Source of the DNA: Chromatiales bacterium | GTDB lineage: Bacteria; Pseudomonadota; Gammaproteobacteria; Steroidobacterales; GCA-2729495 | Reading direction: 5' to 3' | Length of the DNA: 64,000 nt | Assembly: GCA_016789845.1 (NCBI GenBank) | Contig: JAEUQA010000013.1 | Span: 186,001-250,000, forward strand | Part shown: piece after piece, positions 1-64,000 of the stretch | Position numbering within the stretch: position 1 is the stretch's first letter | Layout of the letters: every line of letters begins with the position of its first letter | Made by a program: the position numbers and the translations under genes | Notes under the pieces: model-generated | The model's input: only the letters and a program-made list of their open reading frames with translations | What the model was told of the DNA's origin: nothing | Database searches by the model: none

Positions 1-2064
1 GTCCGCAATCGCCGCCGCCGTCCGGTACAGGGCCGGCAGGTCGCTGCCGGACACGTCGATGTTGATGCTGCGGGTGCCGCCGTCGTTGCTGGAGATGATG
101 GAGCCGCGGGACGAGAACGAGCGCATTCCCGGAAAGGCGGCGAAGCGCCGCGAGACCACGTCCCCCAGGGCGTCGATCTGCCGGGGATCCCTGGTCTCGG
201 CGATGACACGGATCTGCTTCGGCGCGACGCTCATGTTCCAGTAGGCCAGCGCGGGGACTGGCGTCTCGCCGCGGGCGAACCGCCCGGGATCATCGCCGAG
301 GTAGGGCAGGAACTGCTCGTGGACCTGGTCGGCGACCTCCAGCATTTCAGTCAGGTTGTAGCCCGGGGGCGCCAGCATCAGCGAGAAGATCTTGGGCTCC
401 TCGCCCTCGGGCAGGTACTCGGCGGGTGGCGTCAGCCAGAGGGCCGTCGCCGCCGCGCCCAGGAGGATCCCGCCGAGGATGCCGAGGCGCCGCGGGCGGG
501 TCGCGATGCTGGACTCGAGGGCCCTGTCGAGACGTGCCCGGAACGGGCCCGCGGCAGTCGGCAGGGAGCCGTTCGCACCGCGGGCCAGCCAGCGGCTGCA
601 GGCCGCCGGCACCACGGTGATCGCCACCAGCATCGACGCGAGGATGGCGGCGGAAATGGCAATGGCCACGTCCGAGTAGAGCTGGCCCGCCTCCTCGCGG
701 AGCAGCAGTACGGGCGCGAACACCAGCACGGTGGTCAGCGTGGAAGCGAGCACCGCAGGCCAGACGAGGCGCACGCCCCGCAGCGCGGCAGTCATGCGGT
801 CCAGCCCCTGCCGCCCCGCCCGCTCGATGCTCTCCAGCACGACGATGCTGTTGTCGAGGGTCATGCCGATGGCAAAGGCGATGCCCGCGAGGGAAATGAC
901 GTTGATGGTCCGGCCGGTGATGACCAGGCTCATGAGGGCCACGATGATGCAGATCGGCACGCAGACCACCACGACGAGGGTGGCCGGCAGCGAGCGCAGG
1001 AACAGGTACATCACCAGGGTCGCGAGCACCGCGCCAATCAGCAGGTTCTGCACGACATTGGCGATGGAGGCCTCGACGTAGCGGACGTCGTCGCTGATCA
1101 GCGTGATCTGCATCCCCAGGGGCGCGAGCAGGTCCCGGTTGACCTCGTCCATGACCAGCATGGCGGCCCGCTTGATCTCGATGACGTTGGAGCCGGGCTG
1201 CCGCTTGATGCCGATGTTGATCCCCGGCTGGCCGCTCAGGAAGGACAGGGACCGGCTCTCCGAGTAGTCCAGCCGGGTGGTGGCCACGTCCTCCAGCCGG
1301 ACCAGGGCGCCATTGCGTTCCGCGATCACGGTGGCATCCAGGGCCGGCAGGTCGGCGTAGCGGCCGATCGTGCGGAGCAGGTAGCGGCGCTTGCCACTGT
1401 CCAGGTCGCCGCCGGACACGTCCCGGTTCCGCCCGCGCACGGCCTCCCGGACCGCCGTCAGGGTCAGGCCCCGCTCGGCCAGGCGCGCCGGGTCCACGAG
1501 GATCTGCACCTGGCGTTCGGCGCCGTCCCGCACGCTCGCCTCCGAGACGTTGGGCACGCGCTCGAAGCGGGGCCGGACGACGTCGTCCACGAAGTCCCGC
1601 ATCTTGCTCATCTCGAGCCCCTGGGGATTGCCCGGCAGGGCCGTGACCACGAAGAACATGAAGGAGTTGTCCGAGAAGGAGTTGGTGAAGAGCCGGGGCT
1701 CATCCACGTTCTCCGGGTAACCCGTCACCTGGCTCAGCGCGTTGCTGACCCGGAGCAGGGCATCGCCCACGTCCACGCCGAAGGGAAACTCAAGCTCGAT
1801 GCTGGCCTCGCTGGTGTTGGCCGTGGCCACCAGGCGCTGCAGGTTCGGGATGCCGCGCAGGTATTCCTCCTGCTCGATGAGGATCTCCTGCTCGATGTCC
1901 TGGGGGGTGGCGCCGGGCCAGCGGGTCTGGACCGTGACGGTCCGCACCTCCAGGTCCGGGATCATCTGCACCGGCACCCGGGTGGCCGCCAGCACGCCCA
2001 GCACCACCACGATGAGGACGATGACCGCCAGCAGGGTGCCCCGGCGGAGGGTCGCCTCGAGCAC
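1..2064 (-). CDS. RND efflux pump permease, C-terminus cut by window edge
   Basis: Inner-membrane proton-driven pump subunit of the RND (AcrB/HAE1-like) superfamily. I read 688 residues from a GTG start three bases after the stop of the adaptor gene, so the pair is translated together. A first membrane helix (about residues 10-27) is followed by the porter-domain segment RVPVQMIPD and typical porter sequence. The TM4 segment IGMTLDNSIVVLESIER carries one proton-relay acid (Asp404); the neighbouring position, a second Asp in AcrB, is Asn405. The C-terminal third, including TM8-12, lies outside the window. No outer-membrane channel gene is visible, so the substrate and the TolC partner cannot be named. 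Confidence 0.9.
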   Translation of the reverse strand, partial: MLEATLRRGTLLAVIVLIVVVLGVLAATRVPVQMIPDLEVRTVTVQTRWPGATPQDIEQEILIEQEEYLRGIPNLQRLVATANTSEASIELEFPFGVDVGDALLRVSNALSQVTGYPENVDEPRLFTNSFSDNSFMFFVVTALPGNPQGLEMSKMRDFVDDVVRPRFERVPNVSEASVRDGAERQVQILVDPARLAERGLTLTAVREAVRGRNRDVSGGDLDSGKRRYLLRTIGRYADLPALDATVIAERNGALVRLEDVATTRLDYSESRSLSFLSGQPGINIGIKRQPGSNVIEIKRAAMLVMDEVNRDLLAPLGMQITLISDDVRYVEASIANVVQNLLIGAVLATLVMYLFLRSLPATLVVVVCVPICIIVALMSLVITGRTINVISLAGIAFAIGMTLDNSIVVLESIERAGRQGLDRMTAALRGVRLVWPAVLASTLTTVLVFAPVLLLREEAGQLYSDVAIAISAAILASMLVAITVVPAACSRWLARGANGSLPTAAGPFRARLDRALESSIATRPRRLGILGGILLGAAATALWLTPPAEYLPEGEEPKIFSLMLAPPGYNLTEMLEVADQVHEQFLPYLGDDPGRFARGETPVPALAYWNMSVAPKQIRVIAETRDPRQIDALGDVVSRRFAAFPGMRSFSSRGSIISSNDGGTRSINIDVSGSDLPALYRTAAAIAD

Positions 2065-2067
2065 GCC

Positions 2068-3192
2068 TCAGTTCCCGGGGAGGAGCCGCACGTCCTGGCC
2101 CTCCCGGAGACCTTCGTTGCCCCGGACCACGACCAGGCTGCCCGCCGGCAGCCCCTCGCGCACCTCCACCCGCCCTTCGCCGGACCGGCCGAGCTTCACG
2201 ACCCGTGCCGAGACACGGCCCGTGCCGGGATCGCTGCCGCTGGTCGTGACCGTCCAGAGGCGGGTGGACCCGTCACTGCCGCGGATCACCGCGTCCTGCG
2301 GGACCGTCGCGGTACCCGCCGCCGCCGGCAGCCGGAACGCCGCCTGCCCCGACATGCCCGGGATCACGCGGCCGTCGGCGCCGTCGATGACCACCCGCAC
2401 GAGGAAGGTGCGGGACGCGAGGTCGCTGGCCGGTACCCGGGCGATCACCCGCCCGTTGAAGCTGTCGCCGGGCAGCGCGTCCAGCTGGACGCTGACCGGC
2501 TGGTCGGCGGAGATGGCACCGAAGTTCTCCTGGGGCACCTGGACGTCGAGCCGCACCGGCGCGAGGCTGACGAGCTCGAGCACCGGGGTGCTGGTGTCGA
2601 CCCACTCGCCCACGTCGACCAGGCGACGGCGGACGACGCCGTCGAAGGGCGCCACCAGCCGGTGGCGCGCGACCAGCTCGGCCTCGCGACTGACCTCGGC
2701 TTCGAGTCGCGCCACGACGGCAGCGGCTATGTTGGCCTCGGCGGCGGCAGCGAGGGCCTGCGTGCGCGCGATGTTGCTGCTGGCGACCAGGGCCGCCGCA
2801 TCGTCCCGCAGCCGCTCCTGCTCCGCGCGCCGGGCCTTCGCTTCACCCAGTGCCCCCCGCGACTGGGCCAGGGACAGCTCCGCCAGCGCAGGATCCAGGT
2901 CGAGCAGCGCGGCGCCGCGCTTCACCCGGTCCCCCGCGTCGACGCGCACGGCGGCCACGAGGCCGCTCACGCGGGCGGACAGCGCCGCGTCACGCTCTGC
3001 CGTGACCGTGCCGGTGAAACGCAGCTGCTGCGCAACGCCAGCGGACCCGGCGCGGACGGCGGTCACGGCGGGCAGGTCAGGCGGCGCACCGGACCGGGAT
3101 GCGGATTGGCCGCCGGCGGTGGCCGCAGCCAGCAGCAGGATACCCAGGGTGGCCGGGAGCGTGGACAGCGGGGACGGATGCAAGCGGGTCAC
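2068..3192 (-). CDS. RND periplasmic adaptor (HlyD/MFP family)
   Basis: Membrane-fusion protein that links the RND permease to an outer-membrane channel. I prefer the GTG start at 3192 (VTRLHPSPLSTL), giving 374 residues with an exported N-terminus (LPATLGILLLAAATA). A longer frame to 3384 would run into the divergent ATPase gene. After the signal come a split lipoyl/barrel-sandwich domain (ARVSGLVAAVRVDAGDRVKRG and later APFDGVVRRRLVDVGEWV), an alanine-rich helical hairpin between them, a beta-barrel domain and a membrane-proximal domain ending VVRGNEGLREGQDV. It is the first gene of the two-gene operon with the permease. Confidence 0.9.
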   Translation of the reverse strand: MTRLHPSPLSTLPATLGILLLAAATAGGQSASRSGAPPDLPAVTAVRAGSAGVAQQLRFTGTVTAERDAALSARVSGLVAAVRVDAGDRVKRGAALLDLDPALAELSLAQSRGALGEAKARRAEQERLRDDAAALVASSNIARTQALAAAAEANIAAAVVARLEAEVSREAELVARHRLVAPFDGVVRRRLVDVGEWVDTSTPVLELVSLAPVRLDVQVPQENFGAISADQPVSVQLDALPGDSFNGRVIARVPASDLASRTFLVRVVIDGADGRVIPGMSGQAAFRLPAAAGTATVPQDAVIRGSDGSTRLWTVTTSGSDPGTGRVSARVVKLGRSGEGRVEVREGLPAGSLVVVRGNEGLREGQDVRLLPGN

Positions 3193-3263
3193 CCGTGGTT
3201 CGGCAGCCGGATTGGCAGATAGTTTCCGGGCATTGGTATGGTAGGGGCCGACAGCGGGACAAG

Positions 3264-5993
3264 ATGATGAGTGACATGGTAACGCAAGGCGTTCAACAGC
3301 GCTGGCACGCCCGCCCGGCACGGGAGGCCTGCGCGGAGCTGCAGACCACCGCGGCGGGACTGACCAGTGACGAGGCACAGGCACGGCTCCGTTCCGGCGG
3401 CCCGAACCGCCTGCCGGAACCGCCCCGGCAAAGCGCGGCGATGCGGTTCCTGCTTCAGTTCCACAACATCCTCATCTACGTGCTGCTGGGAGCAGCCGTC
3501 ATCACCGCGGTGCTGGAGCACATGGTGGACACGGTGGTGATCCTGGCCGTGGTCATCGCCAATGCCATCATCGGCTTCCTCCAGGAAGGCAAGGCCGAAC
3601 AGGCCATGGCGGCGATCCGCCAGATGCTGGCCCCGCGCGCTGCCGTCATGCGCAGCGGCGAGCGTCGCACTGTCCCGGGCGAGGACCTGGTACCGGGCGA
3701 CATCGTGCTGCTCGAGGCCGGCGACCGGGTGCCCGCGGACCTCCGCCTGCTCACGGTCCACGGCCTGCAGGTTCAGGAGGCCATACTCACGGGCGAATCA
3801 CTGCCTGTCGAGAAGCAGATCGAGGAGGTGGCGGGCGATGCCGCGCTCGGCGACCGGTTCTGCATGGCCTACAGCGGTACGCTGGTCGCGGGTGGCCAGG
3901 CCAGGGGCATCGTCGTCGCCACCGGCGCAGGGACGGAGATCGGTCGCATCAGCGGCATGCTGTCTGGTGTCGAGACCCTTACCACCCCGCTGGTCCGGCA
4001 GATGGACGTCTTCGCCCGGTGGCTGACCATCCTCATCCTGCTGTGCTCCGCGATACTGCTCGCCTTCGGTTACTTCGTGGAGCACTACGACTTCGGCGAG
4101 ATGTTCATGGTGGTGGTCGGCCTGGCGGTGGCGGCCATACCGGAGGGACTGCCGGCGGTAATGACCATCACGCTGGCCATCGGCGTGCATGCCATGGCAC
4201 GGCGCAACGCCATCGTGCGGCGCCTGCCGGCCATCGAGACGCTGGGCTCGGTCTCGGTGATCTGTACCGACAAGACCGGCACGCTCACGCGCAACGAGAT
4301 GGCGGTGGGCTCCCTGGTCACGCACGCCGGCGTCTTTCCGGTCACCGGCGCGGGCTACGCTCCGGTGGGCGAGATTGCGGTCGGCGAGGTTGCGGTGGCC
4401 GGGCACGAGGGCACGGGCAACGGGCAGCCACTGCTGGTGGAAATGGCACGCACTGCCACCCTGTGCAGCGATGCGGAACTGCGCGAGCACGGGGGCGACT
4501 GGTCCGTCGAAGGCGACCCGATGGAGGGCGCGCTGCTGGCGTTCGCCGGCAAGACCGGCCTGGACACCAGCGTGGAACGCAGGACCTGGACACGGACCGA
4601 TGCCATCGCCTTCGATGCCAGGCACCGCTTCATGGCCAGCCTGAATCACGACCATGAGGGCCATGCCCTCATCCTCGTGAAAGGTGCGCCGGAGCGGATC
4701 CTCGAGATGTGCAACGCCCAGCGCACGACGTCGGGTGGCGCCGAGTCGCTGAACGTCGCCTACTGGCAGCAGCAGGCCGAGGCAATTGCTGCAGCCGGAC
4801 AGCGCGTGCTGGCGCTCGCGTTGAAGCCGGTGCCGCCGGAGCACACCGTGCTCGAGCATGCCGACGTGGAGGGCTCGCTGGTGCTGCTCGGCATGGTTGG
4901 CCTGGTGGACCCGCCCCGTCCGGAGGCAATCGCGGCCGTGGCGGAATGCCAGGACGCCGGCATCCGCGTCAAGATGATCACCGGCGATCACGCCGGCACG
5001 GCGGCAGCCATCGGCCGGCAGATCGGCCTCCAGAATCCCGGCATGGTGCTCACCGGCGCGGAGCTCGACGGCATGACGGATGCCACGCTGGCGGCCGCGG
5101 TACTGCAGACGGACATCTTCGCGCGCACCAGCCCGGAGCACAAACTCAGGCTGGTGATGGCACTCCAGTCCCACGGCATGACGGTGGCCATGACGGGCGA
5201 CGGGGTCAACGATGCCCCCGCGCTGAAGCGCGCCGACGCGGGCATCGCGATGGGCAGGAAAGGGAGCGAAGCCGCCAAGGAAGCGGCGGAGCTCGTGCTG
5301 GCCGACGACAACTTTGCCTCCATCGTGGCCGCGGTGCGCGAGGGACGCACCGTCTATGACAACATCAGGAAGGTCATCAGCTGGACCTTGCCCACCAACG
5401 CGGGCGAGGCAGCCACGATCATCGTGGCCCTCATCTTCGGCATGACGCTGCCCGTCACGCCGGTCCAGATCCTCTGGGTCAACCTGGTCACGGCCACCAC
5501 GCTGGGCATCGCCCTCGCCTTCGAGCCGACGGAGGACAACACCATGCGCCGCCCTCCCCGGCCCCCGGGCGAGCCGCTGCTCACCAGCGGGCTGGCATGG
5601 CACATCGTGCTGGTGGCCATCCTGTTCGTCTGCGGGGTGTTTGGCATCTACAGCTATGCCCTGGACCGGGGCTATCCCCTGGAACTGGCCCGCACGATCG
5701 CGCTCAATACCCTCGTGGTGATGGAGATCTTCCACCTGTTCTTCATCCGCAACATCTACGGGACCTCGCTGACCTGGAAGGCCGTGCGCGGCACCCGGGT
5801 TGTGTGGACGATGGTCATCACCGTGACGGCCGCGCAGTTCGCGATCACCTACCTGCCGGCCATGCAGGCGATCTTCGGGACCCGGCCGGTCCCGCTGCTG
5901 GATGGCCTGCTGATCGTCGGGATCGGCGTCCTGCTGTTCGCCATCATCGAGATCGAGAAGCAGATCCGGCTACGACTGGTCCGGCCTGTGTGA
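3264..5993 (+). CDS. P2-type cation-transporting ATPase
   Basis: P-type ATPase of about 909 residues, likely exporting Ca2+ or another cation. Seen directly: actuator motif TGES, TM4 motif VAAIPEGLPA (Pro293, Glu294), phosphorylation loop DKTGT (Asp336), KGAPE nucleotide-binding motif, hinge MTGDGVNDAP, and paired C-terminal helices. The IPEGLP helix is typical of SERCA/PMR1-like P2A enzymes, but TM6 reads NLVTATTLGIALAFEP (Asn740 onward), so the usual metal-binding Asp is absent, as in some CtpF-like bacterial pumps. ATG 3264 is chosen because the longer frame lacks homology upstream and overlaps the divergent adaptor gene; ATG 3267 or 3276 are alternatives. Confidence 0.9.
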   Translation: MMSDMVTQGVQQRWHARPAREACAELQTTAAGLTSDEAQARLRSGGPNRLPEPPRQSAAMRFLLQFHNILIYVLLGAAVITAVLEHMVDTVVILAVVIANAIIGFLQEGKAEQAMAAIRQMLAPRAAVMRSGERRTVPGEDLVPGDIVLLEAGDRVPADLRLLTVHGLQVQEAILTGESLPVEKQIEEVAGDAALGDRFCMAYSGTLVAGGQARGIVVATGAGTEIGRISGMLSGVETLTTPLVRQMDVFARWLTILILLCSAILLAFGYFVEHYDFGEMFMVVVGLAVAAIPEGLPAVMTITLAIGVHAMARRNAIVRRLPAIETLGSVSVICTDKTGTLTRNEMAVGSLVTHAGVFPVTGAGYAPVGEIAVGEVAVAGHEGTGNGQPLLVEMARTATLCSDAELREHGGDWSVEGDPMEGALLAFAGKTGLDTSVERRTWTRTDAIAFDARHRFMASLNHDHEGHALILVKGAPERILEMCNAQRTTSGGAESLNVAYWQQQAEAIAAAGQRVLALALKPVPPEHTVLEHADVEGSLVLLGMVGLVDPPRPEAIAAVAECQDAGIRVKMITGDHAGTAAAIGRQIGLQNPGMVLTGAELDGMTDATLAAAVLQTDIFARTSPEHKLRLVMALQSHGMTVAMTGDGVNDAPALKRADAGIAMGRKGSEAAKEAAELVLADDNFASIVAAVREGRTVYDNIRKVISWTLPTNAGEAATIIVALIFGMTLPVTPVQILWVNLVTATTLGIALAFEPTEDNTMRRPPRPPGEPLLTSGLAWHIVLVAILFVCGVFGIYSYALDRGYPLELARTIALNTLVVMEIFHLFFIRNIYGTSLTWKAVRGTRVVWTMVITVTAAQFAITYLPAMQAIFGTRPVPLLDGLLIVGIGVLLFAIIEIEKQIRLRLVRPV

Positions 5994-6010
5994 GCGACGC
6001 CGTTGATGAC

Positions 6011-6451
6011 TCAGCGATACAGCAGGACCGGCAGGGTCGAGTGCATGAGCACCTTCTGCGCGACGCTCCCCATCATGAGCTTGTCAAGGCCACTGCGGCC
6101 ATGCGTAGCCATGACGATGACATCGCACTTGTGCTTCTTCGCGACCGCGGCAATCCCTTCGTGAGGCAGATGGCCGGTGCTCACCACAGGCGTGAAGGGC
6201 ACGCCCAGCCGGGCGGCCATCTTGCCAATCGCATCGACATGCCGTTGCCCCGCATCGCGATTGCTCTGGTTGAACTCGTCAATCATCTGCTGGCTGACCA
6301 TGGCACGCGCGCCGAAGACCGGCTGGACCATTTCGGCGACGTAGCAACCGACGACCCTGGCACCGAGCGCTTCGGCGAGGCCAATTCCAGCCCTGGCCGC
6401 CTTGGTCGCGACCGGGGACCCGTCGGTGGGGATCAGGATTCGCTTGAACAT
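6011..6451 (-). CDS. Universal stress protein (UspA family)
   Basis: Single-domain 146-residue cytoplasmic universal stress protein. It opens with the typical strand MFKRILIPTDGS and ends with the ATP-binding signature HGRSGLDKLMMGSVAQKVL (G-x2-G-x9-G-S), followed by PVLLYR, so it belongs to the nucleotide-binding class. It is convergent with the P-type ATPase gene, with only 17 bases between the stops. An AAGAGGG element precedes the ATG. The precise stress role cannot be told from sequence. Confidence 0.93.
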   Translation of the reverse strand: MFKRILIPTDGSPVATKAARAGIGLAEALGARVVGCYVAEMVQPVFGARAMVSQQMIDEFNQSNRDAGQRHVDAIGKMAARLGVPFTPVVSTGHLPHEGIAAVAKKHKCDVIVMATHGRSGLDKLMMGSVAQKVLMHSTLPVLLYR

Positions 6452-6743
6452 GTGCCCTCTTTTCTAGGACGCTCCGGAATGAACGGGGTGGGGTTCCCTG
6501 CGTCAACGTCGTTGCCCCCACCCGCATGGCGGCACCTATAGTGCCATCCTGGCATCGCGGGAGTCTCACAGGGCTCGTTTAACGTGAACATGAGCCCGCT
6601 CACCTGGCGCGCGAGCCAGCGGCAGTTCACCTGCTCTGCTTCCAGGGCGGCGGCAGCTACCCCTTGGACCCCCTCGGCCGGGCGGGGTCCGCCTTTAAGT
6701 AGTACTGTGGGCAGGTGACCCCTCAAGCACGGGAGTGCTGACC
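6452..6743. other. Intergenic region without a supported gene
   Basis: About 290 bases between two divergent genes. It contains a short G+C-rich inverted repeat (GGACCCC...GGGGTCC near 6666-6690) and presumably the promoters of both neighbours. Frames crossing it have no recognisable protein features. Confidence 0.5.
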
Positions 6744-6860
6744 ATGTCGAAGGAACGCAACAGCAGCCGCGAGGCCAAGAAGAAGCCCGCGAAGACCATG
6801 GCCGAGAAGAAGGCCGAGAAACGGGCCAAGAAGGCGACGAAGTCGTTCGGGACGCGCTGA
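6744..6860 (+). CDS. Small lysine-rich basic protein (38 aa)
   Basis: Short open frame starting MSKERNSSREAKKKPAK and ending KKATKSFGTR. It is almost entirely Lys, Ala, Glu and Arg and is predicted to be one charged helix, with no membrane segment or metal motif. A GGGAG element sits a few bases upstream of the ATG. Tiny Lys/Ala/Glu proteins with this opening occur in many proteobacteria, which is why I consider it a real gene, but no function is known to me. Nucleic-acid or ribosome association would be a guess based on charge only. Confidence 0.6.
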   Translation: MSKERNSSREAKKKPAKTMAEKKAEKRAKKATKSFGTR

Positions 6861-6864
6861 TCCG

Positions 6865-7062
6865 TCAGGCAGCGACCTGCTCGTAGGAGAACTGCGGCAC
6901 ACCCGCCCGCCGGGACGCGTGCTCAATCGTCATGGCGCAGATCTCCCCTTGTGCATCGACATCCAGGAGCGTGTCTTCGTCCAGGTCACGGGTGTCGGCG
7001 ACGGCGACGTCGCGAAATTCGATGTGCAAGGTGTCCGTGTCAGGAAAGTAGCGAATCTTCAT
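6865..7062 (-). CDS. DUF2283-family small protein
   Basis: A 65-residue protein starting MKIRYFPDTDTLHIEF, the characteristic opening of DUF2283, followed by DLDEDTLLDVDAQGEICAMTIEHASRR. The family is a small beta-sheet domain of unknown function, often paired with a DUF4258 gene, which is not recognisable here. The start at 7062 is chosen because the family begins exactly at this Met; a longer in-frame extension to 7125 has no homology. It converges with the lysine-rich ORF, four bases between the stops. Confidence 0.8.
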   Translation of the reverse strand: MKIRYFPDTDTLHIEFRDVAVADTRDLDEDTLLDVDAQGEICAMTIEHASRRAGVPQFSYEQVAA

Positions 7063-7233
7063 GGCTTGAACCTGCGATCGAAGAAGGCGTTGTGGACCGT
7101 CTCGCCATCGGCCAGTGGTTCGCACGCCTCGACGTTAGCCCGGCCTGGAACGGCGGAGGACCGCTAAAAGTGCCGGGTTACTGGCGTTTTCCGGACTTGA
7201 CCCAAGAGCGACGGCAGGCCGTTCAACCAGCCG

Positions 7234-8169
7234 TCAGGCCTGCAGGTCCCGCTTCGCGTGGGCCGGCGTCCTGAACGCCAGGAAGGCGGCAACCGCCAGT
7301 GCGCCGGCCAGCAGGGCCAGGACGACGCCGAACTTCTCCGGATGCACCCAGATGTCCGCGTAAAGGTTCCAGCGGCCGGCGATCTCGTAGCTGCTGTAGG
7401 CGATGATGGCCGTGGGGATGCTGTAGCGGACCGCAGTGGTCACTTTCCACATCTGCAGCAGGCGCGAGAGCAGGTAGAAGGCCCAGATCGTGTTCAGGAA
7501 GAAGATGCCGTAGGTCACCGGGTGGCGGTCGCCCAGGATGTTCTCGTCGTAGATGAAGAGCAGGGCCAGGTAGCAGAACCAGGTGACGAAGATGGTCTCC
7601 AGCGCCGTGATGTAGGCAAAGTTGCGCTCGTAACCCCGGCTGGGCTTGCCCGTGCGCAGCTTCAGGTTGCGCTGGAACCAGACGAACATGTTGCACTTCG
7701 TCTCGCGGTTCATCATCAGCGGCATCAGCACGCCCAGGCAGACGCCGACGGAGGACATCATCACCAGGTACTCGGCCTTGGTGGCGATCTCGCCAGGCGC
7801 GTGAATGTCCATCAGGTCCGGCACGCCCAGGACATTGGCGCTCCAGACGAAGGAGAACTCCACCCAGCCGCTCCAGATCAGGCTGCCCGCCCAGAAGCCG
7901 TACCAGGTGCCCGCCACCTCGCTGTCGTGGCGCATGCCGATGAAGAGCAGGATCGCGCCGGCCAGGCCGAGCACGAAGGCGGACTGGAGGACATATTCAT
8001 CACCGAAGATCGCTTCCATGCCGACCATGAGCGTGTGCCCGAGGCCCTGCACCACGAAGACGATGAGAAACGCGAAGAGCCCGACCAGCGGCGGCCGGGC
8101 GAGCTGCTGCAGCACGCCTTTCCGGGGCGCCGGCGTGGTGGGCGGGGTGACGGACGCGGTGGCAGTCAT
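7234..8169 (-). CDS. Multi-pass inner-membrane protein of unknown function
   Basis: A 311-residue protein I do not recognise. It shows about eight hydrophobic helices: VGLFAFLIVFVVQGLGHTLM, SAFVLGLAGAILLFIG, a Trp-rich helix WYGFWAGSLIWSGWVEFSFVW, YLVMMSSVGVCLGVLMPLMM, and four more towards the C-terminus, ending in a short basic tail. A loop with CNMFVWFQRNLKLRTGKPSRGYERNF-type sequence lies mid-protein, and conserved-looking Trp, His and Glu residues sit in the helices. No cofactor motif or transporter signature is visible. It is monocistronic, and upstream (8170-8277) is only a short intergenic gap. Confidence 0.75.
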   Translation of the reverse strand: MTATASVTPPTTPAPRKGVLQQLARPPLVGLFAFLIVFVVQGLGHTLMVGMEAIFGDEYVLQSAFVLGLAGAILLFIGMRHDSEVAGTWYGFWAGSLIWSGWVEFSFVWSANVLGVPDLMDIHAPGEIATKAEYLVMMSSVGVCLGVLMPLMMNRETKCNMFVWFQRNLKLRTGKPSRGYERNFAYITALETIFVTWFCYLALLFIYDENILGDRHPVTYGIFFLNTIWAFYLLSRLLQMWKVTTAVRYSIPTAIIAYSSYEIAGRWNLYADIWVHPEKFGVVLALLAGALAVAAFLAFRTPAHAKRDLQA

Positions 8170-8277
8170 GGGCGTAACCTCCGGTAAATCGAACAGTACT
8201 GTACCACCGCCCGCGCGGCCGAAGTTCCCGCCACCCCTGCGGCAAATGGCCCCACTCGACCTGCGGGGCCCGGCGCT

Positions 8278-10803
8278 TCAGCGCAGCCAGAGGATCCGGC
8301 TCGCCTCCAGGGGCACCTGGGCGCCCTCGAGGGCGGGAATGACCCGGGGCGTGTAATCGGCGGCAGCCCTCGTTCCCGGGATGCTGACGCTGTAGGCATA
8401 GCCGTTGACCGCCCCGGCCAGCGACTCCCCCCGTTGCATCGGGTGCAGTTCGGCGGGCGTGCTCCCCCGGCCCATGGCATGGAGCTGCACGGCGACGAAA
8501 TCGGCATCGAGCTCGCCCAGGTAGACCGGTACCGAGAATCGCCAGGATCCGGCATCGGCCTCGCAATGCAATTCACCGAAGTGCAGGCCATCCCAGTGCT
8601 GGTCGACGGCTTCCTGCCAGGCGCACAGGCGGCCGGCATGGGCCGGATCCCGGCGGGCGGCGAAGGACGCCGCGGCCGGAAGGTACAGGCGCTCAACGTA
8701 CTCCCGCAGCATGCGGTTGCTGCTGAAGCGGGGCGTCAGGGTGCTCATGCTCTGCCGGATCCGCGCCACCCAGCCACGCGGGCAGCCCTGGTCATCCCGG
8801 TCCCGGTAGAAGAGCGGAATGACTTCCTCTTCGAGCACCCGGTAGAGTTCGACCGCATCCCGAAGCTCCCAGTCCGGCTCGTCGCCGTGCTCCTGGCCGT
8901 CACCGATGGCCCAGCCCACGTCGGGCCGCCAGGCCGCCGCCCACCAGCCATCGAGTTCCGACAGGTTCAGGCCGCCATTCACGAGGGTCTTCATGCCACT
9001 GGTGCCGCAAGCCTCCCAGGGGCGTCGCGGCGTGTTGATCCAGAGGTCCACTCCCTGCACCAGCTGCTCCGCGACCAGCATGTCGTAGTCGGCCAGGAAC
9101 ACCACGCGCCCGGCGAGCTCGGGCCGGCTCTCGATGAACTCGTTCCACTGCCGGATCATCGCCCTGCCCACGTCGTCCTGCGGGTGTGCCTTCCCCGCCA
9201 GGATCAGCTGCACGGGGAATTGGGGCTGCGTGAGCAGGCGGTGGAGGCGGTCCGGGTCGGCGAGCAGCATGTTCGGCCGCTTGTAGCCCGTGAAGCGGCG
9301 GGCAAAGCCGAGCATCAATGCGTTGGGGTCCAGCGCGTTCCGTGCGCGGGCAAGGCGCTCCGCCGGCGCGTTGACGATGGCGAGCTGGCGCTCCAGGTGG
9401 CCACGGGCGAAGTTGATGAGGCGTTGCCGGGCCCGCGTGCGCATCTCCCAGAGCACCTGGTCTGGAACCCGGCACATCTGCGCCTCGTGGCCGCCGAGAT
9501 CGCCAAGCCAGCGCCCCTTGCCGCAGACGTCGGTCCAGAGGCGATCGGCCTCGGCGGAATCCCAGGACGGCATGTGCACGCCGTTGGTGACGTGGGTGAT
9601 CGGCACCTCGTCCTCGGGCCAGCGGGGAAAGAGCGGCTGGAACATGCGCCGGCTGACGCTGCCGTGGAGCCGGCTCACGCCGTTGACGAGGATGCTGCCA
9701 CGAATCGCGAGGTAGGCCATGTTGAACGGCTCACTGTCGTCGTCGGGGTGCTGCCTGCCGAGGGCGATGAGGTCCCGGGACGGCACGCCCAGGGCCGTCT
9801 GGGCCCACTCCATGTAGCGCGCCAGCAGGTCCGGCGGGAACCGGTCGATCCCCGCCGCAACGGGCGTGTGCGTCGTGAAGACATTGCCGGCGCGGGTGGT
9901 GTTGAGCGCGCAGCGGAAGTTGCCGCCGTGGTCCTGCAGGTGGGTCGCGGCGCGGGCGAGGATGGCGAAGGCCGCGTGGCCTTCGTTGAGATGGCAGACC
10001 TCCGGGTGGATGCCCAGCGCCCGGAGCAGCAGCCAGCCCCCGACCCCGAGGCAGATCGCCTGGCGCAGGCGCATCTCGGATCCGCCGCCATAGAGCTCGG
10101 CGGTAATGCCCCGGTCGGCGGGCGCATTGAGCGGATCGTTGCTGTCCAGCAGGTACAGGCCGACGCGCCCGACCTGGGCGCGCCAGGCGCGGAGGAGCAG
10201 CTTGCGGCCCGGAAAGGGCAGCTCCACGCGCAGGGGCTCCCCCTGGTCGTCGAACACGGGCTGCACCGGGAGCTGGGCCAGGTCGTTGTAGGGGAAGAAC
10301 TCCTGCTGCCTGCCCAGCGCGTCGAAGGACTGGCGGAAGTAGCCCTGCTGCCAGAGGAGCCCGATGCCGGTCATGGGCACCTGCAGGTCGCTGGCGGTCT
10401 TCAGGCAGTCACCCGCAAGAATCCCCAGCCCGCCGGAATAGATGGGCAGTGACTCGGACAGGCCGAATTCCATGCTGAAGTAGGCGACGTGCCGTAGCGC
10501 CGGGTCCGGGCACGCGGACTGGAACCAGCCCGGGGTGGCCAGCCATTCCCGGTGGGCGGCGATGAAGCCGTCGAGCGCGGCCACGAAGTCCCGGTCCGAA
10601 GCCAGGGCGGTCAGGCGCTCCCGCCCGGCGTTCTGCAGGACGAGCAACGGGTTCCGGGTGCGCTCCCAGAGGTCCGGTGCGATGCGGTGCCAGAGGGCGT
10701 CGCTGGCATGGCTCCAGGACCAGCGCAGGTCCAGCGCCAGCACGGCAAGCCCCGCGAGCTCGGCGGGAAGGCCGGGAAACCGGTCGGCTGGTGCCGTGCG
10801 CAT
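8278..10803 (-). CDS. glgP: Alpha-glucan (glycogen/starch) phosphorylase, long-form GlgP/MalP
   Basis: PLP-dependent glycosyltransferase (GT35) that releases glucose-1-phosphate from storage glucan in the cytoplasm. At 841 residues it matches the TIGR02094-type alpha-glucan phosphorylases. Seen directly: the N-terminal domain LPAELAGLAVLALDLRWSW, the segment VAYFSMEFGLSESLPIYSGGLGILAGD, GYKRPNMLL, and the PLP-lysine segment GTSGMKTLVNGGLNLSELDGWW. The start at 10803 (MRTAPADRF) is preferred; a further extension to 10902 would overlap the divergent YqaA-like gene and is unlike the family. No other glycogen gene is adjacent. Confidence 0.92.
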   Translation of the reverse strand: MRTAPADRFPGLPAELAGLAVLALDLRWSWSHASDALWHRIAPDLWERTRNPLLVLQNAGRERLTALASDRDFVAALDGFIAAHREWLATPGWFQSACPDPALRHVAYFSMEFGLSESLPIYSGGLGILAGDCLKTASDLQVPMTGIGLLWQQGYFRQSFDALGRQQEFFPYNDLAQLPVQPVFDDQGEPLRVELPFPGRKLLLRAWRAQVGRVGLYLLDSNDPLNAPADRGITAELYGGGSEMRLRQAICLGVGGWLLLRALGIHPEVCHLNEGHAAFAILARAATHLQDHGGNFRCALNTTRAGNVFTTHTPVAAGIDRFPPDLLARYMEWAQTALGVPSRDLIALGRQHPDDDSEPFNMAYLAIRGSILVNGVSRLHGSVSRRMFQPLFPRWPEDEVPITHVTNGVHMPSWDSAEADRLWTDVCGKGRWLGDLGGHEAQMCRVPDQVLWEMRTRARQRLINFARGHLERQLAIVNAPAERLARARNALDPNALMLGFARRFTGYKRPNMLLADPDRLHRLLTQPQFPVQLILAGKAHPQDDVGRAMIRQWNEFIESRPELAGRVVFLADYDMLVAEQLVQGVDLWINTPRRPWEACGTSGMKTLVNGGLNLSELDGWWAAAWRPDVGWAIGDGQEHGDEPDWELRDAVELYRVLEEEVIPLFYRDRDDQGCPRGWVARIRQSMSTLTPRFSSNRMLREYVERLYLPAAASFAARRDPAHAGRLCAWQEAVDQHWDGLHFGELHCEADAGSWRFSVPVYLGELDADFVAVQLHAMGRGSTPAELHPMQRGESLAGAVNGYAYSVSIPGTRAAADYTPRVIPALEGAQVPLEASRILWLR

Positions 10804-10878
10804 GGTCGTCGCCCTCCTGCTACTGCGGGCGCTCATTGTTGCTGAACCTGGCGGGTTCGATGGCATGCTGTCCCGCTG

Positions 10879-11373
10879 ATGACCGCCTGGTTCGATGCCC
10901 ACCTCGTCACCCTGCTTGCCGCCCTGGCCCTGCCCCGGTACAGCCTGGCGACAGTATTCCTCGTGGCCCTGCTCTCCTCCACCCTGCTCCCGCTGGGGAG
11001 CGAGCCGGTGGTCTTCGGCCTCATCAAGCTGAACCCGGCATCATTCTGGCCGGTCATCGGGTCCGCGACCGCTGGCGGCACCGTGGGTGGCGGCATCAGC
11101 TGGCTCATGGGCTACGGCGCGGAACGGGCCTGGGACCGCCTGGCCCACCACGGACCCCGGAACCCCCGGGCCCTGGCCTGGCTGCAGCGCTTCGGACCCA
11201 AAGCCTGCCTGCTGGCCTGGCTGCCGGGGATCGGCGATCCCCTCTGTGCCGTAGCCGGGTGGCTGCGCCTGCCCTTCTGGCCCTGCCTCGCCTGGATGGC
11301 CGTTGGCAAGCTGGGGCGCTACGTGGTGTTGACGGCCCTGCTGCTCCGGGTCTTCCCGGGCGACCCGGGCTGA
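10879..11373 (+). CDS. YqaA/DedA-like small membrane protein
   Basis: A 164-residue protein of the VTT/SNARE-associated (DedA) superfamily, closest by eye to YqaA. Features: VFLVALLSSTLLPLGSEPVV, the re-entrant-loop-like stretch SATAGGTVGGGISWLMGY, FGPKACLLAWLPGIGDPLCAVAGWLR, and a final helix. Family members are inner-membrane proteins tied to lipid carrier or envelope maintenance, but the exact role of YqaA is unknown. It is divergent from the phosphorylase gene with a 75-base gap that must hold both promoters. Confidence 0.82.
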   Translation: MTAWFDAHLVTLLAALALPRYSLATVFLVALLSSTLLPLGSEPVVFGLIKLNPASFWPVIGSATAGGTVGGGISWLMGYGAERAWDRLAHHGPRNPRALAWLQRFGPKACLLAWLPGIGDPLCAVAGWLRLPFWPCLAWMAVGKLGRYVVLTALLLRVFPGDPG

Positions 11374-11384
11374 GGCCGGGCCGG

Positions 11385-12050
11385 CTAGCGCACGGCCCTG
11401 TCACGCCGCAGGCGCCGGGCCAGCTCCGTGGCCACCTTGTCCATCACCGCCACGTCGGTATTCTGGTCCATGCGCTCCGAGTTGGTGATCCGCACGTTCG
11501 ACCGGATCGTGTAGATGCGCTTGCCGTCACCGGCCGAGAAGAGGTCGGTCGTCACCGTGATGTCGCGCCTGATCTCCAGCGCCGGGGGCTCCGCGCTCAC
11601 GCTGTAGTCGTAGGTGTACACGTTGTAGAAGTACGGCTCCTCGACGCTCGTTCCCGCGCTGGCCGGCGCACCGGGGTTGTCCATCTTCAGCACCTCGCGC
11701 CCCCGCTTCTGCTTCACGTCCACGGCCTCGTAGGCAAGGCGCGTCACGAGCACTGCCTCGGCACCGGCAGCCTTCACCAGCGCGGCCACCGACTCCCGGT
11801 CCACGACGTCGGTGGTCAGCATGGTGCGCGTGCTCGGGATGCCGGCAGTACCCCCGGCCGCCAGCTCGTTCGCCAGGCTGTTCTCGAAGGCGCGGCGGCG
11901 GTTGAAGTCGTCGGAAACCGCCACCACCAGGACCTTGCTGTAGGGCTGGGCCGGCCGTGCGCCGGGCAGCCAGGCGGATTCCAGCTTGAGGGGCGGAGTG
12001 CAGGCGGTGAGCAACGCCAGGCAGGCGAACAGGCCGAGGCTGGTACGCAT
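11385..12050 (-). CDS. Predicted lipoprotein, unknown function
   Basis: A 221-residue exported lipoprotein: MRTSLGLFACLALLTAC ends in a clear lipobox. The mature part has an alpha/beta segment (YSKVLVVAVSDDFNRRRAFENSLANEL) and a repeating 'R.DITVTTDLFSAGDGKRIYTIRS' beta region, resembling periplasmic proteins that bind envelope or polymer components. No enzyme motif is visible. The Met at 12050 is preferred over one six codons upstream because the signal peptide starts there. It converges with the YqaA-like gene, 11 bases between the stops. Confidence 0.75.
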   Translation of the reverse strand: MRTSLGLFACLALLTACTPPLKLESAWLPGARPAQPYSKVLVVAVSDDFNRRRAFENSLANELAAGGTAGIPSTRTMLTTDVVDRESVAALVKAAGAEAVLVTRLAYEAVDVKQKRGREVLKMDNPGAPASAGTSVEEPYFYNVYTYDYSVSAEPPALEIRRDITVTTDLFSAGDGKRIYTIRSNVRITNSERMDQNTDVAVMDKVATELARRLRRDRAVR

Positions 12051-12116
12051 GGGTGATTTCCTCTCCAACGGTCGGGATTATGATCCCGATCCTGCCTGGG
12101 GAGAATCCGCGCGCCA

Positions 12117-12890
12117 GTGACGAGCAGCCAACCCATGCGCCGCCACGGCGTCGCCCGCACCCTGTCCAAGCTCGGCCTCGCCTCACGAACCGCGGCCACC
12201 GCCTGGGTGCTCGATGGCCGGGTGGCAGTGAACGGCCGCGTCGTCCGGGACCCGGAATTCCCGGTCCTGCAGGGCCGGGACCAGGTGGCAGTCGATGGCC
12301 GGCCGGCGGGCACCGCGGAACGGCTGTACCTCGCGCTGCACAAGCCCCGGGGCCTGGTCACGACGACGGCCGATGAGCAGGGCCGCGACACCGTCTATCG
12401 CTGCTTCGACGGCGCCGGGCTGCCCTGGCTGGCGCCAGTGGGCCGCCTGGACAAGGCCAGCGAGGGGCTGCTCCTCTTCAGCAACGACCCGGAATGGGCG
12501 GCACGGATCACCGACCCGGCTACCGGGCCGGACAAGACCTACCACGTGCAGGTGGACGCGGTGCCGCCGCCAGCCCTGCTTGCCCGCCTGGTTGCCGGCG
12601 TGGACGTGGCCGCCGGGCGCCTGGCCGCAAAATCCGCAACCCTCCTGCGAACTGGCAGCAGGAACGCCTGGCTCGGGATCGTGCTCGACGAAGGCCGCAA
12701 CCGGCACATCCGGCGCCTCCTCGAAGGAGTGGGCGTGGGCGTGCTCCGGCTGATCCGCGTGGCGATCGGGGGCCTGGAGCTGGGTGAGCTGCCGCGGGGC
12801 CAGTGGCGCCGGCTGGACGCCAATGACCTGGCGAAGCTCGGCGCGCCGCCAGCCAGACCCGGGCGGAGTGTGCTATCAAAAGCTCCGTGA
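12117..12890 (+). CDS. RsuA/RluB-family pseudouridine synthase
   Basis: Converts a specific uridine in rRNA (or tRNA) to pseudouridine. An N-terminal S4-like RNA-binding domain (VARTLSKLGLASRTAATAWV.DGRVAVNGRVV) precedes the catalytic domain with the active-site Asp in VGRLDKASEGLLLFSND and a typical C-terminal segment EGRNRHIRRLLEGVG. The 257-residue length fits RluB/RluE-like enzymes. GTG 12117 is used, preceded by GGGAG; ATG 12135 is an alternative. The last codon overlaps the GTG of the channel gene by four bases (GTGA), so translation is coupled. Confidence 0.9.
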   Translation: MTSSQPMRRHGVARTLSKLGLASRTAATAWVLDGRVAVNGRVVRDPEFPVLQGRDQVAVDGRPAGTAERLYLALHKPRGLVTTTADEQGRDTVYRCFDGAGLPWLAPVGRLDKASEGLLLFSNDPEWAARITDPATGPDKTYHVQVDAVPPPALLARLVAGVDVAAGRLAAKSATLLRTGSRNAWLGIVLDEGRNRHIRRLLEGVGVGVLRLIRVAIGGLELGELPRGQWRRLDANDLAKLGAPPARPGRSVLSKAP

Positions 12891-13798
12891 ACGCCCCGAC
12901 CGCCAGGCCGCGACCACCCCGCTTCAGCCACACCGAGGGCCAGTCGCCAGAGGCCGCGGACTTCGGAATCCCGGCAAGCGGCTGGCGGCGGCGGTTCTTC
13001 GTCATCATCTTCGAGGCCGATACGCCGGCGGGCCGCGCCTTCGACCTGGCGCTGCTGGTCCTGATCCTCGCCAGCGTCGCCGTGGTGATGCTGGACAGCC
13101 TGAACCTGATGTCCACCCGGGTCGGCACGTTCCTCGGGGGCCTGGAGTGGCTGTTCACCGCCCTCTTCACGGCGGAATACCTGGCCCGCCTCTGGTGCGT
13201 GGACCGCCCGGCGCGCTATGCCCGCAGCTTCTTCGGCATCGTGGACCTGCTGGCGGTGCTGCCCGCCTACCTCGCGTTCCTGGTCCCGGGGCTGAATGCG
13301 CTGATCGACGTGCGGATCCTGCGCCTGTTCCGGGTGTTCCGCATCCTGAAGCTGACCGCCTACATCCGGGAGTACCGGATCCTGGGCCGGGCGCTGCGCG
13401 CCAGCGCCCGCAAGATCCTGATCTTCATCACCACCGTGGGCATGATGGTGGTGCTCCTCGGCACGGTGATGTACGTCATCGAGGGCCCGGAGAACGGCTA
13501 CACGAGCATCCCGATCTCCATCTACTGGGCCATCACCACGATCACGACGGTGGGTTTCGGCGACATCACGCCCCGGACGGACCTGGGACGGGGCATTGCG
13601 AGCTTCATGATGCTGCTGGGCTGGGGCATCCTCGCGGTGCCCACCGGGATCGTCACGGCGGAGATGGCCGCCGAGCGCTTCGGCCAGGCGCCCGCCAGCC
13701 GGGATGACCGGCGGTGCGAAAGCTGCGCGGCCGGGGGACATGCCCCGGCGGCGAAGTATTGCCAGGAGTGCGGGGCGCCGCTGCCGCCGGTCAGTTGA
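12887..13798 (+). CDS. Voltage-gated-type potassium channel with C-terminal zinc ribbon
   Basis: Inner-membrane K+ channel of 303 residues. Six membrane segments are visible; S4 is RILRLFRVFRILKL with spaced arginines, and the selectivity filter is TTVGFGD between S5 and S6. The last 30 residues form a CxxC...CxxC zinc-ribbon-like tail (CESC, then CQECG) instead of a cyclic-nucleotide or RCK domain. GTG 12887 overlaps the previous stop by four bases. The link to a pseudouridine synthase is probably transcriptional only. The stop overlaps the 3' end of the convergent lipoprotein gene by eight bases. Confidence 0.9.
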   Translation: MNAPTARPRPPRFSHTEGQSPEAADFGIPASGWRRRFFVIIFEADTPAGRAFDLALLVLILASVAVVMLDSLNLMSTRVGTFLGGLEWLFTALFTAEYLARLWCVDRPARYARSFFGIVDLLAVLPAYLAFLVPGLNALIDVRILRLFRVFRILKLTAYIREYRILGRALRASARKILIFITTVGMMVVLLGTVMYVIEGPENGYTSIPISIYWAITTITTVGFGDITPRTDLGRGIASFMMLLGWGILAVPTGIVTAEMAAERFGQAPASRDDRRCESCAAGGHAPAAKYCQECGAPLPPVS

Positions 13799-14375
13799 CC
13801 GCTGCCGCCACGTCGGCACTGAACGCGGTCACGGTGGCATTCATGGCAGCCACCCGCGCGGCGGCGGCGGGGCCGCTGGCCCGGGCCTCGTAGCGCGACA
13901 CCCGCCCCGGCCGGACCACCGCGCTGGCGCCATCCAGCACGCCCCACTGCACCTCGAGCACTGCAAGTCCGGCGGCATCCACGTCGAACTGCAGCACGCG
14001 GCCCGTCACCCGTCGCCCGCCCTTCAGGATGGTTTGCGCCGGAAACTCCAGCACCTGGTCCGAGCCCAGGAGCCGGCCCACGTTCGCGGCCACCGCCGCC
14101 TGGAAGTTCGCGTCTAGGGGCTCCGCCCAGCGCTCGTAGTCGGCGACGGTCACGCCGTTGGGCCCGTCCCGCGTCACGAGCTGGGGCCGATCGAGATATT
14201 CCGCCAGCTGGAACGGCCCGATGATCACCGCGGTGCCCGCCGGGCTGGCGGCCGCAACCGGCTCGGCGAGCGCCACCAGACGGAAGTAGCGGGGCGCGGG
14301 TGACGATGCGCAGGCCGCGATCACCAGGGCCAGCGCGACGCTGGCGGTCAGCCGGGCAGTTCGCCGTCTGTTCAT
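13791..14375 (-). CDS. ABC-transport auxiliary lipoprotein (PqiC/DUF330-like)
   Basis: A 194-residue outer-membrane-directed lipoprotein: signal MNRRRTARLTASVALALVIAAC ends in a lipobox. The mature domain opens with YFRLVALAEP and carries GTAVIIGPFQLAEYLDRPQLVT, a typical PqiC/DUF330 feature. It is the last gene of the MCE transporter operon, starting 12 bases after the MCE gene stop. By family knowledge PqiC-like proteins act as the outer-membrane end of PqiB/MCE lipid bridges. Confidence 0.85.
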   Translation of the reverse strand: MNRRRTARLTASVALALVIAACASSPAPRYFRLVALAEPVAAASPAGTAVIIGPFQLAEYLDRPQLVTRDGPNGVTVADYERWAEPLDANFQAAVAANVGRLLGSDQVLEFPAQTILKGGRRVTGRVLQFDVDAAGLAVLEVQWGVLDGASAVVRPGRVSRYEARASGPAAAARVAAMNATVTAFSADVAAAVN

Positions 14376-14387
14376 GTCGTCAGTACC

Positions 14388-15392
14388 TCAGGGCTTCGGC
14401 TTGCCACGGATCAGCGCCTCGGGCTGGCGCTCGAGGGAATCCACCAGGGCCCTGATCGAGCGCGCCGAGCGCTCGAGCTCGCGCAGCGCGTCGGTGATCT
14501 GGGCCGCCACCTCGGGATTGCTGTCCAGCTGGCCCCGGGCCAGGGACAACACCGCCTCGCCTTCCTTCAGCGTGCGCTCCAGCTGCTCCATCAGCGGCAC
14601 CGCCTTCGCCAGTGCAGGGTCGAGCCGCCGGTCCACGTTGCCGATCAGCGCCCGCGCGTCCCGGGTGGCGGCCTGCAGTTCCGCGATCGCGCCGTCGAGG
14701 GCCGCCGGCAGGTCCTGGGTCTCCCGGGCATTGACCAGCTGGTTGATGCCGGCGAGGGACGCCTTCAGGTCGGGCGAATTGACCAGCTGGTCGAAGCCCG
14801 AAATTGCGCTCACCAGCTCCTCGACCACCCGGTCGAGGGGCACCTTCTCCTGGACGTTGGTCAGGAACGCCTCGATGCGCTGCATCACCTGCTGAATGCC
14901 GCTCGGGATGCTGGGAATCTCCGGGTAGGGCGGGCTCCGGCCCCGGAACACGGCCTTGGTCCCGGGATGCATGTCCATGTTCACCACCAGCTGGCCCGTG
15001 ACGAAGCTCTCCACGTCGAGCCGGGTTCGTAACCCTGCCCTGATCATGTTCTCGAGCCGGGAGTTGTCCGTGGACAGGCTGCGAAAGGCCTTGCCGCCCG
15101 AGATGAGCGTGACCGATTCCGGCAGGATCTCGAAGGTCACGGGGATCTGGTACTTGAGCAGGCTGTCGTCCGTCAGCACCTGGATGTCGGTGACGTACCC
15201 GACACGAACGCCCCGGAACAGCACGTTTGAGCCCACGCGCAGGCCCTGCACGGAGCCCTCGAAGTAGGTGACGAACCTCTGCTTGTCCTGGAACAGCTCC
15301 CGGCCGCCGAAGACGAGCACGCCGATCACCAGCAGGGCGATGCCTGCCAGGACGAAGGTGCCGATCATGGCGGGGCTGGCCTTGCGGCTCAT
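14388..15392 (-). CDS. MCE/MlaD-family substrate-binding protein
   Basis: Periplasmic, membrane-anchored component of an MCE lipid transporter. An N-terminal helix (PAMIGTFVLAGIALLVIGVLVFG) is followed by one MCE domain (VTYFEGSVQGLRVGSNVLFRGVRVGYVTDIQV). A long alpha-helical/coiled-coil C-terminus (SLERQPEALIRGKPKP at the end) may form a needle. At 334 residues it is larger than E. coli MlaD (183 aa) and closer to PqiB/LetB organisation, but with one MCE domain. It sits 18 bases after the ATPase gene. Confidence 0.88.
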   Translation of the reverse strand: MSRKASPAMIGTFVLAGIALLVIGVLVFGGRELFQDKQRFVTYFEGSVQGLRVGSNVLFRGVRVGYVTDIQVLTDDSLLKYQIPVTFEILPESVTLISGGKAFRSLSTDNSRLENMIRAGLRTRLDVESFVTGQLVVNMDMHPGTKAVFRGRSPPYPEIPSIPSGIQQVMQRIEAFLTNVQEKVPLDRVVEELVSAISGFDQLVNSPDLKASLAGINQLVNARETQDLPAALDGAIAELQAATRDARALIGNVDRRLDPALAKAVPLMEQLERTLKEGEAVLSLARGQLDSNPEVAAQITDALRELERSARSIRALVDSLERQPEALIRGKPKP

Positions 15393-15410
15393 CGGGACGA
15401 TTCCATCGCT

Positions 15411-16193
15411 TCAATCTACTCCGGCGGCACCGGCTTGCCCATCCGTCCCGCCCCGGGTGAGGAAGTTCCGCACGCGGGGGTCGGGGCTGGAATCACGCAA
15501 CTGCCGGGGGTCACCGACGGCCAGCTGGGTCTTCGCCTCCGCGTCCAGGAACACCGCGCGATCGCCGATGGCGAAGATGCTGGCCAGTTCATGGCTCACG
15601 ACGACCACGGTGGTCCCGAGGCTGTCCCGCAGCTCCAGGATCAGTTCATCGAGCAACCGGGCGCTCAGCGGGTCGAGCCCGGAGGACGGCTCGTCGAAGT
15701 AGAGGATCTCCGGGTCCAGCGCCATGGCCCGCGCCAGTCCCGCCCGCTTCCGCATGCCGCCGGAGAGCTCGGCGGGGTAGTACTGCTCGAAGCCGGCGAG
15801 ACCCACCAGCGAGAGCTTGTAGGCCGTGACGTCCCGGATCTCCGCCTCGCCGAGCTTGGCGTACAGGCGCAAGGGCAGCGCCACGTTCTCGGCCAGCGTC
15901 ATCGAACTCCACAGGGCGCCGCCCTGGAACAGCACGCCGAACTGCCGCTTGGCCTGCTCCCGCTCCTCTTCGCTTGCCTGCCAGAAGCTCCGCCCGCCGT
16001 AGAGCACGTCGCCGGACACCGGCTCCTTCAGGCCCGTCATGTGCTTCAGCAGGGTCGTCTTCCCGCAGCCGCTGCCGCCCATGACGATGAAGACCTCGCC
16101 CCGGCGCACACTGAAGTCGAGATCGCGCTGGATCAGGAAGTCGCCGTAGGCCATGGTGAGGTGGCTGACGGTGATGTGCGCTTCGCCGGGCAT
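15411..16193 (-). CDS. ABC transporter ATPase of MCE system (MlaF-like)
   Basis: Cytoplasmic ATPase, 260 residues. Walker A GGSGCGKTT, ABC signature LSGGMRKRAGLARAMALDP and Walker B with catalytic Glu ILYFDEPSSGLDP are intact, and the switch His is in VVVSHELASIF. The long signature LSGGMRKRA is characteristic of MlaF/Ttg2A-type ATPases. The start is one base from the permease stop, so expression is coupled. It is expected to power phospholipid or hydrophobic-compound transport between the membranes. Confidence 0.92.
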   Translation of the reverse strand: MPGEAHITVSHLTMAYGDFLIQRDLDFSVRRGEVFIVMGGSGCGKTTLLKHMTGLKEPVSGDVLYGGRSFWQASEEEREQAKRQFGVLFQGGALWSSMTLAENVALPLRLYAKLGEAEIRDVTAYKLSLVGLAGFEQYYPAELSGGMRKRAGLARAMALDPEILYFDEPSSGLDPLSARLLDELILELRDSLGTTVVVVSHELASIFAIGDRAVFLDAEAKTQLAVGDPRQLRDSSPDPRVRNFLTRGGTDGQAGAAGVD

Positions 16194-16194
16194 C

Positions 16195-17328
16195 TCAGAT
16201 GTCCAGCGTGATGTAGATCACGGTGAGGATCGCGGCGCTCACGATGATGAGGACGATGCCCATGACGACGGCCCGGGTCGTCGCCTGCCCCACCGCCATC
16301 GCGCTGTCGCCGCAGGCCATGCCCTGCTGGCAGCCGGCCAGGGCCACCAGGCTGCCGTACACGAAGGCCTTGAACACCCCACCCAGCAGGCTGGAGAGCT
16401 CCATGGAGTCCGCGGTCTGCGCCACGTACTGCACGAAGCTCACGTCCAGCATCACCAGGCTCACGGCGGCGCCGCCCAGGATGCCGAGCAGGCTGCCGTA
16501 CAGGGCCAGCAACGGCAGCATGACGATCAGCGCCACCAGCCGCGGCAGCACGAGGAAATCGATGGGATTCACGCCCATGCTGGACAGCGCGTCGATCTCC
16601 TCGTTCACCTTCATGGTACCGAGGCCCGCCGCGTAGGCCGCGCCGGTGCGGCCGGCCATGATGATGGCCGTCATGATGGGCGCCATCTCCCGGACCATCG
16701 CCACGGCGACCAGGTCGGCCACGTAGATGCCCGCGCCGAACTGCTCCAGCTGGCGCACGCCGACGAAGGCGAAGATCATGCCGATGAGGAAGCTGATGAG
16801 GCTGACGATCGGCAGGGACTCGGCGCCGGCCTCCTGGATGGCTACCAGCAGGTCGGAGCGCTGGTAAGTGGCCTTGCCCCGCGCCATGCGGCCGAGGGAC
16901 TGGGCGCAGACGCCGATGAAGCTCACCAGGTCCAGCAGCGCCGCCCAGATGCGCAGCGACGCCTCCCCGACCTGCTCGGCGAGGGTCCGGTGGACGAGGG
17001 CCCGGCGGGCGTCTGCCCGCTCCTTCACCGCGAATGACAGCTCGAGGAGGCGCTGGGCGCCGGGAGGCACCTGCTGGTCGGACACGGGCACCCCGGCGGC
17101 TTCGGCGGCACGCCGGATCGCCACCAGGGCCGTCGGCAGGGCCGTGTCCCAGCGGCCAAGGCCGGCTGCCTCGAACTCGACGCGCCGCGGCGGCGTGGCG
17201 CCCCGGATCTCATCCAGGACCGGTTCCAGCGTGGGCAGCGGGTTCGCCAGCAGCCAGTCGCCGGCCAGGCGGACCCGCAGGACGCCGTCGTCCGCGCGGG
17301 AGGGATCGAGGGTGGCGGGTTGTGCCAT
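16195..17328 (-). CDS. MlaE-type permease with fused N-terminal STAS domain
   Basis: A 377-residue inner-membrane permease of the MCE transporter. Residues 1-95 form a STAS-like domain (VLRVRLAGDWLLANPL, FEAAGLGRWDTALPTAL), i.e. an MlaB equivalent fused to MlaE. The rest is the MlaE permease with helices including SLISFLIGMIFAFVGVRQLEQFGAG and the hallmark MTAIIMAGRTGAAYAAGLGTMKVNEEIDAL. The start at 17328 (MAQPATLDP) is preferred; an upstream extension to 17430 would overlap the divergent synthase gene. It is the first gene of the four-gene operon. MlaC and a separate mlaB are absent. Confidence 0.9.
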   Translation of the reverse strand: MAQPATLDPSRADDGVLRVRLAGDWLLANPLPTLEPVLDEIRGATPPRRVEFEAAGLGRWDTALPTALVAIRRAAEAAGVPVSDQQVPPGAQRLLELSFAVKERADARRALVHRTLAEQVGEASLRIWAALLDLVSFIGVCAQSLGRMARGKATYQRSDLLVAIQEAGAESLPIVSLISFLIGMIFAFVGVRQLEQFGAGIYVADLVAVAMVREMAPIMTAIIMAGRTGAAYAAGLGTMKVNEEIDALSSMGVNPIDFLVLPRLVALIVMLPLLALYGSLLGILGGAAVSLVMLDVSFVQYVAQTADSMELSSLLGGVFKAFVYGSLVALAGCQQGMACGDSAMAVGQATTRAVVMGIVLIIVSAAILTVIYITLDI

Positions 17329-17384
17329 GGCAGGCGATGAGCCTAGGCGGTTTCGCCCGCCCGGGTCCAGTCGGAAGAGCCCCC

Positions 17385-18158
17385 ATGACAGGCCCGCCGA
17401 AGCGCGGCACAGTGCCGGGCTTGGACGCACTCCTGCAGATCCTCCACGAACACGCTGACCTGCTGGTGCTCAACAAGCCGGCGGACCTGGTATGCCACCC
17501 GAGCAAGGACGGCGAACTGTCCAGCCTGATCGGGCGCGTGCGGCTGCATCTCGGCGCGGGAGTGCGCCCGCACCTGGTGAACCGCCTGGACCGGGAGACC
17601 AGTGGCGTGATCCTGGTGGCGAAAACTGACGGCGCCGCACGGGAACTGCGTCGACTGTGGGAAACCCGGCGGGTGCGCAAGGAGTACCTGGCCATCGTCC
17701 GCGGTGAAGTCCGGGAAGACAGCGGGACCATCGACGCGCCACTCGGCAAGGACGTAACGAGCCGCGTCGCGATCCGGGACTGCGTGCGGCCGGACGGCGC
17801 GCAGTCGGAGACGGGCTTCGAGGTGGTGCGGCGCTTCGCGCGGGACGGGGAATCCTTCACCCTGCTTCGCGTCCAGCCCCGCACCGGCCGCAAGCACCAG
17901 ATCCGCATTCACCTGGCGCACGTCGGCCATCCCATCGTGGGCGACAAGATCTATGGTGGCGACGAGGACGCCTACCTGGCGCTGGTGGAGAGGCGGCTCA
18001 CTGACGGGCAGCGGGCCCGCCTGCTGCTGCCCCACCAGGCGCTGCACGCGGCGTCGGTGACATTCGAGTGGCGGGGCCGGTGGTGCTCGTTCGCCTGCCA
18101 GCCGGAACCCTGGTTCACGGCGTTCCTGCCGTCCTCTCCCGGCGCGGCTCAGGCCTGA
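17385..18158 (+). CDS. RluA-family pseudouridine synthase
   Basis: A 257-residue RNA-modifying enzyme. The catalytic Asp lies in HLVNRLDRETSGVILVAKT and the C-terminal signature is LRVQPRTGRKHQIRIHLAHVGHPIVGDKIYGG. No S4 domain is present, so it resembles RluA/TruC or short RluA-like enzymes rather than RluC/D. ATG 17385 starts just before MTGPPKRGTVPGL; the frame further upstream runs antisense to the MCE permease and is a shadow. The stop overlaps the 3' end of the convergent lipoprotein gene by 10 bases. Confidence 0.92.
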   Translation: MTGPPKRGTVPGLDALLQILHEHADLLVLNKPADLVCHPSKDGELSSLIGRVRLHLGAGVRPHLVNRLDRETSGVILVAKTDGAARELRRLWETRRVRKEYLAIVRGEVREDSGTIDAPLGKDVTSRVAIRDCVRPDGAQSETGFEVVRRFARDGESFTLLRVQPRTGRKHQIRIHLAHVGHPIVGDKIYGGDEDAYLALVERRLTDGQRARLLLPHQALHAASVTFEWRGRWCSFACQPEPWFTAFLPSSPGAAQA

Positions 18159-18934
18159 GGCACCCGCACCCGCGCGATCGTCGTGCCGCCCCGGGTTTCC
18201 CGCATCTCATACTCGATCACGTCCGCGGTGATCGTGCCGCCCGCCGGTCCCGGCACCACGGACTTGACCACCAGCAGCACGTCCAGGTCCACGTTGTACC
18301 CCATGGCCACCTTGTCACGGATCGCCTGGGCCTCCGCCGCGGGCACGCGCCAGATCTGCGCGGTGCGCCCGTTGCCGAAGCGGAGGGTCACCTTCTGCCC
18401 GAGGGCATCGAAGGTGACGACGGAGCTCGGTGCAAGCGCACGCACCGTGAACTCGCCGTAGGTCGGGTCGTAGTCGCTCAGGTTGGCGCTGTTCAGCGAC
18501 AGGCGGATGACGCCGGCACCCTTGACGGCCGCCATCCCGGCTTCGAGCTCGGCCCGGACGGTGTCGCGCAGGGCCGGCTTGTCGATGGCCGGCGCAAACT
18601 TTACCCGGGTGTCCTCCTCGACCCAGCGGTCGATCCGCGGGGTGATCCCGGCCAGGTCGTGGTAGAGGAAGACCATGGCGTTGTTGTCGGGATTCACGAG
18701 CTCGCCGGTCCGGCCACCGAGGCCGGTGACCGGACCCGCCGGCGTGGCCGCCGCGGTTGTCTGGCCCGCATCGACCGGGGCCGCCGTGGCGGGAGGCGTG
18801 CCGGCAGCCGGGGGCACCGTCGTGGGCAGCGACTCCGCGGCGGGACCCGGTGCGCCAGCAGAACCGGCGTCGTCCTTGCCGCCGCAGGCAGCGACCAGCA
18901 GGACCGTGGCAGTGGCGATCAGCAGTGTGCGCAT
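18149..18934 (-). CDS. Predicted lipoprotein, unknown function
   Basis: A 261-residue lipoprotein. Signal MRTLLIATATVLLVAAC ends in a lipobox and is followed by a long Ala/Pro/Thr-rich linker (about residues 20-70), then a compact domain containing VFLYHDLAGITPRIDRWVEED and DYDPTYGEFTVRAL. No enzyme signature is recognisable; beta-strand-rich pattern at the C-terminus. It is the last of three genes encoding exported proteins (18149-21078), which suggests a shared envelope function. Confidence 0.75.
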   Translation of the reverse strand: MRTLLIATATVLLVAACGGKDDAGSAGAPGPAAESLPTTVPPAAGTPPATAAPVDAGQTTAAATPAGPVTGLGGRTGELVNPDNNAMVFLYHDLAGITPRIDRWVEEDTRVKFAPAIDKPALRDTVRAELEAGMAAVKGAGVIRLSLNSANLSDYDPTYGEFTVRALAPSSVVTFDALGQKVTLRFGNGRTAQIWRVPAAEAQAIRDKVAMGYNVDLDVLLVVKSVVPGPAGGTITADVIEYEMRETRGGTTIARVRVPQA

Positions 18935-18952
18935 CGTCGTACTCCCCGGGAG

Positions 18953-19924
18953 CTACAGCGTCGGCGCGTCGGCGTTCTTCGAGGCTTCCTCGACCGCCTT
19001 CGCCCGCTTCTGCTGTTCCCGCTCCTGCAGCGTCTGCTCCACCGTGGTCACCAGCTCGTAGCCGTTGGCCTGGTCGACCACGCCGGTTTCCAGGGACCGG
19101 GCGAGGTCCGGGTTGTCCTGCATCGGAATGATGTGGGCCTCCACGACGATCCCGCAGTCCGGCGACAGGTTGACGCCGCCGGAGGCACCGGTGCCGGCGC
19201 ACTGGCTGCGGATCGGCGAGGTTTCCGTGGCCAGTCGGCCGAAGGGATCGTAGACCCAGCGGATGAAGCGCTGCCCGGGATTATCCTGGTCGATGGAGGG
19301 CGTGCCGTATTTCTTCATCAGCGCATCGGCCACGCTCGCCATCGTGGGGTTCTTGCCCTCCGCGTACCACTCCTCCCGGCCAGCGCCGATCACCTTCTCC
19401 TCCCCGGGCAGGCCCATGGTGGTGACGTTCCACTTGGACTGGCCGGGCTTCAGGTCGTAGCGCACGGCGTTGCCGCTGCGGGCCATCATGTCGTCCTGCA
19501 TCTCCTGCATGATCTGCTTGGAGGTCTTCTCCACCCGGGGTTCCGCGAGCCGGGCCGTGAAGCCCTGGCGCAGGGTCTCGCCGTAGGTCTGGATGTTGAA
19601 GCCCCGGGTGATCGGGCCGGTGACCACCATCAGGTCATTACTGCACATGACGACGTTGGCCGCTTCCTCGTAGGTCATGCCGGGGCGCACGCCAACCACG
19701 TCGTCGACGGGGGCGTTGGCGGCACGGGCGGGAGTCTTGACCTTCGCCGGGCACTTGACGTTGCCGCGGGCCTCTTCGGCGACCTGCTCGGCGCTGGCGT
19801 TGCCGGAAGGGGCAACCTTCGGCTTCTGTTCGGTGGCCGCCTCGGGCGACTCCGGCTTCTTGCCGCCGCAGGCCGCCAGGGCCACGACAACGAATGCGAC
19901 AGGCAACCAGTGGTATAGCTTCAT
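18953..19924 (-). CDS. Predicted lipoprotein, unknown function
   Basis: A 323-residue lipoprotein: MKLYHWLPVAFVVVALAAC is a signal peptide with a lipobox. Cys residues are scattered in the mature part (NVKCPAKV, VVMCSNDLM, RSQCAG, SPDCG), so disulfides are likely. The segment VDDVVGVRPGMTYEEAANVVMC looks like a SmpA/BamE-type 'V..G.T..EV' motif, but that is weak. The C-terminus is a charged helix. Translation could also start six codons upstream (19942), where ATGA overlaps the stop of the preceding gene. Confidence 0.75.
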   Translation of the reverse strand: MKLYHWLPVAFVVVALAACGGKKPESPEAATEQKPKVAPSGNASAEQVAEEARGNVKCPAKVKTPARAANAPVDDVVGVRPGMTYEEAANVVMCSNDLMVVTGPITRGFNIQTYGETLRQGFTARLAEPRVEKTSKQIMQEMQDDMMARSGNAVRYDLKPGQSKWNVTTMGLPGEEKVIGAGREEWYAEGKNPTMASVADALMKKYGTPSIDQDNPGQRFIRWVYDPFGRLATETSPIRSQCAGTGASGGVNLSPDCGIVVEAHIIPMQDNPDLARSLETGVVDQANGYELVTTVEQTLQEREQQKRAKAVEEASKNADAPTL

Positions 19925-19938
19925 GGCACGCTCCCCCG

Positions 19939-21078
19939 TCATTGCTTCTTCTTGAAGATGTTCTTGAGGTCGTCGATGGATTTCCTGAGATCCGGCGGCG
20001 CGGCCGCGGCGCCCGTCGCGAGGGCGGGCATGTTGGCGCTCAGGTCGGTGAAGTGCAGGCTGGTTTCGCGGCCGGTGCGTACCTGCTGGCTTGGCAGGAT
20101 CTCCAGCTGGTTCACGACCACGTCGTAAGACCAGGCCGTGCCCAGCTGCTTGCCCCCCGAATTGAAGCGGGTGACCGTGAAGCTGGCGTTCCGCGACTCG
20201 CCCGGATTCAGCACGAAGGACGGGTCGGCCGCCCGCCCGGTCACGAGGCCGATGCCGGAAAAGCTGGTGTCGTGGGTGCCGGGGCGGCCGAAGACATAGC
20301 CGTTGCCCAGGTTGTCGATCGCCGCGCTGCTGGTGGACTTGTAGCCCAGGATGACCGGCTGGCTGCTGACGTTGCGGAAACTGAGGTTGAGCTTCAGCGA
20401 GTGGTGCCGGTCCTGGGGACCGCCGACAGGCGTGAGCGACACGACCTGCGCGATGAAGGGCCCGCCGCTCGCGCAGCGTGGGAGGCCGGCGCAGGGATCG
20501 GCAGCCGGCGCCACCGCACTGGCGGCGGCCGGCGCGGCGCCAGCCTTCTGGCCAGCATTGGCGAAGCGCAGGACGCGCTCCTTGCCGGGCTTGTACTGCC
20601 CGCCGGCCACGGCCTCGATCTCCTGCACCGTCAGGTCCAGGTCGTAGATCGTCCCTAGGGTGGCCTTGGTCGCCTTCCAGGTGAACTCGAGCCGCGCATC
20701 GCTGGCTTCGCCGGGCTCCAGCGTGAACTTCGCGTCCACGGTGCTGCCGGCCACGGCGCCGAGGCCACGCACGCTGTCGGGACCCGGCACGTAGCGGTTG
20801 CCCTTGTCGTCGGTCACCACGCCGGAGCCGGTCACGTAGCCCAGGATGAGCGGGCGGGTGAGCTTGTTCTGGAAGCGCAGGGTCGCGGTGGCGACCCGGT
20901 CGTTGCCGGCGACACTGGTGCGGAAGTCGCTCACCGTGGCGACGAAGCTCGACGTTTCCGTGCAGTTGGCCTGGCCCGCGCAGGACGGTGTGGCGGCCAG
21001 CACCGGGACGGGCACGAACAGGACGGCGGTCAGGAATCCGAGCGCGCGTAACGGCGCAAGGCGAAGCAGCGTGTGCAT
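19939..21078 (-). CDS. Secreted protein with an internal duplication, unknown function
   Basis: A 379-residue exported protein with signal peptide MHTLLRLAPLRALGFLTAVLFVPVPVLA. The mature part contains the same unit twice: each begins with a short Cys pair (CAGQANC; CAGLPRC), then a segment on FVATVSDF / FIAQVVSL, ending in parallel LILGY / VILGY and a YVPG / YVFG motif. These are consistent with two Ig-like beta-sandwich domains. The C-terminus is a short amphipathic tail DDLKNIFKKKQ. First gene of a three-gene exported-protein operon; function unknown. Confidence 0.78.
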   Translation of the reverse strand: MHTLLRLAPLRALGFLTAVLFVPVPVLAATPSCAGQANCTETSSFVATVSDFRTSVAGNDRVATATLRFQNKLTRPLILGYVTGSGVVTDDKGNRYVPGPDSVRGLGAVAGSTVDAKFTLEPGEASDARLEFTWKATKATLGTIYDLDLTVQEIEAVAGGQYKPGKERVLRFANAGQKAGAAPAAASAVAPAADPCAGLPRCASGGPFIAQVVSLTPVGGPQDRHHSLKLNLSFRNVSSQPVILGYKSTSSAAIDNLGNGYVFGRPGTHDTSFSGIGLVTGRAADPSFVLNPGESRNASFTVTRFNSGGKQLGTAWSYDVVVNQLEILPSQQVRTGRETSLHFTDLSANMPALATGAAAAPPDLRKSIDDLKNIFKKKQ

Positions 21079-21166
21079 TCAAATACCCCCCCGGGCACGC
21101 GCCACCGGACGAAAGGGTTGCTTGTTGTTGGCTGGACACTCGGGGCCCGGCGACGCTGCGCGCAAC

Positions 21167-21172
21167 TATAAT
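21167..21172 (+). promoter_or_regulatory. Candidate -10 promoter element
   Basis: A perfect TATAAT hexamer in the divergent intergenic region, about 95 bases before the Rieske gene start. No convincing -35 box lies at the right distance, so only the -10 element is supported. Confidence 0.3.
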
Positions 21173-21267
21173 CGAGCAACCGCGCGATCGCTACCGTGCG
21201 GCATGGGGACTCCGGCAGGACGCGGGCCGGGCTAGACTCCCCGGATCTCCCCGCCGGAGGCGCGCCC

Positions 21268-22422
21268 ATGTACATCAACTTCTGGTACCCCATCTGCACC
21301 ACCGCCGAGCTCACCGGGGCCGCGCCCGTCCGGGCGCAGGTGCTCTGCCTGCCCTTCGTGGCGTTCCGGGACGCGGGTGGGCAGGCCCGGGTGCTCGCCG
21401 ACACCTGCGTGCACCGGGGCGGTGCACTGCACAAGGGCAAGGTGGTCAACGGCCGCCTGGCCTGCCCCTACCACGGCTGGCAGTTCGACGGGGGCGGCCG
21501 GTGCGCGCTGATTCCGTCCCTCGGGGCGGACGGCAACATCCCGGCGCGGGCCAAGGTGGACAGCTACCCGGTCGTCGAGCGCTACGGGATCGTGTTTGCG
21601 TTCCTCGGTGACCTTGCCGAAGCCGAACGCCCGGCACTGTACGAGGTCAGGGAGTACGGGCAGCCCGGCTGGCGCGCGGGCCTCGTCACTTTCGACATCG
21701 ACGCCTACTTCGAGCGTTCCATCGAAAACGGGCTGGACCCGGTGCACAACGAGTTCGTCCATACCCTGCAGGGAAACATCCGCTTCCGCCCGGACCGCAT
21801 GCAGGTGACGTCCGACGAGTGGAGCAGCACGGTCTTCGTGAAGATGGACCCGCCCAAGAAGGGCACCACCCAGCTGGAGAACCTGCGGAACGACGACAAT
21901 CCGGAGCACTTCGGCGCGAGTTCGGGCCACTACGGCGCCAACACGCTCATCACCCGGATCAGCCTGTCGAAGGACAACGTCTTCGTGCAGTACTTCTTCG
22001 AGCAGCCGATCGATGAAGGTCACACGCGGATCTTCTTCCTCAACATGCGCAACTGCATGCTCGAGGAGCAGAACGACGCCCGCATGCAACAGATCAACAT
22101 GGCCATCGCGGAGGAAGACATCGCGGTGATCACCCGGCTGAACCCGGTCCGCACGCCGGAGGCGTCGACCAAGGAAGTTCTGGTGGTTGGCGACGAGTGC
22201 ATCGGCCAGTACCGCCGGCACCTGGGCGAATGGGAGCGGCGGGGCTGGCGGCTGGACCTGGCCGCGCTCAGGGCGAACGCGGGCGACGTGGCTTGCGCCA
22301 TTCCATCGCCTGCGCGGCGCACGGAAAAGAACTGGGTCCTGGACCCCGCGCCGCTGCTGCCGGCCGGGGCAGTGGCGGCCGTAGGAGCGGCTTCAGCCGC
22401 GACTCCGGAAGGTCGCGGCTGA
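21268..22422 (+). CDS. Rieske [2Fe-2S] ring-hydroxylating-type oxygenase, alpha subunit
   Basis: A 384-residue non-haem iron oxygenase. The Rieske cluster ligands are in CVHRGGALHKGKVVNG and CPYHGWQFDG. The catalytic mononuclear iron site is in ENGLDPVHNEFVHT, with further conserved sequence up to the C-terminus. The substrate cannot be read; members attack aromatics, sterols, betaines and others. Start ATG 21268 has a strong GGAGG upstream. The last residues (AVGAASAATPEGRG) and the stop codon are encoded by a 23-bp inverted-repeat element, so the C-terminus has been replaced or extended. No ferredoxin or reductase gene is adjacent. Confidence 0.9.
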   Translation: MYINFWYPICTTAELTGAAPVRAQVLCLPFVAFRDAGGQARVLADTCVHRGGALHKGKVVNGRLACPYHGWQFDGGGRCALIPSLGADGNIPARAKVDSYPVVERYGIVFAFLGDLAEAERPALYEVREYGQPGWRAGLVTFDIDAYFERSIENGLDPVHNEFVHTLQGNIRFRPDRMQVTSDEWSSTVFVKMDPPKKGTTQLENLRNDDNPEHFGASSGHYGANTLITRISLSKDNVFVQYFFEQPIDEGHTRIFFLNMRNCMLEEQNDARMQQINMAIAEEDIAVITRLNPVRTPEASTKEVLVVGDECIGQYRRHLGEWERRGWRLDLAALRANAGDVACAIPSPARRTEKNWVLDPAPLLPAGAVAAVGAASAATPEGRG

Positions 22423-22434
22423 AGCCACTCCTAC
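22381..22434. repeat. Palindromic intergenic repeat (GTAGGAGCGGCTTCAGCC family)
   Basis: Two 23-base arms (22381-22403 and 22412-22434) pair with one mismatch around an 8-base loop. The stop codon of the Rieske gene lies inside the second arm. The same element recurs at 26032-26054 (single arm) and at 51531-51585, so it is a dispersed REP-like repeat of this genome. Confidence 0.85.
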
Positions 22435-22437
22435 ACC

Positions 22438-23595
22438 CTAGCGCGCCGCCGTCCTTGCGCCCGAATTGAAGTCCGTCACGATCATGGCGTCGGGCGGTAC
22501 GGGCGTCTCGGGAATGCCCTTGTAGTTCTCCGGCCCCAGGTTCAGGGACGACACGTCCATCACGAAGGTCGACAGGTTGGCACGTCCCGTCGCGCTGCGG
22601 GCGAAGAGCATTTTCTTGCCGTTCTTCGACAGGGACGGCAAACCGTCGAATCCCGGGTTGAAGGTCAGGCGCTTCGACGGCGCGCCGGTCAGGTCGCCCA
22701 GGTGGACCTCCCAGTTCGAGCCCTCGTCCATGCGCACGAAGACGTAGTGGCGGCCATCGGGACCCGGGTACGGCGCCCAGTTCATGCTCCGGTCGAAGGT
22801 GCGCTGCTTGAGGTCGGTGCCATCGGCCTTGATGGTGAACACGGTCATCGGCGTGGGCTTGATCTTGCCGTACTCGCTGCGGCGCCAGGCCCGGAACATG
22901 ATCGTCTCGTTGTCGGGCATGTAGAAGGGCGCGCCGGGCTGCCAGTCTTCCGTGAAGGTGATCTGCTGCTCGCCCGTGCCGTCCGGCCGGATCCGCCAGA
23001 GGTTCATGTTGCCGTCGATGGCGCGGCCGAAGACGATCCAGTCGCCCTTCGGCGACACGGACACCTCGGCCTCGTAGTACTTGTTGTTGGTCAGCCGCTT
23101 GATGTTGCTGCCGTCCAGGTCGGAGATGTACAGCTCCGCGCCGGTCGGGTAGTCGTTGGAGTCGGACCAGTTGCCCTTGGGCAGGTCCAGGTTGTCCTTG
23201 GTGGATGTCCAGACGATGCGCTTCTGGTCCGGGAAGAAGTAGGAGCAGGCGTCGTTGCCCTTCGCGTTCACCCGCCAGGACTTCTTGCCGTCGTCGGTGA
23301 AGATCCAGGTGAGCGCGCCGCCCACCTTGCCGGGCTCCGGCTTCGCGGCCTCCGGGTCCTGGGTCTGGGCGATGATGTGGTAGTCGTCCGGCGCGTAGTA
23401 CGCCTCGGCGGCCGGGAAGATGTTCGGGATCTTGTACATGGGCAGTTCCGTTCCGGCCGGCATCGCCGGGGGCGCAGCGGAGAAGTCGGGCTTGGCGTTG
23501 CCCGTGTGGCCGCCGGCGAGGGCGGCGCCAGTCCCTGAAAGCAGGGCCGCGGCAAGGGCAATTCCGATGGACGACACGTGCGACGGGCGATGCAT
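22438..23595 (-). CDS. Exported TolB-like beta-propeller (PD40/WD40-like) protein
   Basis: A 385-residue protein with signal peptide ([17 protein letters not shown]). It shows repeated TolB-type blades: [68 protein letters not shown]. The last folds [22 protein letters not shown] are typical. TolB-like propellers bind partners in the periplasm; no enzymatic motif is visible. Convergent with the Rieske gene across the palindromic repeat. Confidence 0.85.
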
Positions 23596-23745
23596 GGCTA
23601 CGCTCCCAGGGCTGGTGGACGGGGCAGAGCGCGAGAGTATGCCCGCATCAGTGGTCGCAAGCGAAATTCAGGCCCCGCCTGCGTCAATTGCACAGCGCAA
23701 AAGCAACCGCCGAAGCATCAGTGGACGGGCGTCCCGTGCAATGGA

Positions 23746-24279
23746 CTAGCGCGATTCCGCCGGCATGTACCCCAGCTGCGTCATCATCCCCAGCGCGTCC
23801 TCGTTACCCCACCGGCCGCGGAACCTGCCGTCCCGGATGAGGTAGATGTCGGTGCCCGTCACGCTGAAGGTCCTGCCGGTGGGAGCGCGGCCGAAGTAGG
23901 GCCCGGTCGACATGCCCGTGACCGTGGACCGGACGATCACGTAGTCCCCCGCGCAGAGGAGCATCTCGTTCTTCACCTTCCGGTCCGGGAAGGCGCCCTT
24001 CAGCAGCTTCAGGTAGCTGCGGATTGCCTCGGGTCCCTGGGGCGAGCCCGGCGGCCCCGAGTGATTGACGTACTCAGGAGCGATCAGCTCATCCACCAGT
24101 TCCATCTGGCCGCCGTTCACCACCAGCTCCAGCTCCCGCAGGTAAGTGCTGCGGTTCTGCTCGTGGCCCCGGCAGCTGGGATCCATGAGTTCGGGAGTGG
24201 CGAGGGAGTCGGCGCATGCCGGGGCCGCCAACGAGTACCCGGCCAGTGCCAGCACCAGCATTGCATTCCAGCGGCTCAT
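23746..24279 (-). CDS. Exported SnoaL-like (NTF2-fold) protein
   Basis: A 177-residue protein with signal peptide [23 protein letters not shown]. The mature domain matches the SnoaL-like polyketide cyclase/ester cyclase pattern: [37 protein letters not shown], then [26 protein letters not shown]. These NTF2-fold proteins may be cyclases, isomerases or non-catalytic. A strong GGAGG lies before the ATG at 24279. It is divergent from the TrpB2 gene. Confidence 0.85.
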
Positions 24280-24378
24280 CACGCTGACCTCCTCCCCGGT
24301 CCTGGGTCTAGAATACCGCGGTTGCCCGCGACGGCCGCGGCCGTCCAATGCGTGTTCTTCGATCCAGCGGAGCCCCCG

Positions 24379-25728
24379 ATGACCACCAAGTTCCTCCTCC
24401 CGGAAACCGAGCTGCCCACCCACTGGTACAACGTGGTCGCGGACCTTCCGACCCCCCCGCCCCCGCCGCTGGGCCCGGACGGCAAGCCGGTGGGGCCGGA
24501 CGCGCTGGCGGCCATCTTCCCCGGGCCCCTGATCGAGCAGGAGGTTTCCGCCGAGCGCTGGATCCCGATCCCGGAGCCGGTGCGCGAGATCTATCGCCTC
24601 TGGCGGCCCACGCCCCTGTACCGGGCGCACCGGCTCGAACGAGCCCTCGGCACGCCGGCGCACATCTATTACAAGAACGAGTCAGTGAGCCCGGCCGGCT
24701 CACACAAGCCGAACACGTCGATTCCGCAGGCCTACTACAACAAGATCTCGGGCATCCACCGCCTCACCACCGAGACTGGCGCCGGCCAGTGGGGCTGCTC
24801 GCTGGCCCTCGCCGGCCAGCTGCTCGGCGTGGAGGTGCGGGTGTACATGGTGAAGATCAGCTACGGCCAGAAGCCCTACCGGCGCTCGCTGATGCAGACC
24901 TGGGGCGCGGAGGTCTTCGCCAGCCCCACCAACCTGACCAACGCCGGCCGCTCGATCCTGGCGAAAACGCCGGACACGGACGGCTCCCTCGGCATCGCCA
25001 TCTCGGAGGCGGTGGAGGAAGCGGCAGGCCGCCAGGACACCAACTACGCGCTGGGCTCCGTCCTGAACCACGTGATGCTGCACCAGACGGTGATCGGCGA
25101 GGAGGCGAAGAAGCAGATGGCGATGGCCGGGGAATACCCTGACATGGTCTTCGGCTGCTGCGGCGGCGGGTCGAACTTCGCCGGCATCGCCTTCCCGTTC
25201 TTCGCCGACAAGGCGGCGGGCAAGCAGGTGCGCCTGGTCGCCGTCGAGCCGACCTCGTGCCCCACGCTCACGAAAGGCGTCTACGCCTACGACTTCGGCG
25301 ACGCCACGGGCCTCACGCCGCTGCTCAAGATGCACACCCTGGGCCACGACTTCATGCCGCCGGGCATCCATGCCGGCGGCCTGCGCTACCACGGCGCATC
25401 ACCTCTGGTGAGCCAGCTGGTGCACGAGGGCCTGGTGGAGGCGGTGGCGATCCCCCAGCTGGAGACCTTCGAGGCTGGCGTGCAGTTCGCCCGCACGGAG
25501 GGCATCGTGCCCGCGCCGGAGTCCACCCACGCCATCGCCGCCACGATCCGCGCGGCCAGGGAGTGCGCGAAGACCGGAGAGCGGAAGGTGCTGCTCGTGA
25601 ACCTGTCGGGCCACGGCCACTTCGACATGAGCTCCTACGACCGCTACTTCGCCGGCGAGCTGCAGAACTTCGAGTACCCTGGCGAGGCGATCCAGGAGTC
25701 GCTGAAGCACCTGCCGAAGGTCGGGTGA
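24379..25728 (+). CDS. trpB: Tryptophan synthase beta-like enzyme, TrpB2 type
   Basis: PLP-dependent enzyme making L-tryptophan from indole and L-serine. The 449 residues and the N-terminal extension ([23 protein letters not shown]) identify the TrpB2 (TIGR01415) class. The PLP-binding lysine is Lys110 in GSHKPNTS; the phosphate-binding loop is [10 protein letters not shown]. TrpB2 proteins usually lack the interface for TrpA, and no trpA is next to it, so it may salvage free indole or act on another indole-like substrate. ATG 24379 follows a GCGGAG element. A perfect 29-bp inverted repeat lies 14 bases beyond the stop. Confidence 0.92.
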
Positions 25729-25742
25729 GGAAGGCCCGCTCT

Positions 25743-25816
25743 GGCCCGGGGACGGGTCACCCCCGGCGGGAGACTCGCGCACTGGATTCCCGCCGGGGGT
25801 GACCCGTCCCCGGGCC
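25743..25816. repeat. Perfect 29-bp inverted repeat downstream of trpB2
   Basis: Arms 25743-25771 and 25788-25816 are exactly complementary around a 16-base loop. It is G+C-rich with no following T-run, so a dispersed palindrome or an RNA-end-protecting hairpin is as likely as a terminator. The arm sequence contains GGGGACGGGTCACCCCCGG. Confidence 0.85.
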
Positions 25817-25944
25817 GGCGCCCTGCCGGCGGACCGATCGGTTGCGGGTTCAGTTGCAGTGGCAATCCAGTCGGGCGGGGTGTGGCGCCAACGCGCGGTG
25901 TAGCCCGCGGTCGTGGGGCGCCGGACGGCCACCGCAGCAGCGGC

Positions 25945-26019
25945 AGCCCGGCGGGGAAACTTTTTCGGGCGCTCACCGCTGTACTCAGCGGTAGCCGAAA
26001 AAGATTTCCCCGCCGGGCT
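25945..26019. repeat. Second long inverted repeat in the same gap
   Basis: Arms 25945-25968 and 25995-26019 pair with a single-base indel, and a nested smaller stem (ACCGCTG/CAGCGGT) fills the centre, so the whole element could fold into a 75-base cruciform. Together with the 25743 palindrome and the single-arm repeat it fills the 322-base gap 25729-26050; I see no gene in that gap. Confidence 0.8.
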
Positions 26020-26031
26020 ACCGGGTGGCTG

Positions 26032-26054
26032 GTCGCGGCTGAAGCCGCTCCTAC
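26032..26054. repeat. Single arm of the GTAGGAGCGGCTTCAGCC repeat
   Basis: One 23-base arm, in inverse orientation. The stop codon (TAG) of the TonB receptor gene is formed by the GTAGG end of the repeat. Confidence 0.7.
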
Positions 26055-28408
26055 CGGGCGGCTCCGAAGTTCATCCGCGCCCCGACGCCCCACCAGCGCG
26101 GCGGCCCGTAGGCCTGCTGGTTGAAGCCGAAGAGCCCGCTGAAGTCGAAGGTGTAGGTCTTGTACTCCTCCTCGAAGGCGTTGTTCACGAAGGCATAGAC
26201 CTCCCACGCGTCGTCGCCCGCGGTCCAGGAACCCCGGAAGTTGACCACCGTGTAGCCGTCCTCCTTCGAGATCGGGTGGTTCTGGATGTCGTACCAGATC
26301 TCGTCCTGGTATGTGCCCCAGCCCTGCACGGCCAGCGTGCCGCCGAAGGCGGGCCACTCGTACCGGGCCAGTGCGCTCAGGCTGAGCTCGGGAGCCCCCA
26401 CCATGTTCCGGTCCCGGACGGCGTCGCCGGTGATGGTCGGGATGTCCTTGGCGGTGGCGTCCAGGGTGCCCACCCCCAGCTGCAGGGTCAGGCCCTCGAT
26501 GGGCCGGGTCTCGATCTCGACTTCCGCGCCGTAGACCTCGGCGTCGGCGTTGAAGATCACCTGGTTCAGGATCAGCCACTGGAAGGTCTGGAAATCCTGG
26601 TAGTCGTAGTAGAAGACCGACGCGTTCAGCCGGGTGGTGTCCGACAGCACCGTGGACTTCACGCCGATCTCGTAGGCGTCCAGGGTCTCCGAGCCGAAGG
26701 GAATGGACTCGATCGGGTTGTTGCCGAACACCTGGGTGGTATCCAGGAAGCCGTTGTTGAAGCCGGCGGACTTCTTGCCGCGCGAGTACGAGCCGTAGAG
26801 CAGGACGTCGTCGGAGACGCTCCAGTTCAGCTGGAGCCGGCCGGTGAGGTAGCTCTCGTTCTGCTCCGCCAGGCTGCCGACCGTGCCGGTGTTGAACAGG
26901 ATCATATAGTCCGGCGTGGGCCGGTAGGGGCTGATCGGCGTCGGCGCCGGGTTGAAGCAGCCCACGGCCTGGGGGTCCGGCTCGGTGCTGCAGAAGGCGG
27001 TGATGCCGGAGCTGTCGATGTTCCTGAAGTTCAGCTCCTTGTCCTCGCTGGTCCAGCGCAGGCCGCCGATCACCGTCAGGCTGCTCGTGAGATCGTATTC
27101 CACCTGGCCAAAGAGATCGATGGAGTTGGTCTGCTGGAGGTAGGTGGCGTCCATGCGGACGAAATCGATGGCATCCGTGTTCAGGCTGTAGTGGCCGTCC
27201 ACTTCGTTGTCGAACCAGTAGACGCCGGCCAGCCACCGGAACCGCTCGCCTTCCCCGGCCACCCGGAACTCCTGGGTGACCGTGTCCGTGTCGGCCGCAA
27301 AGGTGGGCGCGATGAAGGACGGCGGCCGCGGGTCGGGCTCCCCGGCCAGGAACGGGTTCATGTCCGCGTCCTCCTCCTGCAGGCGGCTGACGCCGGTGTA
27401 GGCAGTGATGGAGGTGAAATCCAGTTCGCCGATGGACCAGGTGACGTTGGCCTGGAAGGACTTGTTCCGTACCTTCACCTGGCCGTTGCGATCGTAGTCA
27501 CCGGCCCAGGGATCGCCATCGGTATCCGCGTAGCCGAAGGCGTCGCAGCCGGGGCAGCTACCCCAGAAGTCCTCGTCCGCCGGCAGGGGCAGGCTGGTGT
27601 TCAAGTCGTCGCTGGGCTTGCTGCTCTGGTGCTGCCAGGCGCCCACCGCGGCCTCGTTGTCCGAGTAGTTGCCGCTGAGCAGGACCTGCGCCGTGTCGGA
27701 CAGCTTGACCAGCAGCTGGACCCGGCCCGCGATGGAGTCGGTGCCGTTGTAGTCCTGGATGCCCGGCGTGCGGTTCTCCGTGTAGCCGTCGTTCTCCACG
27801 TAGCCGAGGGACAGGCGGCCCATCACGCCGTCCTTCAGCTGGCCGCCAATCGCGCCCTCGGCCTTCAGCTGGTCGTAGTCCCCGTAGGAGATGTCGGCGT
27901 AGGCGTCGAACTCCTCGCTCGGCCGCTTCGAGACGTAATGGATGACACCGCCGGTGGAGTTGCGCCCGAAGAGCGCCCCCTGGGGGCCGCGCAGCACCTC
28001 GATGCGCTCGATGTCGAACAGCTGCTGGGCCAGGCCGCCCATGGCGGGCTTGTAGACGTCGTCCATGTAGACGGCGACGGGGTTCTCCTGGGCGTCGGCA
28101 AAGTCGTTGAGGCCGACCCCGCGCAGGAAGAAGTTGATCTGGCTGCCCTCGCCCTGGGGCACCGTGTAGTTGAGGTTGGGCGTCATCTGGGTGACGTCCG
28201 TCGTGCTGGCAAAGCCCAGGTTCCGCACCTGGTCGGCGCCGAAGGCCGTGACGGAGATGCCCACGTCCTGCAGGTTCTGCTCCCGGCGCTGGGCGGTGAC
28301 CACCACCTCCTCGAGGCCGGCGGCGGACTGCGCCGACGCCATGTCCGCCACTGCCAGGATGCCCGCAGCCACCGTCATGGCCGCCACTTTCGAAGCCGGA
28401 ATGCGCAT
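26051..28408 (-). CDS. TonB-dependent outer-membrane receptor
   Basis: A 785-residue ligand-gated channel in the outer membrane driven by TonB. A signal peptide (AAMTVAAGILAVADMASAQ) precedes the TonB-box-containing start EEVVVTAQRREQNLQDV. The plug domain has the FLRGVGLNDF and IERIEVLRGPQGALFGRNSTGGVIHYVSKRP motifs; the rest is beta-barrel, ending in an aromatic-rich C-terminus. ATG 28408 is favoured over TTG 28420. No siderophore gene is near; by position it likely imports the substrate of the adjacent nitrilase/SDR/MFS genes. The stop codon lies inside a dispersed repeat. Confidence 0.92.
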   Translation of the reverse strand: MRIPASKVAAMTVAAGILAVADMASAQSAAGLEEVVVTAQRREQNLQDVGISVTAFGADQVRNLGFASTTDVTQMTPNLNYTVPQGEGSQINFFLRGVGLNDFADAQENPVAVYMDDVYKPAMGGLAQQLFDIERIEVLRGPQGALFGRNSTGGVIHYVSKRPSEEFDAYADISYGDYDQLKAEGAIGGQLKDGVMGRLSLGYVENDGYTENRTPGIQDYNGTDSIAGRVQLLVKLSDTAQVLLSGNYSDNEAAVGAWQHQSSKPSDDLNTSLPLPADEDFWGSCPGCDAFGYADTDGDPWAGDYDRNGQVKVRNKSFQANVTWSIGELDFTSITAYTGVSRLQEEDADMNPFLAGEPDPRPPSFIAPTFAADTDTVTQEFRVAGEGERFRWLAGVYWFDNEVDGHYSLNTDAIDFVRMDATYLQQTNSIDLFGQVEYDLTSSLTVIGGLRWTSEDKELNFRNIDSSGITAFCSTEPDPQAVGCFNPAPTPISPYRPTPDYMILFNTGTVGSLAEQNESYLTGRLQLNWSVSDDVLLYGSYSRGKKSAGFNNGFLDTTQVFGNNPIESIPFGSETLDAYEIGVKSTVLSDTTRLNASVFYYDYQDFQTFQWLILNQVIFNADAEVYGAEVEIETRPIEGLTLQLGVGTLDATAKDIPTITGDAVRDRNMVGAPELSLSALARYEWPAFGGTLAVQGWGTYQDEIWYDIQNHPISKEDGYTVVNFRGSWTAGDDAWEVYAFVNNAFEEEYKTYTFDFSGLFGFNQQAYGPPRWWGVGARMNFGAAR

Positions 28409-28464
28409 GCTCGCCCCCAAAACTGAACAACTGAAATAACTAAGTGTCCGGTACCTTTTTGCGT

Positions 28465-29661
28465 CTACTTGTCGAGCCAGGGCCCCCAGAGCCGCTGCTT
28501 CGTTTCTTCCCAGGTCGTGCCATCGTCCCCCGCCGGCTGGTACCGGCTGCCCGGGTGCGGGTACGCCGGCTTCGTCCAGGTGCCCCTGTCCTGCAGGCGC
28601 CGGATGCTGGCGCGATACACCTCGTCGATCTCCGCGTTATTGCGGGGCGCCTGCTTCATCGCCAGGTTCTTCGGGTGAATGGGCTCCTCGTACATGCGCC
28701 TGAAGAGCTCCACGCGCAGGTCCTTCAGCCAGTTGTTGTTGAGGCTCATGGCGCGGAAGTTGCGCAGGGCCTCCACGTCGATGGTTGCCGCCACGATGGT
28801 GTTGTTGGTGGACGCGCTGTAGGACATCACCTGCCCCCGGTAGTCCACGATGTGGGCGCTGCCGCCGGCGATGTCCACGGGGTGCCTCGACGTGGCGCCC
28901 ACGTACACCGGCCCCGCGTTGGGGCACAGCATGTAGACAGAATTGAACTCCGCGTGGCCCTGGTTTTGGATCAGCCAGGTGCCGCCCCCGGGGTAGCCCG
29001 CCGTGGTCATCGGGGTGGCCTCGCTGGGCCGGTACACCACCTCGGCGCCGTTGAAGGCCAGGGCCCGGACGGCCTCCGGGTACTCGCCGTCGCTGCAGCA
29101 GATGGTGCCGATGTTGCCGATGTCGTCGGTCTTCAGCACCGGGTAGAAGGCGTCGATGCCGTCGCCGAAGAGCTCGACCCAGCGGTCGTAGACATCGTGG
29201 GGCGTGCAGGAGTGCTCCCGGCACCAGACGTGGTTCTTGGCAGCCTTGTGCACCACCTTGCCGCTGGGCGCGATGACGAACACGGTATTGAAGTAGCGGT
29301 CCTTCATCACCTCGGGCCAGCGCGCCTTGCACTGGCCGATGATGTACGTGTCGTACAGCTTCGCCAGCCGGCCGAGATGTTCGGTTTCCTCACCGGGGAT
29401 GTCGATGAACAGGTCCCGGGCCGCCATCTCGTGGGGCAGGTCGAAGATCTCGTCGGTGAAGCCGGTGAGCGCGCCCTCCGCCAGGGCGATGATCTTCACG
29501 GGCATGTTGATGTTGACCATCGCGATGCCGGCGTGGATCGCCTCCTCGATGGTTTCGAGGTTGTGGCGGATCTGCCGGCGCTCGGAGATGCCGTAGATGA
29601 CCGTGGAGAGGCCCAGGGCCAGGTAGGGGGCGATGGGTTTGGGCGCTGACTCAGGGGGCAT
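28465..29661 (-). CDS. Nitrilase-superfamily carbon-nitrogen hydrolase
   Basis: A 398-residue cytoplasmic hydrolase of C-N bonds (amide, carbamoyl or nitrile). The Glu-Lys-Cys triad is visible: Glu62 in ALAEGALTGF, Lys142 in KAAKNHVWCREH, and nucleophile Cys189 in GTICCSDGEYPE. It carries an unusual C-terminal extension of about 90 residues after the core (ending KQRLWGPWLDK). The start overlaps the stop of the MFS gene by 11 bases, and the TonB receptor follows after 56 bases. The substrate is unknown. Confidence 0.88.
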   Translation of the reverse strand: MPPESAPKPIAPYLALGLSTVIYGISERRQIRHNLETIEEAIHAGIAMVNINMPVKIIALAEGALTGFTDEIFDLPHEMAARDLFIDIPGEETEHLGRLAKLYDTYIIGQCKARWPEVMKDRYFNTVFVIAPSGKVVHKAAKNHVWCREHSCTPHDVYDRWVELFGDGIDAFYPVLKTDDIGNIGTICCSDGEYPEAVRALAFNGAEVVYRPSEATPMTTAGYPGGGTWLIQNQGHAEFNSVYMLCPNAGPVYVGATSRHPVDIAGGSAHIVDYRGQVMSYSASTNNTIVAATIDVEALRNFRAMSLNNNWLKDLRVELFRRMYEEPIHPKNLAMKQAPRNNAEIDEVYRASIRRLQDRGTWTKPAYPHPGSRYQPAGDDGTTWEETKQRLWGPWLDK

Positions 29662-30853
29662 GGGCCTTGGATACTACAGGCGGGGCGGCGCCAGCGTCGA
29701 CACCCTGGCTCCGCCAGATGATGTAGAGGAAGACCAGCGTGCTGACGAGGCAGGCCAGCGCCGCCAGCACGAGAATGCCGTCGTAGTCATCGCCGCGGAT
29801 CAGGCTGGCGGCCACCGCGGGGCCGATCGCGGCGCCGAGGCCCTGGGCCGCGGTCATCATCACCAGGTAGCGGCCGCGGACATCCAGCTTCGCGATGGCG
29901 CCCATCTGGTAGGACACCGCCACGATGAACAGTGCCTGGTAGGCTCCCGTGGCCACGAAGTAGGCGACAGGGCCGAAACGCCCCAGCAGCCAGAACAGCG
30001 CCAGGGCCTGGCCGGCCAGCACGATCAACAACGGCCAGTAGCGGCCGTACCGGTCGCTGGCCCAGGCGGCGGCCAGCGCGCCGGCGATGGCCAGCACCTG
30101 GGACACGCCGAGCGCGAGGCCGATGGTCCCGGCCGGCAGCCCCGCCGCCTGGCCGATGCGCTCGACGAAGGCCCAGAAGCCGAAGACGTTGACGAAGAAG
30201 ATCACGCTGGCGGCCAGGCCGAGCCAGATCAGGCCAGTGTGCCGGGGCCCCTCCGCCCCGGTCGCCGCCGCGATCCGGACCCGCCCCCGGTCCGGCAACC
30301 AGCGCACGGTGACCAGCATCAGGAACGACGCCACGCCCAGTAGGTAGTACAAGGAACGTACGCCCCAGGCCTCGAGTAGCGACGGGGATGCGGCGAAGGC
30401 CGCCAGCATCAGCACGCCCTGCACCGCCTGGGCGAGGCCGAAGGCCCGGTCCGGCTCCCGGTTGTCGCCCAGCGCCGCCACGGACACGGCAAACAGGCTG
30501 CCGCCCGCGAGGCCCGTGAGGAAGCGCACGACGAGCAGCGGCTCGTAGGCCGCCAGGTTCGCGCTCACGGCGTTCAGCGCGCCGTAGGCCAGGAAGGCCA
30601 GCAGCAGCGCCCGCACCCAGGACACCCGGCGGATCCAGAGCGCGGCGACCACCGACGACACCACGAGCCCCATGCCCTCCAGCGCCGCGATGTTGGCGGC
30701 CTGCTGGTCGCTGTAGGCGTAGCTGTCGATCAGGCCGCCGACGATCATCGGCATCAGCACGATGGCGGCGGGGCCGATCGGGTACAGCAGCGAGAACAGC
30801 AGCGTGGTCGGCAGCCGGTCGTCGAAGGCGGGCGGGACGCGCATCCTGCTCAC
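29651..30853 (-). CDS. MFS transporter
   Basis: A 400-residue inner-membrane protein with 12 predicted helices. MFS motifs are recognisable: LTGLAGGSLFAVSVAALGDNREPDRAFGLAQAVQG in the first half and AAWASDRYGRYWPLLIVLAG (motif A equivalent) in the second. GTG start at 30853 overlaps the SDR stop by four bases (GTGA), and its own stop overlaps the hydrolase start. By context it moves the substrate or product of the hydrolase and dehydrogenase. Confidence 0.88.
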   Translation of the reverse strand: MSRMRVPPAFDDRLPTTLLFSLLYPIGPAAIVLMPMIVGGLIDSYAYSDQQAANIAALEGMGLVVSSVVAALWIRRVSWVRALLLAFLAYGALNAVSANLAAYEPLLVVRFLTGLAGGSLFAVSVAALGDNREPDRAFGLAQAVQGVLMLAAFAASPSLLEAWGVRSLYYLLGVASFLMLVTVRWLPDRGRVRIAAATGAEGPRHTGLIWLGLAASVIFFVNVFGFWAFVERIGQAAGLPAGTIGLALGVSQVLAIAGALAAAWASDRYGRYWPLLIVLAGQALALFWLLGRFGPVAYFVATGAYQALFIVAVSYQMGAIAKLDVRGRYLVMMTAAQGLGAAIGPAVAASLIRGDDYDGILVLAALACLVSTLVFLYIIWRSQGVDAGAAPPVVSKAHAP

Positions 30854-31659
30854 TGGGCCGTGAGGCCGCCGTCGACCACGAACTCGGCGCCCGTGACGAA
30901 CCGGGACGCATCGGAGGCCAGGAACAGCACCATGGCGGCAATGTCCCGGGGCCGGCCGATCTCGGGCAGCGCCTGCATGTTCATGTAGTACTGCAGGGCC
31001 TCCTCCTCGCTGCCGGCCATGCCCGCGTCGAGCATGTCCTTCAGTTCCTTCCGGAACATGGGCGTGTCGGTGTTGCCGGGATGCACGGAGTTCACCCGGA
31101 TCCCGTAGCCAGCCTTGCCCACCTCGATGGCCACGCTCTTGGTGAAGAGCCGCACGCCGCCCTTGGTGGAGCAGTAGGCCGACAAACCCCCGGCGCCGAT
31201 GATGCCGCCGACCGAGGACAGGTTGATGATCGAGCCGCCGCGGCCGCCCTTCCCGCCGGGACGCATCACGTCCACCGCAAACCGGGTGCCCAGGAAGACG
31301 CCGTCCAGGTTCACCGCGTGCACCCGGCGCCAGTCGTCCAGGGAGGTTTCCAGCAGGCTGCTGACCAGCGCGATGCCGGCATTGTTGACCAGGACATCCA
31401 GGCCGCCGTGCCGCGCGATCGTGGCATCGATCACCCGCTGCCAGTCTCCCTCCTGCGTCACGTCGAGAACCATGCTCTCGGCACTGCCGCCGTCACGGCC
31501 GATGGCCTCCGCCACCGCCCGCGCTTCCCGCTCCGCGATGTCGGCGACGATGACGCGGGCGCCGTGGGCGGCCAGCGTGCCGGCGCAGGCCGCGCCGATG
31601 CCCATGGCCCCGCCGGTGACGAGCGCGACCTTGCCCTTGACGTGGACGATGGGTTCCAC
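30850..31659 (-). CDS. Short-chain dehydrogenase/reductase (SDR)
   Basis: Classical SDR, 269 residues. NAD(P)-binding TGGAMGIGAACAGTLA, the NNAG motif (VLVNNAGIALVSS), catalytic Ser-Tyr-Lys in NLSSVGG...SAYCSTKGGV, and the C-terminal GAEFVVDGGLTAQ. An acidic residue after the second strand (VADIAEREAR) suggests NAD(H) preference. It starts eight bases after the stop of the haem/FG-GAP lipoprotein (GTG 31659) and overlaps MFS by four bases. Confidence 0.92.
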   Translation of the reverse strand: MEPIVHVKGKVALVTGGAMGIGAACAGTLAAHGARVIVADIAEREARAVAEAIGRDGGSAESMVLDVTQEGDWQRVIDATIARHGGLDVLVNNAGIALVSSLLETSLDDWRRVHAVNLDGVFLGTRFAVDVMRPGGKGGRGGSIINLSSVGGIIGAGGLSAYCSTKGGVRLFTKSVAIEVGKAGYGIRVNSVHPGNTDTPMFRKELKDMLDAGMAGSEEEALQYYMNMQALPEIGRPRDIAAMVLFLASDASRFVTGAEFVVDGGLTAQ

Positions 31660-31667
31660 GGTCCGGG

Positions 31668-33461
31668 TCAGCCCTGGTTCAGGAGGTAGATGACGCTGGG
31701 AGCCTTGCCGCCGCGCCCCTGCATGGCCTTGTGGGCCGTGATCCAGTCGGGCGGTACCAGCTCGGGGAAGTTGCCGAGGCCGAGGACGATGTCAGTCCTG
31801 CCGTCGCCGTTCACGTCGGCCGCCTCGATGGAGCACCAGACGCTGAAGAACTCCCGGGCGATGGACCGGGGCTCGAAGCGGAACCCGCCCTTGTTCTCGA
31901 GATACACGAAGGTCTCCGGCTCGTCCTCGCTCCACTGGGGGAACAGGGCGATGGCGGCAATGTCCGGGTCCCCGTCCCCGTCGAAGTCCCGCACGACGGA
32001 GCGGATGGCGCCGTGCATGCGGTAGTAGAACTGCTGCTGGAACTTCAGGTCGCCGTCGTTCCGGTAGACCCGGATGCCGTGCTGGGGTCGCGGCGCGGGG
32101 ACGACCTTGCCAATGTGGTTGCCGGCCACGTTGTCGCCGTTCAGCACCACCAGGTCCGGATCGCCGTCGCCGTCGAAGTCGGCGGCGTTCAGGCTGTTGC
32201 CGCCCCACGACGGCGTGTGCCGGTCGAGCACATGGCGGGTGAAGGTCTCGTCGCCGTTGTTGATGAGCAGGATCAGCTCCTGCCGGCCCTGGGCAATCAC
32301 CGCCGCGATGTCCGGCCGGCCGTCCCCGTTGAAGTCGGCGATGGCGCTGCTGATGAGGCCGGAGTCCTCCGCAATCACCTTCTCCCGCAGGCCCGGCATC
32401 GCCCCGGGCGGTATCTCCGCGGCCGCCGCGGGCCACCGCCTGGCGTACTCCGGCGTCTGGTACCAGATCGCCAGGATCGCCTGGGCATCCGCGGCCACCC
32501 CGTCGCCAAAGGCGTTCGCCACGATATCCGCGAGCCCGTCGCCGTTCATGTCGACGGTGTGGTGCTGCACGAGGCGCTGCTTGCCATTGACCAGCATGCG
32601 GGGCCGCGCCTTGCCACCCTCGAACTCCCAGTCGGTGATCGCGGCGATGCCGACCCTGCTCAGCGGGAAGTGGCCGTGGGTCACGAGCCGGATGCCGGTG
32701 GCCGTCAGTGCCATTTCGATCGGGTCGCTGGTCACCTGCTGCGTGGCCAGCCGTTTGCCGGTGGCCAGGTCGAGCACGGCCACGTCGTCCCACTGGTCGA
32801 AGCCCTCCCGGCGCTCGCCGCCGCCGACCCAGTCGTCGATCACCGTGCGTCCCACGTAGAGGCGCTGGCGGACCGGGTCCACCAGCGTCGAGAGCACGAG
32901 GGCGTCCGGCTCCAGGTCGAGCTTCGGCACAACCGGCCTGAACAGCTTCGCGAGCGGTGCCTTGGGCTCCTGCAGCTCCATCTCCTTCCAGGGCCGGGCG
33001 TTCGCGACGTAGTACTCCCGGATCTTCTGGAAATCCTCCCGGCTCATCTCGGGGACGGCCGGGATGTGCTGGCGGAACGGGTAGAAGTCCCGGAAGTAGC
33101 CGTCGCTGCCGTAGAGGAAGTAGCGCTTCGTGTAGTCCTTGGCGGGCTCCAGCTCCGGCGGGAAGTCCTCCGTGCGGAAGTCGGCGAACTCATCGCCCTT
33201 CATGCCCACGTAGTTGCCCATGTAGTGGAGCGCGTAGGGCCAGTATTCCTTCGCCAGGTCGGCGGGGTCCGGGGCCAGGTGGCAGCGGACGCAGTGGCGG
33301 TCGACGAGGGCCTTGCCGGTCATTGCCGCGGCCGGGGCGACGGCCGGTCCTCCTGCCGGCCCGGTCGTTTCGGCAGGTCCGCCGCAGCCGGCAACGAGGA
33401 TCGTGGCCACGAGCAAAACGCGCAGCGGCGCCGCGGGGCCGCTTCCGGGCTTCAGGGACAT
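31668..33461 (-). CDS. Haem c / FG-GAP (VCBS-repeat) lipoprotein
   Basis: A 597-residue outer-envelope protein. Lipobox LVAGC (Cys26) is followed by a Pro/Ala linker, then a c-type haem site CVRCH (Cys57, Cys60, His61). The second half is a beta-propeller with at least five Ca2+-binding FG-GAP loops: DMNGDGLADI, DFNGDGRPDI, DFDGDGDPDL, DFDGDGDPDI and DVNGDGRTDI. Such propellers with haem domains occur in exported oxidoreductases or binding proteins; no catalytic site is evident. First gene of the operon running to the TonB receptor. ATG 33461 is used (a TTG lies three codons upstream). Confidence 0.88.
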   Translation of the reverse strand: MSLKPGSGPAAPLRVLLVATILVAGCGGPAETTGPAGGPAVAPAAAMTGKALVDRHCVRCHLAPDPADLAKEYWPYALHYMGNYVGMKGDEFADFRTEDFPPELEPAKDYTKRYFLYGSDGYFRDFYPFRQHIPAVPEMSREDFQKIREYYVANARPWKEMELQEPKAPLAKLFRPVVPKLDLEPDALVLSTLVDPVRQRLYVGRTVIDDWVGGGERREGFDQWDDVAVLDLATGKRLATQQVTSDPIEMALTATGIRLVTHGHFPLSRVGIAAITDWEFEGGKARPRMLVNGKQRLVQHHTVDMNGDGLADIVANAFGDGVAADAQAILAIWYQTPEYARRWPAAAAEIPPGAMPGLREKVIAEDSGLISSAIADFNGDGRPDIAAVIAQGRQELILLINNGDETFTRHVLDRHTPSWGGNSLNAADFDGDGDPDLVVLNGDNVAGNHIGKVVPAPRPQHGIRVYRNDGDLKFQQQFYYRMHGAIRSVVRDFDGDGDPDIAAIALFPQWSEDEPETFVYLENKGGFRFEPRSIAREFFSVWCSIEAADVNGDGRTDIVLGLGNFPELVPPDWITAHKAMQGRGGKAPSVIYLLNQG

Positions 33462-33476
33462 GCGGGCCAATCTACC

Positions 33477-33917
33477 TCAGGAGTGGATGTACTGCTCCAG
33501 CTGCTCGATCATCAGCTGCTGCTCGGAGATCACCTCCTTGACCACGTCGCCGATCGAGATCACGCCGATGACCTTCTTGTGGTCGAGCACCGGCAGGTGC
33601 CGGACGCGCTTCTGGGTCATGAGGCCCATGCACTGGTCCACGGTCTGTTCAGGCCGCACGCAGAGGACCTTTTGGGTCATGATCTGCCGCACGTGGGTCT
33701 CCTTCGACGACTTGCCAAGCAGGGCGACCTGGCGCGCGTAGTCCCGCTCGGAGAAGATGCCCGTGAGGCGCTCCCCGTCCAGGACCACCAGGGAGCCGAT
33801 GTCGTGCTTCGCCATGAGCATGAGCGCCTCGTACACCGTGGCGTCAGGCTCGATGGACACGAGCCGGTGCGCCTTGTGCTGCAGTATCTGCTGCACGGTC
33901 TTGGTCATTGTGTGCAT
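33477..33917 (-). CDS. Tandem CBS-domain protein
   Basis: A 146-residue protein consisting of one CBS pair. First CBS: KAHRLVSIEPDATVYEALMLMAKHDIGSLVVLDGERLTGIFSERDYARQV; second: IMTQKVLCVRPEQTVDQCMGLMTQKRVRHLPVLDHKKVIGVISIGDVVKEVI. CBS pairs usually bind adenine nucleotides and signal energy state; the ERDYAR and GDVV motifs fit. ATG 33917 has GGGGGG upstream. The neighbours do not suggest a target. Confidence 0.92.
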   Translation of the reverse strand: MHTMTKTVQQILQHKAHRLVSIEPDATVYEALMLMAKHDIGSLVVLDGERLTGIFSERDYARQVALLGKSSKETHVRQIMTQKVLCVRPEQTVDQCMGLMTQKRVRHLPVLDHKKVIGVISIGDVVKEVISEQQLMIEQLEQYIHS

Positions 33918-33990
33918 GATTCCCCCCGGAATGCGGCCGGACCCACCCTGAGCATACTGCTCCATGGCGGCGTCCGGGGAAAGGACCTTC

Positions 33991-34380
33991 GTGACGGACC
34001 CGTCGAGCGACACCCACGCACACCCGGCCTTCGACCGGGCCCGCTTCACCTGCCCCGCCTGCCACGAGCTGGCGGACCAGGTCTGGCTGAATGCCTACGC
34101 CTCCCAGGTCAGCAACCCGGCTGGCGTCCCGCTGCGCATCGCCGGCGCGGGCCTCGAGCAGCTGAAGCAGAATCCCGGCTTCCCGCCCCCGGTCCGGGAC
34201 CAGAAGGTGGCCTACTGGAACCGGGTGAACGCCGGCGAGGTCTTCCTGGACCGGTGGTCGATGGTGCAGACGGACCTGTTCGTGGCGGGACTGGAGCTCA
34301 GCGTGTGCCGCCGGTGCATGGCGGTCGCGGTGTGGCTGGGGGGCCGGATGGTCTACCCGGCCGTCAACCCGCCGGGCTGA
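33991..34380 (+). CDS. Small zinc-finger-like hypothetical protein
   Basis: About 129 residues. A CPAC pair near the start (ARFTCPACHELADQVWL) and CRRC near the end (LELSVCRRCMAVAVWLGGRMVYP) probably coordinate one zinc ion. The middle holds YWNRVNAGEVFLDRW. I do not recognise the family. GTG 33991 is preferred because AAAGGA lies five bases upstream; ATG 33964 in the same frame has no ribosome-binding element. The 3' end overlaps the convergent EAL gene by 17 bases. Confidence 0.65.
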   Translation: MTDPSSDTHAHPAFDRARFTCPACHELADQVWLNAYASQVSNPAGVPLRIAGAGLEQLKQNPGFPPPVRDQKVAYWNRVNAGEVFLDRWSMVQTDLFVAGLELSVCRRCMAVAVWLGGRMVYPAVNPPG

Positions 34381-35626
34381 AGGCGTCGAATGCCGCCGCG
34401 GCCACCGGACGGCCGAACAGGTAGCCCTGGCCAGTGTCGCAGCCCATGGCCACCAGCGCCGCGCGCATCGGCTCCGTTTCGATGCCTTCGGCCACAACCA
34501 CGAGCCCCATCGCATGGCCCAGCTGGACGATGGACTCCACCAGCCGCCGGTCCTTCTCGCTGTGATCGATGTTCTGGACGAATGACTTGTCGATCTTCAG
34601 CTCGTCCGCCGGCAGGTTCTTCAGGTAGGCCAGGCTCGAGTACCCGGTGCCGAAATCATCAATGGAGACCTTCACCCCGCCGGACCGCAACTGGTGCAGG
34701 CGCCGTGTGCTGGCGTCCGGATCCAGCATCAGGGCGGTCTCCGTGATCTCCAGCACCAGCCGGTCCACCGGGAAGTCCCAGATGCGGCTGACGTCGGCGA
34801 TGAGCTCGCCCAGGTCCGCATCGGCCAGGTTCGTTGGCGAGGCATTCACCGAGATGGTGAACCCGGGCCAGCGCTGCGCCCACGACGCCGCCTGGCGCAT
34901 GCTGGTGTTGAGGACAAATCGCAGCAGCGTCCGGGCGCTGTCGGTGCCCTCGATGGCCGGAATGAACTGCAACGGCGACACCAGCCCATGCTCCGGGTGC
35001 CGCCACCGGGTCAACGCCTCTGCCCCGCTCAGCGCCCCGGTGCGCAGGTTCACCTTGGGCTGGAAATGCAGCTCGAACTCCCCCCTGTGCAGGGCATCGT
35101 CGATCTCGAACCAGGCCGACGACGCCACGGTTGCCTGTCCGTCGAGCGCGGCCGACCAGGCCACGTGCGACTTGTCCCGGCGCCCGGCCTCCCTGATCGC
35201 CACTTCACACTGCCGGAGCAGCTCGCTCGCCGTGGTGGCATTGGCCGGCAGGAAGGACACGCCCGCCCGGGCCCGGAGCCGAGCGCGACCGTCAGTGACA
35301 TCCACGGACTCCGATGCCACGCGGATGGCCTTCTCGGCCGCCAGCGCGGCATGCCCGGCATGGAGCGGGTTGTGCACGAGCAGGGCGAACACGCCCCTGG
35401 TCAGGGCCACGATGCGGTCCTGGACCCGGCCGACGGCCGCCAGCCGCCCGGCGACCCGTTCCAGGACCTCGTCACCCGCGGTGTACCCGAGCGACCTGTT
35501 GACCTCCCCCACGCCGTCGAGCTGGAGAAGCACCAGCGCAATGCCCGTCACGCCGCGTTGCGCACGCAGGTCGTCGATCTCCCGCAGAAGGTGCGAATAG
35601 CCGGTACTGGCGGTTGCGAGCGGCAT
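34364..35626 (-). CDS. EAL-domain c-di-GMP phosphodiesterase with degenerate GGDEF
   Basis: A 420-residue signalling enzyme without membrane helices. Residues 1-165 look like a GGDEF domain that has lost its active site (the signature position reads RGVFA). The C-terminal EAL domain keeps all catalytic residues: EAL in SGAEALTRW, ISVNASP, LEITETAL, DDFGTGYSSLAYLK, KIDKSFV, VVAEGIET and GQGYLFGRP. It should hydrolyse c-di-GMP to pGpG. ATG 35626 is preferred over GTG 35632. It lies 11 bases after the HD-GYP gene, so the two are probably cotranscribed. Confidence 0.9.
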   Translation of the reverse strand: MPLATASTGYSHLLREIDDLRAQRGVTGIALVLLQLDGVGEVNRSLGYTAGDEVLERVAGRLAAVGRVQDRIVALTRGVFALLVHNPLHAGHAALAAEKAIRVASESVDVTDGRARLRARAGVSFLPANATTASELLRQCEVAIREAGRRDKSHVAWSAALDGQATVASSAWFEIDDALHRGEFELHFQPKVNLRTGALSGAEALTRWRHPEHGLVSPLQFIPAIEGTDSARTLLRFVLNTSMRQAASWAQRWPGFTISVNASPTNLADADLGELIADVSRIWDFPVDRLVLEITETALMLDPDASTRRLHQLRSGGVKVSIDDFGTGYSSLAYLKNLPADELKIDKSFVQNIDHSEKDRRLVESIVQLGHAMGLVVVAEGIETEPMRAALVAMGCDTGQGYLFGRPVAAAAFDAFSPAG

Positions 35627-35637
35627 TGCCACTCCGC

Positions 35638-36966
35638 CTAGGCGAAGTAGTCCTTGGGATCCAGGCCGTAGGCCCCGGGTTCCAGGCCCGAGACGATCCA
35701 GCGGGCACCCTCCTCCCCGGCGTTGTCCGGAACCTTCCGCAGGTCCAGCGTCTCGTGGGCGGGCCGGGGCTGCTTGGCGGCATCCAGGACCAGCATGATC
35801 TTGGGCCGCAGGCGCCGGATGCGGTTCTGCTCGATGACGATGGCGACTTCGCCGGTATTGAGTTCGACCAGCGAGCCCGAGGGAAACATGCCGAGCGCCT
35901 GCACGAACTGCTCCACCAGCTCGCGCTGGAAGGCGGTGCCCGCGAGGCCGTTCAGCTCCCGGATGGCGTCGTAGGCGGACTTTGCGGGCGCGTAGGGCCG
36001 CTTGGTCGTCATCGCGTCGAAGGAATCGATCAGGCCCGCGATGCGCCCGAAGACCGGGATATCCGCCCCCGCCAGGCCCTTGGGGTATCCGGAACCGTCG
36101 TGCCGCTCGTGGTGCCCTTCGATCATCGCAATCACGTCGGCGTTGACCCCGGGGGTGGTGCGCACCAGCTTGGCGCCAACATCAACGTGCTTCTCGACGA
36201 TGCGCCGTTCGATGTCCTCGAGCGGGCCAGGCTTCTGGAGGATCTCCGTGGGAATCTGCGCCTTGCCGAGGTCGAGCAGCAGGCCGCCCATGGCCAGGGT
36301 GTCCAGGCCCGCCCGGTCGAAGCCCAGGTGACGGCCCAGGATGACCGCCCACACCGAGCTGGCCAGGGAATGATGGTAGGCGTACTCGTCCCGCTTGCGG
36401 AGCTGCACGAGCCAGGCCATGGCGTCCTGGTTGCGCATGACGCTGTCGATCATCGGCGAGATGGCCACCTTGAGTTTCGCCGAGTCGAGGCCATTGCCCT
36501 GGCGCAGCTGGCCCAGCACTTCGTTCATCACTGTCGCGGCGGTGTCGTAGGCCACCGTGGCCTGGCGCGCCTCGACGTGCGTGGGCACGGCGTTCCGGTA
36601 GTGCCTGCTGTGGAACCTTGCCGCGAGCCTGCCGGACTTGTCCAGGCCGGCGACGGCATCGAACACCCGCCACCACAGGGTCGGCGGCCTGGCATGCACC
36701 CGGCGACTGGCCGGCGCCTCGAGCGACGCCGAGTACTTTTCCTTCTGCTCCCGGACGGCGAGCACCCTGGCCTCGGTGACGGCGCTGCGGCCGACGTCCA
36801 CGTAGACGTGCTGGCAGAACTGGCGAAGCTGCTTGAGGTCCTTGTCGTCCTGGATCGCGAAGCCCTGGAAGAGGAAGGGCGTTTCCAGCCACGGGCGGTC
36901 GAGCTGGGACACGTACATCCCGTGCTCCAGGTCCGCGGTGGCCACTTTCAGGCGTTTCTGGGGCAT
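35638..36966 (-). CDS. HD-GYP-type c-di-GMP phosphodiesterase, degenerate HD
   Basis: A 442-residue protein: an N-terminal DUF3391 domain (KVATADLEHGMYVSQLDRPWLETPFLFQGF) and a C-terminal HD-GYP domain. The GYP part HHERHDGSGYP (285-295) and the EKHVDVGAKLV and DSFDAMTTKRPY motifs are intact. However the metal-binding HD dyad reads LLLDLGK: the His is Leu231 and only Asp232 remains. The enzyme may therefore be inactive or work with altered metal binding. ATG 36966 is chosen; an in-frame upstream extension has no homology. Confidence 0.88.
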   Translation of the reverse strand: MPQKRLKVATADLEHGMYVSQLDRPWLETPFLFQGFAIQDDKDLKQLRQFCQHVYVDVGRSAVTEARVLAVREQKEKYSASLEAPASRRVHARPPTLWWRVFDAVAGLDKSGRLAARFHSRHYRNAVPTHVEARQATVAYDTAATVMNEVLGQLRQGNGLDSAKLKVAISPMIDSVMRNQDAMAWLVQLRKRDEYAYHHSLASSVWAVILGRHLGFDRAGLDTLAMGGLLLDLGKAQIPTEILQKPGPLEDIERRIVEKHVDVGAKLVRTTPGVNADVIAMIEGHHERHDGSGYPKGLAGADIPVFGRIAGLIDSFDAMTTKRPYAPAKSAYDAIRELNGLAGTAFQRELVEQFVQALGMFPSGSLVELNTGEVAIVIEQNRIRRLRPKIMLVLDAAKQPRPAHETLDLRKVPDNAGEEGARWIVSGLEPGAYGLDPKDYFA

Positions 36967-37113
36967 GGGATGTCGGAACGCTGCACCGCTGTACCCGGAG
37001 GTCGTTGTCCATAATATGGTCCGGGCCGGCGCCGGGGCGGGTGCAGGCGTCACAATTCGGGACCGGCGCGGGGCGTTTGGCCTATCCTGCGCCACTCCTG
37101 CAGGTCAAACGTG

Positions 37114-37539
37114 ATGGCAGTCAACAACTCCCTGATGCATGTCCCCCGCTCCTGGCTCTACGCGCTGGCCGGCGGCCTGTGGGTGGCCGTCGCGATCCTG
37201 CTGGGCGCTATCACGATTCCCTGGCTGAGGCCGCTGAACGGATCGGCGCTGGCCGGCGTGCTGGCCTCCGGCCTGGTGATCGCCGCCCTGATCTCCCGCT
37301 TCGGCTTCTCGCGCCTGGCGCACCGGAACATCCTGCGCCTCGACGGCCTGGGGGAACGGGCTTCCGTCTTCGCCTTCCAGCCGGGCAAGAGCTACTTCGT
37401 GATCCTGCTCATGATGGCCATGGGCTGGACCCTGCGGCACTCGCCGCTGCCAAAGCCCGTTCTCGCGACGGTATACGTGGGGATCGGAGGCGGGCTTCTG
37501 CTCTCGGGGCTGACGTACTTCCGCCGGGGGCCGCGGTAG
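37114..37539 (+). CDS. Four-helix membrane protein of unknown function
   Basis: A 141-residue protein with four hydrophobic segments (ALAGGLWVAVAILLGAITIPWL; GSALAGVLASGLVIAALISRF; YFVILLMMAMGWTLRH; VLATVYVGIGGGLLLSGLTYF), ending RRGPR. No motif is recognised. GTG 37111 and ATG 37114 are both possible starts. It lies divergently to the HD-GYP gene and converges with the luciferase-like gene, so it is likely monocistronic. Confidence 0.65.
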   Translation: MAVNNSLMHVPRSWLYALAGGLWVAVAILLGAITIPWLRPLNGSALAGVLASGLVIAALISRFGFSRLAHRNILRLDGLGERASVFAFQPGKSYFVILLMMAMGWTLRHSPLPKPVLATVYVGIGGGLLLSGLTYFRRGPR

Positions 37540-37545
37540 GCGCCG

Positions 37546-38562
37546 TCACGCATCCGCCAGGGCCGGCACCACCCGCTGGCCCAGCAACCGGATCGTGTCG
37601 GCCGGCTTCTCGTAGATCCGCAGCGCGATTTCAGTCAGGCCGGCCCTCGCAAAGCTCCGCAGCCGCTCGATTTCCTGGTCGAGATCTGCGATAGCGCAGG
37701 CCGAGGTGCAACGCCGGGCGAGCTTGCTCACGATCTCCGGCGGCACGCCCTCGATGACATCGCTCTTCCTGTTGTAGGCGCGGATGAACTGGTTGATGTT
37801 CCGGTTCACCAGCGCGGCCTCGTCGGGATCCAGCACCTCGTTGATGTACGGTGGGTACAGGGTGCCGCGGACGGTAAGCCAGATCCGGGCCTCCCGCTCA
37901 GCCTCCTCCCGGGTCTCCTTCACGTGCCAGGCCCAGAAGTTGTTCAGCTTGAACGTCGCCCGGTCCTTCCCTGCAGCGTCCAGGGTTTCATCGATGATCG
38001 CCCGCGAGCGGCGCACGTGGTCCACCACGAAGTCGCTGACCATGATCGCGTTGGCATGGCGCGGGGCGGCCTTCAGCATCTGCGGGCCGTTGGCGCCGAT
38101 GTAGATGTCCGGCGGCGGGCTCTGCACCCAGGACGGGTTGTACCACTTCACCTCGAAGAGCTCGCCCTTGTAGCGCACGGGCTGGCCGGTGGCGGCCAGC
38201 CGCAGTATGTCGGCGCACTCGCGCACTGCACGCACGACGCGCACGGGCTTCGCGCCCATCGCCTGGGCCGTGCCACCGCCGGCGCCGATGACGATCTGCG
38301 CCCGGCCCTTCGCCACTTCGTTCAGCGTGAGCAGGGAACTCGCCATCTTCAGGGGGTGCAGCTCGAAGGGGCTCACGGCGATGGGACCCAGGCGGATGCG
38401 CTGCGTGTGCATCGCCAGGGGCACGAAGTTGATGAAGGGGTCCCGGGCATCGTTCATGTTGGAGACCCAGACGCCCCCGAGGCCGTTGGCTTCGGCGAGC
38501 TCGCCGAGTTCGCGGACCCGTTCAGGGGAGTTGCTGGATTCGAGGATTATGTCGATGCGCAT
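37546..38562 (-). CDS. Luciferase-like monooxygenase (LLM class, FMN or F420 dependent)
   Basis: A 338-residue (beta/alpha)8 flavin oxidoreductase. It begins MRIDIILESSNSPERVRELGELAEANGLGGVWVSNM and contains TQRIRLGPIAVSPFELHPLKMA, GRAQIVIGAGGG and IYIGANGPQMLKAAPRHANAIMVSD, the LLM-family hallmarks. The substrate is unknown; cofactor choice (FMN or F420) cannot be settled. ATG 38562 is chosen, and AGGA lies upstream. It is divergent from the spermidine-synthase-like gene. Confidence 0.9.
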   Translation of the reverse strand: MRIDIILESSNSPERVRELGELAEANGLGGVWVSNMNDARDPFINFVPLAMHTQRIRLGPIAVSPFELHPLKMASSLLTLNEVAKGRAQIVIGAGGGTAQAMGAKPVRVVRAVRECADILRLAATGQPVRYKGELFEVKWYNPSWVQSPPPDIYIGANGPQMLKAAPRHANAIMVSDFVVDHVRRSRAIIDETLDAAGKDRATFKLNNFWAWHVKETREEAEREARIWLTVRGTLYPPYINEVLDPDEAALVNRNINQFIRAYNRKSDVIEGVPPEIVSKLARRCTSACAIADLDQEIERLRSFARAGLTEIALRIYEKPADTIRLLGQRVVPALADA

Positions 38563-38666
38563 GGGTCGGTCAGTTCCTGAGCCTGCGGCGATACTGGCAG
38601 ATCCCGGGACCACCGTGCTATATCCGGCGTGCAGCGAGACGACAGGGCGGCCGGGAGGAGGCATTC

Positions 38667-41366
38667 GTGGGGGATCAGGCTGGCGACGGGGCCCGGCGAC
38701 TGCGCTTGACCGTCCTGTGCCTGGCAGCCTTCTGCTCGGGCGCGGGCAGCCTCATCTACCAGGTCGTCTGGATCCGCAAGGTCACGGGCGTGACGTCCGC
38801 CACCGCCACCGCCACCGCGATCGTGGTCGGGGCGTTCATGGCCGGGCTCGCCTGCGGGGCGCGGCTCGCAGGGCGGCAGCAGCCGCTGCTGCGCAGGCCC
38901 CTGCTGGCCTACGCCATTGTCGAACTGGCGGCCGCCGCCCTCGCCGTCGCCTCGATTCCGGTCATCGAAGCCTCCGGCACTGTCCTTGAGCTGCCACTGC
39001 TGGAGCAACTGGGGATCCACGCGATCTGGATCCCGTACCTGGCCGTCGTGCTCTTCCTGATGGTGCCGACAACGCTGCTCGGCATGTCCCTGCCGCTGAT
39101 GATCGCCCACGACGAGCGGCATGAACGGCAGGCAGCGTACTTCGTCAACCTGGTCTACGGCACCAACACGGCGGGCGCGGTGTGCGGCTGCCTGCTGGCC
39201 GGGTTCTTCACCATCGAGCTGCTCGGGCTCCGCGGCTCGATCTTCATCGGCGCGGCGCTGGCCTCCCTCGCGGCGCTGGCGGTCGTGCCCCTGTTCCGGC
39301 GGACGGTGGGCGCGCCGGCTACCCAGGCGCCAGAACCAGTCCGGATCCGGGGGACGTACCTGCTGGCGGCGTTCGCCTGCGGCTGGGTGGCGCTGGCCGC
39401 GGAGATCGTCTGGACGCGCCTCGTCTCGCTCATCGTGACCAATACCGTCTACGCCTACACCCAGGTTCTGGTGGCCGTGCTGATCGGGATCACCGCCGGC
39501 GCCTACGCCGGGCTGCTCTTCTGCCGCTGGGCCGGCGCCCAGGCGTCGCGCGACAAGCTGGTGGGCCTGGCGATCTGCGCCATGGCGCTCGGCGCCATCC
39601 TGATGGCCGCCGTGCCCCACGCCCTGACCAGCCCGACCGTGATCGTGGATGCCACGGCGTTTGCCCGCGGCTCTTCCCTGCGGGGCATCCTTACCCTGTT
39701 CCTGATACTGGTGCCGCCGACCGCGGCCGTGGCCTTCGTCCTGCCGGTCCTGGCCCTGATCGCGTCGGAGCGGCAGCGCTTCCAGTCCTTTGGCGACCTC
39801 TACGCCCTCAATACCTGGGGTGGCGTGGCGGGCAGCCTGCTCGCCGGCCTGCTGCTGCTGCCCTGGCTGGGACTCGATCTCGCCATGCTGCTGCTGGTCC
39901 TCGCGGCACTGCTGGCGGCTGCCATCCTGGCGATTGGCTATCCCCGGCCGCTGCTGCCGGCGGCGATCATCGGCCCGGCACTCGTGGTGGTGCTCGGCCT
40001 GTCATCCGGCGTCCGGCTGCCTGAGGACGTCTACCGGCTGCGGATTGGTCCCGCCGGCAGGCTCCTCGACTTCCGGGAGACGGCCCAGAGCGATGCCATG
40101 GTCACCGAGGACGCCGCCGGCAACCGGCGGCTGTGGATCAATTCGAACTGGGTTGCCGGCACCGGCGGCGGACACTTCTCCCTCGGCCATCTGCCGGCCA
40201 TGTTCCTCGACAGGAAGGAACGCGCGCTCGGCATCGGCATGGGCACGGGCCAGACCTTTGCCGCCATCCTCGACATGGGTGTCCAGGCGCTCGATTGCGT
40301 GGAGATCAACCGCGGCGTCATCGAGCTGTCGGAAAAGTGGTTCAGCGCCGCCAACGGCGACCTCACCAGGCGCCCCGGCGTGCGCGTGATCCACGACGAT
40401 GGCCGCGCCTACCTGCGCACGACCTCCACCACCTACGACCTGATCATCCTGGAGCCGCTGCAGGCCTGGTCGGCGGGCACCACCCAGCTCTACACGGCGG
40501 AGTTCTACCGGGAGGCGAGCCGCCGGCTGGCGCCCGGCGGCGTCCTGGCCCAGTGGATCCCCTTCTACGGCCAGGATGCGGAGTCGACCCGGTCCATGGT
40601 GGCGACCGCGCTCGCCGTCTTTCCCGATGCCACGCTGTGGCTCGACTACATGGACGGGATCCTCATCCTGCGCCAGCCCCCCGCGCCCGGGTCCCGGGCC
40701 TGGTCGGGCATTGCCGCGCAGTTCGAGCAGCATGTCCGGAGCAAGGGGCCCATGGGCCGCCTCGCGACGGCGGCGGACGCCCTGGCACTGTTCCAGATGG
40801 GGCCAGCCGGACTCGCTGCCTGGACGCGCGGGGCCCGCCTGCTCACCGACGACCGCCCGTTCCTGGAGTTCGCCGCTGCCCGGGGCCTGGAGGAGGACTA
40901 CTTCCCCGAGACGCTCGAGTCCATCCAGGCCTTCCGGGACGATCCCGCCACCTACTTCGAGCGGGCCGGGGCGGACGACGGCACGTTTGCGCGGGCGGCG
41001 CTCATCCGCGAGGTCGTGAACGCCAGCGACCTGCGCCAGGGATCCCACCGCGAGGAAGCACCCCGCTACGCGGGCAGCCTCCGGGAGCTGGACGCCGGGC
41101 TCGCCCGGGTGCCCGACTCCAGCCTGCTCCAGATCCGCTACAAGCTGGGCCTCGTCGCGACATTGCCGGGCCTCACGTCGACCCCGCGGATTGAGCAGCT
41201 GTTGCTGCGGACAGTCCAGCTGATTCCGGACTATGGCCCGGCCTACGCCGCCCTGGCGGCGCTTTACGATTCCCAGAACCGCTGGGACGAGGCCCAGAGG
41301 ATGCGGGCGCGGGCGCTGGAGGATCCGCTCGTGCGGGAGGGGATGCGGAAGGGGGCCGCGGAGTAG
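38667..41366 (+). CDS. Membrane-fused spermidine-synthase-like protein with TPR-like tail
   Basis: An 899-residue protein. Residues 1-450 hold about 12 membrane helices (AAFCSGAGSLIYQVVWIRKVTG start). A spermidine-synthase-like methyltransferase-fold domain follows: GIGMGTGQTFAAILD, LDCVEINRGVIELSEKWF, VIHDDGRAYLRTT, YDLIILEPLQAWSAGTTQLYT. The usual catalytic Asp after the strand is replaced by ILEP, so polyamine synthesis is uncertain. The C-terminal 120 residues look like TPR helices (PAYAALAALYDSQNRWDEAQRM). GTG 38667 has GGGAGGAG upstream. Confidence 0.88.
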   Translation: MGDQAGDGARRLRLTVLCLAAFCSGAGSLIYQVVWIRKVTGVTSATATATAIVVGAFMAGLACGARLAGRQQPLLRRPLLAYAIVELAAAALAVASIPVIEASGTVLELPLLEQLGIHAIWIPYLAVVLFLMVPTTLLGMSLPLMIAHDERHERQAAYFVNLVYGTNTAGAVCGCLLAGFFTIELLGLRGSIFIGAALASLAALAVVPLFRRTVGAPATQAPEPVRIRGTYLLAAFACGWVALAAEIVWTRLVSLIVTNTVYAYTQVLVAVLIGITAGAYAGLLFCRWAGAQASRDKLVGLAICAMALGAILMAAVPHALTSPTVIVDATAFARGSSLRGILTLFLILVPPTAAVAFVLPVLALIASERQRFQSFGDLYALNTWGGVAGSLLAGLLLLPWLGLDLAMLLLVLAALLAAAILAIGYPRPLLPAAIIGPALVVVLGLSSGVRLPEDVYRLRIGPAGRLLDFRETAQSDAMVTEDAAGNRRLWINSNWVAGTGGGHFSLGHLPAMFLDRKERALGIGMGTGQTFAAILDMGVQALDCVEINRGVIELSEKWFSAANGDLTRRPGVRVIHDDGRAYLRTTSTTYDLIILEPLQAWSAGTTQLYTAEFYREASRRLAPGGVLAQWIPFYGQDAESTRSMVATALAVFPDATLWLDYMDGILILRQPPAPGSRAWSGIAAQFEQHVRSKGPMGRLATAADALALFQMGPAGLAAWTRGARLLTDDRPFLEFAAARGLEEDYFPETLESIQAFRDDPATYFERAGADDGTFARAALIREVVNASDLRQGSHREEAPRYAGSLRELDAGLARVPDSSLLQIRYKLGLVATLPGLTSTPRIEQLLLRTVQLIPDYGPAYAALAALYDSQNRWDEAQRMRARALEDPLVREGMRKGAAE

Positions 41367-41386
41367 CTCCCGATCCGGAGCGTTGT

Positions 41387-42256
41387 CTACCTGAACAGCG
41401 CCACGTGGTCCTGGATGAACTGGGTCACCGACCGGGGCTCCCGGCCCATCAGCTTCCGGAACGTGTCGGTGGTGTGGTCCAGCCCGATCTCGGCGATCTC
41501 CCGGAACAGCTCGCAGACGGCGTTCAGGTGCCAGGGCTCCAGCACGTTCTTCATGCGCTCCCGGAACTGGTCCGTGGGCATGGGCACGTACTCCACCTTT
41601 GCGCCGAGCACGGCCGAGAAGCGCTCCGCCACCTGGTGGAAGGTCAGCACCTCGGGGCCGGTGATCTCGTAGCTCTTGCCCGCGTGGCCGTTGCCGGTCA
41701 GGACTTCGACGCACACGGCCGCGATGTCGCGGACGTCCGCCATGCCGGTGGTGCCGTTGCCCATGGGCAGCGAGAACTTCCGGTTGGCCTTGATGCCCGC
41801 GGCGCTCCCGAGCAGGTTCTGCATGAAGAAGTTCGGCTTCACCATGGTCCAGGCGATGCCAGAAGCCCGGCCAGCGGCGCGGATGTACTCCTCCACCGCC
41901 CAGTGGGCCTTCGGGATCGGCGTCTGCGCATGGGCGACCGCCTCCATGGACGACATCTTCACCAGGTGCTTCACGCCCGCGGCCACGGCCAGGTCGGTGA
42001 ACTGCTTCTCCTGGGCCTCCTGGTTCCTGCCGTTCGGCAGGGTCAGGAAGGCCTTGTCGACGCCCTCGAACGCCCGCCTGACGGTGTCGGCGTCGGCGAC
42101 GTCACCGACCACCAGCTCCACGCCGGCCGCCTTCAGCTCCGCGGCCTTGGCCTCGTTGCGCACGATGGCCCGCAGCTTCGCGCCCTTCTGCAGGAGCTGC
42201 TTCGCCGTTTCCCCGCCGGTTTTGCCGGTTACGCCCGTCAACAGAATCATCGTCAT
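41387..42256 (-). CDS. NmrA-like NAD(P)-binding atypical SDR
   Basis: A 289-residue oxidoreductase or sensor. Nucleotide-binding TGVTGKTGGETAKQLLQKGAKLRAIVRN, then VVGDVADADTVRRAFEGVDKAFLTLP and VKHLVKMSSMEAV, fit the NmrA/QOR2-like family. There is no YxxxK active site. It follows the small transhydroxylase-like subunit by 42 bases, so it may be part of the same transcript. Confidence 0.88.
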   Translation of the reverse strand: MTMILLTGVTGKTGGETAKQLLQKGAKLRAIVRNEAKAAELKAAGVELVVGDVADADTVRRAFEGVDKAFLTLPNGRNQEAQEKQFTDLAVAAGVKHLVKMSSMEAVAHAQTPIPKAHWAVEEYIRAAGRASGIAWTMVKPNFFMQNLLGSAAGIKANRKFSLPMGNGTTGMADVRDIAAVCVEVLTGNGHAGKSYEITGPEVLTFHQVAERFSAVLGAKVEYVPMPTDQFRERMKNVLEPWHLNAVCELFREIAEIGLDHTTDTFRKLMGREPRSVTQFIQDHVALFR

Positions 42257-42298
42257 ACCCCCAGAGGTGCCGGTACTTCGGTTTCGGAAAGTGCAGCC

Positions 42299-43156
42299 CT
42301 AGGCGGCCGCCGCGAGCGTGATCACACCCAGATAAGGACTGTCGGCGCCCAGGTCGAAGGCCAGCGACCCGCGGCCCGCCGACCCTGACGTCACCTCGAT
42401 CTCGTACCGGCCGCTGTTGGGCTCCAGCCTGTCGAACCGGAACTCGCCGAAGGTGTCCGTCGTGGTCCGCGCGACCTCGCGGCCCTGCTGCTTCAGCACG
42501 ACGACGGCGCCGGCGGCGCAGTCCTCGACGCCGTTCGCCCGGGTCACCACGGTGCCGCCCACCAGGCACTTCGTCATCAGGTGCAGGTTCCGGTAGTACA
42601 CCCGGGGCTTCGTCCCGAGCTCAGGCTTGAGCACCTCCAGGCCCTCCTTCGCCCGGATCTGCTGCATCTCCGCGTCCTCGACCTTGACGGACTGGAAGAC
42701 GCCCATGGCGCAGCTCTGCTCGGCCCGGGTCCTCGTCCAGCCCTCGTCGAGGAGGTGCGCGTCGAAGATCCAGGCCTGGGGAATCTGCAGCTCCTCGTTC
42801 CAGGAGATGGCGCGGTAGGGGCAGGCGTCCACGATCTGCTTCTGGCCCCTCGACTTCACGGGATCGATGATCACGATGCCGTCCGGGCGCTTGGTGATGG
42901 CGCCGTTCTTCGCTGCCTTGATGCAGGGCGCGTCGTCGCAGTGGTTGCACATCACGGGCATGAAGTGCGCCTCGACGATCGGGTAGCTCCCCCGCTCCCG
43001 GCGCTCGATCTCCAGCCAGTTGTGGCCCTGGGGCGGCTGCGGCGCCGCGTAGCCGGGGATGTCGTTGCCGATGTGCTCGTCCTTCACCGCCAGGAAGCAA
43101 CCCCGGCAGTTATCGCACTTCGCCACGTCGACGATCATGTTCCATTTACTAGCCAT
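42299..43156 (-). CDS. Iron-sulfur subunit of a transhydroxylase-like molybdoenzyme
   Basis: A 285-residue protein related to the small subunit of pyrogallol-phloroglucinol transhydroxylase. The ferredoxin-like part (1-160) has CDNCRGC, CNHCDDAPC and CPYRAIS motifs, but I count only eight Cys (14, 17, 20, 70, 73, 78, 112, 149) where three [4Fe-4S] clusters would need twelve. The segment GLEVLKPELGTKPRVYYRNL links to a C-terminal beta-sandwich (VVVLKQQGREVARTTTDTFGEFRFDRL) like the transthyretin-like end of the known subunit. The start overlaps the large-subunit stop by eight bases. Confidence 0.85.
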   Translation of the reverse strand: MASKWNMIVDVAKCDNCRGCFLAVKDEHIGNDIPGYAAPQPPQGHNWLEIERRERGSYPIVEAHFMPVMCNHCDDAPCIKAAKNGAITKRPDGIVIIDPVKSRGQKQIVDACPYRAISWNEELQIPQAWIFDAHLLDEGWTRTRAEQSCAMGVFQSVKVEDAEMQQIRAKEGLEVLKPELGTKPRVYYRNLHLMTKCLVGGTVVTRANGVEDCAAGAVVVLKQQGREVARTTTDTFGEFRFDRLEPNSGRYEIEVTSGSAGRGSLAFDLGADSPYLGVITLAAAA

Positions 43157-46112
43157 TGACGGCCTCCGCGGGCTTCCAGGTGTCCACGCCGGTCCACTTC
43201 TCGACCTGGATCAGGGTCGTGTTGGGCTTGATTCCGTGGGATTTCTTGGTGATGGACTTGCTCGAGTTCAGCAGGTTCACGCAGCCCCCGAGATCCGTGG
43301 ACCTGCCGGGCTCGCCCGCGGGCCGGTACGACGCGGAGGCGGTCGAGGCGCTGATCACGCCCGGCCGCAGCCGGTCGGTGACCTGGGCCGCGCAGACCAC
43401 GGAGCCCCGGAGGTTCCAGAGCCTGATCAGGTCATCGTCCCTGATGCCGCGGGCTTCCGCGTCCTGCCGGCTGATGCGGGCCACCAGGTAGTAGTGCCCG
43501 TCCTTCAGCACCCGGTGCTCCCGGATATCCCGCAGGCTCGAGCCCTCGTCGTCGCCCATGAGGTGGAATGGGTAGCGGGAGTGGGGCGAGAGCAGCTGCA
43601 GGGGAAATTCCCCGAGCTCGGGGTCCCTTTTCGGGTCCTCGTAGAGCGGCATGTACTGGTTGAGCGGCGGCCGGTCCGGATCGTCGAATTTCTTCAGCGT
43701 GCTGGCGATGAACTCGAACTTGCCCGACGCCGTCTGCAGTCCCTCGCCGTAGCCCCTCACGTAGTCCGAGGGCAGCGGGTACGGCTCCGGCGTGTCCTTC
43801 TTGCGGCCCTCGTAGAACCAGTTGTTCGCCAGGGGCGCCCGGGCGGTGGCCGGGTCGGACGGCACGACGAAGTAGCCCTTCTTCAGGAACTTCCGCCAGG
43901 TGGTGTGCTTCGCCATGTCGGAGGAGTCGAACACGCGCTTGCACCAGTCGAGCTCGGTGGTGCCGCCCTCCGAGTACATGGAGCCCATGCCGAGCTTCTC
44001 GGCGATGGCGAGGAAGATGTCGTAGTCGGACTTGGACTCGCCCAGCGGCTCGATGCACTTGTGCTGCAGCGAGATCACCCGGTGGTTGTTCATGGAGAAC
44101 ATGTGGTGCACATAGCCGGCGCCCACGTTGTACCACTCGCCGATGTCCCAGCGCTCGAACACCGTGCAGGCCGGCAGGATGACGTCGGCGTAGGTGGTCT
44201 CCCCTTCCTTCCACACGGACTGGTTCACCACGAACTGCAGCTTCGGGTTCTGGTACATGGTCACCCAGCGGTTCGCGTCGACCATCGTGCCGAAGGACGC
44301 GCTGCCGTACTTGTAGATCATCTCCACGGGCACGTGGCCGGGCGACGGGTAGTGGATCGGGAAGAACTGGCCCTGCACCGACGACACGTCGGTGAGGTAG
44401 CCCGAGGCCCTGCCGTTGGCGATCGCCTCCGGCAGCCACATGCGCGGGATGCCCTGCCGCACCGAACTCATGGTGACGATGTGGGGCATGCGCTGGTAGT
44501 TGTTGGCCGAGTTGGCGCTGTACGCGAGGTCGCCGGAGAAGCTGCCCTCGGCGTAGCCCGGGAAGTAGAAGTTGAAGTCCAGCGGCGCGCCGTACTGCAG
44601 GTTGCCGAAGTTGTAGCCGGGCCGGCCGTAGCCCTGCATGGCGCCAATGATCGCCATCATGCGGGCCCACTGCACGCCCATCGGGCCGCGGCAGGCGCCG
44701 CCGACGCCCACGCCCCAGCCGCCGGCGCCAAGGTAGGTCTTCTTCGTACCCCACTCCCGGGCGAGCGCCCGCACGTCCCGGGCCGGCACGCCGGTCTCCT
44801 TCTCCTGCCACTCGGGGGTCTTCGCGACGCCGTCCGTCTCGCCGAGGATGTAGGCCTTCCACTCGTCGAAGCCGGTGGTGCGCTTCTCGACGAAGGACTT
44901 GTCGTAGATGCCCTCCGTGATCCACACGTGGCAGAGCGCCTGGGCGAACGCGGAGTCCGTGCCCGGCTTCGGCGAGATCCACTTGCCGCCCAGGTGGGCC
45001 GCCGTGTGGTTCATGTAGGGGTCGATGTGCACCATCTTGATGCCGAGCTCCTTGGCCCAGGCGCGGCGCTCGGTGCCCTCGAAGCCGTAGGTGGCGTCCG
45101 GGTCGCTGGACCAGAACACCATCATCTCCGCCTCCTTCAGGCAGTCCTCGACGGTGCCGTAGAACTCGGGGGCACCCAGGCGGAGGCTGTTGCCCCAGTG
45201 GTGCATGGCGCCCCAGTACCAGCCTTCCCAGCTGTCCGGGTTGTGCATCAGCTTGGTGACGCCGATGAGGTTCCAGAAACGGTTGAAGGCGGAGAGGTAG
45301 TGGCCCAGGTTGCCCCACTGGTGGTGGGAGCCGTTGGCGACGGCGATCGCGCCGGGACCCTTGGCCTTGGCGCGCTTGATCTCGCTACTGACGATGTTGA
45401 GCGCCTCTTCCCAGCTGATGCGCACGAACTCCGACTTGCCCCGGTTCTGGATGTTGCGCTCGCCGTTGGGATCGAAGTCCACCCGCTTCATCGGGTAGAG
45501 CAGGCGGTTCTTCGAATACACCATCGACTTCTGGCAGGCGCCGTGGGCGGCGAGCGTGGTCTTGCGCGGCGGGGTGAACTTCCTGCCCCGGGCCTCGATG
45601 GTCCAGGACGGGGCGTCCTCGTCATCGAAGTCCATGGGCGTGGTGCGGATGATCTTGCCGTCCTTCACGTAGACGAAGATGGGGCCGCCGTTGGTGCCGT
45701 TGGTGTACCGGGTGACGCCGTTGCCCATGTCGGTGCCCGACTTCCAGGTGATGGACTCCAGGCGGGCCAGGGTGGCCATGAACCAGACGGCCAGGTCGTC
45801 GGGACCGTCCAGGCCCACCTTGAAGTTCTTCGCGGCATCGATGCGCTCGAGCAGGTCGAAGGGCGGCGTGAGGAAGTTCTCGGCGATGGCCTTGTTCTTG
45901 AAGTGGATGGTCAGGTCGGGATTCTTGTGGATGCCCTTGCCCGAGCTGATCCTGCCGCCCTTCAGCTGGACCCAGCGGCCCTCCGGGACGTCCCGCAGGC
46001 GGAACTGGGCGATGCAGTCCCGCTCCTTCAGGCGCGCGGCGTAGTCCGGGTAGACGCGGGCGGCGACCCGCATGGCCTGGGGGATGCCCCAGAGGATGAG
46101 TGACAGGTTCAT
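43149..46112 (-). CDS. Molybdopterin transhydroxylase-like large subunit with N-terminal SCP2-like domain
   Basis: A 987-residue DMSO-reductase-family protein. Residues 1-120 form an SCP2/sterol-carrier-like domain (FRLRDVPEGRWVQL, NPDLTIHFKNKAIAENFLTPP). From about 130 it follows the transhydroxylase large subunit: GGPIFVYVKDGKIIRTTPMD, SHHQWGN (262-268), NPDSWEGW (291-298, which includes the presumed Mo-ligand Ser), and SPHSRYPFHLMGDD near the C-terminus. The region lacks the Fe-S Cys cluster of many relatives, as in the transhydroxylase. No twin-arginine signal is seen, so it is likely cytoplasmic. AGGAGA precedes ATG 46112. Confidence 0.88.
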   Translation of the reverse strand: MNLSLILWGIPQAMRVAARVYPDYAARLKERDCIAQFRLRDVPEGRWVQLKGGRISSGKGIHKNPDLTIHFKNKAIAENFLTPPFDLLERIDAAKNFKVGLDGPDDLAVWFMATLARLESITWKSGTDMGNGVTRYTNGTNGGPIFVYVKDGKIIRTTPMDFDDEDAPSWTIEARGRKFTPPRKTTLAAHGACQKSMVYSKNRLLYPMKRVDFDPNGERNIQNRGKSEFVRISWEEALNIVSSEIKRAKAKGPGAIAVANGSHHQWGNLGHYLSAFNRFWNLIGVTKLMHNPDSWEGWYWGAMHHWGNSLRLGAPEFYGTVEDCLKEAEMMVFWSSDPDATYGFEGTERRAWAKELGIKMVHIDPYMNHTAAHLGGKWISPKPGTDSAFAQALCHVWITEGIYDKSFVEKRTTGFDEWKAYILGETDGVAKTPEWQEKETGVPARDVRALAREWGTKKTYLGAGGWGVGVGGACRGPMGVQWARMMAIIGAMQGYGRPGYNFGNLQYGAPLDFNFYFPGYAEGSFSGDLAYSANSANNYQRMPHIVTMSSVRQGIPRMWLPEAIANGRASGYLTDVSSVQGQFFPIHYPSPGHVPVEMIYKYGSASFGTMVDANRWVTMYQNPKLQFVVNQSVWKEGETTYADVILPACTVFERWDIGEWYNVGAGYVHHMFSMNNHRVISLQHKCIEPLGESKSDYDIFLAIAEKLGMGSMYSEGGTTELDWCKRVFDSSDMAKHTTWRKFLKKGYFVVPSDPATARAPLANNWFYEGRKKDTPEPYPLPSDYVRGYGEGLQTASGKFEFIASTLKKFDDPDRPPLNQYMPLYEDPKRDPELGEFPLQLLSPHSRYPFHLMGDDEGSSLRDIREHRVLKDGHYYLVARISRQDAEARGIRDDDLIRLWNLRGSVVCAAQVTDRLRPGVISASTASASYRPAGEPGRSTDLGGCVNLLNSSKSITKKSHGIKPNTTLIQVEKWTGVDTWKPAEAVNG

Positions 46113-46236
46113 GGCAGTCTCCTGGAACGGGTGCTCCGGCTTCTGGGACCGGGTACGGCGATGCCCATGATCCTATGTTTCGAGGATCACCGGAGCGTTA
46201 ACAATTGTCACCCGCGGATGCCGGGGGTACGGCGTC

Positions 46237-46638
46237 TCAGGTCAGCTTCAGGGCAGCAAAGAGGATTCCGAGGCCGAGCATCAGCATCGAGCCCAGCCGG
46301 ACGGTCATCGTGGTAGACAGGATTTCGAGATCCTTGCGGATCAGGGCATTGTCCTGGCGCAGCTGAACGATGTCTGCCCTGGTCTCCTGCCGGAGCTGTT
46401 GCAGGTCTGCCTTGGTCTCCTGCCGGAATTGTTGCAGGTCCGACCTCGTCTCCTGCCGGAGGAGCCGCAGGTCTGCCCGGGTGGCCTGTTGCAGCAGCTG
46501 CAGGTCCGACTTGGTCGCGATTGTCGTGGCCATGTCCCGCTCCATCGCGTCAACAACGGCCCTCGCCTTGTCGTTCGGGACGTGGATGCTGACGAGGGCA
46601 TCATACAGCGAGTAGAGGTAGTCCACGGAGTGCCTCAT
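46237..46638 (-). CDS. Coiled-coil protein with 11-residue repeats and C-terminal membrane helix
   Basis: A 133-residue protein. Residues 45-100 hold five successive 11-residue repeats of the form TRADLQQLRQE (33-bp period in the DNA), consistent with a right-handed or hendecad coiled coil. A C-terminal helix GSMLMLGLGILFAALKL anchors it. The arrangement (soluble head, stalk, membrane end) resembles DUF1640/CCDC90-like proteins. The start at 46638 (MRHSVDYLYSLYDALV) is best, as the upstream extension lacks a family pattern. Confidence 0.75.
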   Translation of the reverse strand: MRHSVDYLYSLYDALVSIHVPNDKARAVVDAMERDMATTIATKSDLQLLQQATRADLRLLRQETRSDLQQFRQETKADLQQLRQETRADIVQLRQDNALIRKDLEILSTTMTVRLGSMLMLGLGILFAALKLT

Positions 46639-46703
46639 GGGGGCGAGCCGGCGCGATCGATGAACACAGGCTAGCGTCAACCTGCGCCGGGGGTAAGCCG
46701 GAT

Positions 46704-47144
46704 TTACGACGAATTTGCCAACAATTGGGCTGAAGCCCCGGGGTACCCCGCCGGCCCGGTGATCGTCAGCCCCGCCGCCCTCACCTTCTTCCGCAGCTTG
46801 AGCAGGTCCCGGTCCCGGGTGATGAGCCAGCGTGCCCCGGCGGAGAGCGCCAGGTCCAGGAACTTCTGATCGTCCGGGTCGCGGCACCGGCAGGGGGCGG
46901 GCGCGATGTCACCGACCAGCACCGCGAGGGACTCCCACTGGCGCAGCAAACCGGCCTGGCGGTCGGTCGCCACGTTGAAAAGGTCGGGCCGGCCCAGCAC
47001 CTCGGCCAGCTCGACGTCCGTCGCGGCCGAGCGCACCGGAATCAGGTCGCCCCGTGCCAGGGCGTCCCGCAGTGCGTCCACGCCGGGCTCGCGGAAGAAC
47101 CAGAGGGCGAGCCAGACGTTGGTGTCGAGGACGACCCTACTCAA
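46704..47144 (-). CDS. PIN-domain putative toxin or nuclease
   Basis: A 146-residue PIN-fold protein (COG1569-like). Acidic residues are placed as in the active site: VVLDTNVWLALWF, DVELAEVL, DPDDQKFLDLALSAGARWLITRDRDLL. PIN proteins of this group are RNases, often toxins, but no antitoxin gene is adjacent. The likely start is TTG 47144, overlapping the VOC gene stop by eight bases, which suggests cotranscription rather than a toxin-antitoxin pair. Confidence 0.82.
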   Translation of the reverse strand: MSRVVLDTNVWLALWFFREPGVDALRDALARGDLIPVRSAATDVELAEVLGRPDLFNVATDRQAGLLRQWESLAVLVGDIAPAPCRCRDPDDQKFLDLALSAGARWLITRDRDLLKLRKKVRAAGLTITGPAGYPGASAQLLANSS

Positions 47145-48135
47145 ACAGTTCCTGCAGGGCGCCGCTGCCGGGATTGCGCACGATCATCGCCTTCCGCTTG
47201 CCGCGGCCCGGCAGGTCGATGGTCATGGGTGCCGTGTACACCTCCGCGCCGACCGCCGCACAGGCCTGCGCCGTCTCCGCCAGGTTGGCCACCTGGAAGG
47301 ACTGGGCCAGGTAGCCGATGTTCGGTGCCACGGCATCGGGCACCAGGTTCGGCACCTCGTAGTTCATGGGCGTCGCCAGGGCGACCTTGCCGTACTCGTG
47401 GGCGCCCTGCACCAGCACGCTCCGGGTCTCGCAGTGCGGGGGCAGGCACAGGGCGCGGTTCGTCTCCGGGCCCTTCAGCACGGACTCGATGAACACCGTC
47501 ATGTGCAGCGGGCCGTAGTAGAAAGCCAGCGCCTTCTCCATGTCGAGCACGCCGTGGGCCGTCGTGACCACCGACGTGAAGCCCGTTGGCGTGCGGCCAT
47601 ACTCGGTGATGAACTGGATGATGCGGCCGATCACCGTCTTCGGGCTGTCCGACAGCAGCTGGATCAGGTTGATGACGACGCCATCCGGCCCGTCGAAGGC
47701 GGCCTCCAGCGTCTCCCCCACCACCGGCCCGAAGTTGTTGTGGGCCGGCTGGCTCCAGAAGTTGAAACCCTGGGACTTGAGCTTCTCGTAGTCCTTCGCC
47801 ATGTCGGCGGCATAGATGTTCAGGTTGAACAGGCCCGTGGCCCGGCGGATCTCGGCGGGGCGGACCAGCTTGCGGTTGGGCGCGTCGAACTCCATGAGCT
47901 GGATGCGGCCCACCGGGTCCGCGCCCTGGCCGAGGAACGCCACGCGGGCCTTCGAGCCCGCGGGCAGGTGCCAGTAGCGCTCGAAGTCCGGGCCCTGCCA
48001 GGTGCGGGACTCGCTGACCTCGAGGCCCAGGGTGCCGGAGTAGAACTTCAGCGAGTCGTCGAGGCTCTTCGCGCCGATCACTACGGCACTGACGGGGGCG
48101 CTGGCCAGAATACCGGGAAGGATCTTTTCATTCAT
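47137..48135 (-). CDS. VOC-superfamily (glyoxalase/dioxygenase-like) protein
   Basis: About 332 residues with two vicinal-oxygen-chelate-like modules: SAVVIGAKSLDDSLKFYSGTLGLEVSE...RYWHLPAGSKARVAFLG and TSVVTTAHGVLDMEKALAFYYGPLHM...ALCLPPHC. Glyoxalases, extradiol dioxygenases and resistance proteins share this fold. ATG 48135 (MNEKILPG) is used; a GTG at 48210 would fall inside the katG terminator. The gene lies downstream of katG and just before the PIN gene. Confidence 0.82.
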   Translation of the reverse strand: MNEKILPGILASAPVSAVVIGAKSLDDSLKFYSGTLGLEVSESRTWQGPDFERYWHLPAGSKARVAFLGQGADPVGRIQLMEFDAPNRKLVRPAEIRRATGLFNLNIYAADMAKDYEKLKSQGFNFWSQPAHNNFGPVVGETLEAAFDGPDGVVINLIQLLSDSPKTVIGRIIQFITEYGRTPTGFTSVVTTAHGVLDMEKALAFYYGPLHMTVFIESVLKGPETNRALCLPPHCETRSVLVQGAHEYGKVALATPMNYEVPNLVPDAVAPNIGYLAQSFQVANLAETAQACAAVGAEVYTAPMTIDLPGRGKRKAMIVRNPGSGALQELFE

Positions 48136-48190
48136 CGAGGAGGGACTCCGCAGGAGGCAGGCCATGAGGGCTTCTTTGCCCGGCATTCTA

Positions 48191-48226
48191 AACAAAAACG
48201 GCGGCGTCACGGATGACGCCGCCGTT
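48191..48226 (-). terminator. Rho-independent terminator of katG
   Basis: A perfect 13-bp stem (48197-48209 with 48214-48226) around a 4-base loop, followed on the minus strand by TTTTTGTTT. It lies 24 bases beyond the katG stop. It is a standard intrinsic terminator, separating katG from the VOC gene. Confidence 0.9.
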
Positions 48227-48250
48227 GCTTGTCCCGGGGCCAGGCCCGGC

Positions 48251-50539
<2,289 letters not shown>

Positions 50540-50685
50540 TCAACCTCAGCCGAACGATGCACGTGATGGTTTATTCCGATCAGAACGTGCGGGAAAAGCG
50601 ATGGAAGGCCGGAGCGCCCCTGTTGAGGCTACTGCTTTCGGGCCGACGCCGCCATCAGGGCCAGGATGGCCTCGTCATGGGCACA

Positions 50686-51807
50686 CTAGCGATACTCCGC
50701 GCCCTCCTCCGCCGCCATCCTCACCTGCTCCATCCCCAGCGCCGACCGCCACCCCGATCCCAGTGCTTCCACCCGCCGCCCTTCTACCCACGCATGGGCG
50801 CCGGCCAGCTCCGCCTGCCCGTAGGCCCACACCGTGATCCGCCGGGAGCGTTCCCGGTCATGGGGCAGCCGGGCGGCATCGAAGGCCGCGGCCAGCGCGT
50901 CGCCGCCCTCCAGGTTGGACTCCCGCCAGCGGCGCAGGTGTTCCGGGTGGGCCAGGTGCTCGCGCTTGGCGAGGTTGCACGCCGGGTGGCTGAAGACGAA
51001 GTTGTGGCCGAGGTCCACCGGGTAGCGGGACCAGGCGATGAAGTGATCCAGGTCGCCGGCGCCGCCGACGCGGGAGCGGCAGTAGAAGCAGCGGCCCGAC
51101 TGATGGTCCCGCAGGATCTCCCGCCAGGGAGCCAGCGTCGCCCGGTCGGTGCCGAAGAGGAAGCCTTCCAGGCTCGCGGTCTCGCCCAGCACCTCGCGAT
51201 TCCCCGGGATGCGCTGCACGCGGGCCACCCACGCGCCGCGCACCAGGTTCGTGACTAGGCCGTGGAAGTTCCGGAAAGCGGCGGGGACGCCCGGGAGCAG
51301 GCGGATGCGGTCGTCGCGGAACTCGGCCTTGCGATACAGGAACTCCGTCGCCTCGCCGGGCACGGTCTGCAGTTTCCAGAGAGGCATACCACGAATCACG
51401 CTGGCAACCTTGTTGCGCAGCGCGAGCCAGGCGCTGGTGTCCTGCCGGAGTGCCGCGAGACTGCCGCCCGGCGCGCGGCTCCGCGCCGCGACGATGTGGG
51501 TGATGACCGCCGCCTGCCCATCCGTATTCTGCAGGAGCGGCTTCAGCGGCGACCGATCCGGGGTCACGGCTGAAGCCGCTCCTGCGGGGGGCGAAAACGG
51601 CAACGCCTGCCGCCAGTAGTACTCGACGAACTTCTCCGCAATCTCCGGCACGGCGAGCCAGAGGCCGCCGTCCGCGCCGGGCTCCTGCTCCACCGACAGG
51701 TCCGCCAGCGCCTGCAACAGCGCGTACTTGTAGGTGGAGGTGAAGAGCCCTTCGTCCAGCAGCCGCTGCAACTGGCGGAGGAAGCGGAGGCTGGACTCCG
51801 CCGACAT
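50686..51807 (-). CDS. HNH endonuclease-like protein with an in-frame repeat
   Basis: A 373-residue protein with a C-terminal HNH nuclease motif: CFYCRSRVGGAGDLDHFIAWS...NFVFSHPACN (metal-binding CxxC, then DH, N and C). The N-terminus is helical (LRFLRQLQRLLDEGLFTSTYKYALLQALADLSVE). Residues 74-94 (PAGAASAVTPDRSPLKPLLQN) are encoded by a palindromic repeat found elsewhere in the window and appear inserted. It starts directly against the HIT stop. HNH-HIT pairs occur in defence-associated loci, but function here is unproven. Confidence 0.82.
   Translation of the reverse strand: MSAESSLRFLRQLQRLLDEGLFTSTYKYALLQALADLSVEQEPGADGGLWLAVPEIAEKFVEYYWRQALPFSPPAGAASAVTPDRSPLKPLLQNTDGQAAVITHIVAARSRAPGGSLAALRQDTSAWLALRNKVASVIRGMPLWKLQTVPGEATEFLYRKAEFRDDRIRLLPGVPAAFRNFHGLVTNLVRGAWVARVQRIPGNREVLGETASLEGFLFGTDRATLAPWREILRDHQSGRCFYCRSRVGGAGDLDHFIAWSRYPVDLGHNFVFSHPACNLAKREHLAHPEHLRRWRESNLEGGDALAAAFDAARLPHDRERSRRITVWAYGQAELAGAHAWVEGRRVEALGSGWRSALGMEQVRMAAEEGAEYR
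51531..51585. repeat. GTAGGAGCGGCTTCAGCC-family palindrome inside the HNH gene
   Basis: Arms 51531-51553 and 51563-51585 pair imperfectly around a 9-base loop. The element matches the repeats at 22381 and 26032 with a few changes (GCAGGAGCGGCTTCAG...). It lies in the HNH reading frame without breaking it. Confidence 0.8.
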
Positions 51808-52218
51808 CTAGTAGGCGGCCTTGCCCGGGATCGCCGCCCGGATGCCGCCCCGGGGATCGGCCGCATCGCCCAGGAACCGGGGGATCACGTGCAGGTGCAG
51901 GTGGAACACCGTCTGGCCCGCCGCGACGCCGGCGTTGAAGCCAACGTTGTAGCCGTCGGGCCTTGGCCGGTTCTCCCGGGCGGCCCGCTCCTCGATCAGG
52001 GCCCGCACCGGCGCGATGGCCGCGGCCAGGGCGGCCTGCTCGTCCGGCGTGGCCTGGAACCAGTCGACCACGTGACGGCGGGGAATCAGCAGGGCGTGGC
52101 CGGGCGACACGGGGAAGTTGTCCCAGATGCCGAGGAGCAACTCCGTCTGCAGGAAGACGCGGTGGGGTTCCGGGGCGCAGAAGGGGCAGTCGGGGGGCTG
52201 AGTCACGGGAAGCGCCAT
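51808..52218 (-). CDS. HIT-family nucleotide hydrolase
   Basis: A 136-residue histidine-triad protein that hydrolyses nucleotide phosphoramidates or dinucleoside polyphosphates. N-terminal CPFC motif, VSPGHALLIPRRHVVDWF, and the catalytic HLHLHVIPR triad near the C-terminus. Directly followed by the HNH gene (no gap), so they form a two-gene unit. Confidence 0.92.
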   Translation of the reverse strand: MALPVTQPPDCPFCAPEPHRVFLQTELLLGIWDNFPVSPGHALLIPRRHVVDWFQATPDEQAALAAAIAPVRALIEERAARENRPRPDGYNVGFNAGVAAGQTVFHLHLHVIPRFLGDAADPRGGIRAAIPGKAAY

Positions 52219-52268
52219 GCCGGGGAGTTTAGGCCAAGTACGATCCAGGACGAATCGGATGTCCGGCC

Positions 52269-52718
52269 CTACCCCCCAAGCTCCTTCACCATCTCCGCCG
52301 CCCGCTCGTCACCCTGCTCGAGCGCCTTCTCGAACCAGGCAAACGCCGCGGCCCGGTCCGCGGGCACTCCGTGGCCGTACAGGTAGCAGTACCCGAGGTT
52401 CGAGGAGGCATAGGCGAGCTTCTGCGCCGCCGCTTTCCGGTACCAGCTGACCGCCTTCGCGTAGGACTGCCCGCACCCGATCCCGTGCTCGTAGCAGGCG
52501 CCCACGTTGTTCTGCCCCCTTGGATGGCCGGTCAAGGCGCTGCGCGCATACCAGCGAAAGGCCGCCTTCGGGCTGTACCGGACACCGCCGGTGCCCTCCC
52601 GGTAGATGTCGCCGAGCTCGCATGCCGCTTCGCCATCGCCGCGCTCAGCCGCCGCCGAGAGCGTCGCAATCCTCTCCGCCTCCGCCGGCGTCATGCCGGG
52701 CTTCACTTCTCGCGCCAT
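52269..52718 (-). CDS. Sel1-repeat protein
   Basis: A 149-residue protein with tandem Sel1-like (TPR-related) repeats: ACELGDIYREGTGGVRYSPKAAFRWYARSALTGHPRGQNNVGACYEHGIG..YAKAVSWYRKAAAQKLAYASSNLGYCYLYGHGV. It is probably a protein-interaction scaffold. ATG 52718 follows a GGGAGG element; the longer frame upstream is translated repeat sequence and is excluded. A dispersed hairpin repeat lies directly upstream. Confidence 0.85.
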   Translation of the reverse strand: MAREVKPGMTPAEAERIATLSAAAERGDGEAACELGDIYREGTGGVRYSPKAAFRWYARSALTGHPRGQNNVGACYEHGIGCGQSYAKAVSWYRKAAAQKLAYASSNLGYCYLYGHGVPADRAAAFAWFEKALEQGDERAAEMVKELGG

Positions 52719-52730
52719 GGGAACCTCCCG

Positions 52731-52823
52731 TTTCGTTGCCAGAACCAGCCACATCCGCCTGTCGGCGCACCACCTTGCCCGGGCGGGCAGGTTGGCGGGA
52801 GCACGCGCTCCGCTCTTGATGCA
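52731..52823. repeat. Hairpin repeat, copy 1
   Basis: About 93 bases between the Sel1 and HD genes. It shares CGTTGCCAG..CCAGCCACAT, ACCACCTTGCCCGG, GCAGGTTGG and GCTCCG.TCTTGATGC with the copies at 53481 and 54505, in the same orientation. Complementary segments (CCACCTTGCC with GGCAGGTTGG; GGAGC with GCTCC) indicate stacked hairpins. Confidence 0.75.
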
Positions 52824-52832
52824 ATCGCTCAA

Positions 52833-53471
52833 CTACCGCGCTTCAGCCTCGCTCACCAGTTGCCTCAGGGTCGCCACGGTCCGCCCCAGCTCCGCCGCAA
52901 TCCGGGCCGGGCCGCGCTCCTGGAGGACGGTGACCAGGGACTCGTAGTACCAGAGCTGATGCCCGGCGGTCCGCGCCTCCTCATTGAACCGCTGCCACAG
53001 GGCCTCGCCGCTGTGCCGGTAGTCCGCCAGGATGCAGCGGGCGTTGTGCAGCTTGTCCGCGGCGGAGACCAGCAGCGCCGAGGAGGAGTCGGTTTCCCGC
53101 AGATGCCCGAGGTACTTCTCCTTCCGCTCCCGCCAGGTTGGCTTGGACGCGGCGTCCGAATCCGTGCAGGCGTTGACGATGGCGAGCACCGCCGGGCCGA
53201 AGCGCTTTTCGATCTCGGCCCGCAGGGCCGGGGCCTTGCCCGGCCAGTTGTCGGCCTGGTCTTCAATGGCGTCGTGGAGCAGCGCCCCGATCACCTCGTC
53301 CTCGGTACCCCCGCTTTCCAGGACGAGGCCTGCCACCGCAAGCAGGTGAGAGACATAGGGAATGCCCGTCCCCTTCCGGAACTGCTGGCGATGGAGATTC
53401 ACCGCAAAGCCGAGCGCCTCGTCTAAGCGCGCGGACGGCGGCACCCGCGCCTGGGTTTCAGTCTTGCTCAT
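52833..53471 (-). CDS. HD-domain phosphohydrolase, SpoT/MESH1-like
   Basis: A 212-residue metal-dependent HD hydrolase. It shows the SpoT/MESH1-like pattern: HRQQFRKGTGIPYVSHLLAVAGLV, then ALLHDAIEDQAD (HD dyad), and VSAADKLHNARCILADYR. By analogy it may hydrolyse (p)ppGpp or another nucleotide; there is no synthetase or ACT domain. It is flanked on both sides by copies of the same hairpin repeat, and its ribosome-binding site is next to copy 2. Confidence 0.88.
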   Translation of the reverse strand: MSKTETQARVPPSARLDEALGFAVNLHRQQFRKGTGIPYVSHLLAVAGLVLESGGTEDEVIGALLHDAIEDQADNWPGKAPALRAEIEKRFGPAVLAIVNACTDSDAASKPTWRERKEKYLGHLRETDSSSALLVSAADKLHNARCILADYRHSGEALWQRFNEEARTAGHQLWYYESLVTVLQERGPARIAAELGRTVATLRQLVSEAEAR

Positions 53472-53480
53472 ATTTGCCCT

Positions 53481-53554
53481 TTCGTTGCCGGATCAGCCGT
53501 ATCTGCCTGTTGGCGAACCACCTTGCCTGGCGGGGCAGGTTGGTGAGTGTCTCG
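53481..53554. repeat. Hairpin repeat, copy 2
   Basis: About 74 bases directly upstream of the HD gene start. Shared blocks with copies 1 and 3: TTCGTTGCC, ACCACCTTGCC, GGGGCAGGTTGGTG; the last 20 bases of the other copies are missing. Confidence 0.75.
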
Positions 53555-53693
53555 AAAGACGACTCTCTGGATACACTTGTAATTTTACGCGTTTTGCGCG
53601 TGTGGAGCCAGTATCTTCCTTGCACATAACAGGTCGAAAGACAGGGAAATAGACCGTTGACCGTCAATTCCTCCAGAGCGTAGATTTCCACTC

Positions 53694-53921
53694 ATGGACA
53701 AGGACATTTCCAGGCTCGAGGCAGAAGCTCGTCAGCTGACTGCCCGGGACCGGGCCCGCCTTGTGCGGCGCCTGATCGCCACCCTCGACTCCGGGCAGGA
53801 CCAGGATGCCGAGCAGCTCTGGCTCGACGAGGCCGAGCGGCGCCTGGCGGCCTATCGGCGCGGCGAGACGACCGCAATCCCCGGCGACGAGGTCTTCGGC
53901 GAACTCATCAAGCGCGCCTGA
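53694..53921 (+). CDS. Addiction-module antitoxin-like protein
   Basis: A 75-residue helical protein: MDKDISRLEAEARQLTARDRARLVRRLIATLD, then LWLDEAERRLAAYRRGETTAIPGDEVFGELIKRA. This matches the 'putative addiction module component' (TIGR02574) family, antitoxins of RelE/ParE-type toxins. The stop overlaps the toxin start by one base (TGATG), so the two are coupled. It is opposite in strand to the neighbouring genes. Confidence 0.85.
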   Translation: MDKDISRLEAEARQLTARDRARLVRRLIATLDSGQDQDAEQLWLDEAERRLAAYRRGETTAIPGDEVFGELIKRA

Positions 53922-54214
53922 TGGCCGGCTACCGCTTCCTTCCGGAAGCACGCCGGGAACTCGCCTCGGCCGTCGCCTGGTATGACAGTGAATTTCCCGA
54001 CCTGGGGCAGGAACTCGCCCGCGAGACGCAGCGCCTCTGTGCGCTGATCAGTGAGTCGCCCCTGGCGGGGATGGAAATCCGGCCTGGGATTCGGCGCCGC
54101 CTTCTTCGCCGCTTCCCGTACGCCATTCTGTATGCAACAGACAATGTGGGAGTGCTGGTGGTCGCCGTCATGCACCAGCGACGGCGGCCGGACCACTGGC
54201 AGCGCCGGGCTTAG
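53921..54214 (+). CDS. RelE/ParE-family toxin
   Basis: A 97-residue toxin: YRFLPEARRELASAVAWYDSEFPDLGQELA, then SPLAGMEIRPGIRRRLLRRFPYAILYATDNVGVLVVAVMHQRRRPDHWQRR. The VVAVMHQRRRPDHW tail is typical of ParE/RelE-like toxins. RelE acts as ribosome-dependent mRNA cleaver and ParE on gyrase; which applies here cannot be told. Overlaps the antitoxin by one base. Confidence 0.88.
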   Translation: MAGYRFLPEARRELASAVAWYDSEFPDLGQELARETQRLCALISESPLAGMEIRPGIRRRLLRRFPYAILYATDNVGVLVVAVMHQRRRPDHWQRRA

Positions 54215-54444
54215 CCAGCGCACCCGCCATCCGGATCCTCCTCCGGAAAGATCCCGTAATAGCACCTGGGCGCATTCCGCCGCATCCACTCCTTGCGTCG
54301 ATCGATCTCCGCCACGGTCGGCGGCAGGTCGCTGCCGGGACCTGTTCTCCACCCGGACAGGCACACGTAGGAGCTCCTGGGCGCAGCCGGATTCCGGCGC
54401 CAGGTGCGAAGCACGTAGTCCTGCATCATCACTTCTGCGAACAT
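54211..54444 (-). CDS. Small hypothetical protein
   Basis: A 77-residue protein with no recognised domain: MFAEVMMQDYVLRTWRRNPAAPRSSYVCLSG ... YYGIFPEEDPDGGCAG. Trp-, Arg- and Pro-rich, not a membrane protein. A strong GAGGAGG element before the ATG supports it as a gene. It converges with the toxin gene by a four-base overlap. Confidence 0.65.
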   Translation of the reverse strand: MFAEVMMQDYVLRTWRRNPAAPRSSYVCLSGWRTGPGSDLPPTVAEIDRRKEWMRRNAPRCYYGIFPEEDPDGGCAG

Positions 54445-54504
54445 GACTAAGCCTCCTCTGCGTTGCTGACAAACGCATCAGACGCCGACATTCCCGTGGG
54501 TTCC

Positions 54505-54600
54505 CGGTTGGTTGCCAGGACTGGCCACATCGTCCCCGCCTGGGGAGTACCACCTTGCCCGGGGGGCAGGTTGGTGGAGCGTCAGCTCCGTCTTGATGCG
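54505..54600. repeat. Hairpin repeat, copy 3
   Basis: About 96 bases between the 77-residue gene and the DUF2726 gene. Blocks shared with copies 1 and 2 include GTTGCCAGGA, TACCACCTTGCCC, GGGGGCAGGTTGGTGGAGC and GCTCCGTCTTGATGC. GGAGC-GTCA-GCTCC forms an obvious small stem. Confidence 0.75.
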
Positions 54601-54675
54601 CGAGGGATTATGCGCCGCCAGGAGCCGGAATGCTTGGTCCAGTTCGGAATAACCAGAGCAAGGTCCCGGGCAAAC

Positions 54676-55188
54676 TCACCGAAAATTGGTTAACAGGGGC
54701 ATTTCGCCGGGCAATTCCTGCAAAGGACCAAGCGTGGACCTGAGAGAGCCCTCGTCTGGCAGTTCCTTGGCTTGCCAGCGGAATATGGGGATACCCGCCG
54801 CACCCAGGGCCTGGTCCTTCTTGGCATCGGCGATCTTGCGTTGCGGCTTGGTGTGGCTCGCGTCATCGAGCTCGATGACCGCGATGATGCTGGAGTCCTT
54901 TCTGCAGATGACGAAATCCGCACTCATTCGATCAATCCGATTGGTCCACGTCCGGAAGTTGTTGCCCTTCTTCACGCCCAGCATGCGCGACAAGCCGACC
55001 TGGGCCAGTACGATGTTGTCCGGAAATGCCTTCAGCAAACGAAAGTACAAGACCTGCTCCGGAACGGTCAGTGGCTTCCTGGCGTAGAACGGCCATGGAC
55101 CCTTATCTGACCCCTTGGCGCCGGATTTCATCGCGGCCACGACGACCAGGATCAAGATGACCAGCGCCAACAGAATGAGAATGTTCAT
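54676..55188 (-). CDS. DUF2726-family membrane-anchored protein
   Basis: A 170-residue protein. An N-terminal helix MNILILLALVILILVVVAAM anchors it. The DUF2726 domain follows: YARKPLTVPEQVLYFRLLKAFPDNIVLAQVGLSRML and VICRKDSSIIAVIELDDASHTKPQRKIADAKKDQALGAAGIPIFRW. This D...ELDD..H..RK.AD..KD pattern is like a restriction-nuclease-fold domain, often associated with DNA or RNA processing; catalysis is unproven. The start at 55188 is chosen because of the helix. Confidence 0.85.
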   Translation of the reverse strand: MNILILLALVILILVVVAAMKSGAKGSDKGPWPFYARKPLTVPEQVLYFRLLKAFPDNIVLAQVGLSRMLGVKKGNNFRTWTNRIDRMSADFVICRKDSSIIAVIELDDASHTKPQRKIADAKKDQALGAAGIPIFRWQAKELPDEGSLRSTLGPLQELPGEMPLLTNFR

Positions 55189-55248
55189 TGCACTACTCCG
55201 ACACCACGTATCCAGCCACAAAGACCGACCCTATCCGCATTCCAGGCA

Positions 55249-55542
55249 TCAATCCGGATCCTCCCGGATCGTCCCGTCAAACTCCCCCTTCTCGTCATAG
55301 GTCCGCCAGGAGCCGTCCTTCTGCCGGTCGGCGTAGCCCTTGTACTGGCCCTTCTTGTCGTAGAACCGGAGGTTCCCCTCCTCGTCCTCCCGGGTGATGC
55401 CCTGGAAGCGCCCCTGCTCGTCGTAGCGGCGGTAGGTCTTGGGCGGGTCCTTGGCCAACGCGACGGTGGCAAGCCCGTCGACGCCCAGGATCATGACTGC
55501 CACGAGAGCAGCTATCGCAAGTACGTGCCTGGACGGTCGCAT
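55249..55542 (-). CDS. Secreted small protein with YDEKG repeats
   Basis: A 97-residue protein with signal peptide (VLAIAALVAVMILGVDGLATVALA). The mature part is three repeats of about 18 residues: YDEQGRFQGITRED, YDKKGQYKGYADRQ, YDEKGEFDGTIRED, reminiscent of MORN or toxin-related beta repeats. It is short, charged and probably extracytoplasmic; function unknown. Confidence 0.65.
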   Translation of the reverse strand: MRPSRHVLAIAALVAVMILGVDGLATVALAKDPPKTYRRYDEQGRFQGITREDEEGNLRFYDKKGQYKGYADRQKDGSWRTYDEKGEFDGTIREDPD

Positions 55543-55583
55543 GGTGATCTCCCCTGAATCAGGTCACAGCAGACGGACTGGCG

Positions 55584-56243
55584 CTATTCCACCACCGGAT
55601 AACAGGCATCCCCCCACAGCGTCTCCGGGTGATCGAGCATGATCTCGATGACCACCGGCACCAGCCGGCCCATCAGGGCCGTGCAGTCCCGGATCTGGTC
55701 CCGGTTGACGGAGCTGTTCCAGGTGGCGCCGCCGTGCATGAGCTGGTTGCGGAGCGTGTAGATCCGGGAGAGGGCCACCCCGAGCACGGTCACGGTGTCC
55801 CGGGCGGCGAGCGCCCCCTTGGCCACCCGCTTGGCCTCGTCAAAGCGGCGCTTCCACTCGTCCTCCGGCAGGGCGCCGTTGTGGAAGTTCCAGAAGTCCT
55901 GGAACACGTAGGGGTTGTCCAGCAGCACCCGGATGTTGCCGGGGAAGGCCTCCCACACCAGCCCGTCGAGGCGCGTCCGGTCACCGTCCAGGTCCACGAG
56001 CTTCTGGAGGAAGGCCCGGAAGGTGCGCTGCTCGTCCAGCCGGTAGCGCTCGTCGATGACCGTTGCGTACGCAGCGTTGAACGCGATCCAGAGGAAGATG
56101 AACTCGCCGTCCCTGTCCCCCTGCCCCGCCTGCAGCTCGGCCCGGTGCAGCCAGCTGATGGCGCGGTGGACGCGGAGGGCAAGGTTGGGCGGGTGCGCGT
56201 GGCGTTCGGCGCGTTGGCGGGTTTTGAGGTGGTCGTGGTTCAT
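55584..56243 (-). CDS. HEPN-like protein
   Basis: A 219-residue protein. It has a HEPN-like all-helical organisation: LHRAELQAGQGDRDGEFIFLWIAFNAAYATVIDERY at the start and the RX4-6H-type motif RNQLMHGGATWNS toward the C-terminus, the signature of HEPN ribonucleases. In defence islands HEPN proteins act as RNases or toxins, usually paired with MNT or other partners; no MNT gene is next to it. Confidence 0.75.
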   Translation of the reverse strand: MNHDHLKTRQRAERHAHPPNLALRVHRAISWLHRAELQAGQGDRDGEFIFLWIAFNAAYATVIDERYRLDEQRTFRAFLQKLVDLDGDRTRLDGLVWEAFPGNIRVLLDNPYVFQDFWNFHNGALPEDEWKRRFDEAKRVAKGALAARDTVTVLGVALSRIYTLRNQLMHGGATWNSSVNRDQIRDCTALMGRLVPVVIEIMLDHPETLWGDACYPVVE

Positions 56244-56258
56244 GGTGTGGGCGCGGAA

Positions 56259-56660
56259 TCAGCGCTTCCGGGTCTCGCCTTTCACGATCACGAGGGGACG
56301 CAGGCTCCGCATCTTGCCGGGACCGATACCCTGGACCCGATCGAGGTCCTCGATCGTCTCGTAGGGCCGGTCGTCGATGATGAGCGTCGCGATGGCCGGG
56401 CCAATGCCAGGCAAAGTCTCGAGCTCAGTGGCACTGGCCGTATTGACGTTAACGATGAGGGTGCCCTCGCGGGAAGGGAGGAACCGGGACAGGTAGCTGA
56501 GGTCGCCAACGAGCATGGCGACCAGGGCCACTACACCAGCAACAGCCGTAATGCCTCCCACAATGGCCGTCAGTGAGAGCTTCTTCCACCATGCCCTGCG
56601 GAACACCGGCGGCTCGTAGCCGACGCGCTTCCGCATGTAGTCGCGGTCATCGAGAGGCAT
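56259..56660 (-). CDS. Helix-hairpin-helix protein with membrane helix (ComEA-like)
   Basis: A 133-residue protein: a short charged N-terminus, a helix LTAIVGGITAVAGVVALVAMLVG, a short linker and a C-terminal helix-hairpin-helix domain (VNVNTASATELETLPGIGPAIATLIIDDRPYETIEDLDRVQGIGPGKM). It binds double-stranded DNA by analogy with ComEA; topology suggests membrane-anchored DNA binding. The 15-base gap to the HEPN gene suggests cotranscription. Confidence 0.85.
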   Translation of the reverse strand: MPLDDRDYMRKRVGYEPPVFRRAWWKKLSLTAIVGGITAVAGVVALVAMLVGDLSYLSRFLPSREGTLIVNVNTASATELETLPGIGPAIATLIIDDRPYETIEDLDRVQGIGPGKMRSLRPLVIVKGETRKR

Positions 56661-56736
56661 GCGTCGATTCCTCAGCCGACTGGGGCATCGCCAAGTATCC
56701 GAGCCTCATGGGTCGCGACTAGCCCGGCGAGAACAG

Positions 56737-57006
56737 CTATCCATCGAGATTCGAGTTGATTGCTTCAAGCAATACTAGCGCCCGCCGCAACCCCGCACAC
56801 GCGTCATTGACGTCCGCCCGATTATTGCGCGCCTGAACACCCGTCATGACGTCTGCGGCAATCGCAACTAACACCTTCGCGGCGTCTGGCCCTATCAGTG
56901 GCTCGACTGCGTGGCGAACTTCCAGCACCGCTCGTTGAACCTGGTCTTTGCGGCCGAACAGAGTTTGAAGTTGGTCGACATGAGAGTTCTCCCAGACCGT
57001 TGGCAT
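56737..57006 (-). CDS. Small hypothetical protein
   Basis: An 89-residue helical protein without recognised domains: MPTVWENSHVDQLQTLFGRKDQVQRAVLEVRHAVEPLIGPDAAKVLVAIAADVMTGVQ. A strong AAGGAGC lies upstream of ATG 57006. It follows the 130-residue gene by 56 bases on the same strand and may be part of the AddAB-like operon. Confidence 0.6.
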   Translation of the reverse strand: MPTVWENSHVDQLQTLFGRKDQVQRAVLEVRHAVEPLIGPDAAKVLVAIAADVMTGVQARNNRADVNDACAGLRRALVLLEAINSNLDG

Positions 57007-57062
57007 TGGGTGCTCCTTGGCACAAGAATCGTCGGTTCGAGGGCATTTGGTAACCGCACGCC

Positions 57063-57455
57063 TCACCCCTTCTTCCACGGCTCAGGCGCATCGAGGCGAG
57101 CCCGGTTGATGACCACCGTCTCCTCGATCGGCCAGCCCATGGTCCAGTACTTGTGATCGTCGATCGCCCAGTAGATGTGGCGCACCCGGTAGTAGAACTC
57201 AGCGTAGCCGAAGCGCCGGATGCAGGTGACGAAGCGGTCGAAGTCCGCCTGGCCCTGCGCGCCGGACTCCCACTTGCGGACGACATACTCGTGCGGGGCC
57301 GTCTCCCGGTACGTGACGGCCTCGCGCCAGCGCCGGGCGGCAATGAACTCCCGAGCCCACGCGAGATCTTCCTCGCTCGGCACCTCCCGCAGTTCGGGCA
57401 AATCGAGCTTCCCCTGGGGAAGGGGATCGCCATGGACGCCGTATCTCACGCTCAC
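57063..57455 (-). CDS. Small protein coupled to the AddA-like gene
   Basis: A 130-residue protein, not membrane-bound. Distinct features: APHEYVVRKWE, a central FDRFVTCIRRFGYAEFYY, and KYWTMGWPIEETVVINRAR, a Trp/Tyr-rich fold I do not recognise. GTG 57455 overlaps the AddA-like stop by four bases (GTGA), showing translational coupling. By context it is an accessory factor of the helicase-nuclease, but this is inference. Confidence 0.7.
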   Translation of the reverse strand: MSVRYGVHGDPLPQGKLDLPELREVPSEEDLAWAREFIAARRWREAVTYRETAPHEYVVRKWESGAQGQADFDRFVTCIRRFGYAEFYYRVRHIYWAIDDHKYWTMGWPIEETVVINRARLDAPEPWKKG

Positions 57456-60400
57456 AACACGGCATCCACCTGCCCGGACGTCATATAAACGAGAAGACCA
57501 CGCCCAGCCCCCGTCAGCGCCAGGTAATCCTTCAGCTGCTGCCGGTACTTCGCCCGCTGCTCCCCCGTCGGGGCCACATCACTCTTCCAGTCGATGACAG
57601 TAGTCACCTTGCCCGCTTCATCCAGCACCAGGGCATCCGCAATCCCCGCCGTAGCAATCTCCCGATTCGGCTGCCCGGAATCCACGACGCAACCGTAGAC
57701 GGGCACCTCCACCACCAACCGGCCCCTCACCCCCGCAATCTCCGGCATCGCCAAAGTAGCCTGCACCACCGCCGCCATCTCCCCCGGCGAGAACCCCCTG
57801 GCCGGATCATCCACCGGCATCTCCCCCAACTGCACCAGCAACTCCCCCGCCCGGGCCTCCAGCACTCCCGCCTCCTCGACCAACTCCCCGGTCAGGATCT
57901 CCTCCAGCAACTTGTGCAGCACCCGGCCCCGCACCGCGCCGCCCCGGATCGCGGGCCGCGCGAAATCCTCCTCCGGCCAGTCGCGACTGCCGGACTCTTC
58001 CTCAACCGGGGCATCCCCCACGCCTTCGTGCCGGCTGGGCTGCCGCCATTCGACGCTGCGCGTCGCGGCCGCAATGCGCCCGCCTTCCTGCGCAAACAGC
58101 TTGGCGGTCTGCTTGTTCACAGTATCGGCAGGCCGGGGCGGCAGCGCGTCACCCAGATGGATGAGGTCCAGCGCCGGCAGCTCCGGTATGCCGAGCTCGA
58201 CCCGTTTTAACCAGGGCGACTTACCGCCGCTCAGATTAGGTAAAACCAGCAGCTCGGCGGCCCGAGTGCAGGCGACGTACAGCAACCGGATGTCCTCGCG
58301 CTCGCCCTGCGCATCCTCCTCCGCCTTCAGCGCCTCGTAGGCCGCCGTGGCCACGGCACCGAACGGCCCGTGCAGCTCGTCCCGCACCCGGTCGTGCAGG
58401 ATCCCGGACGTGCCACTCCAGTCCGAGCAGGTGTTCACCGGGATGACGATCGGCCACTCCAGGCCCTTGGCGGAATGCATGGTGATGAGGTTGACGGCCT
58501 GCTCCTCCGCGTCGGGCCGGCCCTCCACCTGGGACTCCGCGTCCTCCCACTTCGCCCGCATGTCCGTGGCAAAGCTGCGCAGGCCGCGCACCGCGTAGGG
58601 CCGGGCCATCTCGAGGAACAGGTCCACGTTGGCCAGCGCCCGCTCGGCGCCGCCGGGGTGGCGCTGGCGAATCACGGCCCGCACGCGCAGTTCCTCCACC
58701 GCCTGGGCCAGCAGGTCGAAGGGCGTGGTGCCGCGCGCCCGGCGGTACAGGCCCTGCAGGATCCGCAGCACCTCGCCGGCCACGGGATTCGCCACCAACT
58801 CCGCATCGGTGTGCAGCGTCAGCTTCGGGATGCCGTCATGGCCCTCGTTGGCCGGCAGCCCCGCGACGATGTCCAGCAGTTCCTCCTCGGTGAGGCCCAC
58901 CACCGGCCCGCGCAGGAGCGCGCCGAAGGCCACCGTGTCCCGGGCGTCGGCCAGGGTGCGCGTGATGGCAATCAGGTCCTGGATTTCCTGGCGGCGGAAG
59001 AAGCCCTTGCCCGCCTGGCTGGCGACCGGGATGCCCAGCTCCTCCAGGGCGCGCTCGTAGCGCCACAGCTGGGTGCCGCCCGGCGCCAGCAGCGCGATGT
59101 CGCCGGGGCGGGCGAGGGGATCGTCCCGCTGCACCTGCAGGCGCTGGCTGCCGATCAGCCGCTTGCAGAGCGCCGCGACGGCCCGGGCCTCGGCCTCGCG
59201 GATGTCGTTCACGCCGGGTTCCTCGTCTTCCTCCAACCCAGTCACCTGCACGTCCAGGCGCACCACGCGGGGCTCGTCGTTCGGCGGCCGGCGCGTGGCG
59301 GACAGATCCTGGAAGCCGGGCTGCTGGTCCGCGCTCAGGGGCCCGCGGAAGCGCTCGTTCACCCAGGTGAGGATGGGCTCCAGCGAGCGGAAGTTGGCGG
59401 TGACCTCGAGGATGTTCCCCGGGTGCTGGCGGCGGATCGCCTCCCGGGCCTGCACGTAGGTGTCCACGTCGGCGCCGCGGAAGCGGTAGATGGCCTGCTT
59501 GGGATCGCCCACGCAGAAGAGCGCACCGGGGCGCAGCTGGCGTTCCGCCCAGGGCAGTCCGGGCGCGCCCTCCCCGCACAGCCGCCAGAGGATCTCGGCC
59601 TGCACGGGGTCCGTGTCCTGGAATTCGTCCACCAGCACGTGCCGGTAGCGCCGGCTCAACGCCTGGCGCACGGGCTCGTGGCTGCGGAGCAGTTCCCGGG
59701 CCTGCTGGAGCAGGTCCTCGAAGTCCAGCAGCGCGGCGTCCCGCTTGTACTCGCGGAAGGACTGCAGCGTCTCGCGCAGCTCCTCGACCAGCGCCGAGAA
59801 CGCGGCGGCGCCGACGAGGGGCTGGAGGGCGGCCCAGGCGGCGCCCACCGCCTGGTAGAGCGCGTCGCCCTCGTCGGCGATCCGCGCGCCCTCCGCCTTC
59901 GAGCGCCCGTGCTGGCCCGCCACCGCCTGCCACTTGCCCTTGCGGCCCCACTTGCGCCAGATGAGTTTCTGCGTGTGGGCGCTGCACACGGGCGGGTCGT
60001 CGGCGCACTGCATGAGGCCAACCGGGTCGCCGCCACTGAGAAGTGTCCGGTACCTTTCCACGAGCACGCGGAGTTCGTCGGCCAGCTCCGCCGTTGTCTC
60101 CTCCAGGAAGCCAACGCCGTTCAGCCAGGCGACGAAGCCCGCCACCGCCGACTCCAGCGCGGCCAGCGCCGGGCGCCAGTCGCCCGCCGCCGCCGGCCGC
60201 GCCGTGCGATGGTCCTCCACCGCCTCGGCTATCTTCTGCAGCTTGCCCTCCGCCGCCGGCCCCGCGGCCACCACGTAGGCCGCCACCGCGCCGTCGGGCG
60301 TGTCGGTGTCGAGCCGCTCCCGCAGGAACGCCTCCACCAGGTCCTCCCAGGCGAGGGTCGCGGCGGCCGGGTCCATCACCCGGGCGCCCGGGTCCATGCC

Positions 60401-60796
60401 GGCCTCCACCGGGTAGGGCCGGATCAGCCCCTGGCAGAAGCCGTGGATGGTAGTGGCGGTGAGCTCGCCGATGCTCTGGCGGGCGGCTTCGAGGTTGGCG
60501 CGTTGTCCGGGCGTGAGCCCCTTGGAGAGCGCCGCGTCCATCCCCGGCGGCAGCTCCCCCGCCAGCACCTGATCGAGGAACTCGGCGATGCGGGTGAAGA
60601 GCTGCCCCGCCGCCAGCTCCGTGAAGGTGATCGCCGCGATCTGCCGGGGCGCCACCCCCGCCGCGAACAGCAGCACCACCCGCCCCGCCATAAGCGCCGT
60701 CTTGCCCGACCCGGCGCCGGCCTCCACCAGCAGCGTGGACCAGTGGTCCGTCAGCGCCCGCAGGCGCGCCTTGTCGTCCGGCAGCGGCTTCGTCAC
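57452..60796 (-). CDS. AddA-like UvrD/RecB helicase-nuclease
   Basis: A 1114-residue SF1 helicase fused to a nuclease. Walker A AGAGSGKT (27-33), motif II VLVDEFQDTD (387-396), motif III GDPKQAIYRFRGAD, motif V TMHSAKGLEW, and motif VI LLYVACTRA are intact. The C-terminal RecB-type PD-(D/E)XK nuclease has GIADAL and VIDWKSD (Asp and Lys near 1069 and 1071) plus the helix YRQQLKDY. GTG 60796 gives a four-base overlap with the AddB-like stop and is preferred to GTG 60808. It probably unwinds and degrades DNA with the AddB-like partner. Confidence 0.88.
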   Translation of the reverse strand: MTKPLPDDKARLRALTDHWSTLLVEAGAGSGKTALMAGRVVLLFAAGVAPRQIAAITFTELAAGQLFTRIAEFLDQVLAGELPPGMDAALSKGLTPGQRANLEAARQSIGELTATTIHGFCQGLIRPYPVEAGMDPGARVMDPAAATLAWEDLVEAFLRERLDTDTPDGAVAAYVVAAGPAAEGKLQKIAEAVEDHRTARPAAAGDWRPALAALESAVAGFVAWLNGVGFLEETTAELADELRVLVERYRTLLSGGDPVGLMQCADDPPVCSAHTQKLIWRKWGRKGKWQAVAGQHGRSKAEGARIADEGDALYQAVGAAWAALQPLVGAAAFSALVEELRETLQSFREYKRDAALLDFEDLLQQARELLRSHEPVRQALSRRYRHVLVDEFQDTDPVQAEILWRLCGEGAPGLPWAERQLRPGALFCVGDPKQAIYRFRGADVDTYVQAREAIRRQHPGNILEVTANFRSLEPILTWVNERFRGPLSADQQPGFQDLSATRRPPNDEPRVVRLDVQVTGLEEDEEPGVNDIREAEARAVAALCKRLIGSQRLQVQRDDPLARPGDIALLAPGGTQLWRYERALEELGIPVASQAGKGFFRRQEIQDLIAITRTLADARDTVAFGALLRGPVVGLTEEELLDIVAGLPANEGHDGIPKLTLHTDAELVANPVAGEVLRILQGLYRRARGTTPFDLLAQAVEELRVRAVIRQRHPGGAERALANVDLFLEMARPYAVRGLRSFATDMRAKWEDAESQVEGRPDAEEQAVNLITMHSAKGLEWPIVIPVNTCSDWSGTSGILHDRVRDELHGPFGAVATAAYEALKAEEDAQGEREDIRLLYVACTRAAELLVLPNLSGGKSPWLKRVELGIPELPALDLIHLGDALPPRPADTVNKQTAKLFAQEGGRIAAATRSVEWRQPSRHEGVGDAPVEEESGSRDWPEEDFARPAIRGGAVRGRVLHKLLEEILTGELVEEAGVLEARAGELLVQLGEMPVDDPARGFSPGEMAAVVQATLAMPEIAGVRGRLVVEVPVYGCVVDSGQPNREIATAGIADALVLDEAGKVTTVIDWKSDVAPTGEQRAKYRQQLKDYLALTGAGRGLLVYMTSGQVDAVL

Positions 60797-63477
60797 GGGA
60801 GGTCCCACAGTTCAGGCAGGGGCGCGAGGGCCGCCGACGCGAGCGGCAGCTTCGCCAGCAGGTAGATCTCCTTCGCGTTGCCCGGGAGGGCGAAGCTGAG
60901 CTCGTTGTCCAGGCGCTCGCCGCTGTCCGGGCCGATCACCGCGCGGCCCGCGGCCACCTGGTCCCGGGCGGCCTGCAGGTAGTGCGCGATCCGTTCGAGC
61001 GTGGCGGGCGGATCCGCCAGCGTGAGCAGCAGCCCGTCGTCCCGGGGATAGAGCAGGCGCGCCTCGACGTTCACCCGGCCGCCCAGCAACACCTGCACGG
61101 CGCTGGCGTAGAGACAGCGCTGCAGCTCCTGGCCGCCGTCCACCTGGATCTCTTTCTTCGGCACCTTGCCGGTCTTGTAGTCGGTGACCCGGGCCCGCGT
61201 TCGATCCCCCGACAGGTCCAGCCGGTCGATGACGCCGCCGATGGTGAGGCCGGTGCCCGGGATCGCGACGGGCGCCCGGATGTCCCAGGGCCAGTGGCCG
61301 TCCGGATACGTCCCGTCGTCCGTGCCGCCGAAGGGCACCTCGCCCCAGGACGCCTGCCCCGGGAGCGGCGGTTCCTGCCAGCCAAGCGCCGTGAGCGCCT
61401 GGGTGCGCGCATCGATGAGCGTCCGCAGCCAGATGAGCCGGGGCGGCACCGGCAGGCCCAGCTCGAACTCCTCGCCCGCCTCGCGAGCAGCGGCCATCAC
61501 CGCCGCCTCGATGCCCGCCGGTGGCGTTCGGGCGAAGCCAACCTTGGCCTCCAGGCTGGCGAGCGCCAGCTCCAGCACCCGGTGAGTCAGGTTGCCGAAG
61601 GCCCTCGGGTCCAGCACCAGCGGCTCCTCCACCTCCTCGGGCGCCTTCCAGCCCAGCGCGTACTGCCAGACGAAGCCCAGCGGGTCCCGGCTCAGGCGGC
61701 GCAGGCGGCTGGCCGAGAAGCGCCCGGCCAGCGCCCGCAGGAGTACCGGGTGGTCCGCCCGCACCAAGCCGTCGTGGGCGGTGAGTTCGGGCTTGTGCCA
61801 GTCCTGCCAGCAGGTCCGCGCGCTCCGGGCCCGTGGCGCCTGCGCAAACTCCGCCGGCCGCGCGAGCAGGCGATCGGCCTCGCTGGCGGCGTGGGCTGGC
61901 ACGGCCTCCCGCCGCAGGTACAGCTCCTGCGCTTCGCCCACGCCGGACTCCCGCAGCAGCGCGCTCACCCCGGTCTGCCGTCCCTCGGCATCGCGCCTCG
62001 AGCGGGAGAGTACGAGCTGCCGGGACGTGGCCTTGAGCAGGGTCCGGTAGTCGCGCCGGTCCCGCTCCGGCACGGGCACCGGGTTCAGGTCGGCGGAGTC
62101 GATGATGTGGGTGGGCAGCAGCGGGTCTTCGCTCTGGGTGCGCGGCCAGCCCCGGCTGGTGAGGCCAAGCAGGCGCACGTAGGCCCTCGGCGCGGCGGCC
62201 GCGTCGGCGGCGCTGCACCAGACCAGGTTGGTGGTGGGGTCCGTGTCGTCGGCGACGCGCACGGTGGTGAGCGTCACGTCCAGGGCGGCGGCGGGACCGT
62301 CGCGCAGGGCCTTCTGCCAGATCGCGAGCGCGCGGCCGGCAAGCAGGCGGGTGCCGATGGCCGCGGCGTCGGCGATGCCGCCGTCGAGGAGCTTGATCAG
62401 TTCGCGGAGCACGGGCCCGAAGTCATGGCCGTCGGGCCACTTGCGGGGCTCGGCAATCACCGCCGCCCACTGCTCCGCCTTCAGCAGCGGCGCGTCCGCG
62501 GGGAGGATCCGGTGCCAGTCGGCAGGCAGCGCCTCCGTGGCCGCCGTCATCCCGCGCACCAGGGACAGGACGCGCCGGACCCGGCCCTGGCCGAGGCCGT
62601 TGATGAGCACCTCGGCGAGCGCGGCGGCGGCCTGGCCGTCCCGGGTGGCCAGCGCGGGCCGGCCGTGCACGAAGGCGAGCGGCAGGTTCGCGTCGGCGGC
62701 CATGGCGCCCAGGTGCACGTCCCAGTCGCCGGTGGCGGGCGCCGCGATGGCGATGTCCTCGGGCCGCGCAGCGCCGCTGGCGAGCAGGCCGCGGGCCCAG
62801 CGGAGGGCTTCGAGGGCTTCGTGGCGGGGGTTGGCGCAGGAGACTCGTGTGATTGCAGGCGTGTGCCGGGGCCTGGGCTCGATAGTGATAGCGGTGGCCT
62901 GGAGCCAGGCCGGCGGTTCGCTGTGGCCGAGTTGCCAGGTGACTGGCACGACGTCGGCGAGCTTCAGCAGCAGCGGGCGCCAGACGGGGTCCAGGTCGGG
63001 GACGCCCTGCACGGTGATGGGGCCGAGCACCTTGGGTGCGTGGGCCAGGCGCCCGAGGGCGCGTTCGACGAGATCGGCCGGGCGGAGCTGGGCGGGTGGC
63101 AGGCGGCACTGCACGGCCTGCTCGAGGCGGTGGATCGTGGCGAGGCGAGGTTCGGTGCTCGTTGCTGCCCGGGCGCCCAAGTCGATGCCGGCGACCCAGG
63201 CGCGCTGGAGGGTGGCGGTGACGGCGCGGACCATGCCGGGGAGGTCACGGAGGGGGGCCATGTCGCCGAGATCGATGGTGGGGTCGGAGAGGACGGCGTG
63301 GACGGCGGATTGGAGGGATTCGGTGGGGATGGGGGTGAGGAAGCCGCTGGCGAGGCGGGCGGCTAGGTGGGCGGGGGTGAGGAGTTGGAGGCCGTGGGTG
63401 GATTCCCGGGCGGCTTCGAGGGCCGCGTGCTGGCGCACCAGGTGGCCGGTTATCAGGAGGGTACAGCGGCGGAGCAT
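60793..63477 (-). CDS. AddB-like PD-(D/E)XK nuclease
   Basis: An 894-residue protein, the presumed partner of the AddA-like gene. The N-terminal part resembles AddB/RecC-like inactivated helicase domains (LQLLTPAHLAARLA) without a Walker A motif. The C-terminal nuclease is GVIDRLDLSGDRTRARVTDYKTGKVP (Asp...DYK) followed by a QELQRCLYA helix. No AddB-type iron-sulfur Cys set is visible. Starts 53 bases after the methyltransferase stop. Together the pair would be a two-nuclease motor. Confidence 0.85.
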   Translation of the reverse strand: MLRRCTLLITGHLVRQHAALEAARESTHGLQLLTPAHLAARLASGFLTPIPTESLQSAVHAVLSDPTIDLGDMAPLRDLPGMVRAVTATLQRAWVAGIDLGARAATSTEPRLATIHRLEQAVQCRLPPAQLRPADLVERALGRLAHAPKVLGPITVQGVPDLDPVWRPLLLKLADVVPVTWQLGHSEPPAWLQATAITIEPRPRHTPAITRVSCANPRHEALEALRWARGLLASGAARPEDIAIAAPATGDWDVHLGAMAADANLPLAFVHGRPALATRDGQAAAALAEVLINGLGQGRVRRVLSLVRGMTAATEALPADWHRILPADAPLLKAEQWAAVIAEPRKWPDGHDFGPVLRELIKLLDGGIADAAAIGTRLLAGRALAIWQKALRDGPAAALDVTLTTVRVADDTDPTTNLVWCSAADAAAAPRAYVRLLGLTSRGWPRTQSEDPLLPTHIIDSADLNPVPVPERDRRDYRTLLKATSRQLVLSRSRRDAEGRQTGVSALLRESGVGEAQELYLRREAVPAHAASEADRLLARPAEFAQAPRARSARTCWQDWHKPELTAHDGLVRADHPVLLRALAGRFSASRLRRLSRDPLGFVWQYALGWKAPEEVEEPLVLDPRAFGNLTHRVLELALASLEAKVGFARTPPAGIEAAVMAAAREAGEEFELGLPVPPRLIWLRTLIDARTQALTALGWQEPPLPGQASWGEVPFGGTDDGTYPDGHWPWDIRAPVAIPGTGLTIGGVIDRLDLSGDRTRARVTDYKTGKVPKKEIQVDGGQELQRCLYASAVQVLLGGRVNVEARLLYPRDDGLLLTLADPPATLERIAHYLQAARDQVAAGRAVIGPDSGERLDNELSFALPGNAKEIYLLAKLPLASAALAPLPELWDLP

Positions 63478-63530
63478 CTAACGCCCAGTATGAACGAGGC
63501 GAACACGGTTTATCAGGTACTTCTAGAAGG

Positions 63531-64000
63531 TCAACTGAGCAAGTTGTAGACGATGTCGGCAATCTGCCGTGCGAGCCACGGCGGCACCGCATTACCCACC
63601 TGCACGTACTGCTGGGTCCGGTTACCCTCGAAGAAATAGTTGTCGGGGAACGTCTGCAGCCTCGCTGCTTCCCTGACCGTGAGACTCCGACACTGCTCGG
63701 GATCATAGTGAATAAAGTAATGGCCGTCTTTGGCGATGTGGCTGGTTACCGTGCTTGCCGGCTGGCTTTCAGCCTGCACCTTGAACCGGTCGGCAAACTT
63801 CCCCGAATGCCAGTTCGCGTGGTCCGGCGCCAGCGACTCAGGGAAATTCCGTGACCGGGGTGAAGCCCCGTCATGCAGGCGGGCGTAGACCGAGCAGAAG
63901 AGGTAGCGGGCGAGGTCTGCCCGAATGTGCCCCCGCGACTGATGATTGACGAACCCGCCCAGTCGCTCATCCCTCAACCATTCACGCAGCGGCTCCCCGC
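63531..64000 (-). CDS. C5-cytosine DNA methyltransferase, C-terminal part
   Basis: Only the last about 156 residues are in the window; the N-terminal SAM-binding and PC motifs lie beyond. Recognised are the target-recognition end ([40 protein letters not shown]), motif IX/X ([20 protein letters not shown] and [18 protein letters not shown]), typical of Dcm-like enzymes. It modifies a cytosine in a specific DNA sequence. First gene of the operon with the AddB/AddA-like genes. Confidence 0.9.

Follow-up and report, generated by a model that had tools for sequence, protein, structure and literature searches.

In the 64,000-nucleotide stretch of DNA analysed here (the window), two overlapping genes on the minus strand encode a molybdoenzyme of two subunits. 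The large subunit (43149..46112, minus strand; 987 residues; ORF list, Pfam and phmmer) joins an SCP2-fold domain to a molybdopterin core of the RhL/PGTL type, and the small subunit (42299..43156, minus strand; 285 residues) is an iron-sulfur protein matching 4v4c_B at an E value of 1.4e-71. The large subunit starts with an ATG at 46112, just 3' of the ribosome-binding-like sequence AGGAGA, and its stop codon overlaps the start of the small-subunit gene, which confirms the coordinates and strand of the first-pass annotation (43149-46112, minus). The motifs quoted in that annotation (RWVQLKGG and DLTIHFKNKAIAENF) are likewise present in the N-terminal part of the large subunit. Pfam identifies the downstream partner of the pair as an NmrA-like NAD(P)-binding protein (41387..42256) and the upstream partner as a VOC-superfamily protein (47137..48210), both also on the minus strand.

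The core spans residues 133-975 (43188..45716, minus strand), in agreement with an earlier reading of transhydroxylase-like sequence from about residue 130. It matches PGTL with a phmmer E value of 8.7e-277 to 4v4c_A (923.9 bits for the large subunit) and a structural Z score of 33.6 over 818 residues, and the domain PF21423 (AhtL-like first domain) is found at 104 bits against a cut-off of 27. In an alignment of 76 rows, Asp293-Ser294 (45231..45236) align with Asp174 and Ser175 of PGTL, His263 (45324..45326) with His144 and Tyr520 (44553..44555) with Tyr404. In PGTL, Ser175 is the molybdenum ligand, and His144, Asp174 and Tyr404 are likewise functional residues. His144, Ser175 and Trp176 (PGTL numbering) are kept in all 76 rows, Tyr404 in all 69 rows of the SCP2-bearing and SCP2-less family, and Asp174 in 68 of these 69. 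A PGTL-type core, Ser294 at the ligand position and an adjacent PGTS-type subunit place the gene pair in the RhL/PGTL family. The type II DMSO-reductase group, which has Asp as molybdenum ligand and includes ethylbenzene dehydrogenase and steroid C25 dehydrogenase, does not accommodate it, with Ser at the ligand position and a TIGR03479 score of 143.9 bits against 984.75.

Two positions of the pocket separate groups within the family. The position of PGTL Arg153 is Arg or Lys in the SCP2-less rows and Tyr or Trp in all 57 SCP2 rows, and the position of PGTL Tyr152, which is His271 in the window (45300..45302), is His in 12 of 12 rows of the window's clade and Tyr in each of the 57 others. Together with further changes in the pocket, His271 marks the window's clade. 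The small subunit, which adjoins the large subunit in 44 of 46 loci of that clade, lacks four of the twelve cluster-type cysteines of PGTS according to a cysteine table in which some loci are entered twice as overlapping copies of one gene. Two clusters would be expected in the window's small subunit, as against three in PGTS. A single change, later than the fusion and inside the SCP2 clade, cost the iron-sulfur subunit two of its cluster cysteines. All cluster cysteines are retained in the small subunits of the anaerobe-type SCP2 enzymes, and the fusion and the cysteine loss are therefore separate events.

The phmmer alignment with PGTL (4v4c_A) begins at residue 133 of the large subunit, corresponding to PGTL residue 4, so that about 130 N-terminal residues are extra relative to PGTL, as had been claimed before. 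Sequence alone barely reveals the fold of this extension. At 13.0 bits (E 0.14), the Pfam SCP2 score falls short of its curated cut-off of 21.3. Of 48 family members scanned singly, 14 matched SCP2 at E<=1 (best E 0.0019), and a PDB search with a profile built from N-terminal sequences was empty even at E values as high as 10. The assignment of an SCP2 fold to residues 1-125 (45738..46112, minus strand) is decided by structure prediction, in which AlphaFold2 gave a model with pLDDT 82.7, pTM 0.71 and the order H-H-EEEE-H-H-E-H; the predicted full-length model has the same N-terminal elements. With the predicted domain as query, Foldseek listed 33 PDB entries at E<=0.001. Every one has the SCP2 fold: some are SCP2-domain proteins, the others alkylsulfatase-type enzymes in which the SCP2-like C-terminal domain is the part that matched. 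Alkylsulfatases head the list. VIA-align superposed the domain on the SCP-2-like domain of human MFE-2 with a Z score of 12.1-12.3 over 111 residues (rmsd 2.7-2.8 A). UbiJ, a quinone-synthesis protein, is among the fold matches, and macrolide methyltransferases and Eis are also in the list. The first-pass annotation had read residues 1-120 as SCP2-like and had named structure prediction as a check; the check returned an SCP2 fold, and Foldseek and VIA-align agree with it.

The sub-threshold Pfam call might be held to indicate a wrong start codon, an assembly artefact or a chance resemblance. This is refuted, and practically inconceivable, as the N-terminus is matched from query residue 1-6 onward in 77 of the best 80 of 288 loci, the remaining 3 being cut by a contig end, and as purifying selection, the ribosome-binding-like sequence and a confident predicted fold are found in addition. 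These 80 loci favour close relatives, and the N-terminus itself supplied one of the six patterns used in the search, so the frequency of SCP2-less forms is not readable from them. Purifying selection on the domain is evident from a dN of 0.131 and a dS of 1.033 (against L009); in this analysis the core row of L014 was dropped because an indel shifts its frame (dN 0.54), and the core comparison for four further pairs covers residues 143-500 only. Over 36 rows, the domain nevertheless diverges faster than does the core, with mean p-distances of 0.586 and 0.362, as might be expected of a structural or oligomerisation module with no functional ligand, and macrolide methyltransferases and Eis are among the enzymes sharing the fold. 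Such a module is rather unlikely, however, for a domain kept in 57 of 57 rows of its clade under purifying selection. Moreover, free-standing relatives of the SCP2-like domain exist as separate proteins, and the domain therefore has a job without the enzyme.

In a tree of 76 rows, the 57 enzymes that bear SCP2 group together in a single clade (SH-aLRT 100), and all 12 SCP2-less relatives including PGTL fall outside it, which shows that the SCP2 fusion was gained once. The tree comes from a quick search with SH-aLRT support only, places PGTL and L141 on long branches and has an SCP2-less side of 11 loci plus PGTL. Its rows were picked from 172 matching loci, leaving out near-copies and L149 (broken frame). 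The search for the same fusion in other genomes, which the first-pass annotation had suggested, found it widely, and the 12 SCP2-less rows against 57 with SCP2 demonstrate that the N-terminus is not common to all transhydroxylase homologues. Going by record titles, rows of the SCP2 clade span Pseudomonadota, Acidobacteriota, Chloroflexota, Thermodesulfobacteriota and Myxococcota. The fused enzyme occurs in 38 of 40 genomes of the window's gammaproteobacterial family; PF21423 was found in 2 of 398 genomes of a broad phylum draw, one being the window's own and the other scoring below the cut-off.

Gene neighbourhoods were compared using ORFs picked by conservation rather than annotation, except on plasmids. 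Complete phloroglucinol-pathway gene sets lie beside three SCP2 enzymes (L057, L061 and L069) and partial sets beside two others (L179 and L078), and the SCP2-less homologue L133 lies in the same kind of operon. Pyruvate-dehydrogenase-type E1/E2/E3 genes, like those that encode hydroxybenzoquinone dehydrogenase in the anaerobic breakdown of resorcinol, adjoin the SCP2 enzymes L170 and L171. The phloroglucinol set (SDR, cyclase, 3-hydroxyacyl-CoA-dehydrogenase-like and BKACE) was not found beside the window's gene or in the examined flanks of its clade, and E1/E2/E3 genes were not found in those flanks either, their matches lying only beside other SCP2 enzymes. The neighbours in the window's clade are the VOC protein (kept in 16 of the 42 loci whose flanks are long enough), a molybdoenzyme chaperone and the NmrA-like protein (10 of 39), and these name no pathway; chaperone, MoeA, MobB and HiPIP genes occur near members of the clade. 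For the VOC partner, a sequence search of the PDB returned nothing meaningful. Plasmid relatives are accompanied by acyl-CoA synthetase and outer-membrane transport genes. The VOC proteins of these plasmid clusters have no BLAST relation to that of the window at E 1e-5 and are therefore not equated with it.

The first-pass annotation had taken the SCP2 domain as the mark of a steroid, lipid or other hydrophobic phenol as substrate, a claim that these neighbourhoods leave unsupported, given that SCP2-bearing sisters adjoin phloroglucinol or E1/E2/E3 genes and an SCP2-less enzyme sits in a like operon. That the domain is a built-in carrier supplying the molybdenum site with a hydrophobic phenol (a steroid, a resorcinolic lipid or an alkyl or prenyl phenol) is unlikely, although it would agree with the predicted fold itself, with alkylsulfatases as top Foldseek matches (their SCP2-like C-domain helps with alkyl substrates), with the transport and acyl-CoA synthetase genes of the plasmid relatives and with the pocket changes, including His271, specific to the window's clade. 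It would also agree with the three ethylbenzene-dehydrogenase-like type II molybdoenzymes of the window's genome, which belong to a group whose substrates include hydrocarbons and sterols. However, one phloroglucinol operon type is common to enzymes with and without the domain, other SCP2 enzymes adjoin resorcinol-type E1/E2/E3 genes, and the domain is kept in all 57 SCP2 rows irrespective of pathway. Phloroglucinol- and resorcinol-type substrates are small and water-soluble, and the extra domain alone is therefore no proof of a steroid or fat as substrate. Since neither gene set lies in the examined flanks of the window's clade, a hydrophobic substrate may still apply there. A literature search for a link to resorcinolic lipids gave nothing relevant by title.

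The free-standing relatives of the domain have rubredoxin reductase (8 of 11 loci), ubiC (7 of 11) and ubiA (7 of 11) genes nearby, but HU genes are likewise conserved at these loci, and the proximity of ubi and rubredoxin genes may therefore reflect nothing more than synteny. UbiT and UbiJ presumably present polyprenyl phenol. If the SCP2 domain did likewise, the enzyme of the window's family might serve to make ubiquinone in the absence of oxygen. The core-gene-like presence in 38 of 40 family genomes, the absence of any detected peptidase U32 gene of the UbiU/UbiV type from the window's genome and the ubiC and ubiA genes near the free-standing relatives are in line with such a role. It is nonetheless highly improbable, as the window's genome has UbiJ between ubiE and ubiB and two tandem UbiH/UbiI-type hydroxylases, and as Chloroflexota and sulfate-reducer-type genomes contain close SCP2 relatives, which are also found in catabolic operons. 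Chloroflexota and sulfate reducers are not known to make ubiquinone.

As the most likely reading, at somewhat less than even confidence, we tentatively propose that the gene pair encodes a molybdenum-dependent enzyme of the RhL/PGTL family that hydroxylates phenol rings independently of oxygen, from the clade in which an SCP2-fold domain was gained once. Support for it comes from the PGTL-type core and small subunit, the single SCP2 clade, the conserved pocket residues, the phloroglucinol and E1/E2/E3 genes next to SCP2 enzymes and the chaperone, MoeA, MobB and HiPIP genes near members of the window's clade. Resorcinol hydroxylase adds a water-derived hydroxyl, whereas PGTL moves hydroxyls between two phenols. 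By analogy with the former, the window's enzyme would add a hydroxyl from water to a phenol within a catabolic pathway, a net hydroxylation rather than a PGTL-like shuttling. The SCP2-like domain might, more speculatively, be a docking or hydrophobic-cofactor module for a membrane surface or quinone and help to carry off the two electrons released by net hydroxylation, in which case the phenol itself need not be greasy. Through this domain the enzyme might be coupled to the membrane or the quinone pool. Counted for docking were the ubi and rubredoxin reductase neighbours of the free-standing relatives, the UbiJ fold match and the change in iron-sulfur cysteines; loss of a cluster site could equally be read as electron export mattering less. 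Going by operon content, the characterised RhL would belong within the SCP2 clade. It is conceivable, if quite doubtful, that a transhydroxylase once captured a quinone-binding or membrane-docking domain which turned the redox-neutral shuttling of hydroxyls into a net hydroxylation of phenols with water, coupled to respiration, accompanied by the clade-wide change of the pocket from Arg/Lys153 to Tyr/Trp and later by the loss of one iron-sulfur site. If true, the SCP2-fold domain would serve electron transfer, a role that it is not known to have.

Oxygen-independent hydroxylation of aromatic rings is known for few molybdenum enzymes. The present analysis defines a broad SCP2-fused branch of such enzymes across several phyla, near-universal in one gammaproteobacterial family, and raises the testable question of why a lipid-carrier fold is retained on a phenol hydroxylase through the whole branch. 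It also cautions that the substrate should not be read from the fused domain. No SCP2 domain on a molybdoenzyme was described in the titles and abstract openings of the literature searched, which lay mostly outside subscription journals.

Among known systems, PGTL/PGTS shares with the window's enzyme the core fold, the molybdenum-ligand Ser, the equivalents of His144, Asp174 and Tyr404 and the two-subunit build, but PGTL has no SCP2 domain, and the window's enzyme has Tyr for Arg153, His for Tyr152 and lacks four PGTS cluster cysteines. With this N-terminal extension, no Arg153 and an incomplete set of the twelve cysteines, it is not a pyrogallol-phloroglucinol transhydroxylase proper. E1/E2/E3 genes of the type that belongs to the RhL/RhS pathway adjoin L170 and L171, but not the window's clade in the examined flanks. 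RhL, from the resorcinol hydroxylase RhL/RhS of Azoarcus anaerobius, is grouped with PgtL as Ser-ligand hydroxylases (PMC10100899), and phloroglucinol genes lie beside the enzyme in Clostridium scatologenes (PMC10470551), as beside SCP2 enzymes here. The alkylsulfatases SdsA1 and Pisa1 likewise combine an enzyme with an SCP2-fold domain, although their catalytic domain is unrelated and their SCP2-like domain is C-terminal where that of the window is N-terminal. The ubiquinone-synthesis accessory proteins UbiJ and UbiT have the SCP2 fold in common with the predicted N-terminal domain, but they are separate proteins unfused to a hydroxylase, and UbiJ is 8-11% identical to the domain in structure alignments.

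In the window, a large subunit of 987 residues (43149-46112, minus strand), with an ATG start codon preceded by AGGAGA, is paired with a small iron-sulfur subunit (42299-43156, minus strand) whose start is overlapped by the large-subunit stop. Pfam finds an AhtL-like first domain, a Molybdopterin domain and a dinucleotide-binding domain in the large subunit. Its core (residues 133-975) matches the large subunit of pyrogallol-phloroglucinol transhydroxylase (PGTL; 4v4c_A) at E 8.7e-277, and the small subunit matches that enzyme's small subunit (PGTS; 4v4c_B) at E 1.4e-71. Predicted at full length (mean pLDDT 74.3, low near the cofactor loops), the large subunit aligns with 4v4c_A over 818 residues at 48% identity (Z 33.6), starting at residue 130, in agreement with the first-pass annotation, which had the likeness to PGTL begin at about that residue.

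The N-terminal domain (residues 1-125) had been described as SCP2-like, although sequence methods barely detect this: its Pfam SCP2 score is 13.0 bits (cut-off 21.3), 14 of 48 family members give a Pfam SCP2 match at E<=1, and a sequence-profile search of the domain against the PDB returned zero matches. Structure prediction from 48 aligned sequences bears the description out (pLDDT 82.7, pTM 0.71), with the predicted elements in SCP2 order. Foldseek returns 33 PDB matches at E<=0.001, comprising alkylsulfatases and YjcS relatives (matched via their SCP2-like C-terminal domain), UbiJ, AF1534, and insect and mammalian SCP2, all of which we take to have the SCP2 fold. VIA-align superposes the domain on the SCP-2-like domain of human MFE-2 over 111 residues at 2.7-2.8 Å (Z 12.1-12.3).

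The fusion recurs in other genomes. Among the best 80 of 288 loci in the public genome set, 77 match from residue 1-6 and the remaining 3 end at contig ends. The gene is present at E<=1e-50 in 47 of 99 genomes (the window's and its relatives), namely in 38/40 of the window's family versus 9/59 in the rest of the order. SCP2-less homologues occur at 45-53% identity, and on some contigs (G496, G502, G503) they lie 11-17 kb from an SCP2-bearing copy. A single origin of the fusion followed by retention is the reading that the sequences give, since in a tree of 76 cores (residues 133-975, without the SCP2 part) all 57 SCP2-bearing rows lie on one side of a single branch (SH-aLRT 100, length 0.40). 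All 12 SCP2-less rows lie outside this SCP2 clade; these include PGTL, which lacks the domain as had been claimed, and the N-terminus is not common to all transhydroxylase homologues. Distances in the N-terminal domain and core are correlated (r 0.80, with 0/2000 permutations as high; r 0.36 for 443 distant pairs alone), and the domain is under purifying selection (dN 0.131, dS 1.033 against locus L009). In Sinorhizobium terangae (L233; NZ_CP121660.1 786000-806000), the N-domain match (796459-796833) and core match (792389-794935) lie on the same strand about 1.5 kb apart, as if an insertion had split the gene.

In the active site, the positions of PGTL His144, Ser175 and Trp176 are invariant in 76/76 rows, that of Tyr404 is invariant across the 57 SCP2 and 12 SCP2-less rows, and that of Asp174 is conserved in 68 of these 69. 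The surrounding pocket varies: the Arg153 position is Tyr/Trp in 57/57 SCP2 rows versus Arg/Lys in SCP2-less rows, and the Tyr152 position is His in 12/12 rows of the window's clade (the SCP2-bearing subgroup that contains the window's enzyme) versus Tyr in the 57/57 others. Given these pocket changes and the long stem of the window's clade (0.46), substrates other than that of PGTL are probable for the SCP2 clade and, once more, for the window's clade. Of the twelve cluster-type cysteines of PGTS, four (Cys23, 126, 129 and 145) are absent from the window's clade (11/11 sequences); by the usual motif pairing we take them to be the full ligand set of a single [4Fe-4S] cluster. At 50 other SCP2 loci, Cys126/Cys129 are Trp/Asp in 35 and retained in 15, and both are retained at 17/17 SCP2-less loci. 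This change is one step on the tree (41 rows lost, 24 kept), and postdates the fusion, because the SCP2 clade has rows still keeping both cysteines, namely those of Chloroflexota, sulfate-reducer and deltaproteobacterial type.

Three SCP2 enzymes from anaerobe-type genomes (L057, L061, L069) are adjoined by a PF04199 cyclase, an SDR, a BKACE enzyme, a cupin and a 3-hydroxyacyl-CoA-dehydrogenase-like gene, the last named from its sequence and not from Pfam. Leaving the cupin aside, these are the phloroglucinol pathway genes of Clostridium scatologenes, as given in PMC10470551. Four of the five genes occur at L179, three at L078, and all five at the SCP2-less L133. At L171, E1, E2 and E3 dehydrogenase genes precede the SCP2 gene, and at L170 E1 and E3 genes, with an E2-like sequence, are divergent from it; genes of this kind (bqd) are known from anaerobic resorcinol degradation. 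The nameable pathways near SCP2 enzymes are thus, by gene content, those of small-phenol breakdown. The first-pass interpretation is thus partly supported: it holds as regards the fold, but to infer a steroid or lipid substrate from the domain is not supported, because of these nearby pathways and because one operon type is common to SCP2-bearing and SCP2-less enzymes. One group of SCP2 enzymes is accompanied by cupin and LysR genes and by another molybdopterin oxidoreductase, smaller at about 710 aa (L065:5101-7221, L060, L071, L080, L087, L169, L173).

No named pathway was found in the flanks of 46 loci of the window's clade, where the small subunit adjoins the large in 44/46 and a Nitrate_red_del chaperone is close by in 12/46. 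Where flank suffices, a VOC protein lies upstream in 16/42 and NmrA downstream in 10/39; with the window included, MoeA occurs in 9/47, MobB in 5/47 and HiPIP in 6/47. Plasmid relatives (Paraburkholderia, Ensifer, Burkholderia) carry VOC, FAH-hydrolase, acyl-CoA synthetase and outer-membrane genes alongside, with partly different neighbours in a Salipiger plasmid relative; the acyl-CoA synthetase clusters leave room for side-chain phenols as substrates in the window's clade. Many relatives have just about 50-260 bases between the VOC gene and the large subunit downstream of it. In the window, a PIN-domain gene (46704-47144, minus strand) and an ORF that Pfam does not match (46237-46887, minus strand) lie between the two, and together (46237-47144) look as if a toxin-type element had been inserted into the operon. 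At L037 a PQQ-type alcohol dehydrogenase gene (5853-7841, plus strand) has the VOC gene on one side and the large subunit on the other. The window also encodes an 899-aa protein (38667-41366, plus strand) with a spermidine-synthase-like domain and weak C-terminal TPR matches.

Of 397 other Pseudomonadota genomes, 24 have free-standing proteins that the N-domain profile matches, encoded by open frames of 123-248 aa (L222:4114-4497, minus strand; L226:4108-4539, plus strand; also others of L223-L232); these score under the Pfam cut-off. Within 4-5 kb, 8 of the 11 loci taken have rubredoxin reductase, 7 have ubiC and 7 have ubiA; at L222 a 10-base gap separates the same-strand reductase from the SCP2-like gene, and rubredoxin comes next. 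This association may be positional only, because an HU gene is often near too. These neighbours and the presence of UbiJ among the fold matches suggest that the SCP2-like domain may serve to bind a hydrophobic redox ligand or to dock at the membrane. Net phenol hydroxylation by water would free two electrons, whereas a transhydroxylase has no such electrons to dispose of; a soluble enzyme pair would need a path for them to the respiratory chain, which the domain might provide in either way.

In the window's own genome (L182:1219-1866, minus strand; L183, L184), UbiJ lies between ubiE and ubiB and two UbiH/UbiI-type hydroxylases stand in tandem; a peptidase U32 (UbiU/UbiV-type) gene was not found. 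The genome also encodes three more large molybdoenzymes, of the type II group (L191:4908-7730, L192:3053-5923, L193:87-2882, all minus strand), similar to the alpha subunits of ethylbenzene dehydrogenase and perchlorate reductase; one adjoins a type II chaperone, related to the Nitrate_red_del chaperone and at a site apart from the window. Such sets are known from bacteria hydroxylating hydrocarbons or sterols without oxygen. RhL, the large subunit of resorcinol hydroxylase from Azoarcus anaerobius, is put together with PgtL in PMC10100899, as Ser-ligand hydroxylases. The SCP2-fused branch, which may already include the characterised RhL, would be a new variant of this known molybdoenzyme family.

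Follow-up and report, generated by a model that had tools for sequence, protein, structure and literature searches.

Results and Discussion

Gene content at the end of the window

Near the end of the window (the whole stretch of 64,000 nucleotides analysed here), the gene for a C5-cytosine methyltransferase (MTase) is followed by two genes resembling those of the helicase-nuclease AddAB. The question is whether the MTase, both AddAB-like subunits and a small downstream protein form one dedicated system, as an earlier note on this sequence proposed, or belong to different modules. The genes concerned are the following.

63531..64000, minus strand: C5-cytosine methyltransferase, C-terminal part (Pfam DNA_methylase, 6.4e-18 in the tail)
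60793..63477, minus strand: accessory AddB-like nuclease subunit, 894 aa (PDDEXK_1, 2.8e-19)
57452..60808, minus strand: accessory AddA-like helicase-nuclease, 1118 aa (UvrD-helicase, 1.6e-49, and PDDEXK_1)
57063..57455, minus strand: 130-aa protein, sharing 4 bases with AddA (without a recognised domain)
56737..57078, minus strand: 113-aa (or 89-aa) ORF (no known domain found)

The arrangement described earlier was largely recovered: the MTase tail, an AddB-like gene starting 53 bases past the MTase stop, an AddA-like gene and a 130-aa ORF with the reported 4-base overlap. The 4-base overlap also claimed between AddA and AddB does not apply to the AddA ORF as listed, which shares 16 bases with AddB; however, an internal GTG at 60796, which would give 4 bases, is probably the true start, since the two genes overlap by 1–4 bases in homologues. 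The suggested 89-residue gene is contained in the 113-aa ORF. No promoter or terminator pattern was found in the 53-base gap between MTase and AddB, and the MTase and AddAB may be cotranscribed. The defence setting that had been suspected is supported, as is the placing of an MTase beside an AddAB-like nuclease. As for the more distant neighbours cited in its support, DUF2726 was confirmed, but the putative HEPN (55584–56243) and HNH (50686–51807) ORFs gave no Pfam match up to an E-value of 0.1, so that these two labels are assignments by eye.

The gene pair encodes an AddAB-like accessory enzyme

The AddA-like protein carries intact GAGSGKT, DEFQDTD, CTRA and C-terminal DWK motifs, and its catalytic residues are conserved in the alignment of relatives. 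In the AddB-like protein, H632, D751, D766, K768 and Q786 are invariant in an alignment of 22 relatives, and a Walker A motif occurs in none of the 22 rows. When solved structures were searched by sequence profile with AddB, no match appeared; one came from fold comparison only, in which the predicted structure (pTM 0.58) had as its top PDB matches the AddB chains of solved AddAB, 4cei_B first (E 3.2e-19). Together with the Pfam helicase and nuclease domains, this match upholds the AddAB-like identity assigned earlier. Like AddAB of Bacillus subtilis (PDB 3u4q, 4cei) and the proteobacterial TIGR03623 pair, the locus has two adjacent genes, AddA being a UvrD-type (SF1) helicase with a C-terminal PD-(D/E)XK nuclease, and AddB being predicted to combine a motor-less helicase-like fold with a second such nuclease; in all loci of the family, AddB is paired with an adjacent AddA. 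Against the proteobacterial AddB-like model TIGR03623, the accessory AddB reached only 38.6 bits (cut-off, 299.6). AddB of B. subtilis has a four-cysteine iron-sulphur cluster around its nuclease. This cysteine pattern is absent from the accessory AddB, in which C556 is the only near-invariant cysteine (21 of 22 rows), and the pair is therefore called an AddAB-like accessory variant rather than plain AddAB.

A PADLOC scan of ten locus proteins agreed with the earlier view that the locus matches none of DISARM, BREX, Gabija and Zorya: the signature genes PglZ/BrxC, DrmA/DrmB and ZorA/ZorB were not found among them, and DrmMII matched the MTase only. Gabija shares with the locus a UvrD-type helicase and a nuclease partner, and AddA matches GajB models via its helicase domain, but GajA (ATPase-TOPRIM) has no match here. 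AddB of this accessory family is without a model in PADLOC-DB 2023, and the family would be an addition to annotation tools.

An ordinary AddAB is also encoded in the genome, on contig C15, and the accessory pair can thus be rejected as its only end-resection enzyme. This was one half of the refuting condition set in the earlier note; the other half, an MTase that is not conserved next to AddAB in relatives, does hold. Between accessory and housekeeping proteins, only a 23-residue match was found for AddB, and 30% identity over 503 aa for AddA. Housekeeping AddB exceeded the cut-off in 88 of 99 genomes, accessory AddB in 4 (own genome counted; 3 of the 98 relatives), and the accessory pair was present in 2 of 397 sampled Pseudomonadota. 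Short stretches of ordinary AddB, which the class-wide AddB-profile search returned at weak E-values, were left out of the membership. The accessory pair was also found on 60 plasmid records, 39 of them conjugative. Unlike AddAB proper, it is thus rare and mobile, and it coexists with the cell's own enzyme. A phage origin was rejected: neither 50,697 phage records nor a scan of viral contigs contained an AddB relative.

The MTase belongs to a MORC/Z1-type restriction-modification module

Extension upstream, as advised in the earlier note, yielded both the whole MTase and restriction-type genes. The complete MTase gene (positions 249531–251057 of contig C56, which carries the window) extends beyond the window and encodes 508 aa, with a PF00145 match of 4.6e-40 and intact FAGPGG, PPCQ, ENV, QARHR and GNAV motifs. 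It is the last gene of a module that otherwise lies beyond the window, up to about position 258959 of the contig. Gene-by-gene identification gave a MORC-like GHKL ATPase, a Z1 helicase, a DUF4420 nuclease of the PD-(D/E)XK type, an AIPR protein, the MTase and Vsr. The Z1 ORF carries the SFII helicase motif DThhQXuRhFG as DTLLQMGRWFG. Judged by gene content and by this motif, the module is the MutL/MORC-type restriction-modification system described as the third operon type by Iyer, Abhiman and Aravind (2008; PMC2292703; for a related "type II" system, see PMC9523054), and its GHKL protein is MORC-like. Common to both are the GHKL ATPase, the SFII helicase with its motif, a restriction endonuclease-fold protein, the cytosine MTase, Vsr and AIPR; the locus differs in that an AddAB-like pair comes after the module. 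In a term search of the text of PMC2292703, AddA was not found, and RecB occurred only within a domain comparison.

The module is also related to MZA (mzaABCDE; Gao et al, 2020, as cited in PMC9523054). As far as that system is described there, MzaB-, C-, D- and E-like proteins are shared and their order is kept. However, the scores for MzaB to MzaE (360, 559, 73 and 377 bits) lie below the NCBIfam equivalog cut-offs (850, 1500, 420 and 1050), the MzaA sigma factor was not found here, the gene preceding the MzaB-like one encoding a divergent EcsC family protein, and a C5-MTase and Vsr are present. Seven other Z1 loci were compared within the class. All six genes occur in four of them and all except Vsr in a fifth, and AddAB is absent from all seven. 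By its gene content, the locus is thus a seam of two modules, a MORC/Z1 restriction-modification system and an accessory AddB-AddA pair.

Accessory AddAB adjoins many different defence systems

A defence module adjoins accessory AddAB in 28 of 42 compared loci. The neighbours, recognised by PADLOC or annotation, include BREX-1, HmaA/HmaB, a type III MTase with its restriction enzyme, SngABC (Shango), ZacABC, GajAB (a separate Gabija, in L087, L089 and L090), CBASS-II (cyclase with E1-E2), a ubiquitin-like system (ThiF/multiubiquitin), DUF499 and a MORC system, with Zorya nearby. BREX-1 accompanies AddAB in NZ_AP023244, for example, and Shango in NZ_CP020697, partners that are better known than that in the window. 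On plasmids, 15 of 20 loci adjoin a named non-TA system, compared with none of about 33 equal spans from 300 kb of the same plasmids, the control stretches being few and judged by annotated names, and loci and controls not being compared by an identical HMM scan. The modules on plasmids often lie within a few bases of AddAB or across one divergent WYL regulator; SngC and AddB, for example, are co-directional, with stop and start a few bases apart. Often the AddAB core has a WYL regulator with it and is trailed by a helicase or ZacABC. Among chromosomal alphaproteobacterial copies, 10 of 13 have an adjoining defence module. In the gammaproteobacterial clade of the window, this holds only for the window itself and L029, and L025, L027, L028 and L031 have none directly beside AddAB. 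The two groups differ in the strength of the association, which is strong in Alphaproteobacteria but weak in the clade of the window. Some loci (L080, L081, L085, L088, L117 and L125) have no defence neighbour.

Among the 27 loci with a 5′ system, this system changes on the tree 15 times or more, and neighbours switch even between AddAB copies of about 80% identity; relatives at 62–66% identity have no adjacent MTase. Because the neighbours vary and switch in this way, neither the MTase nor AddAB is tied to the other, and most likely AddAB has been carried from system to system by plasmids and islands. Islands collect defence genes in any case, and lying side by side is no proof of a joint function. 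Nuclease effectors beside modification-based defence are known from the auxiliary or backup nucleases of BREX and BREX-related systems (HNH, HKD, PD-(D/E)XK, TOPRIM/OLD, HEPN, PIN and Schlafen effectors; PMC12839542), a feature shared by accessory AddAB; the text of that paper does not mention AddAB, AddB, RecB, RecBCD or UvrD. Our literature search, covering open-licence papers only and hence weak evidence, found no description of the accessory AddAB family and no cataloguing of it as a defence gene.

A candidate role for accessory AddAB and its alternatives

The reading that we consider somewhat more probable than not is that a MORC/Z1 restriction-modification system is joined here by a mobile accessory AddAB digesting the DNA ends made by its neighbour. 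The MTase would mark self DNA, and Vsr would repair the T:G mismatches arising from deaminated 5-methylcytosine. Unmodified DNA would be the target of the GHKL ATPase, the Z1 helicase, the DUF4420 PD-(D/E)XK protein and the AIPR protein. AddB-AddA, a pair separate from the ordinary AddAB of the cell and equipped with one active helicase motor and two PD-(D/E)XK nucleases, would load on double-strand ends arising where foreign DNA is cut or stalled by the neighbouring system, and would then digest that DNA. We infer this defensive role from genomic context. If AddAB acts on ends made by a partner, discrimination between self and non-self would come from the partner, and because only DNA ends would be needed as input, the pair could be plugged in beside many different systems. 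A wider version, in which this distinct AddAB family is a general-purpose immunity effector, a constant core and shared DNA-degrading engine for BREX, Hma, type III restriction-modification, Shango, Gabija, CBASS, ubiquitin-like and MORC-type systems around which recognition modules are exchanged, is put forward tentatively, as the less probable of the two. The route by which modification-based systems, BREX above all, destroy foreign DNA is still not fully agreed, and a mobile end-degrading enzyme beside many such systems would be a candidate answer; if true, a core repair enzyme would be added to the machines recruited into immunity.

It is unlikely, though to be taken seriously, that accessory AddAB is instead a second recombination or repair enzyme of mobile elements, serving large-plasmid replication, conjugation or integration and merely sharing insertion hotspots with defence genes. 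The plasmid records, mostly conjugative, the frequent proximity to repABC, ScpB/DUF1403 or integrases, the loci lacking a defence neighbour and the gammaproteobacterial chromosomal copies, often set among housekeeping genes, would all fit such a role. Against it speak the plasmid loci, 15 of 20 of which directly adjoin a defence module, compared with none in the 300-kb control, and the alphaproteobacterial chromosomes, which show the same pattern. Less probable still is a pair acting without any partner, either as a stand-alone anti-phage system or as a backup of host AddAB/RecBCD that resists phage inhibitors. Its distance from host AddAB is what an inhibitor-resistant copy should have, AddB and AddA always occur together, and some copies have no recognised neighbour, but the frequent tight coupling to other systems, as between SngC and AddB, suggests that a partner is useful.

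The dedicated system of the earlier note, in which methylation would directly control AddAB, is by far the least probable reading and is largely refuted by the neighbourhood data. The 53-base spacing on one strand, free of promoter or terminator patterns, is in its favour; yet the MTase elsewhere goes with the MORC/Z1 module without AddAB, AddAB elsewhere goes with other systems or none, and neither the MTase nor the small protein is conserved beside AddAB.

Small downstream proteins

Searches of Pfam, NCBIfam and PADLOC gave no match for the 130-aa protein and no family match for the 113-aa ORF, of which no homologue was found close to AddAB in the compared loci. The 130-aa protein was rejected as a conserved small partner of AddAB and probably lies outside the module, since its homologues never adjoin AddAB, neither in relatives nor on plasmids; these homologues occur in 4 of the 98 relatives and, as partial matches, on 9 plasmids.

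The MTase is part of the upstream MORC/Z1 module

The window (C56:186001-250000) lies in a 3.5-Mb genome of 89 contigs. The ORF listing bore out the genes and coordinates of the MTase-AddB-AddA-small protein operon proposed in the earlier note, all on the minus strand, as well as the 53 bases between MTase and AddB and the 4 bases by which the 130-aa gene overlaps AddA. The AddA/AddB overlap is 16 bases for the listed AddA ORF, but the GTG start chosen in that note gives the 4 bases claimed, matching homologues (1-4 bases). The MTase tail was supported by Pfam.

60793-63477, minus: AddB-like, 894 aa; PDDEXK_1 (2.8e-19)
57452-60808, minus: AddA-like, 1118 aa; UvrD-helicase (1.6e-49) and PDDEXK_1
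57063-57455, minus: 130-aa protein
56737-57078, minus: 113-aa protein
54676-55221: DUF2726 protein (2.9e-21), located downstream of AddAB with a few genes in between
53694-54214, plus: RelE/ParE-type toxin-antitoxin pair, by eye; two small, overlapping genes

Searches with Pfam and further family and defense profiles returned no family match for the 130-aa and 113-aa proteins. The former has no known domain or link to AddAB; its homologues are scattered in relatives and on Rhizobium plasmids. The HNH (50686-51807) and HEPN (55584-56243) labels previously given to two neighboring genes found no support in Pfam up to E 0.1. An HNH-like stretch is visible by eye in 50686-51807.

Contig C56 extends 27 kb beyond the window, and extension upstream, as had been suggested, yielded the complete MTase (508 aa) with intact C5-MTase motifs. 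The module to which it belongs reads, in the direction of transcription, GHKL ATPase, Z1 helicase, DUF4420, AIPR, then divergent Vsr, and MTase.

C56:259522-260343 (L003:10523-11344 in the locus numbering), divergent: EcsC family protein (3.5e-30), upstream end of the module
Upstream of the MTase: GHKL ATPase, MzaB-like (1.1e-107)
Upstream of the MTase: Z1-domain helicase, MzaC-like (1.3e-167); Walker A GHVQSGKT; DTLLQMGRWFG
Upstream of the MTase: DUF4420 PD-(D/E)XK protein, MzaD-like (3.1e-20; Pfam 1.2e-61)
Upstream of the MTase: AIPR protein, MzaE-like (1.5e-112)
Between AIPR gene and MTase, divergent: Vsr (6.9e-43)

A few kb beyond the EcsC gene lie alaS, recX, and recA. The module belongs to the third operon type described by Iyer et al, whose defining features are an RE-fold protein and a helicase with DThhQXuRhFG, and which frequently contains cytosine MTases and Vsr (Iyer et al, 2008; PMC2292703). 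It is also close to MZA, with MzaB-, C-, D-, and E-like genes, but is without the MzaA sigma factor, and its proteins score under every MZA equivalog cut-off; a similar mza-like system mostly missing the sigma factor has been described (PMC9523054).

A search for MzaC-like proteins across the class gave seven other substantial loci: four with all six module genes (L091, L092, L094, and L096), L093 with five (Vsr not found), L095 with a divergent version, and L097 with Z1 and DUF4420 only. None of the seven, read over 14-20 kb each, contained an AddAB-like gene. Thus, the MTase is a member of the MORC/Z1 module and AddAB was added on at this locus, which replaces the idea of a dedicated MTase-AddAB operon. 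The 53-base gap contains no promoter or terminator pattern and therefore allows, but does not prove, cotranscription of AddAB with the MTase. In L091-L096, C5-MTase and Vsr stay near each other though gene order and strand differ.

The accessory pair differs from the cell's own AddAB

A second, ordinary AddB-AddA pair (∼891 and 1131 aa) is encoded on C15, another contig of the genome; the window's pair is hence not the sole end-resection enzyme. The earlier note would have abandoned its reading had the pair been the only such enzyme and the MTase not been conserved beside it in relatives; only the latter is the case. The UvrD-type proteins found in the genome comprise one UvrD/Rep-like protein and two AddA, so no RecB was seen among these three. 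The C15 AddB scored 636 bits against TIGR03623 (cut-off 299.6), and 88 of 99 genomes have an AddB above that cut-off; the window AddB scored 38.6 bits. The two AddB share a match of 23 residues at most, the two AddA 30% identity across 503 residues. Nuclease residues of the accessory AddB are invariant (22 sequences), and helicase and nuclease motifs of its AddA are intact. Neither a Walker A motif nor the iron-sulfur cysteine pattern of Bacillus subtilis AddB is present in the accessory AddB. Its predicted structure (mean pLDDT 76.7, pTM 0.58) matched AddB chains best, then AdnA and RecC.

Defense systems are exchanged beside AddAB

Forty-two loci, the window included, were compared, a neighbor being directly beside AddB or AddA, at times across one divergent WYL regulator. 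A defense neighbor was present on either side in 28.

Defense neighbors of AddAB (L numbers denote compared loci)
MORC/Z1 module: window
BREX-1: L072, L114
Hma: L113 (HmaA E=0), L120-L122
Type III modification genes with Snf2 or restriction helicases: L076, L116, L119, L123, L124
Shango SngABC: L073-L075, L078, L084 (adjoined by Zorya in L075)
ZacABC, 3′ side: L071, L082, L083, L120, L123, L124
Gabija: L087, L089, L090
Type II CBASS: L077
Multiubiquitin-ThiF-DUF6527: L082, L083; related genes in L084, L115
MTase-DEAD-AAA-REase set: L079
DUF499: L032
MrfA Zn-domain protein and UvrD: L029

The other 14 (L025-L028, L030, L031, L080, L081, L085, L086, L088, L117, L118, and L125) had no such neighbor, some showing toxin-antitoxin-like or single weak hits only. 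L025-L028, L030, and L031 take in most of the window's own clade, in which the link to defense is weak. A further defense neighbor may be present in L026, where two proteins, one matching SIR2-like and TIR domains and the other of nSTAND1-WD40 type, are encoded about 6 kb upstream of the pair (L026:1-3617).

As a control, six stretches of 50 kb each (300 kb and 266 annotated genes in total), taken from the AddAB-carrying plasmids at a distance from the pair, contained toxin-antitoxin-type names only and no component of the listed systems. Defense neighbors were found in 15 of 20 plasmid loci versus 0 of ∼33 equal control spans (Fisher P = 2.5e-9; 10 of 15 with near-duplicates merged, P = 4.6e-7), in a rough comparison of few analyst-picked stretches scored by gene names rather than HMMs, and against a general clustering of defense genes. 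On the AddB tree, the 5′ system switches at least 15 times (27 loci having one). AddAB copies ∼80% identical have BREX, Hma, or type III genes alongside, which, as judged from these sequences, indicates that neighboring systems are swapped around a stable pair.

Double-strand DNA ends are the loading site of AddAB and RecBCD. Given this family property, the intact motifs, and the adjacency, we think that the accessory pair would be an end-dependent exonuclease finishing off DNA that the neighboring system has cut or exposed, with specificity residing in the partner.

Distribution and recurrent extra genes

In the samples searched, full-length accessory AddB relatives occurred in 3 of 98 relatives; no further genome of the class had one (368 genomes, not counting weak partial hits), and they recurred in 2 of 397 other Pseudomonadota. 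A GTDB scan gave nine loci. Accessory AddB was also found on 60 plasmid records (∼37-49% identity; 39 conjugative), the plasmid and alphaproteobacterial loci being partly redundant. Novelty of the family is provisional, the literature search being confined to open-licence papers.

In one subgroup (L072-L074, L113, L114, L121, and L122), a helicase of ∼1113 aa without PADLOC matches lies 3′ of AddA (L072:20047-23388), possibly as a third gene of the AddAB module. A divergent WYL-domain regulator (L072:12771-13694, L071:12942-13811; also L113, L114, L116, and L119-L124), ∼60-85% identical between loci, stands between AddB and systems as different as BREX-1, Hma, and type III R-M, which gives the impression of a single regulator common to interchangeable modules.
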